This document shows, in pieces, positions 1-39,937 of a stretch of 39,937 bases of DNA. This DNA comes from Actinomycetota bacterium. GTDB lineage: Bacteria; Actinomycetota; Actinomycetes; Mycobacteriales; Mycobacteriaceae. How positions within the stretch are numbered: position 1 is the stretch's first letter; every line of letters starts with the position of its first letter. The stretch is taken from NCBI GenBank assembly GCA_018268465.1, contig JAFDWN010000043.1, forward strand, positions 1 to 39,937. Direction: 5' to 3'. Made by a program: the position numbers and the translations under genes. The notes below the pieces were generated by a model. It saw only the letters and a list, made by a program, of their open reading frames with translations. It made no database searches and was not told the DNA's origin.

Positions 1-212
1 CCGTTACGAAGGTGTTTGCGGGCGACACGCCGCGCGCAGGGCCGAGTTCGCGCACGCTCGCGCGAGATGGGGACCGGGCATCAGCCGCCGGCGACGCGTG
101 ATACCGCCGCGTTACTGTTTGTTACGCACGCGCTAAATCCTCCCCCGGGGCTGGAAATCGGGACTGGACACCTCGGATCATTGCGATGACCAACCTTGGA
201 GGTTTCATCGCG
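1..212. other. Intergenic leader upstream of uraD
   Basis: No credible gene is seen here; the reverse-strand reading frame that enters this stretch is a high-GC shadow of uraD. Positions 51-63 (CGCACGCTCGCGC) match exactly the 13-bp right end of the intergenic repeat found at 1846-1926 and 12784-12896, but the rest of the repeat is not present. A GGAGG box at 198-202 serves the uraD start. Confidence 0.6.
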
Positions 213-734
213 ATGTTGCTGCATCAGGGCATCGGCCTGGACGAATTCAACGCGTTGCCGCAGCACAAGGCCGTGCACGCACTGTACGAATGCGTCAACA
301 GCGTGCCATTCGCCGCCGACCTCGCCCGGCACCGGCCGTACCAGGACCACGATCAGCTGTTCCGCCGGGCCGACGCTCTCCTCTTCACCCTGCCCGAGGA
401 TTCGATCGACACGATCCTGCAGGCCTACCCGCATATCGGGCGCCGGCCTCGCAGCACCAGATCACACGCCGAGCAGTGCGCGATCTGGGACGAACGCCCA
501 CAGGTCATGGCCGAACTCGACGCGGCGGCCCAGCGCTACTCCGCGCAGTTCGGGTTCGGTTTCGTGATGTTCGTGGAGACCTGTCACGCCGAGGACGTGC
601 TGGCGGCGATCGCCGACCGCATGCACAACGACCGGGAGACCGAACGCAAGGTCGTGCGCAACGAACTCGCCAGGATCAACCGCACCCGGCTCGAGCGCAT
701 GCTGGGACCCGAAGGCGGATACAGCAACTGGTAG
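213..734 (+). CDS. uraD: OHCU decarboxylase (UraD-like)
   Basis: Probable 2-oxo-4-hydroxy-4-carboxy-5-ureidoimidazoline decarboxylase, 173 aa, the cytoplasmic enzyme that turns OHCU into S-allantoin in uric-acid breakdown. The family pattern is visible: an N-terminal FNALPQHKAV segment, an AYPHIG stretch followed by S-x-x-EQ, a central F-x-F-VMFVETCH strand, and the C-terminal helix RMHNDRETER ending in INRTRLERML. The start at 213 is preferred over the in-frame ATG at 186 because a GGAGG box sits 10 nt upstream, while nothing similar precedes 186. The allantoicase gene follows after 23 bp on the same strand, so the two are probably co-transcribed and act in consecutive parts of the ureide pathway. 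The PHIG in place of the more usual HPxLG is a small deviation. The family call is firm; the exact start is less so. Confidence 0.88.
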   Translation: MLLHQGIGLDEFNALPQHKAVHALYECVNSVPFAADLARHRPYQDHDQLFRRADALLFTLPEDSIDTILQAYPHIGRRPRSTRSHAEQCAIWDERPQVMAELDAAAQRYSAQFGFGFVMFVETCHAEDVLAAIADRMHNDRETERKVVRNELARINRTRLERMLGPEGGYSNW

Positions 735-757
735 CGGGCTGGCCTAGTCTCGGCTGA

Positions 758-1801
758 GTGAACACCCCGACAACTGGCCCCGCTGGCTCAGCGACCCACT
801 CGCACTTCCTGGCACTGCCCGACCTGGCGTCCCGTTCCGCGGGCGCGGCGGTGTTGTGGGCCAACGACGACGTGTTCGCCGAGAAAGAGAACCTCATCAC
901 CCCGGGGCCCGCCGAACACCGTCCGGCCACGTTCGGGCACAAGGGTCAGGTGTACGACGGCTGGGAGACCCGGCGGCGCCGGGGAACGACGCCGGATTCA
1001 CACGACTCGGCGATCGTCCGTCTCGGCGTGCCCTGCATCATTCGCGGAGTCGTGGTCGACACCGCCTGGTTCACCGGGAACTATCCGCCACAGATCTCGG
1101 TCGAAGCGGCGTGCGTAACGGGCTACCCGTCGGTCGAGGAGCTCGTCGACAAGACCGAGTGGACGACGATCGTCGAACGCACCGGTGTCAACGGCGACAC
1201 CCGCAACCCGTTCAAGGTCAGTTCGCCCCGGCGCTGGACCCATGTGCGACTGTCCATCTACCCCGACGGCGGCGTGGCGCGGCTGCGGGTGCACGGTGAG
1301 GGTCTGCTCGATCCGCGGTTCGCCGAGGAGATGACGCTGGACGTCGCCGCTTTGGAGAATGGCGGCCGAATCACCGCATGTTCCAACATGTTCTACAGTT
1401 CGCCGAACAACCTGCTGCTGCCGGGCACGGCGCGCACCATGGGCGAGGGCTGGGAGACCTCCCGTCGTCGCGACGCCGGAAACGACTGGGTGCAGGTGCA
1501 TCTGGCCAGCCAGAGCGTCCTCAACGCCGTCGAACTGGACACGTCGTACTTCGTCGGCAACGCCCCCGGTTCGGCTCGGCTGAGCGGGCGTGACGACGCC
1601 GGCGCATGGCACGAGATACTGCCCGTCACCGAGTTGCGGCCCGATACCCGGCACCGGTTCGTGGTGGCTGGCGACCAGCCGCTCACCGACGCCCGCCTGG
1701 ACATCTATCCCGACGGGGGTATGGCGCGGCTGCGGCTGTTCGGCAAGCTGACCGGCGAGGGTCTGCGGCGTGTTCGCGACAGCTGGGACACCAGCAGCTG
1801 A
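758..1801 (+). CDS. alc: Allantoicase
   Basis: Allantoicase, 347 aa, which hydrolyses allantoate to ureidoglycolate and urea. The protein is built of two similar halves, as expected for the family. The first half contains RLGVPCIIRGVVVDT and LSIYPDGGVARLRVHG; the second repeats this as VHLASQSVLNAVELDT and LDIYPDGGMARLRLFG. The conserved GWETRRRR and GWETSRRR segments precede each repeat. GTG start. It lies 23 bp after uraD on the same strand, making a short purine-ureide operon; an allantoinase would be expected outside the window. Its 3' end faces a convergent MmgE/PrpD gene, with an intergenic repeat between them. Confidence 0.95.
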   Translation: MNTPTTGPAGSATHSHFLALPDLASRSAGAAVLWANDDVFAEKENLITPGPAEHRPATFGHKGQVYDGWETRRRRGTTPDSHDSAIVRLGVPCIIRGVVVDTAWFTGNYPPQISVEAACVTGYPSVEELVDKTEWTTIVERTGVNGDTRNPFKVSSPRRWTHVRLSIYPDGGVARLRVHGEGLLDPRFAEEMTLDVAALENGGRITACSNMFYSSPNNLLLPGTARTMGEGWETSRRRDAGNDWVQVHLASQSVLNAVELDTSYFVGNAPGSARLSGRDDAGAWHEILPVTELRPDTRHRFVVAGDQPLTDARLDIYPDGGMARLRLFGKLTGEGLRRVRDSWDTSS

Positions 1802-1845
1802 TTTCTGCACCTTCGCACTTCTGCCCCCCTTGCGACTGCCCCTGG

Positions 1846-1926
1846 GCGCGAGCGTGCGCAAACTCCTGATGACACACCGCAATCCGGCTGCAGACACGCA
1901 CGCTCGCGCAGAAAGAAAGGGCAGAA
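1846..1926. repeat. Intergenic repeat copy A, inverted ends
   Basis: A hairpin-capable element between two convergent genes. Its ends are a perfect 13-bp inverted repeat: GCGCGAGCGTGCG at 1846-1858 and CGCACGCTCGCGC at 1897-1909, separated by 38 bp. The stretch 1848-1926 is repeated at 12818-12896 with 3 mismatches in 79 bp. On the minus strand it directly abuts the stop codon of the MmgE/PrpD gene. The position fits a REP-like dispersed element that may also end transcription from both sides; that role is inferred. Confidence 0.8.
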
Positions 1927-3312
1927 CTAGCTGCGGGCGCTCTCGCCGAGGTCGGGCACCGTCAACGCTGTCACATCCGCGAAATCGGCCAGATCGGCGA
2001 GGCCCCAACAGATCCGGGCCAGCTCAGCGGTGCGTGACGGCCCCAGCACCGGACCGGCCAGCGCGGCGAACTTCTCCTCTAGGCGATGGTCGGACATCGG
2101 ATTGTCGGGCGTGCCGAGGTTGTGGGCGACACGGCGCTGGAGGGAACGGCCGTCGCGCAGGTTCAGCACCACTCGGGCCGAATCCTTGGCCTCATGAGGA
2201 TCGATGTGGACGGCGATGTTCTCACGCAGCCGGACCACCCCGGGGTCGTTGACACGCTCGTCGGTGAACTGGGCCAACGACACCGTCCCGTCGGCCAGTG
2301 CCACCGCGAGCACGTGGTAGATGCTGAACTTGCCCTGCATGCCGGTCCGCGGTTCGGCCAGTCCCGTCGTCGTCTTCACGTAGTCGTGGACATAGGCATC
2401 CACCGAGACGACGTCGGCCGCCGTGAGACCGTGCTCGGCGCGCAGTTCGAGGACCGCCTGCGCCGGCGGATGCGTCAGCGACCCGCACGCGTACGGCTTG
2501 AACCCGTCACGGGGCAGATACCAGGTCCGGCCGAGGTGTTCGACCGCACGGCGCGGGACGGGCTGGGGCGCGAACAGGTGCAGAAAACCCCGATGGCCTT
2601 CGAGAGGCCGCGGGCTCGACGTGCAGCCGTCGCGGGCCAGGATCCCCGACAACAGCCCGTCCATCGCCGCCTTGCCCGCATGCAGAGGTTTGCCCATCGA
2701 CCCGTAGACGACCTTCATCCCGGCACTCTGGGTGGCACCCGTGCCGAGCGCCGCCAACGTCTGCTCCGCGGTGAGCCCCAGTGCCCGCGAGGTGGCCACG
2801 GCCGCACCGATGTGCCCGACGGTCCCGGTCACATGCCATCCCGCGTCGTAGTGCCCGGGCCCGGCGGCGATCGCCACCCGTGTCTGCACCTCGAAACCGG
2901 CGACGAACGCCTCGATCGCCGTTGCCCCGGTCACGGGTACGAGGGCGGCGACGGCGGCAATGGCGGGCCACAACGGGGCGCTGCCGTGAATCGTGGTGCG
3001 GTCGGGGTTGAAGGTGTCGTCGAAGTCCAGCACGTGCGCAGAGAACCCGTTGGCCAGAGCCGCGAATCCCGCGCCGGCTCGCTGACCCGTGCCGACGATG
3101 GCCGTGGTCCGGGAACCGTCGCCCGGATCGATCGTCGCGATCCCCGCCCGTACCCGCGCGGCCTCGTCGGTGGCCGAACCGGCCAGCGTGCAGCCGAGCC
3201 AGTCGATGAGGCAGCGGATCGACTGGTGGATGACGTCGGATGGGAGATCCTTCAGGCTGACGCGCGCCGCGAATGCCGCCAGCTCAGCGCTGATGCTCTG
3301 CTCGCGGGTCAA
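1927..3312 (-). CDS. MmgE/PrpD family protein (paralog 1)
   Basis: A 461-aa cytoplasmic protein of the MmgE/PrpD superfamily, which includes 2-methylcitrate dehydratase (PrpD) and cis-aconitate decarboxylase. Family blocks are intact: HVLDFDDTFNPDRTTIHG near residue 95, YDAGWHVTGTVGHIG near 150, KPLHAGKAAMDG, FKPYACGSLTHPPAQAV, and GKFSIYHVLAVAL. The start is a TTG at 3312: an ATG eight bases upstream runs into a stop after three codons, while a GGAGA box sits at the right distance from the TTG. It is divergent from paralog 2 across 54 bp that hold a composite inverted repeat. It is closer to paralog 3 than to paralog 2 in the TTIHG and GKAAMDG blocks. The substrate cannot be read from sequence; a tri- or dicarboxylate is likely given the nearby tct transporter. 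Confidence 0.9.
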   Translation of the reverse strand: MTREQSISAELAAFAARVSLKDLPSDVIHQSIRCLIDWLGCTLAGSATDEAARVRAGIATIDPGDGSRTTAIVGTGQRAGAGFAALANGFSAHVLDFDDTFNPDRTTIHGSAPLWPAIAAVAALVPVTGATAIEAFVAGFEVQTRVAIAAGPGHYDAGWHVTGTVGHIGAAVATSRALGLTAEQTLAALGTGATQSAGMKVVYGSMGKPLHAGKAAMDGLLSGILARDGCTSSPRPLEGHRGFLHLFAPQPVPRRAVEHLGRTWYLPRDGFKPYACGSLTHPPAQAVLELRAEHGLTAADVVSVDAYVHDYVKTTTGLAEPRTGMQGKFSIYHVLAVALADGTVSLAQFTDERVNDPGVVRLRENIAVHIDPHEAKDSARVVLNLRDGRSLQRRVAHNLGTPDNPMSDHRLEEKFAALAGPVLGPSRTAELARICWGLADLADFADVTALTVPDLGESARS

Positions 3313-3327
3313 CAGGCCATCTCCAAA

Positions 3328-3364
3328 AGTCTGTAATAAGGAAAGTTATTCTGTTATACAGACT
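3328..3364. promoter_or_regulatory. Composite inverted repeat, divergent MmgE promoter
   Basis: Probable operator for the two divergent MmgE/PrpD genes. Outer arms are perfect 8-bp inverted repeats, AGTCTGTA (3328-3335) and TACAGACT (3357-3364). Inside lie two more symmetric pieces: AATAA/TTATT (3335-3339, 3346-3350) and TCTGT-TAT-ACAGA (3350-3362). On the minus strand it reads AGTCTG-N5-CAGAA-N4-TTTCC-N7-AGACT. The same pattern with identical first spacings occurs at 12671-12710. The AT-rich core also offers -10-like sequences, so a bound protein would block both promoters. The regulator is unknown; the IclR protein at 10229 is one candidate. Confidence 0.65.
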
Positions 3365-3366
3365 CT

Positions 3367-4770
3367 ATGACGTCTGCAGTGGAGAACTCGGAAATCTACG
3401 ACGATCGCACCTCCACGGAGACGCGGGCACTGGTCGACTTCGTCCGGCACACCCGGCCCGCCGAGCTCCCCGCCGCCGTTCTGCACGAAAGTGCCCGCTG
3501 CCTGCTCGACCACCTCGGTCTGGCCATCGCCGGTGCGGCCGAGCCGGCCGCCCGGATCGCCCGCGAACAAGCCCTGATGCTCGGCGGCGAACCCCAGGCC
3601 CTCGCGGTGGGCACCGCCGACCGGCTGCGGATCACCGATGCCGCGCTCGTCAATGGAATTGCCTGCCATGCACTGGATTTCGATGACACGCACCTGCCCA
3701 CCATCTTGCATCCGACGACTCCGCTGTACGCTGCCGGTACCGCGCTGGCGGAGTTCCGCGGATCGCGGGGCGTCGACCTGCTCGCCGCCCACGCGCTCGG
3801 CTACGAGCTGGCCGCGAGAGTCAGCAACGCGCTGTACCCCGAGCACTACGACGTGGGTTGGCATATGACGGGCACCACCGGCGCGCTGGCGGCGGCGACG
3901 GTTGCGATCCGGCTTCTCGAACTCGGCGCGCTGCCCGCGATGCACTGCCTGAGCATCGCGGCCACCCAGAGTTCGGGACATCGCGAACAGTTCGGCACCA
4001 TGACCAAGCCATTCCACGCGGGCCACGCCGCCCAGGCCGGAGTGTGGGCCGGACTGCTCGCGGCCGGGGGTTTCACCGGTGCGCCCGATCCGCTGCAGGG
4101 TCGGCGCGGCATGTTCACCGTGATGTCGACGGTCAGCACGCCCGCCGAGCTGGTCGACGGGCTGGGGTCGATATGGCAGATATTCGACAACGGCGTCAAA
4201 CCGTATGCGTGCGGCGTGGTGATCCACCCCGCGATCGACGCGGTTCGCGATCTTGCCGCACGAAAGGGGCTGTCTGTCCATCAGATTCAATCGATCCGGC
4301 TGCGTGTGCATCCGCTCGTGCTCGAGCTCACCGGAAAGACCGATCCCAGAACAGGTCTGGAGGGCAAATTCTCGGTGACCTTCGCCAGCTCGGTCGGTCT
4401 GTTGCGGGGCCGGGCCGGCGAGGCCGAGTTCTCCGATGCGCTGGTGGTCGATCCCGACGTCCGGGCGCTGATGGCGCGTATCGACGTGGTGGCCGACGCC
4501 GACGTCCCGCACACCCAGGCAGGCGCCACCGCGGTGACCGAGGACGGCACGGTGGTGGACACCTGGGTCGACGATGCGCGGGGCACACCGGGCAATCGGC
4601 TCTCCGACGACGAATTGCGGGACAAGTTCTTCGCCCTCACCGACGAGGTGATCGGTCACGACCAGGCTGAGCGGCTCGCCGACGCCACCTTCGCGGTGGG
4701 CTCGGCCGGTGGGATCGGGCCCGTCCTCGAGCTGACCATCCCCATCAGGAGCACCGTTCCGGGCCGGTGA
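3367..4770 (+). CDS. MmgE/PrpD family protein (paralog 2)
   Basis: A 467-aa MmgE/PrpD superfamily protein. The blocks are HALDFDDTHLPTILHP (about residue 98), YDVGWHMTGTTGALAAA (about 160), TKPFHAGHAAQAG, VKPYACGVVIHPAIDAV and GKFSVTFASS. The DDTHLPTILHP form resembles the Asp-Thr-His site of family members acting on aconitate-like acids, whereas paralogs 1 and 3 carry a TT(I/V)HG form, so paralog 2 probably acts on a different compound or step. ATG start at 3367, only 2 bp after the inverted repeat. Its 3' end overlaps that of the convergent SDR gene by 26 bp. Confidence 0.9.
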   Translation: MTSAVENSEIYDDRTSTETRALVDFVRHTRPAELPAAVLHESARCLLDHLGLAIAGAAEPAARIAREQALMLGGEPQALAVGTADRLRITDAALVNGIACHALDFDDTHLPTILHPTTPLYAAGTALAEFRGSRGVDLLAAHALGYELAARVSNALYPEHYDVGWHMTGTTGALAAATVAIRLLELGALPAMHCLSIAATQSSGHREQFGTMTKPFHAGHAAQAGVWAGLLAAGGFTGAPDPLQGRRGMFTVMSTVSTPAELVDGLGSIWQIFDNGVKPYACGVVIHPAIDAVRDLAARKGLSVHQIQSIRLRVHPLVLELTGKTDPRTGLEGKFSVTFASSVGLLRGRAGEAEFSDALVVDPDVRALMARIDVVADADVPHTQAGATAVTEDGTVVDTWVDDARGTPGNRLSDDELRDKFFALTDEVIGHDQAERLADATFAVGSAGGIGPVLELTIPIRSTVPGR

Positions 4771-5446
4771 CGATCCGGGATCCGTCGCAATCCACCCGCA
4801 CCACCGTTCCGCTCAGCCCGGACGGCTCGACCGCCAACAGGGCCACCTGCTCGGCGATCTCCCGCCGGCATCGGTCGAGATCCTCTCCGGCACAATCGAC
4901 TCCCGGCGACACCGCGTTGACCGCGACGCCGTCCGCGCGCAGGGACTCGGCCAGCGCCCTCGTAAGTCCGAGCAAGCCGTACTTCGCCGATGACACATGG
5001 ACCCGCCGCGGGTCACCCTCGAGTGCGTTGCGCCCCAGTATGTTGACCACCCGCCCACCGGGCACCAGGGTCGCCAGCGCGCGACGGATGCACAGATACG
5101 CGCCATCGAGGGTGACGGCGTGCACCGTTCGCCACTCCTCGGCCGTGATATCCGGAAACGGTGTGTGCGGTCGGTAGGACGCGTTGTTCACCAAAACCCG
5201 CACCCGGCCATGGCGTTCAATCGCCTCGAACATGCTTTGCACGGCCGCGGCGTCGGTGACGTCGGCACAGACGGGGAACGCCGATCCGCCCTCGGCACGG
5301 ATGCCGGTCACCACAGACTCGGCCTGCAGCCGCCGGCTCCTCGTGTTCACCGCTACCGTCAGACCCGACCGGGCGAGCCGCACGGCGATTGCTGCGCCCA
5401 GTCCGCTGCCCGCGCCGGTGACCAGCGCGATCGCACACTCGGGCAT
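4745..5446 (-). CDS. SDR-family protein lacking catalytic Ser and Tyr
   Basis: A 233-aa short-chain dehydrogenase/reductase-fold protein. The dinucleotide site is intact (LVTGAGSGLGAAIAVRLA near the N terminus; VNNASY near residue 87; VNAVSPG near 180). Aligned on the FabG pattern, the catalytic Ser is Gly (NILGRN) and the catalytic Tyr is Val (HVSSAK), with only the Lys kept at the right spacing. It may therefore bind NAD(P)H without standard alcohol/ketone chemistry, or belong to an SDR subgroup with this HVxxAK form. It is the last gene of the tctB-tctA-tctC-mmgE operon, 8 bp after the MmgE/PrpD paralog 3 stop, and overlaps the convergent paralog 2 by 26 bp. Confidence 0.85.
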   Translation of the reverse strand: MPECAIALVTGAGSGLGAAIAVRLARSGLTVAVNTRSRRLQAESVVTGIRAEGGSAFPVCADVTDAAAVQSMFEAIERHGRVRVLVNNASYRPHTPFPDITAEEWRTVHAVTLDGAYLCIRRALATLVPGGRVVNILGRNALEGDPRRVHVSSAKYGLLGLTRALAESLRADGVAVNAVSPGVDCAGEDLDRCRREIAEQVALLAVEPSGLSGTVVRVDCDGSRIVTGPERCS

Positions 5447-5454
5447 GGTGGCTG

Positions 5455-6831
5455 TCAGGTGCCCACCCCACCCGTAGCACCCGAGGGGACCGTCTGGGCG
5501 AGAAGTGTTGACACATCGTCTGACTCGTCGATTCGCCAGCAGCTGCTGAGCAGTCCCTCCGTCCGCTCGGGGCCGAGGATCGGCCCGACCAGTTCCCGGA
5601 ACTTCGCGCTGAGATCGTCGTCGCTCAACGGCGCTGCCGGTGTGCCGCGGTTCCCCCGCACCTCGGTGCCGACGGTCCGACCGCTGCTCAGCACCAGCTC
5701 GATGTCCGCATCCTGCTTACCCAGTGCCGGGTCCGCCACCACTTTGACGCGGTCTCGGAGGTCTACGATGTCGTGCCGGGTGATGACGTCCTGTCCCAGC
5801 TCGTCGGTGCCGACCCTGCGAAACGAGATCGCCGCCGCGGCACAGTGCCGCAGGCTGAACTTGGCCTGCATAGGTGTCACCGGGCGGGGCAGATCGGTGA
5901 ATCGCGCGGCGGGCTGCGAAACCCGGATGTCGACGATGCTGACATCGGCGGGCCGGATGTCCTCGGCAGTCACCAACGCGATCACACCGTCGATCATGGG
6001 GTGTGTCAGCGATCCACTCGGATAGAGTTTGTGGCCGTTGGACGTGAGGTTCCAGGTGTCCCCCAGGCCGGCAGTGATCCGGTGCGGATCCGGGTCTGCG
6101 CTCATCACCGCCAAGTAACCGAAACTGCCTTCTAGTGCCGATTCGCTTGCCGTCAGACGCTGTTCGACGAGAGCGGCGGCCAGCACACCGTCCATCGCAG
6201 CTTTACCCGGGTGCAGGCTCTTGAGGTCGCTGCCCGCCATGATCCGCAAACCGGCTGCCTGCGTGGCACCGGCCGCGATCGCGTGCTCGACCTGCTCGGC
6301 TCCGAGTCCCATGGCGCGGGCCGCCGCCGCAGCGGCGCCGACGTGCCCGGACGTGCCCGTGACGTGCCATCCGGCTTCGTAGTGGCTTTGGCCTGCCGCA
6401 TGCGCGACCCGCGTTTCGACCTCGAATCCCAGCGCGAATATCGTCAGCGCGGCCTTGCCGCCGATGCGATGGGTATCGGCCACCGCGAGGATGGCCGGCC
6501 ACACCGAACAACTGCCGTGCACCGTCGTGCCGGGCGGGTTGTAGACGTCGTCGAGGTCGAGCACATGAGAGGAGAAGGCATTGAGGAACGCCGCAAACGG
6601 AGCCGTGAAGCGCGCGCTGCTACCGACAACCCTTGCACCACTGTCACTTTCTGCTGCCGCGAGCGCAATGCGGGCGCGGCGGGTGGCGTTGTCGGCCGAC
6701 CCGGCCACCGCCACACCGATGTGATCCACCAGGGCGCGCCGGGCGGCGTGCACTACCGGTTCAGGGATCCGTTCGTCGTCACATTCGGCGACGAAGCGGG
6801 CCAGCTCCGCGGTCGCAGACGCCTCTGTCAC
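5455..6831 (-). CDS. MmgE/PrpD family protein (paralog 3)
   Basis: A 458-aa MmgE/PrpD superfamily protein. Blocks: HVLDLDDVYNPPGTTVHG (about residue 90), YEAGWHVTGTSGHVG (about 150), KSLHPGKAAMDG, HKLYPSGSLTHPMIDGV and AKFSLRHCAAAAI. The usual DFDDT is altered to DLDDV, and KPYACG to KLYPSG, so the active-site pocket is somewhat changed compared with paralogs 1 and 2. GTG start; its first bases overlap the tctC stop in a GTGA junction (6828-6831), which argues for translational coupling with the transporter binding protein. This tight link is the best evidence that the MmgE/PrpD enzymes act on what the TTT system imports. Confidence 0.9.
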   Translation of the reverse strand: MTEASATAELARFVAECDDERIPEPVVHAARRALVDHIGVAVAGSADNATRRARIALAAAESDSGARVVGSSARFTAPFAAFLNAFSSHVLDLDDVYNPPGTTVHGSCSVWPAILAVADTHRIGGKAALTIFALGFEVETRVAHAAGQSHYEAGWHVTGTSGHVGAAAAAARAMGLGAEQVEHAIAAGATQAAGLRIMAGSDLKSLHPGKAAMDGVLAAALVEQRLTASESALEGSFGYLAVMSADPDPHRITAGLGDTWNLTSNGHKLYPSGSLTHPMIDGVIALVTAEDIRPADVSIVDIRVSQPAARFTDLPRPVTPMQAKFSLRHCAAAAISFRRVGTDELGQDVITRHDIVDLRDRVKVVADPALGKQDADIELVLSSGRTVGTEVRGNRGTPAAPLSDDDLSAKFRELVGPILGPERTEGLLSSCWRIDESDDVSTLLAQTVPSGATGGVGT

Positions 6832-7844
6832 TGATCCTTCCTCAGGCCCAGGCCCGCGAGCAGATTGCCGACAATCTCCGTCTGCTGGTCGAGATACTTT
6901 GTCAGTTCCTCATTTTGGAGGTTCTGGGTGACTAGTCCGTCACTGGCGGACAGCGTCTTCCAACCCTCGGTCTCGACCAGTTTGGAGATGTCGTCCTGGT
7001 AGCCCTGGATGGCGTCTTCGGGCATCTCCGGCGCACCCATGATCGCGCGGAATTGCACCGGCACGTTCGACGAGTCGATGCCCTGTTCCTCGGTGGTGGA
7101 GACGTCCGGGAACGCCTGCAGTCGCTGGTTGCCGACGACGGCGATCACGGCAAGCTGGTTGGCGCGCACCTGTTCGGCGACATCGGAGGCGCTGCCCAGC
7201 ATGATGGCGGCGTCGTCGCGCAGCAGGGCGGTGATACGGGAGCCGGTGTCCTCGAACGACAGGAATTTCCATCGAGCATCCAACGAGTCCTGCAGGACCA
7301 GTCGGGTCAGCGCGTCATTGGCGGTGCTGGATCCACCCGCCTGCACGAGGGTGTCCGGGCTGGCCTTGGCGGCATCGACGAAGTCGGTGAACGTCTTGAA
7401 CGGCGAACCCGCCTTCGTCACCACCACTTGCGGTTCGGTGGCGACCAGGGATATCGGGGTCAGCTGGTCGAGGCCCACCTGGGCGTTGGCAACCGTCATC
7501 GGCGTGGCCAGCCAGGTCGGGGTAACCTGAGCGATGATGCCGGGGTTGCCTTTTCGTTCGATCATGTACGACATCGCCCCGATCGAGTCGCCTGCGGGCA
7601 CGTTGCGCACCGGCCATTGGGTGTCGATGATCTTGTTCTCGTACATGATCTTGATGATCTGGCGGGTGAACACGTCCGATCCGCCACCGACGGCGTTGTG
7701 CGTGATCACCTCCACGGCACCGGATCTGCCGCCTCCCGACCCCGTCCCCGATCCAGATCCGGAACCGGAGCCGGAGCACGCAGCTGTGCCGACCAACGCC
7801 ACCACCGCGGCGATGGCAAGGAGAAGCTTCCTGAAGCGGGTCAT
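6828..7844 (-). CDS. tctC: TTT substrate-binding lipoprotein TctC
   Basis: Extracytoplasmic solute receptor of a tripartite tricarboxylate transporter (Bug/TctC family), 338 aa. A signal sequence (RKLLLAIAAVVALVG) ends in a lipobox TAAC, so it should be lipid-anchored outside the membrane. The Cys is followed by an unusual Ser-Gly repeat spacer of about 15 residues. The core shows family features: IGAMSYMIERKGNPG, PFKTFTDFVDAAK, and the VQAGGSSTANDALTRL block in the ligand-binding region. Start choice: an AAGGA box lies 6 nt before the ATG at 7844, but directly touches the alternative ATG at 7850. It is third in the order tctB-tctA-tctC and overlaps the MmgE/PrpD gene by 4 bp. The ligand is unknown; carboxylates are typical. 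Confidence 0.92.
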   Translation of the reverse strand: MTRFRKLLLAIAAVVALVGTAACSGSGSGSGSGTGSGGGRSGAVEVITHNAVGGGSDVFTRQIIKIMYENKIIDTQWPVRNVPAGDSIGAMSYMIERKGNPGIIAQVTPTWLATPMTVANAQVGLDQLTPISLVATEPQVVVTKAGSPFKTFTDFVDAAKASPDTLVQAGGSSTANDALTRLVLQDSLDARWKFLSFEDTGSRITALLRDDAAIMLGSASDVAEQVRANQLAVIAVVGNQRLQAFPDVSTTEEQGIDSSNVPVQFRAIMGAPEMPEDAIQGYQDDISKLVETEGWKTLSASDGLVTQNLQNEELTKYLDQQTEIVGNLLAGLGLRKDQ

Positions 7845-7896
7845 GTCCATTCCTTCGACGTCGTTGTAAAGGGAGAGGGAGTATTTGGTGGGTCGG

Positions 7897-9411
7897 TCAG
7901 GCGTCGACGTCGATCAGCTGTTCACGCACCTTCCGCGACTTGCGGCCGACGGTCAGCACCAGCATCAGCAGCACGGCCAGGCCGATGAGCGTCGCCGATA
8001 TCGGCCGTTGCAGGTAGATCATGGGACTGTTGTCCGACAGCAGCAGCGACTGGCGTATCGCATTCTCCGCGATCGGTCCGAGCACGAAGGCCAAAACCAG
8101 TGGCGCAGGCGGTATGTCGAGCTTCCGCATGGCATATCCGAGCAGGCCGAAGACGACCAGCAGACCGACGTCGAACATCGAGAAGTTCACGCTGTAGACG
8201 CCGACCACCGAGATCAACAGGATCGCCGGGTACAGCACCTTATACGGCGTGTTGAGCAGCTTGGCGAACAACGGCACCATCGGCAGATTCATGACGAGCA
8301 GGGCGATATTGCCCAGGTACATGCTCGCGATGATCGGCCACACCACGTCGGCGTGCTCGTGGAACAACAACGGTCCCGGATTGAGTCCGTACAGGACCAG
8401 CGCACCCAGCAGCACCGCACCGGTTCCCGAACCCGGGATGCCCATCGTCAGCAGCGGCACCATCGCGCCACCGGTTTCCGAGTTGTTGGCGGCCTCGGGT
8501 GCGGCAACGCCTTCGATCGAGCCCTTGCCGAACTCCTCGGGGTGTTTGGATGTCCGCTTGGCGATGATGTAGGACACGAACGACGCCACCGTGGATCCGG
8601 CGCCCGGCAGAATGCCGATGAAGAATCCGACGATTCCGCCCTGCAGCATCGCCGGTGTCGCCTGTTTGATGTCCTTGCGCGACGGGAACAGTTCGCGGAT
8701 CCGGCTGGGCACCTTGAACAATTGCTTCTCGGATTTGTCCTCGATGTTCACCAGGACCTCGCCGATGGCAAAGATCCCTACCGATAGTGCGATGAACTCG
8801 ATGCCGCCCGCCAGTTCGATCTGGTCGTTGGTGAAGCGCGGCTGGCCCGAGAACAGATCGGTGCCGATGGTGGCGAGGAACAGGCCGATGAACATCGCGA
8901 TGAAGCCCTTGAGCATTGAGTCCCCGGCCAGCATGATCACGAGCAGGAGTGCGAACACCATCAGCGCCGAGTACTCGGGTGGGCCGAAGTTGACGGCGAC
9001 ATCCGCGGCGATCGGCGCCAGGAAGGTCAGGCCGATGACGCCCAGGGTGCCCGCGACGAAGGATGCGATGGCGGCGATGCCCAGCGCTGCCCCGGCTCGG
9101 CCCTGCTTGGCCATCTGATAGCCGTCCAGGCAGGTGACCACCGACGACGACTCGCCAGGAATGTTCAACAGGATCGACGTCGTCGACCCGCCGTACTTGG
9201 CGCCGTAATAGATGCCCGCCATCATGATCAGACCGGTCGCCGGGTCGAATCCGGTCGCCAGCGGCAGCAGGATCGAGATCGTGGCAGGCGGCCCGAGGCC
9301 GGGCAGGATGCCGACGAGCGTGCCCAGCAGACATCCGATGACCAGCCACAGCAGGTTGGTCGGCGTGAAGGCCGCCTGCAGGCCCGACAGCAGGCCGTCG
9401 ACCGCGTTCAC
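7897..9411 (-). CDS. tctA: TTT large permease subunit TctA
   Basis: Large membrane subunit of the tripartite tricarboxylate transporter, 504 aa with about 10-12 hydrophobic segments. Signature blocks are present: GILPGLGPPATIS near residue 35, YYGAKYGGSTTSILLNIPGE near 70, and the second-half copy FFIGILPGAGSTVASFVSY near 270, with GMVPLL-like and MGIPGSGTGAVLLGAL segments. The internal repeat of the GILPG motif reflects the two-fold topology of the family. It drives uptake with the ion gradient together with TctB and the binding protein TctC. Gaps are 37 bp to tctB and about 50 bp to tctC. Confidence 0.95.
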   Translation of the reverse strand: MNAVDGLLSGLQAAFTPTNLLWLVIGCLLGTLVGILPGLGPPATISILLPLATGFDPATGLIMMAGIYYGAKYGGSTTSILLNIPGESSSVVTCLDGYQMAKQGRAGAALGIAAIASFVAGTLGVIGLTFLAPIAADVAVNFGPPEYSALMVFALLLVIMLAGDSMLKGFIAMFIGLFLATIGTDLFSGQPRFTNDQIELAGGIEFIALSVGIFAIGEVLVNIEDKSEKQLFKVPSRIRELFPSRKDIKQATPAMLQGGIVGFFIGILPGAGSTVASFVSYIIAKRTSKHPEEFGKGSIEGVAAPEAANNSETGGAMVPLLTMGIPGSGTGAVLLGALVLYGLNPGPLLFHEHADVVWPIIASMYLGNIALLVMNLPMVPLFAKLLNTPYKVLYPAILLISVVGVYSVNFSMFDVGLLVVFGLLGYAMRKLDIPPAPLVLAFVLGPIAENAIRQSLLLSDNSPMIYLQRPISATLIGLAVLLMLVLTVGRKSRKVREQLIDVDA

Positions 9412-9448
9412 CGCGCCACTCGCCGCGCGGTACGGCCGCCGATTCCGT

Positions 9449-10084
9449 TCACTGCCATAGGGTTCCTTCCGGGAGCTGCACCGCGAGCAGGACTTCGAAC
9501 AGCACGTACATGGCGACGGGGACCAACAGCAGCGTCACGATCGCGGCGACCGACCGGATGCGCTCGATGACGACGATGACGAGGATCACCAGCACCTCGC
9601 CGGCGATCAGGAATCCGAACGGTTCGATCAGCGCGGCGCAGGCGACCAGCGCCAGCCACACCAGCACCGCGCGTGTCATATGTGCCCGCGATAGCGAAAG
9701 CACGGGTACGTCACCGCTTCTGGCTCGCTTACCCCACATCCACACGGCGGAGAGCGCCAACCCAAGGCCGATGAGACAGATCGTCACCAGCACGGGCAGA
9801 TAGCCCGGCCCCGGTTCGCCTGCGCCGCCTTTGAAGTCGAGTTCGGTGCAGCTCCGGTAGAGCAGCCAGGCGCCGAGCCCGGCGATCACGAACCCGAGGA
9901 CGATGTGGACGCGTCGCGTCAGCCGAACGTCGCCCGGGTCGGGAGAGCTCGCAGCCTCCGCGGGGTCGGCCGCCGGGGGCACGTCGGGGGGTGGGAGGGC
10001 AGGCGGCGCCGCACCGTCGGATTCGCTGCCGAGGCGCCCGCCCAGGGCGGACGGGCCGACAGGTCGTTCGGTGTCGTGGGCCAT
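9449..10084 (-). CDS. tctB: TTT small membrane subunit TctB
   Basis: Small membrane subunit of the tripartite tricarboxylate transporter, 211 aa. A roughly 55-residue Pro/Ala/Asp-rich cytoplasmic N terminus precedes four hydrophobic helices (IVLGFVIAGLGAWLLY; YLPVLVTICLIGLGLALSAV; a VLVWLALVACAALIEPFGFL pair; and a last one near the C terminus). The motif GPGYLPVLV after the first helix is typical of TctB. The N-terminal extension is longer than I expect for the family. First gene of the operon; ATG preceded by AGAGG at 5 nt and by a canonical promoter (TTGACA, 17 bp, TACCTT). Confidence 0.88.
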   Translation of the reverse strand: MAHDTERPVGPSALGGRLGSESDGAAPPALPPPDVPPAADPAEAASSPDPGDVRLTRRVHIVLGFVIAGLGAWLLYRSCTELDFKGGAGEPGPGYLPVLVTICLIGLGLALSAVWMWGKRARSGDVPVLSLSRAHMTRAVLVWLALVACAALIEPFGFLIAGEVLVILVIVVIERIRSVAAIVTLLLVPVAMYVLFEVLLAVQLPEGTLWQ

Positions 10085-10104
10085 TCAGACCTCTTCGTCT
10101 AGAT

Positions 10105-10123
10105 GTCTTCAGAATGGAAAGAC
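10105..10123. promoter_or_regulatory. Imperfect palindrome in tct leader
   Basis: GTCTTCAGAATGGAAAGAC has 5-bp outer arms (GTCTT/AAGAC). It lies just downstream of the predicted transcription start of tctB (near 10133) and upstream of its start codon. The outer letters resemble the palindrome over the iclR start (TCTTCT-ATGC-AGAAGA). A site here would let the divergent IclR protein repress the transporter operon. Candidate only. Confidence 0.4.
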
Positions 10124-10139
10124 CGTCTGGTTGTAAGAA

Positions 10140-10168
10140 AAGGTAGGATCCTGCGAGAGCTGTGTCAA
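10140..10168 (-). promoter_or_regulatory. SigA-type promoter of tctBAC operon
   Basis: On the minus strand TTGACA (10168-10163) is followed after exactly 17 bp by TACCTT (10145-10140), a TANNNT -10 box. The predicted start is near 10133, giving a leader of about 50 nt before the tctB ATG at 10084. This is the best canonical promoter in the window and sits between the two divergent genes. Confidence 0.7.
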
Positions 10169-10216
10169 GCATCACTTTCGGCCCTCGAAGACCGCCTTAA
10201 CCCGACAAACGCTCGC

Positions 10217-10238
10217 TATCCTTCTTCTATGCAGAAGA
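10217..10238 (+). promoter_or_regulatory. iclR leaderless promoter with palindromic operator
   Basis: TATCCT (10217-10222) lies 6 nt before the ATG at 10229, so the transcript should start at or next to the start codon. A perfect palindrome TCTTCT-ATGC-AGAAGA (10223-10238) covers that point and includes the ATG. This layout fits negative autoregulation by the IclR protein, the usual behaviour of the family. Binding is inferred. Confidence 0.55.
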
Positions 10239-11020
10239 CAAGACCGGAGAGCGAAACGGGTCCTGCGTATCCGATCGCCTCGGTGAACAACGCGCTACTT
10301 CTGCTTCTGTTGTTCCGCGAGCAGCCACGCGTACGCCTCACCGACGCCTGCAAGTACCTCGGTGTCGCACATTCGACCGCGCACCGGCTGCTCGCGATGC
10401 TCGCCCACCACGGATTCGTCCAGCAGGAACCGGACACCCGCGCCTACGTCGCGGGTCCGGCACTCGTCGAGGTGGGCCTGGCCGTCGTCGGTTCCCTCAA
10501 TGTGCGCGAACAGGCGCGGCCCGTGATGGAGGAACTGAACGCGGAGCTGGGCGAGACCGTTCACCTCGGGGTGCTGGAGGGCAATCAGGTCCGCTACGTC
10601 GATGCGGTCGAACCCGACCGTGCGCTGCGCGTCGTCGCGCGCACAGGCATCCTCATGCCAGCCCACTGCACGTCACTGGGCAAGTCACTGTTGGCGCAGA
10701 TGACCGACCAACAGATCGTGGAACTGTATCCGACCTCCGCCGAGCCCTTCCCAGGACGAACCGCCCGATCGATCACCACGCAGGCGGCGTTGATGGAGGA
10801 GATCTCCGGAGCGCGAAAACGCGGATTCGCGGTCAATTCGGGTGAGACGGAGGACGACGTGGGCTCCGTGGCGGTGGCGTTTCGCGACTTCGCGGGCCGG
10901 CCTGCTGCCATCGCGGTGGCCGCACCGTCCAGTCGATTGAATTCGCAACGCATTTCGCGCATCGGCGAGATGATGATCGACGCTCTCGCCAAAGCACCGG
11001 AGGGCCCGCGGCGGGGTTAG
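10229..11020 (+). CDS. IclR-family transcriptional regulator
   Basis: A 263-aa IclR-type regulator. The N-terminal winged helix-turn-helix (residues about 15-75) contains VRLTDACKYLGVAHSTAHRLLAML. The C-terminal effector domain contains GETVHLGVLEGNQVRYVDAV, the LPAHCTSLGKSLLA-type segment (here MPAHCTSLGKSLL) and the closing GSVAVAFRDFAGRPAAIAVAAPSSR block. The ATG at 10229 is preferred over an upstream frame opening at 10103, because the intervening 126 bp are AT-richer, contain the promoters, and the resulting protein has normal IclR length. Divergent from tctB, so it most likely controls the transporter/MmgE operon in response to the imported acid. It overlaps the convergent MFS gene by 4 bp. 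Confidence 0.9.
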   Translation: MQKTRPESETGPAYPIASVNNALLLLLLFREQPRVRLTDACKYLGVAHSTAHRLLAMLAHHGFVQQEPDTRAYVAGPALVEVGLAVVGSLNVREQARPVMEELNAELGETVHLGVLEGNQVRYVDAVEPDRALRVVARTGILMPAHCTSLGKSLLAQMTDQQIVELYPTSAEPFPGRTARSITTQAALMEEISGARKRGFAVNSGETEDDVGSVAVAFRDFAGRPAAIAVAAPSSRLNSQRISRIGEMMIDALAKAPEGPRRG

Positions 11021-12201
11021 CCGGCGGTGTCGCGCCTGACGCTGGCGATACCCGAACACGCGGTGCCGAGCATGACGACCGCCAGCAGCAGGAACGCCGT
11101 CTGAACTCCCAGCCATCCCGAGACCGCGCCCGCGGCGGCGAGAACGATCGTCTGCCCCAGGCGATTCGTGGCGACGCGCAGCCCGAGGGCCGATCCCCTG
11201 CTGGTGTCGTCGACGAGGTTCACCACCCAGTCCATCGTCGTGGTCTGCGACAGTCCCAGGGCGAATCCGAGGAGGGCCATCGCGATGAGCATGGGAACGA
11301 CGACGTCGGCGACGGCGATGACGACGAGGCACCCTGCTGCCACGGCCGTCGCGATCACGGTGAGCCGCAGGGTGGGTATCCGGCGGACGAAAACCGGTGT
11401 CGCCGCCCTGGCCAGCAGCGCCCCGGTGGAACTGGTGCCCAGCAGGAATCCGACCTCCGCGGACGTCAGGCCGATCGAGGCGCCAAGCAGCGGCACATAG
11501 ACCAGCAGCAGGTCGATCCCGCTCTTGGCGGAGAAACTCGTCATCAGCGCGGCGGGCATACCTCGTTTACGCAGCAATCGCCATACGCGTTCGGCCCGCC
11601 CGGTGCGCTGTGTCGACTCGGCGATGGTGGTGCCCAACGCCAGCAGCGCGGGGGGCAGAGCGGCGGCGAACACCCACGCCGCGACCATGAGCGCCGACGA
11701 CGTCGCGCCGAGGCTGGGTTCGTCGGTGTGACCGATGATGACGCCACCGAGTACGGGTCCGATGATCTGCCCCAGCGCCGACGCGGTCGTCAGCGTTCCG
11801 AATCTGTTGATGCGCGCCAGCGGACTGTGCGCCTGCGCCATGATGCTCTGCGCGCCGATGACGGCCGACATGTGCCCGATGCCGAGTCCGGTGGTGGCGA
11901 GCGCGATGGCCGGGATGGGTTCGACGATCACCAGCGCGAACGACGAGACCGCGGCAACGGCCAGGCCCGCCCCGAGAAGGAAAGCGGGGTGGTGTTTCTC
12001 AACCCAGCGCCCGAAGCCAACGGCCAGCAGCATCGGAGGAACGGCGAAGGACGCCGCGGTCAATCCGAGCGTGACACCGTCGGCGCCCAGCGCCAGCAGC
12101 CGATACGTGGTCACCGGGCGGGCCAGCGTCACCGCGACCTGCAGGAGAAAGACGCTGACGACGGTGCCGACGAGCCACCATGGCGCCGGCGGGCGGTTCA
12201 C
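11017..12201 (-). CDS. MFS transporter
   Basis: A 394-aa major facilitator superfamily permease with about 12 hydrophobic segments in two halves. Helix 1 starts at LVGTVVSVFLLQVAV; the loop between helices 2 and 3 carries GFGRWVEKHH, a degenerate form of the MFS G-x-x-x-D/E-R motif; the second half begins after the basic loop RVWRLLRKRG. Start is GTG. It lies 49 bp after the VOC gene on the same strand, so both are probably expressed from the VOC promoter. Substrate and direction are not readable; uptake or export of a related small organic acid is a guess from context. Its 3' end overlaps iclR by 4 bp. Confidence 0.85.
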   Translation of the reverse strand: MNRPPAPWWLVGTVVSVFLLQVAVTLARPVTTYRLLALGADGVTLGLTAASFAVPPMLLAVGFGRWVEKHHPAFLLGAGLAVAAVSSFALVIVEPIPAIALATTGLGIGHMSAVIGAQSIMAQAHSPLARINRFGTLTTASALGQIIGPVLGGVIIGHTDEPSLGATSSALMVAAWVFAAALPPALLALGTTIAESTQRTGRAERVWRLLRKRGMPAALMTSFSAKSGIDLLLVYVPLLGASIGLTSAEVGFLLGTSSTGALLARAATPVFVRRIPTLRLTVIATAVAAGCLVVIAVADVVVPMLIAMALLGFALGLSQTTTMDWVVNLVDDTSRGSALGLRVATNRLGQTIVLAAAGAVSGWLGVQTAFLLLAVVMLGTACSGIASVRRDTAG

Positions 12202-12250
12202 GGCTCAGCGGAACCCCTGCCCGCGGCGCGCGGGGCGGGGATTGAGGCGA

Positions 12251-12649
12251 TCAGAACTTCCAGCCACGCTCCGGCGTGGCGACGTCGACCTCCACGCCGT
12301 CGGGATCGCGGAACTTGAAGAACCGTGGGGGGTCGGCGTCCTCGGCGCCATAGACTTCGATGCCACGATCCTTGAGCGCCCGCACCACGGCGCCGGTGTC
12401 GGTGATGGTGACGCCGATGTGGTTGGGCCCCATCGCACCGTATGTCCACTCCGACCGTTCGATCTCCGGATTTGGTTGCAACAGTGAGTAATTGACCTCT
12501 CCATCGCTGAGGTCAAGCGCCTTGCCCGGGTAGTGTCCCGGCGTCCGCGCGTCGCCGAGACGTTTGAAGCCGAGGACGTTCTCGTAGAACTCGGCCGTCT
12601 TCTCAAGGTCCTGGACGACGATTCCAAGGTGTCGGATGCGCACCTGCAC
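12251..12649 (-). CDS. VOC-family protein (glyoxalase/dioxygenase fold)
   Basis: A 132-aa vicinal-oxygen-chelate protein. The two beta-alpha-beta-beta-beta units are visible: RIRHLGIVVQDLEKTAEFYE at the N terminus and NHIGVTITDTGAVVRAL in the second half, with the closing FFKFRDPDGVEVDV. His in RIRHLG, His in NHIG and Glu in GVEVDV are the expected metal ligands. Members include glyoxalase I, methylmalonyl-CoA epimerase and ring-cleavage dioxygenases, so the reaction is open. Two GTG codons (12649 and 12643) are possible; the second has GAGAGGG at ideal spacing. The upstream region holds the same composite motif as the MmgE/PrpD promoter, linking it to that regulon. Followed after 49 bp by the MFS gene. 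Confidence 0.85.
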   Translation of the reverse strand: MQVRIRHLGIVVQDLEKTAEFYENVLGFKRLGDARTPGHYPGKALDLSDGEVNYSLLQPNPEIERSEWTYGAMGPNHIGVTITDTGAVVRALKDRGIEVYGAEDADPPRFFKFRDPDGVEVDVATPERGWKF

Positions 12650-12670
12650 CCCTCTCTTCCTCTGGGTCAG

Positions 12671-12710
12671 AGTCTTCCGTTATAGAGAAATAGTTTCTGC
12701 AAATCAGACT
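12671..12710 (-). promoter_or_regulatory. Composite motif shared with MmgE promoter
   Basis: On the minus strand this reads AGTCTG-N5-CAGAA-N4-TTTCT-N10-AGACT. The first three blocks have the same order and spacing as at 3364-3328, and the closing AGACT is 3 bp further away. It contains the palindrome AGAAA-TAG-TTTCT (12686-12698). A TATAAC sequence within it may be the -10 of the VOC gene. The site ends about 20 bp before the VOC start, as the other copy ends about 15 bp before the start of MmgE paralog 1. Confidence 0.6.
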
Positions 12711-12783
12711 TTAAGCCGCGAATGTGGACATAGTCAATGGTCGATCGAACGAAAGTGGTTGTCTGCTAGGCAGAATTGACCCG

Positions 12784-12896
12784 GCGCGAGCGTGCGACAA
12801 CTCGCCCCCACCATCCGGCGAGCGTGCGCCAACTCCTGATGACACACCGCAATCTGGCTGCAGACACGCACGCTCGCGCAGAAAGGAAGGGCAGAA
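12784..12896. repeat. Intergenic repeat copy B with extra left arm
   Basis: Second copy of the element at 1846-1926: 12818-12896 matches it with 3 mismatches in 79 bp. The right arm CGCACGCTCGCGC is at 12867-12879. The left arm is present twice: GCGCGAGCGTGCG at 12784-12796 and GCGAGCGTGCG at 12818-12828, with unrelated sequence between them. It lies 10 bp beyond the lhgO stop codon, in the same orientation relative to that gene as copy A has to its neighbour. Likely a REP-like element able to fold in the lhgO 3' region. Confidence 0.78.
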
Positions 12897-12906
12897 AGGA
12901 AGGGGG

Positions 12907-14100
12907 TCAGGCGGGGGTGGTGACCAGCCCGGCGATGCGCCGGCCGATCGGCAGCGCGGCCGTCGCCGCGGGGGACGGCGAGTTCAGCACGTGCACCATC
13001 CGCTCGGTCCGCTCGATGACGAAGTCGTGCACCAGGGTTCCGTCCCTGCGCACCGCCTGCGCACGGATACCCGCCGGATAGGGCAGCAAGTCGTCCTTGG
13101 TCAGCGCGGGTGCGTACTTACGGCATTCGGCGAGGTAACTGCCCTTGAGAAGGGAGTTACGGATCTCCTTGAGCCCCAGCCCGACATTGGCCCGCGCCAC
13201 CCGCCACAGTCCGGGGAAGGCGGCCATCCGCGCCACGTCGCGCGCATCGAACGACAGTTTGGGGTAGCCGGTGCGTGACAGACCCAGGATGGCGCTCGGC
13301 CCGACGGTGATGTCGCCGGTGATGGTCGGGCTCAGGTGCACACCCAGGAACGGCAGCTCGGGATCGGGCACGGGATAGATGAGGTGGCGCACGAACCCGG
13401 CTCGCCGGGGCGGCAGCCGGAAGTACTCGCCGCGGAACGGCACGATCTGGACGTCGGTGCGCAGACCCGCCATTTCCGCGAGCCGATCGGACTGCAGCCC
13501 GCCGCACGCCACCAGCCGGTCACACGTGAGAGTCTGTCCCGCAACGGTAATCACGACGCGTGCCGGCGTCTCGGTGATACCGAGCACTTCGGCACCCAGC
13601 AGCAGCGAACCCCGTTCGGCACCGACGAGGCCGGCCAGGCGGTCCGCGATCCTGCGGTAGTCGACGATGCCGGTCCTGGGCAGGTGCAGCGCCCCCGCCC
13701 CGCGGATTTCGGGTTCCAACTCGGCCAGCTCGCCGGGCCCGAGCCGACGGCATTCGATGCCGTTCACCTCCGCGCGGGCCTGGAGCGCAGCCATCCGGGA
13801 CAACTCCGCGGAATCCGTTGCGACGATGAGCTTTCCGCATTCGTCGAACTCGATGCCGTGCTCACCGCAGAAGTCCTTGGTGGCGCGTTCCCCCGCCTTG
13901 CACAAGGTGGCCTTCAGACTGCCCGGTTCGTAGTAGATGCCGGAGTGGATCACCCCGCTGTTGTGTCCGGTCTGATGTGTGGCGACGGTGTCCTCGGCCT
14001 CCAGCACGACGACGGTCGCGTCGGGTTCACTCAACAGCAGGTGATAGGCCGTCGACAGCCCGACGATCCCCGCGCCAACCACGCAGTAGCGGACATGCAC
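12907..14100 (-). CDS. lhgO: L-2-hydroxyglutarate oxidase
   Basis: FAD-dependent L-2-hydroxyglutarate oxidase/dehydrogenase, 397 aa, oxidising L-2-hydroxyglutarate to 2-oxoglutarate at the membrane. The N-terminal FAD fold begins YCVVGAGIVGLSTAYHLL with VVLEAE at the end of the second strand. The family stretch QTGHNSGVIHSGIYYEPGSLKA follows, then CKAGERATKDFC, and LVACGGLQSDRLAEMAGL in the middle. The C-terminal segment GIRAQAVRRDGTLVHDFVIE with HVLNSPSPAATAALPIG is typical. GTG start. It lies 60 bp after a small unknown gene that follows terC, all on the minus strand. Confidence 0.93.
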   Translation of the reverse strand: MHVRYCVVGAGIVGLSTAYHLLLSEPDATVVVLEAEDTVATHQTGHNSGVIHSGIYYEPGSLKATLCKAGERATKDFCGEHGIEFDECGKLIVATDSAELSRMAALQARAEVNGIECRRLGPGELAELEPEIRGAGALHLPRTGIVDYRRIADRLAGLVGAERGSLLLGAEVLGITETPARVVITVAGQTLTCDRLVACGGLQSDRLAEMAGLRTDVQIVPFRGEYFRLPPRRAGFVRHLIYPVPDPELPFLGVHLSPTITGDITVGPSAILGLSRTGYPKLSFDARDVARMAAFPGLWRVARANVGLGLKEIRNSLLKGSYLAECRKYAPALTKDDLLPYPAGIRAQAVRRDGTLVHDFVIERTERMVHVLNSPSPAATAALPIGRRIAGLVTTPA

Positions 14101-14160
14101 ACCGAGACCGTCGCAGAGCCGGGCCGGAGCGTCAACCGCGCGGACCCGCCCGCCGGACTG

Positions 14161-14589
14161 TCAGGACGCCCGGGCCTGCCGGCGCACCGCGAGCCGGCTC
14201 AGCACGAGCTGCCCCAGGGCGTGCACATCCTGGCGCGGCGACGCCGGGATCAACGTCACCCCGTCGGCGACCTCGGCCGACCCGATGTCGGCGATCAGCC
14301 CCGCCAAACCGTCCACGGTCCCCACGTAGTGCACCGACGCATCCGAATCGGACGTTCCGAGCACGAGCCGTGCCGAACGGAAGTCGCGTGCCACGGCGAC
14401 GGTGACGTCGAGGACCACCGCCACGTCGCCGTCGTCTGCCTTGACCCGAGCCCGGACCCGCTGGGCGTGCTGCAGATCGCTGGCAGCCACCCGCACCGCC
14501 GGTCCGGTGCCGTCGGTCAGTTCCGTCCACTCCGCGTCGGCCGCGGGCGCCACGTAGATCCGCAGCCCGTGCCGTTCCTCATCGACCAC
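14161..14589 (-). CDS. Conserved hypothetical protein
   Basis: A 142-aa acidic soluble protein that I cannot assign. The last third, VHYVGTVDGLAGLIADIGSAEVADGVTLIP followed by DVHALGQLVLSRL, resembles the C-terminal end of F420/FMN luciferase-like monooxygenases, where a GxxxxVA...GVDGV.L.P strand closes the barrel. The first two thirds do not look like that family, so this may be a remnant or a small stand-alone relative. Start is GTG at 14589. It lies 31 bp after terC and 60 bp before lhgO and is probably co-transcribed with terC, hence under the manganese riboswitch if read-through occurs. Confidence 0.7.
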   Translation of the reverse strand: MVDEERHGLRIYVAPAADAEWTELTDGTGPAVRVAASDLQHAQRVRARVKADDGDVAVVLDVTVAVARDFRSARLVLGTSDSDASVHYVGTVDGLAGLIADIGSAEVADGVTLIPASPRQDVHALGQLVLSRLAVRRQARAS

Positions 14590-14620
14590 GGACCCACGTT
14601 ATGGACCTGCCGCGCCGCCG

Positions 14621-15619
14621 TCAGTGGTTGCGCTCAGCGGGAGCCGAATCCGGCGACCGCCCCGACATCCGGGTCTTGATCAGGCTGGCGATCATCGTGA
14701 TGAACAACGTCAGGATGATCACGCCCAGGCTCCACAGCGTGGGGATCTCGGGGACGTGTACACCCTCACCGCCGTTGATGAACGGAAGCTCGTTCTCGTG
14801 CAGCGCGTGCAGGATCAGCTTGACGCCGATGAAGAACAGGATGAACGCCAGGCCCTGCGACAGGTACACCAGCCGGTCCAGCAGATCACCGAGCAGGAAG
14901 TACAGCTGCCGCAGCCCCATCAGGGCGAACACGTTGGCGGTGAACACCAGGTAGGGCTCGCGGGTCAGGCCGTAGATCGCCGGAATCGAGTCCAGCGCGA
15001 ACAGCAGGTCCGTGGTCCCCAGCGCGACGATGACCAGGAACATCGGCGTCATCAGCCGCTTGCCGTTCTCCTTGATCCACAACCGCAGACCGTCCCACTG
15101 ATCGGTGAACTGCAGATGCGTCCGCGCGAACTTCACCAGCTTGTTCTCGGCGTCGTCGTCATGGTCGGTATCGCGCACCAACTTGGCGGCGGTGTACACC
15201 AGGAACGCCCCGAAGATGTAGAAGATCCACGAGAAGTTCTCGATCGCGACCGCGCCGAGGGCGATGAAGATGCCGCGGAAGACCAGGGCCAGGATGATGC
15301 CCACCAGCAGCGCCTGCTGCTGGTACATCTTCGGCACCTTGAAGCTGGCCATGATGATGATGAAGATGAACAGGTTGTCGATCGACAGGCTGTACTCCGT
15401 CAGCCATCCCGCGAAGAACTCCAGCCCGTACTGGCGGTCGTGGAAATTCCACACCCAGATACCGAAGGCGATGGCCAGCCCGACATAGATCGACAGATAG
15501 ATCGCGCATTCACGCATCGACGGTTCGTGCGGCCGGCGGCCGATCACGATCACGTCGAACAACAGAACGGCGATCGTCACGCCGAGCGTTATGCCCCACT
15601 CCAGTGCGGACACGTTCAT
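14621..15619 (-). CDS. terC: TerC-family membrane protein (probable Mn exporter)
   Basis: TerC/Alx-family integral membrane protein, 332 aa, with about nine hydrophobic segments. The two family metal-site motifs are present: LTEYSLSIDNLFIFIII near residue 70 and VALGTTDLLFALDSIPAI near 195, each with an acidic residue inside a helix. Relatives export Mn(II) or help load exported proteins with metal. ATG at 15619 with a strong GGAGG box 10 nt upstream. The box is exactly complementary to a strand of a yybP-ykoY riboswitch (feature at 15630-15760), so translation should rise with Mn(II). This genetic control is the main evidence for the manganese role. Confidence 0.93.
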   Translation of the reverse strand: MNVSALEWGITLGVTIAVLLFDVIVIGRRPHEPSMRECAIYLSIYVGLAIAFGIWVWNFHDRQYGLEFFAGWLTEYSLSIDNLFIFIIIMASFKVPKMYQQQALLVGIILALVFRGIFIALGAVAIENFSWIFYIFGAFLVYTAAKLVRDTDHDDDAENKLVKFARTHLQFTDQWDGLRLWIKENGKRLMTPMFLVIVALGTTDLLFALDSIPAIYGLTREPYLVFTANVFALMGLRQLYFLLGDLLDRLVYLSQGLAFILFFIGVKLILHALHENELPFINGGEGVHVPEIPTLWSLGVIILTLFITMIASLIKTRMSGRSPDSAPAERNH

Positions 15620-15629
15620 CTACAGAATT

Positions 15630-15760
15630 CCTCCGGTCGCCAAAAAACGCCGGAGGTCTCTTCCGTCGGTACGCACAGCGCACCGGCCCGCAGCACCGAT
15701 CGTCCGATGGGCGGCCGACGTGGTGACGACACTGCGGCGAAGGAATACTCCCCTCCAGCC
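15630..15760 (-). promoter_or_regulatory. yybP-ykoY manganese riboswitch with SD-sequestering platform
   Basis: On the minus strand the hallmark blocks of this Mn(II)-sensing RNA appear in order: GGAGGGGAGTA (15756-15746), GTCGTCACCACG (15730-15719) and AGACCTCC (15659-15652). The closing helix P1 pairs GCTGGAGG (15759-15752) with CCTCCGGC (15656-15649). The same CCTCCGG strand is perfectly complementary to CCGGAGG (15636-15630), the ribosome-binding region of terC, across a 13-nt loop that holds a run of six T. The two helices exclude each other: bound Mn should keep P1 and free the ribosome site (translation on). Mechanism is inferred from pairing. Confidence 0.9.
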
Positions 15761-15895
15761 GTCAAGTGTGCCCGACCGGCGCCCCGTTGGAAAATCGAAG
15801 GGCCCAGACACCGCCGCGCAGGTGGCAGCACCGCCGCAGCCCAATTGTGATCACCCACCCCGCGCAGCACCGGCCCCCGCCGGCGGCGGCTTCAG

Positions 15896-15901
15896 TATTT
15901 T
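15896..15901 (+). promoter_or_regulatory. -10 box of NRPS operon, leaderless
   Basis: TATTTT (TANNNT form) is followed by 6 nt and the GTG start at 15908. No ribosome-binding site is visible, so the mRNA probably begins at the start codon. Confidence 0.5.
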
Positions 15902-15907
15902 GTTCTG

Positions 15908-18900
15908 GTGACAAGCTCGGTCGCTGGACCAGAGATACCCGCTCAGTACGTGCTCTCGCCGTTCGCGCCGGAGCCGCGGACGCTCGTGGACATCCTGCAC
16001 GACACGGCCAGGCGTTACCCGGACGCGGCGGCACTTGACGACGGTACGGTCCAGCTCACCTACGCCGAGCTGATCGCCGACATCGAGGAGAGCGTCGCCT
16101 GGCTGGCCGCTCGCGGCATCGGCCGCGGCGACCGGATCGGCATCCGGATGCCCTCGGGCAGCTACGCGCTGTACGTGGCGATCCTCTCGGCGCTCGCCGC
16201 CGGCGCGGCGTACGTGCCGGTGGACGCCGACGACCCCGAGGAACGCGCCCAACTGGTGTTCGGCGAGGCACAGGTGGTCGGGGTGATCACCGAACAGGGG
16301 CTGGTCCGCGGGCCGGGATCGTCGCGCGGCTGGCGCGCGGCGCCCCCGCTCAACCGTGACGACGCGTGGATCATCTTCACCTCCGGCTCCACCGGCACCC
16401 CCAAAGGGGTGGCCGTGACGCACCGCAACGCCGCGGCCTTCGTCGACGCCGAGGCACAGATGTTCCTGCAGGACAGTCCCCTCGGACCCGGTGACCGGGT
16501 GCTGGCCGGGCTGTCGGTGGCGTTCGACGCGTCTTGCGAGGAGATGTGGCTGGCCTGGCGCCACGGCGCCTGCCTGGTGCCGGCACCGCGCTCGCTGGTG
16601 CGCAGCGGGATGGACCTCGGTCCGTGGCTGGTGTCGCGGGACATCACGGTGGTGTCGACGGTGCCGACCCTGGCGGCGCTGTGGCCTGCCGAAGCTCTGG
16701 AGGCGGTGCGGCTGCTGATCTTCGGCGGTGAGGCCTGCCCGCCGGAGCTGGCCGAACGCCTCGCCGCGGGACCCGATTCGGCGGGCCGCGAGGTCTGGAA
16801 CACCTACGGCCCCACCGAGGCCACCGTGGTGGCGTGTCTGGCCAAACTCGACGGTAAGAGCCCCGTCAGCATCGGGTTGCCGTTGCCGGGGTGGGACCTG
16901 GCCGTCGTGGACAAGGCCGGCGAACCCGTCCCCATCGGCGAGACCGGCGAACTCGTCATCGGCGGGGTCGGGCTCGCCCGCTATCTCGATCCGGAGAAGG
17001 ACGAGGAGAAGTACGCGGCGATGCCGACACTGGCCTGGTCGCGCGCCTACCGCAGCGGTGATCTCGTGCGGCTGGAAAACGACGGCCTCTACTTCGTCGG
17101 CCGCGCCGACGACCAGGTCAAGGTGGGCGGGCGCCGCATCGAACTCGGCGAGGTGGACTCGGCGCTGGTGAACCTGCCCGGGGTGAGCGGCGGGGCGGCC
17201 GCCGTCCGCCGCACGGCGAGCGGCACCCCGCTGCTGGTCGGCTACATCGCCAGCGCCGACCCGGAGTTCGACCTCGCCCAGGCACGCCTGGCCCTGGCCC
17301 AGGCCCTGCCCGCCGCGCTGGTGCCGCGGCTGGTGCTCGTCTCCGAACTGCCGACCCGCACCTCGGGCAAGGTGGACCGGGCGGCGCTGCCCTGGCCCCC
17401 GCCCGGTGAGGACGCCGGCGACGACTCCCCCGACCTGGGCGGCACGATGGGCTGGCTGGCCGGTTTGTGGCGCGACGTCCTCGCCGCCCCGATCGACGGT
17501 CCGGAGGCCGACTTCTTCGCGCTGGGCGGCGGTTCGCTGTCGGCGGCGCAGCTCGTCGCCGCGCTGCGCCAACGCTATCCGCAGGTCACCGTCGCCGACC
17601 TCTACGACCATCCGCGGCTCGGGTCGCTCGCGGGGTATCTCGACGAACTGGCGCCGCCGCCGAAGGTGATCACCCGCGTGGTCACACCGACGTCGCGGCT
17701 CACCCAGGTGGTGCAGGTGGCGCTGTCGCTGCCGCTGGCCACCCTGACCGGTGTGCAGTGGGTGGTGTGGCTGGCGCTGCTCAACAACCTCGCGGCGGCC
17801 TGGAACCTGGTGCCCTGGGCGGCGCCGCTGGGCTGGTGGTGGATCGTCGCCGGGTTCGTGCTGTTCATCTCCCCACTGGGCCGGATGGGCATCGCGGTAC
17901 TCAGCGCCCGCATGCTGCTGTCCGGGCTGGAGCCGGGCACCTACCGCCGCGGCGGCCCCGAACATCTACGGGTGTGGTTCGCCGAACGCCTCGCCGAGGC
18001 CAGCGGCGCGGAGAACCTCGCGGGCGCGCCGTGGATGGTGTACTACGCCCGGGCGCTGGGCAACACCGTCGGCAAGGGCGTCGACCTGCACTCGGCACCC
18101 CCGGTCACGGGGATGCTCAAACTCGGTCACCGCTGTTCGATCGAGCCGGAGGTCGACCTCTCCGGGCACTGGATCGACGGCGACCTGTTCCACGTCGGGC
18201 GGATCGCCGTCGGCAACGACGCCACCATCGGCGCGCGCACCACGCTGCTGCCCGGGGCCGTGATCGGCAAGGACGCCGACGTCGCACCCGGGTCGGCGGT
18301 GGTCGGCAAGGTGAAGAACGGGCAGTATTGGAAGGGTTCGCCGGCGGTGAAGTCCGGCAAGGCCCGCCACCCGTGGCCGGATCACCGGCCGCCGCGGGCC
18401 CCGGTGTGGGTCCCCGTGTACGGGATCACCTCGGTGTTGCTGGGAGCGGTGCCGCTGACGGCCCTGGCGGCGGGACTCGCCGTGATCGGGTGGGCGGTGC
18501 GCGGTACCGCCTCACCGCTCGCCGCGATCCTGCCCGCGCTGCTGTGGACCCCGGTGGCGACCCTGGTGGCGCTGCTGGTCTACGCGGCGATAACCGTCGT
18601 CGGGGTGCGGCTGCTGTCGCTGCGGCTGCGGGAGGGCTACCACCCGGTGCGCAGCCGCGTGGGGTGGCAGCTCTGGGCGACCGAACGGCTGATGGACGCT
18701 GCCCGCAACTACCTCTTCCCGCTGTATGCGAGCCTGCTGACGCCCTGGTGGCTGCGGATCCTCGGCGCCAAGGTCGGGCGCGGCACCGAGATCTCCACGG
18801 CGCTGTTCACCCCGAAGTTCACCGTCGTGCAGGACAGCGCGTTCCTGGCCGACGACACCATGGTGGCCTCCTACGAGCTCGGCGGCGGCTGGATCCATGT

Positions 18901-19840
18901 GGCCAAGGCGACGATCGGCAAACGTGCGTTCCTGGGCAACTCCGGTATCACCCAGCCCGGCCGCAAAGTGCCCGACGACGGCCTCGTCGCGGTGCTGTCC
19001 GCCACCCCGCACAAGGCCAAGGCCGGATCGTCGTGGCTGGGCAGCCCGCCGGTGCGGCTGCGCCGCCAACCCACGGCGGCCGACGCGCTGCGCACCTTCC
19101 ATCCGCCGATACGGTTGAAGGTGATGCGCGCCGCGGTGGAGACCTGCCGGCTTGTCCCGGTGGTCGTGACGTTCGCGATCGGGGTGTCGGTGCTCGGCGC
19201 GTTGCAGGCGCTGGCCGTGCGGTTCGGCTACGGGTGGGCGTCGCTGGCCAGCGGTGCGGTGCTGCTGATCACCGGGGCGGTGGCGGGCGCCATCGCGGTC
19301 ATCGCCAAATGGCTCATGGTGGGCCGGATCCGCGCCGTGGAGCATCCGTTGTGGTCACCGTTCGTCTGGCGCAACGAGGTGTCCGACACATTCGTCGAGA
19401 CGGTGGCCGCGCCGTGGTTCGCCAGGGCGGCCAGCGGCACCCCGGTGATGAACCTGTGGCTGCGGGCGCTGGGCGCCTCGATCGGGCGCGGGGTGTGGTG
19501 CGAAACGTACTGGCTGCCCGAGGCGGATCTGGTCACGCTGGGCAGGGGCGCGACGGTGAACCGCGGCTGCGTGGTACAGACCCACCTGTTCCACGACCGC
19601 ATCATGCGGTTGGACACCGTTGTGTTGGAGGAGGGTTCGACGCTGGGCACGCACTGTGTCGCGCTGCCCGCGGCGCGCCTGGGGGCGGGGGCGACGGTCG
19701 GGCCCGGCTCCCTGGTGATGCGCGGAGACGAGGTTCCCCCGTCCACCCGCTGGCAGGGTAACCCGATCGCGCTGTGGAATACGTTCCGCAGCAAGCGGTC
19801 CGACGACTCCGCCGAGGGCAAGGAGGAATCCGCGGCGTGA
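15908..19840 (+). CDS. Pls/PosA-type membrane-anchored NRPS
   Basis: A 1310-aa single-module non-ribosomal peptide synthetase of the Pls/PosA type, whose studied members make homopolymers or short chains of a basic amino acid. Adenylation domain, about residues 30-495: IIFTSGSTGTPKGVAVTH (155-172), YGPTEAT (about 300), YRSGDL (about 381), GRADDQVKVGGRRIELGE (about 397) and TSGKVDRAALP (about 484). Carrier domain: FFALGGGSLS with the phosphopantetheine Ser at 543. No condensation or thioesterase domain follows. Instead there are three membrane-plus-hexapeptide units: helices near 600-640, 835-900 and 1085-1130, with left-handed beta-helix repeats near 745-815, 960-1010 and 1190-1280. GTG start and a -10 box 6 nt upstream suggest leaderless mRNA. 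First gene of a five-gene operon; overlaps the peptidase gene by 4 bp. The amino acid used is not readable by eye. Confidence 0.93.
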   Translation: MTSSVAGPEIPAQYVLSPFAPEPRTLVDILHDTARRYPDAAALDDGTVQLTYAELIADIEESVAWLAARGIGRGDRIGIRMPSGSYALYVAILSALAAGAAYVPVDADDPEERAQLVFGEAQVVGVITEQGLVRGPGSSRGWRAAPPLNRDDAWIIFTSGSTGTPKGVAVTHRNAAAFVDAEAQMFLQDSPLGPGDRVLAGLSVAFDASCEEMWLAWRHGACLVPAPRSLVRSGMDLGPWLVSRDITVVSTVPTLAALWPAEALEAVRLLIFGGEACPPELAERLAAGPDSAGREVWNTYGPTEATVVACLAKLDGKSPVSIGLPLPGWDLAVVDKAGEPVPIGETGELVIGGVGLARYLDPEKDEEKYAAMPTLAWSRAYRSGDLVRLENDGLYFVGRADDQVKVGGRRIELGEVDSALVNLPGVSGGAAAVRRTASGTPLLVGYIASADPEFDLAQARLALAQALPAALVPRLVLVSELPTRTSGKVDRAALPWPPPGEDAGDDSPDLGGTMGWLAGLWRDVLAAPIDGPEADFFALGGGSLSAAQLVAALRQRYPQVTVADLYDHPRLGSLAGYLDELAPPPKVITRVVTPTSRLTQVVQVALSLPLATLTGVQWVVWLALLNNLAAAWNLVPWAAPLGWWWIVAGFVLFISPLGRMGIAVLSARMLLSGLEPGTYRRGGPEHLRVWFAERLAEASGAENLAGAPWMVYYARALGNTVGKGVDLHSAPPVTGMLKLGHRCSIEPEVDLSGHWIDGDLFHVGRIAVGNDATIGARTTLLPGAVIGKDADVAPGSAVVGKVKNGQYWKGSPAVKSGKARHPWPDHRPPRAPVWVPVYGITSVLLGAVPLTALAAGLAVIGWAVRGTASPLAAILPALLWTPVATLVALLVYAAITVVGVRLLSLRLREGYHPVRSRVGWQLWATERLMDAARNYLFPLYASLLTPWWLRILGAKVGRGTEISTALFTPKFTVVQDSAFLADDTMVASYELGGGWIHVAKATIGKRAFLGNSGITQPGRKVPDDGLVAVLSATPHKAKAGSSWLGSPPVRLRRQPTAADALRTFHPPIRLKVMRAAVETCRLVPVVVTFAIGVSVLGALQALAVRFGYGWASLASGAVLLITGAVAGAIAVIAKWLMVGRIRAVEHPLWSPFVWRNEVSDTFVETVAAPWFARAASGTPVMNLWLRALGASIGRGVWCETYWLPEADLVTLGRGATVNRGCVVQTHLFHDRIMRLDTVVLEEGSTLGTHCVALPAARLGAGATVGPGSLVMRGDEVPPSTRWQGNPIALWNTFRSKRSDDSAEGKEESAA

Positions 19841-21225
19841 CGAGGTCGAAGAAGTCGCCACCCGCCAAGGCCGGTGGCCAGCAGCGGAACGACCGCGGGA
19901 AGAAGCCCGCCGCGCCGCCGGTCATCGACCCCTACCTGCCCGGCAACGGCAACTTCGGCTACCGCGTCTCCCGCTACGACATGGAGCTGGAGTACAAGGT
20001 CGCGATCAATCGGCTCTCCGGTTCGGTGGCGATCACCGCGGTGACTCTGGCGGCGCTGAGCAGCTTCACCCTGGATCTGTCCCCGACACTGCATGTGTCG
20101 AAGGTGTCGGTCAACGGCAGGCGCCCCGCGCACTTCTCTTGTTCGGGCGGAAAGCTGCGGATCGCGCTGGCCTCGCCGCTGCCCGCCGGAGCGGCCATGC
20201 AGATCGCGGTCCGCTATAGCGGCTCCCCGCGACCGATCGAAACCTATTGGGGTGAAGTCGGATTCGAGGAGCTCTCCAACGGCGCGCTGGTGGCGGGCCA
20301 GCCCAACGGGGCGGCGTCGTGGTTCCCCTGCGACGACCACCCCAGCTCGAAGGCCAGCTACCGCATCCAGATCAGCACCGACAGCCCCTACCGTGCCGTC
20401 GCCAACGGCGAGCTGGTGTCGCGGCGGGTGCGCGCGGCGCAGACGGTGTGGACCTACGAACAGACCGAGCCCACCTCGACGTACCTGATCACCCTGCAGA
20501 TCGGGATGTACGAGGCGGTCCGGCTGGCCAAGGCTCCCGTCCCGATGCACGCCGCCCTGCCCGCCGCGCTGCGCCGCAACTTCGACCACGACTTCGAACG
20601 CCAGCCGCAGATGATGAAGCTGTTCGTCAAACTGTTCGGGCCCTATCCGCTGGCCAACGGGTACACGGTCGTGGTCACCGAGGACGATCTGGAGATACCC
20701 CTTGAGGCACAGGGTATTTCGATCTTCGGGGCCAATCACTGCGACGGACGGCGCGGGGCCGAGCGGCTGATCGCCCACGAACTGGCCCACCAGTGGTTCG
20801 GCAACTCCGTCACCGCGCACCGCTGGCGCGACATCTGGCTGCATGAAGGCTTCGCCTGTTACGCGGAATGGCTGTGGTCGGAGAACTCGGGCGGCCGCAG
20901 CGCCGACGAACTCGCGCGATACCACCACCAGCGGCTGGCCGGGCTTCCGCAGAATCTGCTGCTGTCCGATCCCGGCCCGCGGGATATGTTCGACGACAGG
21001 GTCTACAAACGCGGGGCGCTGACCCTGCACACGTTGCGCCGCAAGGTGGGCGACAAGAGTTTCTTCGCGCTGCTGCGGGATTGGACGACCCGCTACCGGC
21101 ACAGCACCGCGTTCACCGACGATTTCACCGGGTTGGCGGCCAACTACTCGCTCGATTCGCTGCGGCCGCTCTGGCAGAGCTGGCTGTACTCGACGGCATT
21201 GCCCCGGCTGGACGCCGGTTCGTGA
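19837..21225 (+). CDS. M1-family metallopeptidase, short form
   Basis: A 462-aa zinc metallopeptidase of family M1, much shorter than aminopeptidase N (about 850 aa) and lacking its C-terminal helical domains. Zinc site HELAHQWFG (H314, E315, H318) with the third ligand E337 in WLHEGF, spaced as HExxH-x18-E; the transition-state Tyr is in DRVYKRGA. The exopeptidase motif GxMEN is replaced by IPLEAQG, keeping only the Glu (E290). A Lys/Pro-rich N terminus of about 30 residues and no signal peptide suggest a cytoplasmic enzyme. GTG start within a GTGA overlap with the NRPS stop; the frame also opens upstream at 19774, but that lies inside the NRPS gene. Position suggests it trims or turns over the NRPS product (inference). 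Confidence 0.92.
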   Translation: MTRSKKSPPAKAGGQQRNDRGKKPAAPPVIDPYLPGNGNFGYRVSRYDMELEYKVAINRLSGSVAITAVTLAALSSFTLDLSPTLHVSKVSVNGRRPAHFSCSGGKLRIALASPLPAGAAMQIAVRYSGSPRPIETYWGEVGFEELSNGALVAGQPNGAASWFPCDDHPSSKASYRIQISTDSPYRAVANGELVSRRVRAAQTVWTYEQTEPTSTYLITLQIGMYEAVRLAKAPVPMHAALPAALRRNFDHDFERQPQMMKLFVKLFGPYPLANGYTVVVTEDDLEIPLEAQGISIFGANHCDGRRGAERLIAHELAHQWFGNSVTAHRWRDIWLHEGFACYAEWLWSENSGGRSADELARYHHQRLAGLPQNLLLSDPGPRDMFDDRVYKRGALTLHTLRRKVGDKSFFALLRDWTTRYRHSTAFTDDFTGLAANYSLDSLRPLWQSWLYSTALPRLDAGS

Positions 21226-22520
21226 CCGACGCGGCGACACCGGCGACAGGTCCGATCACCCCGGGCAGTGTGGCCAGGGTCGGTGTCGCCACCGCGGTCA
21301 CCGCGCTGTGTGGTTACGCGGTGCTGTATCTGGCGGCCCGCGACCTCGAACCCGCCGGTTTCTCCCTGTTCGGGGTGTTTTGGGGTGCATTCGGCCTGGT
21401 GACCGGCGCGGCGAACGGCCTGCTCCAGGAGGCGACGCGGGAAGTGCGCTCGACGCGCTACCTCCCGGTGCCGGCACCCGAATCCGGGACGGGCGAGAAT
21501 TCCTCCGCCCCAACGGATTCGGACCTCAGCGCGCGCACCCGGCCGATGCGGGTGGCCGCGGTCTTCGGGGTGATCGCCGCCGCCGTGATCGCGGGCACGT
21601 CACCGTTGTGGTCGGGGCACGTGTTCGCCGAGTCACGCCTGCTCAGCGTGACACTGCTCAGTGTGGGGCTGGCCGGGTTCTGTCTGCACGCGACGCTGCT
21701 GGGCATGCTCGCCGGGGTGAACCTGTGGACCCAGTACGGGGCGCTGATGGTCACCGACGCCACCATCCGGGTGGTCGTCGCGGTGGCCGCGTTCCTGTTG
21801 GGCTGGGGTCTGGCCGGATTCCTGTGGGCGACCGTCGCCGGGGCGGTCGCCTGGCTGCTGGTGCTCATCGTCTCACCGCCCACCCGCGCCGCCGCACGCC
21901 TGCTCACCCCGGGCGGCACCGCGACCTTCCTGCGCGGAGCCTCGCACTCGATCGCCGCCGCCGGTGCCAGCGCGATCCTGATCATGGGCTTCCCGGTGCT
22001 GCTCAAGGCGACATCGGGTGATCTGGGGGCCGCGGGTGGCGTGGTCATCCTCGCGGTCACCCTCACCCGCGCGCCGCTGCTGGTCCCGCTCACCGCCATG
22101 CAGGGCAATCTCATCGCCCACTTCGTCGACCAGCGCACGTCGCGCCTGCGGGCGCTGGTGGCACCCGCCGCGCTGGTGACCGCCGTCGGCCTGGTCGGCG
22201 TGGTGCTGGCCGCATCGCTGGGGCCGTGGCTGCTGCGCACCGCGTTCGGCGCCGACTACCGCGCCCACGGCGCGCTGCTGGCCTGGCTGACCGTCGCCGC
22301 GGTGGCCATCGCGCTGCTCACCCTGACCGGCGCGGCGACCGTCGCGGCGGCGGCACACCGCGCATACTCACTGGGCTGGGTGAGCGCGACGGTCACCTCG
22401 GTTCTTTTGCTGATGCTCCCGGTCGGGTTGGAGCTGCGGACGGTGATCGCCCTGCTGTGCGGACCGCTGGTGGGAATCGCGGTGCACTTGGCCGCGCTTG
22501 CCAGGTTATCCCCTGGTTGA
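21222..22520 (+). CDS. Flippase-like polytopic membrane protein (Rv3630-like)
   Basis: A 432-aa membrane protein with about 12 hydrophobic segments in the pattern of polysaccharide flippases (Wzx/MurJ-like MOP fold). Its place directly before ppgS matches M. tuberculosis Rv3630. An acidic, Ser-rich cytoplasmic loop (about residues 85-105) separates the first helices from the rest. GTG start overlaps the peptidase stop (GTGA at 21222-21225); the longer reading frame back to 20868 lies inside the peptidase gene. Likely role, by context: moving a polyprenyl-phosphate-linked sugar (GalNAc) or an NRPS-derived group across the membrane. The transported compound is not known. Confidence 0.85.
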   Translation: MTDAATPATGPITPGSVARVGVATAVTALCGYAVLYLAARDLEPAGFSLFGVFWGAFGLVTGAANGLLQEATREVRSTRYLPVPAPESGTGENSSAPTDSDLSARTRPMRVAAVFGVIAAAVIAGTSPLWSGHVFAESRLLSVTLLSVGLAGFCLHATLLGMLAGVNLWTQYGALMVTDATIRVVVAVAAFLLGWGLAGFLWATVAGAVAWLLVLIVSPPTRAAARLLTPGGTATFLRGASHSIAAAGASAILIMGFPVLLKATSGDLGAAGGVVILAVTLTRAPLLVPLTAMQGNLIAHFVDQRTSRLRALVAPAALVTAVGLVGVVLAASLGPWLLRTAFGADYRAHGALLAWLTVAAVAIALLTLTGAATVAAAAHRAYSLGWVSATVTSVLLLMLPVGLELRTVIALLCGPLVGIAVHLAALARLSPG

Positions 22521-22529
22521 CCGTGTATT

Positions 22530-23242
22530 TTGTTCGGCATCGCCACCGGAGACACCCGCTACCACGACGTTTGGGTCGTCATACCCGCCTTCAACGAGGC
22601 GGGCGCTATCGGCGACGTCATCGCTGATATGCGTGCCGTTTTCGAACACGTGGTGTGCGTCGACGACGGCAGCGACGACGCCACCGCCGACCTCGCCTGG
22701 CGCGCCGGCGCGCACGTGGTGGCCCATCCGGTGAACCTCGGCCAGGGTGCGGCGATCCAGACCGGCGTGGAGTACGCCCGGGCCCAGCCCGGCGCCCAGG
22801 TGTTCGCCACCTTCGACGCCGACGGCCAGCACCAGGTCAAGGACCTCATCCGGATGATCGACCGGCTCGGCGCCGGCGACGCCGATCTCGTCGTGGGCAC
22901 CCGGTTCGCCGATCCCGGCCTGATCACACACACCCCGCTGGCCAAACGACTGGTGCTGCGCAGCGCCGCACGGCTGAGCCGGCGCAGCCGCAAGCTGGGC
23001 CTGACCGACGCCCACAACGGGCTGCGGGTATTCGGCAGGACAGTCGCCGACGAGCTGGACATCACCTTGAACGGGATGGGCCACGCCAGCGAGTTCATCG
23101 CGATGGCATACGAAAACCGTTGGCGGGTAGTCGAAGAGCCCGTCGAGATCCTCTACACCGACTACTCGAAGTCCAAGGGGCAGCCGCTGCTCAACGGGGT
23201 GAACATCGTCTTCGACGGTCTGTTGCGCAGGAGGTTGGCGCG

Positions 23243-23246
<4 letters not shown>
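22530..23246 (+). CDS. ppgS: Polyprenyl-phospho-N-acetylgalactosaminyl synthase (PpgS-like GT2)
   Basis: A 238-aa family-2 glycosyltransferase of the dolichol-phosphate-mannose-synthase type, syntenic with M. tuberculosis Rv3631 (PpgS), which makes polyprenyl-phosphate-GalNAc, the donor for the galactosamine on arabinogalactan. Nucleotide-sugar motifs: VVIPAFNEAGAIGDVI (16-31), VDDGSDD (44-50), and the metal-binding FDADGQHQ (95-102); VGTRFADPG and NGLRVFGR follow. No membrane helix is visible, so it should be held by its partner, the DUF2304 protein next door. TTG start 9 nt after the upstream stop in the same frame; no other start codon is available before the first conserved strand. Overlaps the next gene by 4 bp. 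Confidence 0.9.
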
Positions 23247-26350
<3,104 letters not shown>

Positions 26351-26537
26351 GTCGCCACGGAGTGCTCACCGGTTCGCGCAGTGTGCTGTGTCCACGGAGA
26401 TCCGCTGACATGCTGTACTGCAACGCTTTGCGGAATGGCTATCCGCGGCGGTTCGGGGCCAATCCACCCGTGAACGGGGACGTTTTATACCAGGAAAGTG
26501 GAGAGTATTCGCCGCTGCACACAGATAACTCGTTGGC
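26351..26537. other. Intergenic, no gene seen
   Basis: Noticeably AT-richer toward its end (26480-26535), with TTTTATACC at about 26484 and GATAAC at 26524, which could serve as a promoter for the next gene. No hairpin followed by T residues was found after the upstream gene. Confidence 0.5.
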
Positions 26538-27152
26538 ATGAGTGGTCACGGGCGGGATCATTCAGCGATGAGGCCGAGTATCGACTACATCGAACTGGAC
26601 GGCCCGACCACATTGAGCGCCCTGGTCGCCGCCATCGGCCCAGCCGCGGCCTCACCCCCCGCTGACGCCACCGTCACCATCGTCGACCTCGAAGGCGACG
26701 TGTACGCGACCGTTCAATACGACGCCGTCGATCGCGACACCTGGCCTTACATGGTCACCATCGAGTCCGGGTCCGACGATCTGGCGGCGGTGCGCATCGC
26801 AACGCTGCGGATCGCCGATCGTATACAACGGGCCGGCTGGCGATACCGGCTGACCTCGGACGCGCAGGACGGTGTGCTGAGCCACTCAGCGGGCTCACAG
26901 ATCACGTTCGACACCGCCCGCGCCATCGTGGCCGGCGCCGCGTCCGTGCGCGGATTCTTCGGCGAGGACTTCCAAGTCGCCGACGCCGGCTGGGAGAACG
27001 ACGACGTCTACCTAGTCGCCGTGCAAACCCCTGACGGGCCGGCCTTCGACGCGCCCGACCTACTCGTCGACAAACGCACCGGTGCGCTGCGCGAGGTGTA
27101 CGGGATGCTCGGCCGTGACCCGGTCTCCGGCCTCGTGCCGGTTCATCGGTAG
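26538..27152 (+). CDS. Unrecognised hypothetical protein next to tRNA-Thr
   Basis: A 204-aa soluble acidic protein with no family that I can name with confidence. The C-terminal part has FDTARAIVAGAA, a GWENDDVYLVAV strand and FDAPDLLVDKRTGALREVYGMLG. This plan (helix, Trp/Asp-rich strand, then LLVDKRTG) is like that of small immunity-type domains such as the YrhB/Imm35 fold, but that is only a resemblance. Two ATGs fit (26538 and 26568). It stands alone between the Rv3635-like gene and tRNA-Thr, the place where M. tuberculosis carries the variable Rv3636-Rv3643 block including transposase genes. No toxin gene is adjacent. Confidence 0.7.
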   Translation: MSGHGRDHSAMRPSIDYIELDGPTTLSALVAAIGPAAASPPADATVTIVDLEGDVYATVQYDAVDRDTWPYMVTIESGSDDLAAVRIATLRIADRIQRAGWRYRLTSDAQDGVLSHSAGSQITFDTARAIVAGAASVRGFFGEDFQVADAGWENDDVYLVAVQTPDGPAFDAPDLLVDKRTGALREVYGMLGRDPVSGLVPVHR

Positions 27153-27398
27153 TTTCTGACGGTAGACGGTTCGGGGGGTGGGGCGCAGAGGTGTGTGCAG
27201 CGGTGCAGGCGTACACAGATCGGCCGGGGATCTGCCGGCCTTCAGCGTCGAAGCCCTCACGGCGTTGCTGGGCGGGACTGATCAGACGGGCCAGTGTTCA
27301 CCAGCAGGGGCGGCCGGGAATGTGGCGGATGAAAGCCTCAACTGAGAGCGATAGCGGCGCTTCCAGTGTGCAGACGTGAGGCTGTTTGCGCTGGTGGG
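27153..27398. other. Intergenic between orphan gene and tRNA-Thr
   Basis: No gene is seen. A small hairpin GGCCGG (27222-27227) / CCGGCC (27235-27240) is present, without a T run on either strand. No second copy of the tRNA 3' end was found that could mark an integration site. Confidence 0.5.
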
Positions 27399-27474
27399 TG
27401 GAGCCGCCTGGGGGAATCGAACCCCCGACCTATTCATTACGAGTGAATCGCTCTACCGACTGAGCTAAGGCGGC
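27399..27474 (-). tRNA. tRNA-Thr (CGT)
   Basis: The minus strand folds as a complete cloverleaf: acceptor GCCGCCT (27474-27468) with AGGCGGC (27409-27403), D arm GCTC-AGTCGGTA-GAGC, anticodon arm ATTCA-CTCGTAA-TGAAT with anticodon CGT (complement of 27439-27441), and T arm GGGGG-TTCGAAT-CCCCC. Discriminator U at 27402, and the CCA end is encoded at 27401-27399. It reads ACG codons for threonine. It lies downstream of holB on the same strand, 59 bp away. Confidence 0.97.
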
Positions 27475-27533
27475 GCACCTCACCATTGGCGGGGCGGCAC
27501 GAGTCTACGGCAGACGAACCCGCACGACCAAAG

Positions 27534-28742
27534 TCAGTCGCGCAGCGCCTGGCCGACCGTCGCGACCATGGCGTCGACGGCGAATTTCGGTTTGACGTTC
27601 ACCGCCAGCGCTTCGCGGCACTCCAGCACCGCCTCGATACAGCGCAGCAATCGTTCCGGGGAGGCGTGCGCGGCCATCGCCGCGGCGCGCTCGGCCATAT
27701 CCGGGTGGTTGGCGGTGACGTCACCCGCGCCCGACGCCGTCAGCAGGGCGTCGCGGAAGTAACTCGCCAGGTCGATCAGCGCCCGGTCCAGCGCGTCGCG
27801 GGAGGCCCGCGTCTGGCGCGACTTCTGCCTGCGCTCGAGATCCTTGACGGCGCCCGCCGCGCCACGCATCGTGCCCGCGGTGCCCTTACCGGTGCCGCCC
27901 GCGCCCAGCGCCGTCCGCAGCTCCTCGGCCTCGGCTTCGTTACGGTCCTCGGTGAGAGCTCTGGCCTCGGCCTCGGCGGTGGCCACGAGCTCCTCTGCGG
28001 CGGCGTACGCGCGTGAGGGGGTGGCGGCGTCACGGGCCAGGCCGAGCGCACGCTCGCGGCGCTGCCTGGCCTCGCCGTCGGTGGCCAGCCTGCGGGCGCG
28101 CCCGACGTGACCCCCGCTGACCGACGCGGCCCAGCGCGCATCGTGCTCCGAGAGGCCGTCGGTGTCGAGGAGCACCTGCGCGATCGCCTCGGTGGACGGC
28201 GTCACCAGGGCGACATGGCGGCAACGGGACCGCAGCGTGACCGAGATGTCCTCGGGATCCACCGACGGCGCGCACAGCAGGAACACCGTCGACGGCGGCG
28301 GCTCCTCCACCACCTTCAACAGCGCGTTGGCCGCGCCCTCGGTCAGCCGGTCGGCATCCTCGATCAGCACGATCTGCCAGCGGCCCGTACCCGGCCGGCG
28401 CGACGCGATCTGCACGATGGTGCGCATATCGTCCACGCCGATCGACAACCCTTCGGGCACGATCCTGCGCACGTCGGCATGCGTTCCGGCCATCGTGGTG
28501 GTGCAGGCCCGGCATCGGCCGCATCCCGGCACACCGTCGGATGTGCACTGCAGCGCCGCCGCGAAGCACAGGGCGGCAATCGAGCGGCCGGACCCCGGCG
28601 GGCCCGTGATCAACCAGGCGTGTGTCATCGACCCGGCCGTGATTGCGCTGTGAGCCGAATCACCGCGGGCCGCCTGCGCCGCGGCCAGCAGTTCTTCTTC
28701 CACCGCCTGCTGGCCGACCAGCCGCGCAAAAACCCCGCCCAT
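27534..28742 (-). CDS. holB: DNA polymerase III delta-prime subunit
   Basis: Clamp-loader subunit delta-prime, 402 aa, syntenic with M. tuberculosis Rv3644c. It works with delta and tau/gamma to load the beta clamp. AAA+ features: GPPGSGRS at 47-54, a Walker A with Arg in place of the Lys, as expected of a non-hydrolysing subunit; zinc cysteines C66, C74, C77 and C80 (GCGRCRAC); LIEDADRLTEGAANALLKVVEEPP; and the RSRC arginine-finger motif. The C-terminal half holds an Ala/Arg/Glu-rich helical stretch with GAGGTGKGTAG linkers. ATG at 28742, chosen over an upstream extension because a -10 box (TACTGT) ends 8 nt before it. Divergent from the adenylate cyclase. Confidence 0.95.
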   Translation of the reverse strand: MGGVFARLVGQQAVEEELLAAAQAARGDSAHSAITAGSMTHAWLITGPPGSGRSIAALCFAAALQCTSDGVPGCGRCRACTTTMAGTHADVRRIVPEGLSIGVDDMRTIVQIASRRPGTGRWQIVLIEDADRLTEGAANALLKVVEEPPPSTVFLLCAPSVDPEDISVTLRSRCRHVALVTPSTEAIAQVLLDTDGLSEHDARWAASVSGGHVGRARRLATDGEARQRRERALGLARDAATPSRAYAAAEELVATAEAEARALTEDRNEAEAEELRTALGAGGTGKGTAGTMRGAAGAVKDLERRQKSRQTRASRDALDRALIDLASYFRDALLTASGAGDVTANHPDMAERAAAMAAHASPERLLRCIEAVLECREALAVNVKPKFAVDAMVATVGQALRD

Positions 28743-28824
28743 CACCGTTAACAGTAGTGGTCGCCCCGACACGGCCTGCCGTTCGACGCCGCGCGCCGCC
28801 GTCCGCGCCCGATACGGTTAACGG
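28743..28824. promoter_or_regulatory. Divergent holB/cyclase promoters, leaderless pair
   Basis: For holB (minus strand) TACTGT (28756-28751) is followed by TAACGGTG and ATG. For the cyclase (plus strand) TACGGT (28813-28818) is followed by TAACGG and GTG. Both -10 boxes run into the same GTTAACGG sequence right before the start codon, so the two genes face away from almost mirror-image start regions and both mRNAs should be leaderless or nearly so. Confidence 0.6.
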
Positions 28825-30410
28825 GTGGCTTCGGAGGTGACACTGGTCGGACGCGTCAGCGCGTTCGTCCGGTGGGTCGCGCGCACCCCGTGGCCGGTAT
28901 TCACGCTGGGCATGCTGCAGGCCGACATCATCGGCGCGCTGTTCGTCCTGGGATTCCTGCGTTTCGGGCTGCCACCCGAGGACCGGATCCAGCTGCAGGA
29001 TCTGCCGGCGGCCAATCTGGCCATTTTCATCGGCTACCTGGTGGTGTCGTTCACCGTCGGCGCCTACCTGAGCCTCAAACTGCTCATCCCGGTGATCCGC
29101 TGGCAGCGCCGCGACACGGTGCTGGGCGACAGCGACCCCGCCATCACCGAGCTGGCCCGGGTACGCGCGCTGAAGATGCCCTACTACCGGTCCGTCATCA
29201 GCGTGACCAACTGGTGCCTGGGCTCGGTCGTGTTCATCGTCGCCAGCTGGCCCGTCGCCAGCCGGTCGGCGCCCGTTGTCGCGGTGGCCACCGCGCTGGG
29301 CGCGACGGCCACCTCGATCATCGGCTACCTGCAATCCGAGCGGGTGCTGCGGCCGGTGGCGGTCGCGGCGCTGCGCGGCGGCGTCCCGGAGAACTTCCGC
29401 GCGCCGGGGGTCATCCTGCGCCAGGTGCTGACGTGGCTGCTGTCCACCGGGGTCCCGGTGCTGGCGATCGTGCTGGCGCTGGTGGCCAGCAAGTTCGAGA
29501 TCCTGACCGCCCCGGCCGAACGGCTCAACACCCCGATCCTGCTGCTGGCCGTCGCCGCGTTGATCATCGGCCTGTCCGGAACGGTGCTGGTGGCGATGTC
29601 GATCGCCGACCCGCTGCGGCAGCTGCGGTGGGCGCTGGGCGAGGTGCAGCGCGGTAACTACAACGCGCACATGCAGATCTACGACGCCAGCGAGCTGGGC
29701 CTGTTGCAGGCCGGATTCAACGACATGGTCCGCGACCTGGCCGAGCGGCAACGGCTGCGCGACCTGTTCGGCCGTTACGTCGGCGAGGATGTGGCCCGCC
29801 GCGCCCTGGAGCGCGGCACCGAACTGGGCGGGCAGGAGCGCGACGTCGCGGTGCTGTTCATCGACCTCGTGGGGTCGACACAGCTGGCGGCGACCATCGG
29901 GGCCGCCGACGTGGTCAATCTGCTCAACGACTTCTTCCGCGTCGTCGTCGACACCGTCAACCGCCACGGCGGGTTCGTCAACAAATTCCAGGGCGACGCC
30001 GCCCTGGCCATCTTCGGCGCCCCGATCGAACATCCCGACGCCTGCGGGGGCGCGCTGGCCGCATCCCGTGAACTCCACGACGAGCTGGTGCGAGTCCTCG
30101 GCCAGACCGACTTCGGTATCGGCGTGTCGGCGGGCCGGGCCATCGCCGGCCACATCGGGGCCAAGGCACGCTTCGAATACACCGTCATCGGGGACCCGGT
30201 CAACGAGGCCGCCCGCCTCACCGAGCTGGCCAAACTGGAGGAGGGCCACGTCCTGGCATCGGCCATCGCGGTCAGCGGCGCACTGGACGCCGAGGCGCTG
30301 TGCTGGGACGTCGGCGAGATCGTCGAACTGCGCGGCCGCATCGTGCCCACCCAGCTGGCCCGGCCGGTGAACCTGGTGTACCCCAGCGAGGTGGCCAGCG
30401 ACGTGTCGCG

Positions 30411-30414
<4 letters not shown>
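28825..30414 (+). CDS. Membrane class III adenylate cyclase with HAMP (Rv3645-like)
   Basis: A 529-aa adenylate cyclase syntenic with M. tuberculosis Rv3645, making cAMP from ATP. Six hydrophobic segments span about residues 25-270, followed by a HAMP linker (MSIADPLRQLRWALGEVQRGNY to ASELGLLQAGFNDM) and the catalytic domain (about 330-520). Catalytic residues are complete: metal-binding D347 (FIDLVGST) and D391 (KFQGD), base-selecting K387, then the Asp of VIGDPVNEAARL together with its Asn and Arg. No cytoplasmic regulatory domain is added. GTG start 6 nt after a -10 box. Its stop overlaps that of the convergent topA in a CTAG (30411-30414). Confidence 0.94.
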
Positions 30415-33203
<2,789 letters not shown>

Positions 33204-33340
33204 CTGTGCCTTGCTCCACTTCCTACGTCGCCAGTCAGCGCCCGGCGTCGCTCACCAGCGGGCGACCCCGACCCTGTCGGCACCTGACAATTTCGCACCC
33301 CACGCCAGCCGACGCAAACCGGCCCCCTCGTCGTCCACCG

Positions 33341-33934
33341 CTACAAGCGCGGCCACAGCGATAACGCCCCGGCATCGTCCGGGGGTTCCCCCACCGCCTC
33401 TACCAGGCGTGATAGCCGTCGGCGGCCACTGATCCGCAGGGCGGGACGGGACCCACGGGTGCCGATGAGCGTGGGCGCAATCCCGATGCGCATCATCGCT
33501 GCGGCGAGCGGCGCATGGGTGTCGGGTGCGTGCGGATCGAGCCCGAGCAGATAGCGGTCCGCCTCCGGGGCGCCCGCGGCCAGCGTCCACGCACGCAGCT
33601 CCCTGGGCCCGGGCAGCCACTGCGACGGCACCGTCTTGACCGCACCGCGCGTCCACTCCGCGGCGAGCGGCACCAGGCGCCGGTCGACGGCCGTGCGCAC
33701 CAGCGGGCTTTTCTCCTCGGTCCTGGCGACCTCGGGTTGCAGACCCGCCTCGATCATCATCTCGGCCAGCGCCTCGGCCCGCCACATCGCGTCCACCACC
33801 ACCGACAGCCGCGCGCCGGACTCGGCACCCGACCCGACCAGCACCACCTGACCCGACGCCGCGAGCAGCCCGGTGAGGTCGGCGACCGCGGGGGGCATCG
33901 ACTCTGCCGAGAAGAACGACAGCTGGCTCACCAC
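33341..33934 (-). CDS. Conserved mycobacterial protein (Rv3647c-like)
   Basis: A 197-aa soluble protein in the place of M. tuberculosis Rv3647c, between cspA and topA. It has no motif that I can link to a function. It begins MVSQLSFFSAESMPPAVADLTGLL, contains VVVDAMWRAEALAEMMIEAGL in the middle and ends ISGRRRLSRLVEAVGEPP. The Ala/Arg-rich composition and strict position suggest an actinobacterial gene tied to topA. Two consecutive GTG codons (33934 and 33931) may start it. It is separated from cspA by an intrinsic terminator. Confidence 0.85.
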   Translation of the reverse strand: MVSQLSFFSAESMPPAVADLTGLLAASGQVVLVGSGAESGARLSVVVDAMWRAEALAEMMIEAGLQPEVARTEEKSPLVRTAVDRRLVPLAAEWTRGAVKTVPSQWLPGPRELRAWTLAAGAPEADRYLLGLDPHAPDTHAPLAAAMMRIGIAPTLIGTRGSRPALRISGRRRLSRLVEAVGEPPDDAGALSLWPRL

Positions 33935-34033
33935 ACGACAGTAAGCCAGCGGTGCGCACCACCGGTGCAGCCGGTCCCCGGGTGCGAGTGGCGCGCCGCG
34001 GGCGGGTGCGGGAAACCCCGCGGACCGGTGCGG

Positions 34034-34082
34034 GAAAACAGAAACCCCCCGCAGGGTTCGTGTCCGAACGATGCGGGGGGTT
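34034..34082 (-). terminator. Intrinsic terminator of cspA
   Basis: On the minus strand an 11-bp perfect stem, AACCCCCCGCA (34082-34072) with TGCGGGGGGTT (34053-34043), is followed by TTTCTGTTTT down to 34034. The loop itself contains a GTTCG/CGAAC minor stem. It lies 18 bp beyond the cspA stop. On the plus strand no T run follows, so it acts for cspA only. Confidence 0.85.
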
Positions 34083-34099
34083 CCGTCAGATTCGTGTGT

Positions 34100-34303
34100 T
34101 CAGATGCTGCGCACACCCGTGGCCTGCGGGCCCTTGGGGCTCTGGCCTACCTCAAACTCGACCTTCTGATTCTCCTCCAGGGTGCGGAAGCCGCTGCCCT
34201 GGATCTCCGTGTAGTGGACAAAGACGTCCGCGGAACCATCCTCGGGGGCGATGAAACCGAACCCCTTCTCCGCGTTGAACCACTTCACAGTTCCCTGTGG
34301 CAT
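34100..34303 (-). CDS. cspA: Cold-shock protein CspA
   Basis: A 67-aa cold-shock-domain protein, an RNA/single-stranded-DNA chaperone, syntenic with M. tuberculosis Rv3648c. It starts [20 protein letters not shown], with RNP1 KGFGFI and RNP2 DVFVHYTEI both intact. ATG at 34303 with AAGGAAAG about 9 nt upstream; a longer frame back to 34378 has no family match. A long untranslated leader (up to about 200 nt) probably precedes it, as usual for cold-shock genes, and a strong intrinsic terminator follows. Confidence 0.97.
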
Positions 34304-34611
34304 TTCTTGATCTTTCCTTCTCTTATTCACCGGGTGCGGTCCACCGTTTCGGTGCACCGGGCCCGTTCCGACCGCCATACCTTCGTGGAGTCGCCGGAAC
34401 TAGACCCGACCTACAACCCTCGCAGGAACCGCGATCGCAACGTCGATCCTGCGAGTGCTAGTACACGAACACAGAAGCTGCGACCGTCGTAAGTCAATCA
34501 CGTTCGCGGCTGCGGCGACAGTCTCGGAGCCATCAAGTGGTGAACAATTAACCTACGGGACCGTGTCAAGGGCTGACCTGCGCTGTCGTGGGGGTCCCGG
34601 GAAGGCGGGAC
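34304..34611. other. Divergent cspA / helicase upstream region
   Basis: About 308 bp without a gene. On the minus strand TTGACT (34497-34492) could be a -35 for cspA; an 18-bp spacer leads to TGTGTT (34473-34468), a poor -10, so the exact promoter is uncertain. The remaining 160 bp would be the cspA leader; it has a GGTGCACC-like hairpin (34338-34362) near the start codon. On the plus strand GAAGG (34601-34605) is the helicase ribosome-binding site. Confidence 0.5.
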
Positions 34612-36960
34612 GTGTCGGATCTGGGGCCGGATTTCGGCCACGAACTGCTCGCGGTCGCGCTCGACGGAACCCCGCCCGGCGAGCGCCCGCTGCGCCACGT
34701 CGCGGATCTGCCGGCCCGGCCGGGCAAAGCGCACGACTGGCCGTCGTGGGCCCGGCCAGATGTGGTGCAGGCGTTCGCCGATCGGGGTGTCACCGCGCCG
34801 TGGTCGCATCAGGCCATCGCGGCCGACCTGGCCCACGACGGACGCCACGTGGTGCTGAGCACCGGGACAGCCTCGGGTAAGTCCCTGGCCTACCAGCTGC
34901 CGATCCTCTCGGCGCTGGCCGACGACCCGCGCGCCCGCGCCCTGTACCTCTCCCCCACCAAGGCACTCGGACACGATCAACTGCGCACCGCACACGAACT
35001 CACCGCCGCCGTCGACGCACTGCGCGACGTCGCCCCCAGCAGTTACGACGGCGACAGCTCCGCGGAGGTCCGGCGATTCGCCAGGGAACGTTCCCGCTGG
35101 ATCTTCTCCAACCCCGACATGGTGCACCTGTCGCTACTGCGCAACCACACCCGCTGGGCGGTGTTCCTGCGCAACCTGAAGTACGTCGTGGTCGACGAAT
35201 GCCACTATTACCGTGGCATTTTCGGATCCAACGTGGCGCTGGTGCTGCGCCGGATGATGCGGTTGTGCACCCGCTATTCCGCAGCGCCGACGGTGGTGTT
35301 CGCCAGCGCGACCGCCGCCGCGCCGGCGACCAGCGCGTCGCGCCTGATCGGCCAGACCGTCGTCGAGGTCACCGCGGACGGCTCACCGCAGGGCGCCCGC
35401 ACCGTCGCCCTGTGGGAACCCGCGCTGCGCACCGACCTCGTCGGCGAAAACGGCGCACCGGTGCGGCGTTCGGCGGGTGCCGAGGCGTCACGGGTGATGG
35501 CCGACCTGATCGCCGAGGGCGCACGCACCCTGACGTTCGTGCGGTCGCGGCGTGGCGCGGAACTCGCCGCGCTGGGGGCGCGGGCCCGGTTGGCGGACAT
35601 CGCGCCCGATCTGGCCGACCGGGTCGCCTCCTACCGGGCGGGCTATCTGTCCGAAGACCGGCGCGCACTCGAACGCGCCCTGGCCGAGGGTGACCTGCGC
35701 GGCCTGGCCACCACCAACGCCCTCGAACTGGGTGTCGACATCGCCGGGCTCGACGCGGTGGTACTCGCGGGGTTCCCGGGAACCGTCGCCTCGTTCTGGC
35801 AGCAGGCCGGCCGGTCGGGCCGGCGTGGGCAGGGTGCGCTGATCGTGCTCGTCGCCCGCGACGACCCGCTGGACACCTACCTGGTGCACCATCCGGCAGC
35901 ACTGCTGGACAAACCGATGGAACAGGTGGTGATCGATCCCACCAACCGCCACGTACTCGGCCCGCAATTACTTTGCGCCGCAACCGAACTACCGCTGACC
36001 GACGCCGAGGTACGGGGGTGGGAGGCCGAGGATGTCGCGGCGTCGCTGGTCGACGACGGACTCTTGCGCAGGCGTCCCAGCGGCTACTATCCGACGCCCG
36101 GCGTCGACCCGCATCCGGCCGTGGACATCCGCGGCTCGGCAGGCGGTCAGATCGCGATTCTGGAAGCCGGCACCGGCCGGATGCTGGGCAGCGCCGGCGC
36201 GGGCCAGGCGCCGTCGTCGGTCCATCCCGGTGCGGTGTACCTGCATCAGGGCGATACCTATGTGGTGGACTCGCTGAGCTTCGAGGACGGGGTCGCGTTC
36301 GTCCACGCCGAAGATCCCGGCTACGCCACGTTCGCGCGCGAATTGACCGATGTCGCGATCACCGGGCCCGGTGAGCACCGCACGTTCGGCCCGGTGACGG
36401 TGGGACTGATGCCGGTGGCGGTGTCCAACACCGTCGTCGGATACCTGCGCCGCCGGATGGATGGCGAGGTCCTCGATTTCGTCGAACTCGACATGCCCAC
36501 CCGCACCCTGGATACCATGGCTGTGATGTGTGCGATCACGCCGGAAGCTTTGCAGGACAACGGAATCGAATCGAAGAACGTTCCGGGTGCGCTGCACGCG
36601 GCCGAACACGCGGCGATCGGACTGCTGCCGCTGGTGGCCAGCTGCGACCGCAGCGACATCGGCGGGGTCTCGATGGCGGTCGGCCCCGGACCGGGCGACC
36701 TGGCCGGACTGCCCACGATTTTCGTCTACGACGGATATCCCGGCGGGGCCGGATTCGCCGACCGCGGGTTTCGCAGAATCGATACGTGGTGGGGGGCGAC
36801 CGCCGAGGCGATCGCGGCATGCGAGTGCCCGGCCGGCTGCCCGTCCTGCGTGCAGTCCCCGAAGTGCGGAAACGGCAACGATCCCCTGGACAAGGCCGGC
36901 GCGCTGCGCGTCCTGCGACTGGTACTCGAGGAACTCGCCGGCCGGCGCCGCGCCTCGTGA
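34612..36960 (+). CDS. DEAD/DEAH-box helicase with DUF1998 domain (MrfA/Rv3649-like)
   Basis: A 782-aa superfamily-2 helicase syntenic with M. tuberculosis Rv3649 and built like Bacillus MrfA, which takes part in mitomycin-type DNA repair. Helicase motifs: STGTASGKS (I), LYLSPTKALGHDQ (Ia), VVDECHYYRG (II, DECH form), FASATAA (III), RTLTFVRSRRGAE (IV), TTNALELGVDIAGLD (V) and WQQAGRSGRRGQ (VI). A winged-helix-like region follows, then a C-terminal DUF1998-type domain with four cysteines, CECPAGCPSCVQSPKCG, likely holding zinc. The GTG at 34612 is preferred to one at 34588 because GAAGG lies 6 nt before it. Divergent from cspA. Confidence 0.93.
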   Translation: MSDLGPDFGHELLAVALDGTPPGERPLRHVADLPARPGKAHDWPSWARPDVVQAFADRGVTAPWSHQAIAADLAHDGRHVVLSTGTASGKSLAYQLPILSALADDPRARALYLSPTKALGHDQLRTAHELTAAVDALRDVAPSSYDGDSSAEVRRFARERSRWIFSNPDMVHLSLLRNHTRWAVFLRNLKYVVVDECHYYRGIFGSNVALVLRRMMRLCTRYSAAPTVVFASATAAAPATSASRLIGQTVVEVTADGSPQGARTVALWEPALRTDLVGENGAPVRRSAGAEASRVMADLIAEGARTLTFVRSRRGAELAALGARARLADIAPDLADRVASYRAGYLSEDRRALERALAEGDLRGLATTNALELGVDIAGLDAVVLAGFPGTVASFWQQAGRSGRRGQGALIVLVARDDPLDTYLVHHPAALLDKPMEQVVIDPTNRHVLGPQLLCAATELPLTDAEVRGWEAEDVAASLVDDGLLRRRPSGYYPTPGVDPHPAVDIRGSAGGQIAILEAGTGRMLGSAGAGQAPSSVHPGAVYLHQGDTYVVDSLSFEDGVAFVHAEDPGYATFARELTDVAITGPGEHRTFGPVTVGLMPVAVSNTVVGYLRRRMDGEVLDFVELDMPTRTLDTMAVMCAITPEALQDNGIESKNVPGALHAAEHAAIGLLPLVASCDRSDIGGVSMAVGPGPGDLAGLPTIFVYDGYPGGAGFADRGFRRIDTWWGATAEAIAACECPAGCPSCVQSPKCGNGNDPLDKAGALRVLRLVLEELAGRRRAS

Positions 36961-37240
36961 TATCGACCGACCCCTCGACAGTCGACTTCACACCGGGACG
37001 TATCGACCCGACGTGGCACCTGTCACAACCGCGCGTGATCGTCAGCGATCAGACAACGCAATTCGTGCGTGATTCCCACACACCACGAACAGACGCAAAG
37101 TACCTTGTCATGGTGGCTGCCGCAACACACGGACGCCGTACAACAGCCGCCTGCAGACCGCCCGGGCGGGCAGCCCGCCACGAATTCCGTAGGCCGTTTG
37201 CGGACGGTTCGGCGGCTCGGCCGCCGGTAGAGTCGATGAC
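36961..37240. other. Intergenic upstream of DUF5593-like gene
   Basis: No gene is seen in 280 bp, which is AT-richer than its neighbours between 37030 and 37130. TAGAGT (37228-37233) lies 7 nt before the ATG at 37241, a likely leaderless promoter. A CGGCGGC/GCCGCCG inverted repeat at about 37210-37227 abuts this -10 box. Confidence 0.5.
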
Positions 37241-38320
37241 ATGATCCACGACTGGGTGCTCGTGGAGACACTGGGCGCCGAGCCTGTCGTCGTCGCACGG
37301 GGCCGACAGCCCAAGAACCTCATTCCGATCAGTGCATTCCTTCGGCGCGACCCGACACTGATGGCAGTGCAAACCGCCATTGCCGAAACGGTCATGGCCG
37401 GGCAGGGGCTCACGAGCATCACACCGAAAAGCGACCGCGTGATCCGCACCGAAGTGGTGCAGATGTCCGACGGCCGCATCCACGGTGTCCACGTGTGGAC
37501 GGGTCTGCCCGACGCCTCACCTCCCGACCGCCCCATCCCGGGGCCGATGAAATGGGACCTCACCGCCGGCATCGTGACCGACACACCGGAGTCGATCGCC
37601 AACCGCGGCGCGCAGACCGAAGCCGCCGCCGATGGCCCCGTCGTCGCGGACCTACGCGCCGACGACGACGCCGAACTCCCTCCCGTCGAATCCCTCTCTG
37701 CCATACCCGAATACGGCACGGCGGTGTGCGGCGACTGGGACGTCGTCGACCCGCAGGGATCCCCCATCGCCATCGGCGTCGTGGCGCGCGCACTCATCGA
37801 GGAACAGGATGACGGCCGCGACCACGTGATCTGCCGGGCGATGACCTGGCGCAGCACACAGGCGGGTCCCTTCGAGCCGGTCCACGACATCTGGCGGGCG
37901 ATCCTCACCAGGCTCACGAGCTCGGGCGTGCACCGGGTGCTGCTCAACCTCGGCGATTGGACGCTGCTGCGGTGGCTCGACGCGCCCCCGCCCGAGCTCG
38001 ACGTGCACGGCGGCGACGACGGGCTCGCACTCGTTCATCACGACGATGCGTTCCACATCGCCCGGATGACCGTCGAGTTCGCCGATGGTGTGACGTCGGG
38101 TGTGTTGCGGCTGCGCTCCAATGACGGCGGCTTCGTGACGATGCACGTCACGGTGAACCGCGTCGAGCCAGAACCCGGCACCGTCGCCGCTCTCGTCACA
38201 TTGCGGGCGCCGACCGACACCGAGGCCGCCTCCGCCGATCAACCGGCGGTGGCGGAGGCGGGCACCGCCAAACCCCGGCGACGGTCTCGTACGCGCATGC
38301 GCAAGACCGCCCGGCCCTGA
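37241..38320 (+). CDS. Probable DUF5593/PAS-type protein
   Basis: A 359-aa soluble protein resembling mycobacterial DUF5593 (PAS-related) proteins. Two parts are visible: residues 1-115 (WVLVETLGAEPVVVARGRQPKN; MSDGRIHGVHVWTG; MKWDLTAGI), then an acidic linker, then residues 155-330 (GDWDVVDPQGSPIAIGVVARAL; VHDIWRAILTRLTSSGVHRVLLNLGDWTLLRWLD; ARMTVEFADGVTSGVLRLRSND). The tail is basic (KPRRRSRTRMRKTARP). No catalytic motif was found. It converges on the histidine kinase gene, 31 bp away, and may be a ligand-binding regulator in the same signalling circuit (inference). ATG start 7 nt after a -10 box. Family call is moderate. Confidence 0.7.
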   Translation: MIHDWVLVETLGAEPVVVARGRQPKNLIPISAFLRRDPTLMAVQTAIAETVMAGQGLTSITPKSDRVIRTEVVQMSDGRIHGVHVWTGLPDASPPDRPIPGPMKWDLTAGIVTDTPESIANRGAQTEAAADGPVVADLRADDDAELPPVESLSAIPEYGTAVCGDWDVVDPQGSPIAIGVVARALIEEQDDGRDHVICRAMTWRSTQAGPFEPVHDIWRAILTRLTSSGVHRVLLNLGDWTLLRWLDAPPPELDVHGGDDGLALVHHDDAFHIARMTVEFADGVTSGVLRLRSNDGGFVTMHVTVNRVEPEPGTVAALVTLRAPTDTEAASADQPAVAEAGTAKPRRRSRTRMRKTARP

Positions 38321-38351
38321 CCCGCGCCGGCCGCACGGCGGACGGTCGCCC

Positions 38352-39806
38352 TCACGCGTCTGCGGTGAGCGGCAGGCACGCCGTGAAGCGCGTCTCGCCC
38401 GGAGTGCATGCGACGCTCAGGGAGCCCCGATGGAGCCCGACGATGGTGCGCCAGGCCATGTCCAGCCCCATGCCGACGCCTTCCCCGACGGGTTTGGTGG
38501 TGAAGAAGGGCAGAAAGATCCGGTCTTTGATGGCCGGGTCGATACCGATCCCGGTGTCGGATGTCTCGATGCTGAGGACACCGCGGTCCGCCATGTGCGT
38601 ACGAATCGAGATGACGCCGGGTGCGCCGGTGGCGCGGATGGCATCCACGGCATTGTTGAGTATGTTCGTCCACGCCTGGTTGAGTTCGCCGGCGTAGCAC
38701 AGCAGCGCAGGCAACTCGTCGGCGTAATCGCGCCGGACGACGATGTCGTCGCCGAAGCTGGCATGCATGACGGTCAGGGTGCTGTCGAGTAGTTCGTTGA
38801 CGTTGCAGAACGTCATCGGCGACCCGTCCAGTTGCGAGTACTTCTTCGCCGACGCGACCAACGCGCTCACTTCGGCGCTCGCCGATGCCAGTTCCTTCAC
38901 CAGCAGAGCGGTGTCCACCGCGTCGGTGATGGCGGCAACGACCGAACCGAGTTCCTCGCGGGAGCCCTGGTGGGCAAGTGCGTCGGCGACACCCTGCAAC
39001 CACGCCACCGTCAGTCCCGCGGCTGCCAGTACCGGCGCCCTCTCCCAACCCTGCGTGACGCCGTTGACGTTCAGCCAGTCGTCGATCTGTTCTTCGGCAT
39101 CGATGCGCGCCAGCGAGGTCGACGTGGGCGCCGTCGACGCCGACGCCGTGGCGATACCGTCAGCCCTGAAGCGATCAAGGACCGACGCGGCCGCCGGAGA
39201 CAACCGCCGGTAGGTGTCGATCTCTCGGCTGGTCCGCTCCCCGGTGGACAGTTCCGACGCGATCCGCGCTATCGCGCCGGCCGGATTGTTCAGACCGTGC
39301 ATGAGCCCGGCGGTCAGCGTTCCCGCGGCTTGGATCCTGCGCTGCTGGTCGATGATGTGATGGACGCTCTCGTGGTCGACGTGCATACCCTGCAGCAGGT
39401 GGACGGCCATCGGGTACTGGGTCCTGACGAATTGGCCGAAGAAGTCGGCTTCCAGCCGCACCAGTCGTGTGGGCCGTACGGTTCGGACGCTGAAGCCGTA
39501 GGTGGCCGGCGGATCGTCGATGAAGGACGCCGTGGCTCCGCAGTAGGCGCCGCGGTGCGCGGTCCGGATGGTCTCGACGTCACGTTCGCCGGCATGCTTG
39601 CTCACCCGGATCTCGCCCTCGACGAGCACGTAGAAGTACCGGGCACGATCACCTTCGCCGAACAGCAACCCCGCGTCGTAGTCGATCAATGCCCCGTTCG
39701 CCGCGACGGCCTCCAGATGGTCGGCCGGCAAGGCTTCGAACAGGAACAGCGATCGAAGCACTGTGGCATCGAGGACCGACTCGTGCACAATCTGCGCTTC
39801 GGACAC
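38352..39806 (-). CDS. Cyclic-nucleotide-binding sensor histidine kinase
   Basis: A 484-aa soluble hybrid. An N-terminal cyclic-nucleotide-binding domain (residues about 15-140: LFLFEALPADHLEAVA; GEGDRARYFYVLVEGEIRV; ATASFIDDPPATYGFSVR) is joined to a histidine kinase. The phosphoacceptor box reads TAGLMHGLNNPAGAI, with HGLNNP in place of the usual HELNNP. A long helical insert of about 150 residues follows before the ATPase domain: NILNNAVDAIRA (N box), SDTGIGIDPAIKDRIFLPFFTTK (G1/F) and GVGMGLDMAWRTI (G2). No membrane helix is seen, so it senses an internal signal. A GTG at 39806, with GAAAGG 8 nt upstream, is preferred to one at 39815. No response-regulator gene is in the window. An inverted repeat lies 19 bp upstream. 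Confidence 0.9.
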   Translation of the reverse strand: MSEAQIVHESVLDATVLRSLFLFEALPADHLEAVAANGALIDYDAGLLFGEGDRARYFYVLVEGEIRVSKHAGERDVETIRTAHRGAYCGATASFIDDPPATYGFSVRTVRPTRLVRLEADFFGQFVRTQYPMAVHLLQGMHVDHESVHHIIDQQRRIQAAGTLTAGLMHGLNNPAGAIARIASELSTGERTSREIDTYRRLSPAAASVLDRFRADGIATASASTAPTSTSLARIDAEEQIDDWLNVNGVTQGWERAPVLAAAGLTVAWLQGVADALAHQGSREELGSVVAAITDAVDTALLVKELASASAEVSALVASAKKYSQLDGSPMTFCNVNELLDSTLTVMHASFGDDIVVRRDYADELPALLCYAGELNQAWTNILNNAVDAIRATGAPGVISIRTHMADRGVLSIETSDTGIGIDPAIKDRIFLPFFTTKPVGEGVGMGLDMAWRTIVGLHRGSLSVACTPGETRFTACLPLTADA

Positions 39807-39824
39807 CGCGAGCACCTTTCGCCA

Positions 39825-39848
39825 CGAATGGGGTAATCATCCCATTCG
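39825..39848. promoter_or_regulatory. Perfect 8-bp inverted repeat upstream of kinase gene
   Basis: CGAATGGG (39825-39832) and CCCATTCG (39841-39848) are separated by GTAATCAT. The site is 18-19 bp before the preferred kinase start and 10 bp before the alternative one, a good place for an operator or a repressor site. The binding protein is unknown. The remaining bases to the window end show no gene. Confidence 0.5.
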
Positions 39849-39937
39849 ATGTACGCTACCGCGAGGTTGTGGTCGATCGGCGGCAAACTATCCAGCGGCA
39901 GGCCCCCAGCGCAGTGGCCGTTCGGCGCGCCGGCCGT

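Follow-up and report, generated by a model that had tools for sequence, protein, structure and literature searches.

The terC leader of a mycobacterial genome as a probable Mn(II)-sensing yybP-ykoY riboswitch of three-way-junction form that would act on translation

The window (the whole stretch of DNA analysed, 39,937 nt) carries on its minus strand terC (14621..15619), which encodes a 332-aa TerC/Alx family metal homeostasis membrane protein (PF03741, 2.3e-50). The product passes TIGR03718 (R_switched_Alx) with 376 bits vs. a curated cut-off of 246.4, which identifies it as an Alx-type TerC, and its closest named relatives come from Mycolicibacterium and Mycobacterium spp., with M. palauense on top at 86% (records very near the window were possibly excluded). 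The terC leader (15759-15649, minus strand), the subject of this study, sits between terC and a divergent AMP-binding/PP-binding/hexapeptide-repeat gene on the plus strand (15908-19840); the divergent gene is found at 15 of the 21 terC loci of same-genus relatives (L002-L022). Immediately 3′ of terC lies a gene for a 142-aa protein with no Pfam match (14161-14589, minus strand), a homologue of which adjoins terC in 9 of the same 21 relatives. The nearby lhgO encodes an L-2-hydroxyglutarate oxidase (544 bits), and an earlier note on this DNA had proposed that it may share control with terC; conservation lends this no support, since lhgO adjoined terC in 0/29 other loci within the 1.5 kb of flank fetched, and lhgO could possibly share control through co-transcription. 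A second TerC, 50% identical, is encoded in the same genome (G000:C28:276-1208); no aptamer was found in the 2.5 kb scanned there, including 1.3 kb upstream, so only one of the two TerC copies seems to be Mn-switched.

The three hallmark blocks of the yybP-ykoY class that the earlier note had read in this leader are present in order on the minus strand, within 15759-15649: GGGGAGUA (15753-15746), UCGUCA in L3, and GAGACC (15660-15655). They are enclosed by the closing helix it had described, GCUGGAGG/CCUCCGGC (P1.1), in which 8/8 positions pair, one as U-G. Features are collected in Table 1, where leader position 1 is window position 15759 (minus strand) and helix names are taken from crystal-structure papers by way of our own alignment.

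Table 1. Features of the terC leader and its surroundings (SD, Shine-Dalgarno; cells refer to the 26-leader alignment)
Feature	Leader positions	Window positions	Strand	Description
-10-like hexamer CACACT		15765..15770	-	consensus in the genus [CG]A[CG]A[AC]T
Aptamer, three-way-junction form (P1, P3, P4)		15649..15759	-	R1 and R2 scores and covariation
P1.1	1-8/104-111	5′ strand GCUGGAGG 15752..15759	-	8/8 pairs with 15656-15649
L1	9-14 + 100-103	5′ side GGAGUA 15746..15751; 3′ side GAGA 15657..15660	-	
P1.2	15-18/96-99	UUCC 15742..15745 with GGAA 15664-15661	-	97.1% of cells paired
Linker UUCG, 4 nt	19-22	15738..15741	-	site of the P2 arm in four-way-junction members
P3.1	23-28/67-72	CCGCAG 15732..15737 with CUGCGG 15693-15688	-	99.4% of cells paired
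L3	~31-41 + 61-66	core UCGUCA 15724..15729	-	invariant in 26/26 leaders
P3.2 hairpin	42-48/54-60	15700..15718	-	85.5% of cells paired
P4 hairpin, variable	75-93	15667..15685	-	forms in the unconstrained nascent-leader fold
Switching strand CCUCCGG	104-110	15650..15656	-	common to P1.1 and the SD-sequestering hairpin
Six T		15647-15642	-	loop of the sequestering hairpin, between the switching-strand and SD arms
terC SD region CCGGAGG	124-130	15630..15636	-	10 nt before the ATG at 15619

The search for TerC relatives covered 61 genomes (the own genome and 60 relatives), 53 of which gave a match, and 30 loci were used. The blocks are found 117-200 nt 5′ of the terC match in 26 of these 30 loci (22/24 same-genus loci, the own locus included, and 4/6 same-order loci). 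The two same-genus loci that lack them (L023, L024) hold more distant terC copies, at 64 and 63% identity, and the two same-order exceptions (L026, L028) have a weak match to the covariance model R1 (27.9 and 30.1 bits) about 1.1 kb farther upstream, just before a tandem second terC. R1 comprises 109 positions and 24 pairs and was made from the 26 actinobacterial terC leaders, mostly of one genus. At one relative's locus (L029 784-858, minus strand), a sub-threshold match to the c-di-GMP-I-GGC riboswitch (52.5 bits; gathering score 59) was observed about 0.5 kb 5′ of the aptamer of terC.

In a MAFFT alignment of the 26 leaders, 13 of the 25 aptamer pairs are changed on both sides, with 46 double-changed cells observed vs. 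14.8 (sd 2.9) after shuffling; sliding the structure by 1-3 columns leaves 3-7 double-changed pairs vs. 13 in place. A second covariation test, on an alignment fitted to the model, gave 448 double-changed cells vs. 130.9 shuffled. The blocks thus exceed chance, because they recur upstream of terC in relatives and 13/25 pairs are double-changed. Both-side changes occur at 4/6 pairs of P3.1 and at 6/7 pairs of P3.2, of which the window's own copy has one G-A mismatch; in P1.2 one pair goes from UA to CG in 3/26 leaders, and in P1.1 the pair 4/108 has both bases changed in 6/26 leaders and is unpaired in 7/26. The leader fold itself is more stable than most of 200 shuffles (z -2.69; 2/200 as stable).

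An L1 core (GGGGAGUA with GAGACC/AAGACC) lies within the P1 closing helix in 26/26 leaders; these are the L1 consensus letters of the yybP-ykoY class, in agreement with a canonical member (L031) and with Escherichia coli alx. The 5′ side of L1 is invariant in 26/26 leaders, its 3′ side is GAGA in 96 and AAGA in 4 of 100 R1 matches outside the training set, and the L3 string in those 100 reads CGUCA in 94, CGACA in 5 and CAUCA in 1. In our own alignment, the A at 15749 falls on A10 of the crystal structures, which is extruded there and whose role is described in PMC6754395. The Mn-contacting adenosine is given in the same source as the A of UCA in L3 (A41 in the UCA41 of Lactococcus lactis, A48 in Xanthomonas oryzae), and the A at 15724 (UCA, 15726-15724) is its predicted counterpart. 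A multi-way junction uniting L1 and L3 is present, with P1.2, P3.1 and P3.2 covarying, and docking of the two loops is predicted. Where four-way-junction members carry P2, a linker of 3-9 nt stands in 100/100 non-training R1 matches (4 nt in 77), a survey that favours P2-less members because R1 was built from P2-less leaders.

As a check on its reading, the earlier note had named a search of the minus-strand leader with the Rfam model of the class, RF00080, and had counted the lack of a match as refuting; this is the only predicted check to fail. RF00080 (Rfam 15; gathering score 45 bits) found no match in the window or in the own genome, nor at E≤10 on the 501-nt stretch 15450-15950; a match to the Rfam P13 sRNA (22.8 bits vs. 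a gathering score of 70) was set aside as chance. Over the loci of 17 relatives RF00080 gave a single sub-threshold match (L022, 15.4 bits), and over the R1-derived loci L037, L038 and L042-L052 a single match (L042, 17.4 bits). In controls it scored the E. coli mntP leader at 41.6 bits, below 45, and L031, a locus that RF00080 itself had found, at 49.1 bits, and it found no match at E≤10 on the E. coli alx leader; alx and mntP are both named as members of the yybP-ykoY family in PMC9603457. The silence of RF00080 therefore says little here, since the model misses alx and scores mntP below its cut-off, and its use as a yes/no test was rejected on the same grounds. As an observation in its own right, RF00080 looks too narrow for the E. 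coli members (NC_000913.3: alx, L070 1874-2001; mntP, L069 462-558).

R1 scores the window at 109.6 bits (15650-15759), the window being a training sequence. It also matches E. coli alx at 40.9 bits (E 6e-8), with no proteobacterial member in training, and the match (L070 1874-2001) lies just 5′ of the alx start (CDS from 2081). A further model, R2, built from 100 further R1 matches with the window excluded, gives 89.3 bits for the window, 47.9 for alx and 37.7 for the canonical RF00080 member L031; unrelated sequence in the window scores 23.7 at best. E. coli mntP was matched by neither model. Homology to experimentally accepted members is thus shown through alx (40.9 bits), and mntP is not reached. 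In the own genome, the next-best R1 match (L038; 24.2 bits, E 0.07) has an alignment that lacks GGGGAGUA, so that no second copy of the aptamer was found there.

Genome surveys were run with both models under stricter search filters. Among 198 genomes of the phylum, R1 matched at E≤0.001 in 31 (at least 3 of them training genomes) and RF00080 in 6, one above the cut-off, and the two lists of genomes have no overlap. Across 394 genomes of the class Actinomycetes, R1 matched at E≤0.001 in 208 (at least 5 of them training genomes) and RF00080 in 6, 0 above the cut-off; four of these six (G254, G341, G464, G506) are also matched by R1, at a different place in G341, G464 and G506.

The genes that follow the related leaders were surveyed in a set of 100 loci, which are R1 matches by construction, lie outside the 26 training leaders and omit L151 and L085-L097, several of which repeat loci in the set, and the training and own-genome loci; 60 of the loci were hand-picked, mostly one per genus, among the R1 matches listed in the class survey. 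Within 1.45 kb downstream, 84 have a TerC gene, 6 a P-type cation ATPase and 10 neither, and among those 10, GDT1 follows L060 and L153 and a P-type ATPase of about 1500 aa follows L083. A TerC, P-type ATPase or GDT1 gene is therefore downstream in 93/100, and a Mn-homeostasis gene follows both the window's leader (Alx-type TerC) and these relatives. The other seven are L111, L142, L058, three without an identified family (L130, L137, L138; L137 lay outside the Pfam search) and L042 at a contig end. In a smaller set of R1 matches, a downstream ORF was obtained for 29/30 loci and TerC in at least 19/29, a lower bound because some ORFs start in the wrong frame. Three of the seven precede genes of other kinds: L111 (1429-1536, minus strand), with a fully complementary SD, stands before a GreA/GreB-like ORF (909-1445, minus strand), a gene not usually expected under Mn(II) riboswitch control; L142 (101-199, plus strand) precedes a PGPGW membrane protein; and L058 (1501-1590, plus strand) precedes an M50 peptidase with a CBS domain. 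The targets of L142 and L058 are possible further members of the regulon. A same-genus locus (L238; G476:C19), the same place as L083, was also observed to carry an aptamer (5524-5622, minus strand; R2 92.0 bits) before an ORF (980-5497, minus strand) whose product, about 1500 aa in length, is a P-type cation ATPase with an extended N-terminal region that gives no Pfam match. We take this protein to resemble the mycobacterial CtpI.

A simple sigma-70 scan found no promoter for the leader. A -10-like hexamer of the form [CG]A[CG]A[AC]T begins 8-12 nt upstream of P1 in 22/22 leaders of the genus vs. 3/4290 background positions, the motif having been chosen post hoc, and it would place the start of terC transcription at about 15758 (±2), near the first base of P1.1. 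In Corynebacterium glutamicum, Table 2 of PMC3890552 lists an RNA-seq start for the terC (cg2157) leader at 2,043,151, which lies 6 nt inside an older RF00080 prediction, and gives two other RF00080 predictions as unobserved in RNA-seq. The -10-like motif and the C. glutamicum start together argue against, without settling, a start downstream of 15750 that would leave the aptamer out of the transcript, a case that the earlier note had raised against its own reading.

The 3′ strand of P1.1 has two partners. CCUCCGG (15656-15650) is complementary at 7/7 positions to CCGGAGG (15636-15630) in the ribosome-binding region of terC, the exact second pairing that the earlier note had reported, and at 7/7 to its P1.1 partner as well. 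The tail folds into the SD hairpin in 24/26 leaders, whereas the hairpin is incomplete in L016 and absent from the fold of L021; in this set the tail of L022 was cut at the wrong GAGACC. No covariation of the SD helix was found inside the 26-leader set, which is mostly of one genus: among these leaders the SD-side helix is nearly constant and so cannot covary, and the evidence for SD covariation comes from other families. The within-genus test was accordingly uninformative and was replaced by a cross-family test on 96 of the 100 leaders, four being dropped with a start codon unresolved within 130 nt.

In that set, 68/96 leaders are complementary at 7/7 positions (G-U allowed) vs. 46.6 (sd 2.4) when permuted, and the summed run length is 624 vs. 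566.5 (sd 5.8), a value reached in 0/1000 permutations, both without kinship correction. Likewise without kinship correction, the 39 leaders whose strand differs from CCUCCGG sum to 239 vs. 207.8 (sd 5.2), with 0/2000 permutations as high. A Fisher test of SD against switching strand gave p 3.8e-8 (77/96 leaders scorable). Changed strands meet changed SDs: CCUUGUG with CACAAGG (L111, L142, L146, L148), CUUGUGG with CCACAAG (L145), CCUCCAG with CUGGAGG (L083, L128), CCUCCGA with UCGGAGG (L113, L150) and CCUUCGG with CCGAAGG (L045, L054, L058, L116, L127, L144). Complementarity is poor in L049, L053, L068, L138 and others (runs of 4-5); in L078, L080 and L082 the gapless run is 4, and in close relatives that share their strand the pairing includes a bulge.

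Folding energies describe the competition between the two partners. By itself the nascent RNA 1-111 adopts the aptamer fold, with a closed P1.1 (-51.4 kcal/mol), and the full leader to the ATG reaches -65.1 kcal/mol in the sequestered form vs. -56.9 with the aptamer enforced, so that sequestration is favoured by 8.2 kcal/mol without ligand and P1.1 is predicted to give way to the SD as soon as the latter has been transcribed. Mn(II) binding would then have to make up this energy or come early enough. With the aptamer enforced, the SD of this leader is still predicted to be mostly paired, its partner being the U run (unpaired probability 0.02-0.18); by difference, that helix contributes about 4 kcal/mol.

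Structure and covariation, homology to alx, the families of the target genes, the joint variation of switching strand and SD, and folding energies were computed here, and with them the terC leader is best explained as a Mn(II)-sensing yybP-ykoY riboswitch of the three-way-junction form, acting as a translational ON switch (probability about 0.86). The class, the terC target and the two exclusive pairings that the earlier note had put forward are supported by cross-detection of alx, by covariation and by the Alx-type identity of TerC. In the proposed mechanism, in which Mn(II) is the presumed ligand, transcription would start at about the first base of P1.1 and the aptamer would fold first. Mn(II) would dock L1 against L3, so that P1.1 stays closed with CCUCCGG held by GCUGGAGG, the SD is free and TerC is made; without Mn(II), CCGGAGG would capture CCUCCGG and the SD would be hidden. 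The ON direction is modelled on the published mntP mechanism: in E. coli, the mntP ribosome-binding site is described as inaccessible without Mn and freed with Mn (PMC11647493). Against the translational Mn(II) switch stand the silence of RF00080, the failure of R1 and R2 to match mntP, the absence of SD-helix covariation within the genus, the tails of L016 and L021, the poorly complementary leaders of other families, and the mostly paired SD of the aptamer-enforced fold.

Known systems share different parts of this arrangement. E. coli alx resembles the window's leader in the order of its blocks (GGGGAGUA, UCGUCA, CCGG, GAGACC) and in its lack of a P2 arm (our reading of L070), in being matched by both R1 and R2, and in controlling a TerC/Alx-family protein, the Mn exporter Alx; it differs in that its SD lies about 70 nt past the P1 3′ strand, with a 4-nt match by eye, and in a longer P4 insert. 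E. coli mntP resembles the proposed switch in its Mn(II)-dependent translational ON control, with the ribosome-binding site hidden without Mn in the account of PMC11647493, but has a P2 hairpin (our reading of L069), serves a different target family and is unmatched by R1 and R2. The Streptococcus pneumoniae mgtA leader is presented in a review (PMC9495176) as a yybP-ykoY three-way junction preceding a Mn/Ca P-type ATPase, as in the window's architecture, but its control is described there as transcriptional. The crystal-structure members have a four-way rather than a three-way junction. C. glutamicum cg2157 has, like the window, an actinobacterial terC leader (49.1 bits with RF00080 of an older Rfam), as listed in Table 2 of PMC3890552.

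The same Mn(II) aptamer could instead exert its control mainly on transcription, by Rho-dependent or pausing-linked termination, with masking of the SD secondary. Rho is described as acting also on the E. coli mntP leader (PMC11647493), and the six T of the loop could slow RNA polymerase, in keeping with the transcriptional effect that the earlier note had allowed for this run. As an intrinsic terminator, however, the run was rejected because it lies in a loop and no terminator-like site is listed in the leader, the only one listed lying inside terC. The second arm of the hairpin, moreover, is the SD, which covaries with the switching strand, a covariation that termination alone would not require; mainly transcriptional control is therefore judged unlikely. 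It is less likely still that pH or temperature, and not chiefly Mn(II), is the signal sensed by the hairpin, since the Mn-contacting core is invariant, the targets belong mostly to metal-transport families, and a simple thermometer requires no aptamer. That the motif arose by chance and has no function would fit the silence of RF00080 but is scarcely credible in the face of conservation and covariation across many families. The translational Mn(II) switch is thus preferred over all three.

The kind of riboswitch, its architecture and its mechanism are already known, because the mntP switch, the mgtA three-way junction and actinobacterial yybP-ykoY leaders have been published. Among the open-licence full texts listed, none dealt with a terC riboswitch of mycobacteria. 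Members of the class in Corynebacterium and Streptomyces are on record (PMC8164766, PMC4046766, PMC3890552), and a 2013 survey (PMC3766115) reports yybP-ykoY in >75% of taxonomic groups, the groups including nine Mycobacteriaceae genomes, so that mycobacterial members may already be contained in it. New here are an added member, a wide actinobacterial set missed by RF00080, and the covariation of the SD with the switching strand.

The odds lean slightly toward a broader view, in which the Actinomycetes own a widespread, Rfam-invisible, three-way-junction subtype of Mn(II) riboswitch whose P1 3′ strand is an anti-Shine-Dalgarno co-evolving with the ribosome site. Aptamer and ribosome would compete for one 7-nt strand, and the subtype would govern TerC, GDT1 and P-type ATPases, including the large mycobacterial P-type ATPase, in about half of the class. 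Annotation that depends on RF00080 will overlook most of this actinobacterial regulon. The covariation of SD and switching strand makes for a cleanly testable translational switch, which explains how a mycobacterial terC is likely regulated.
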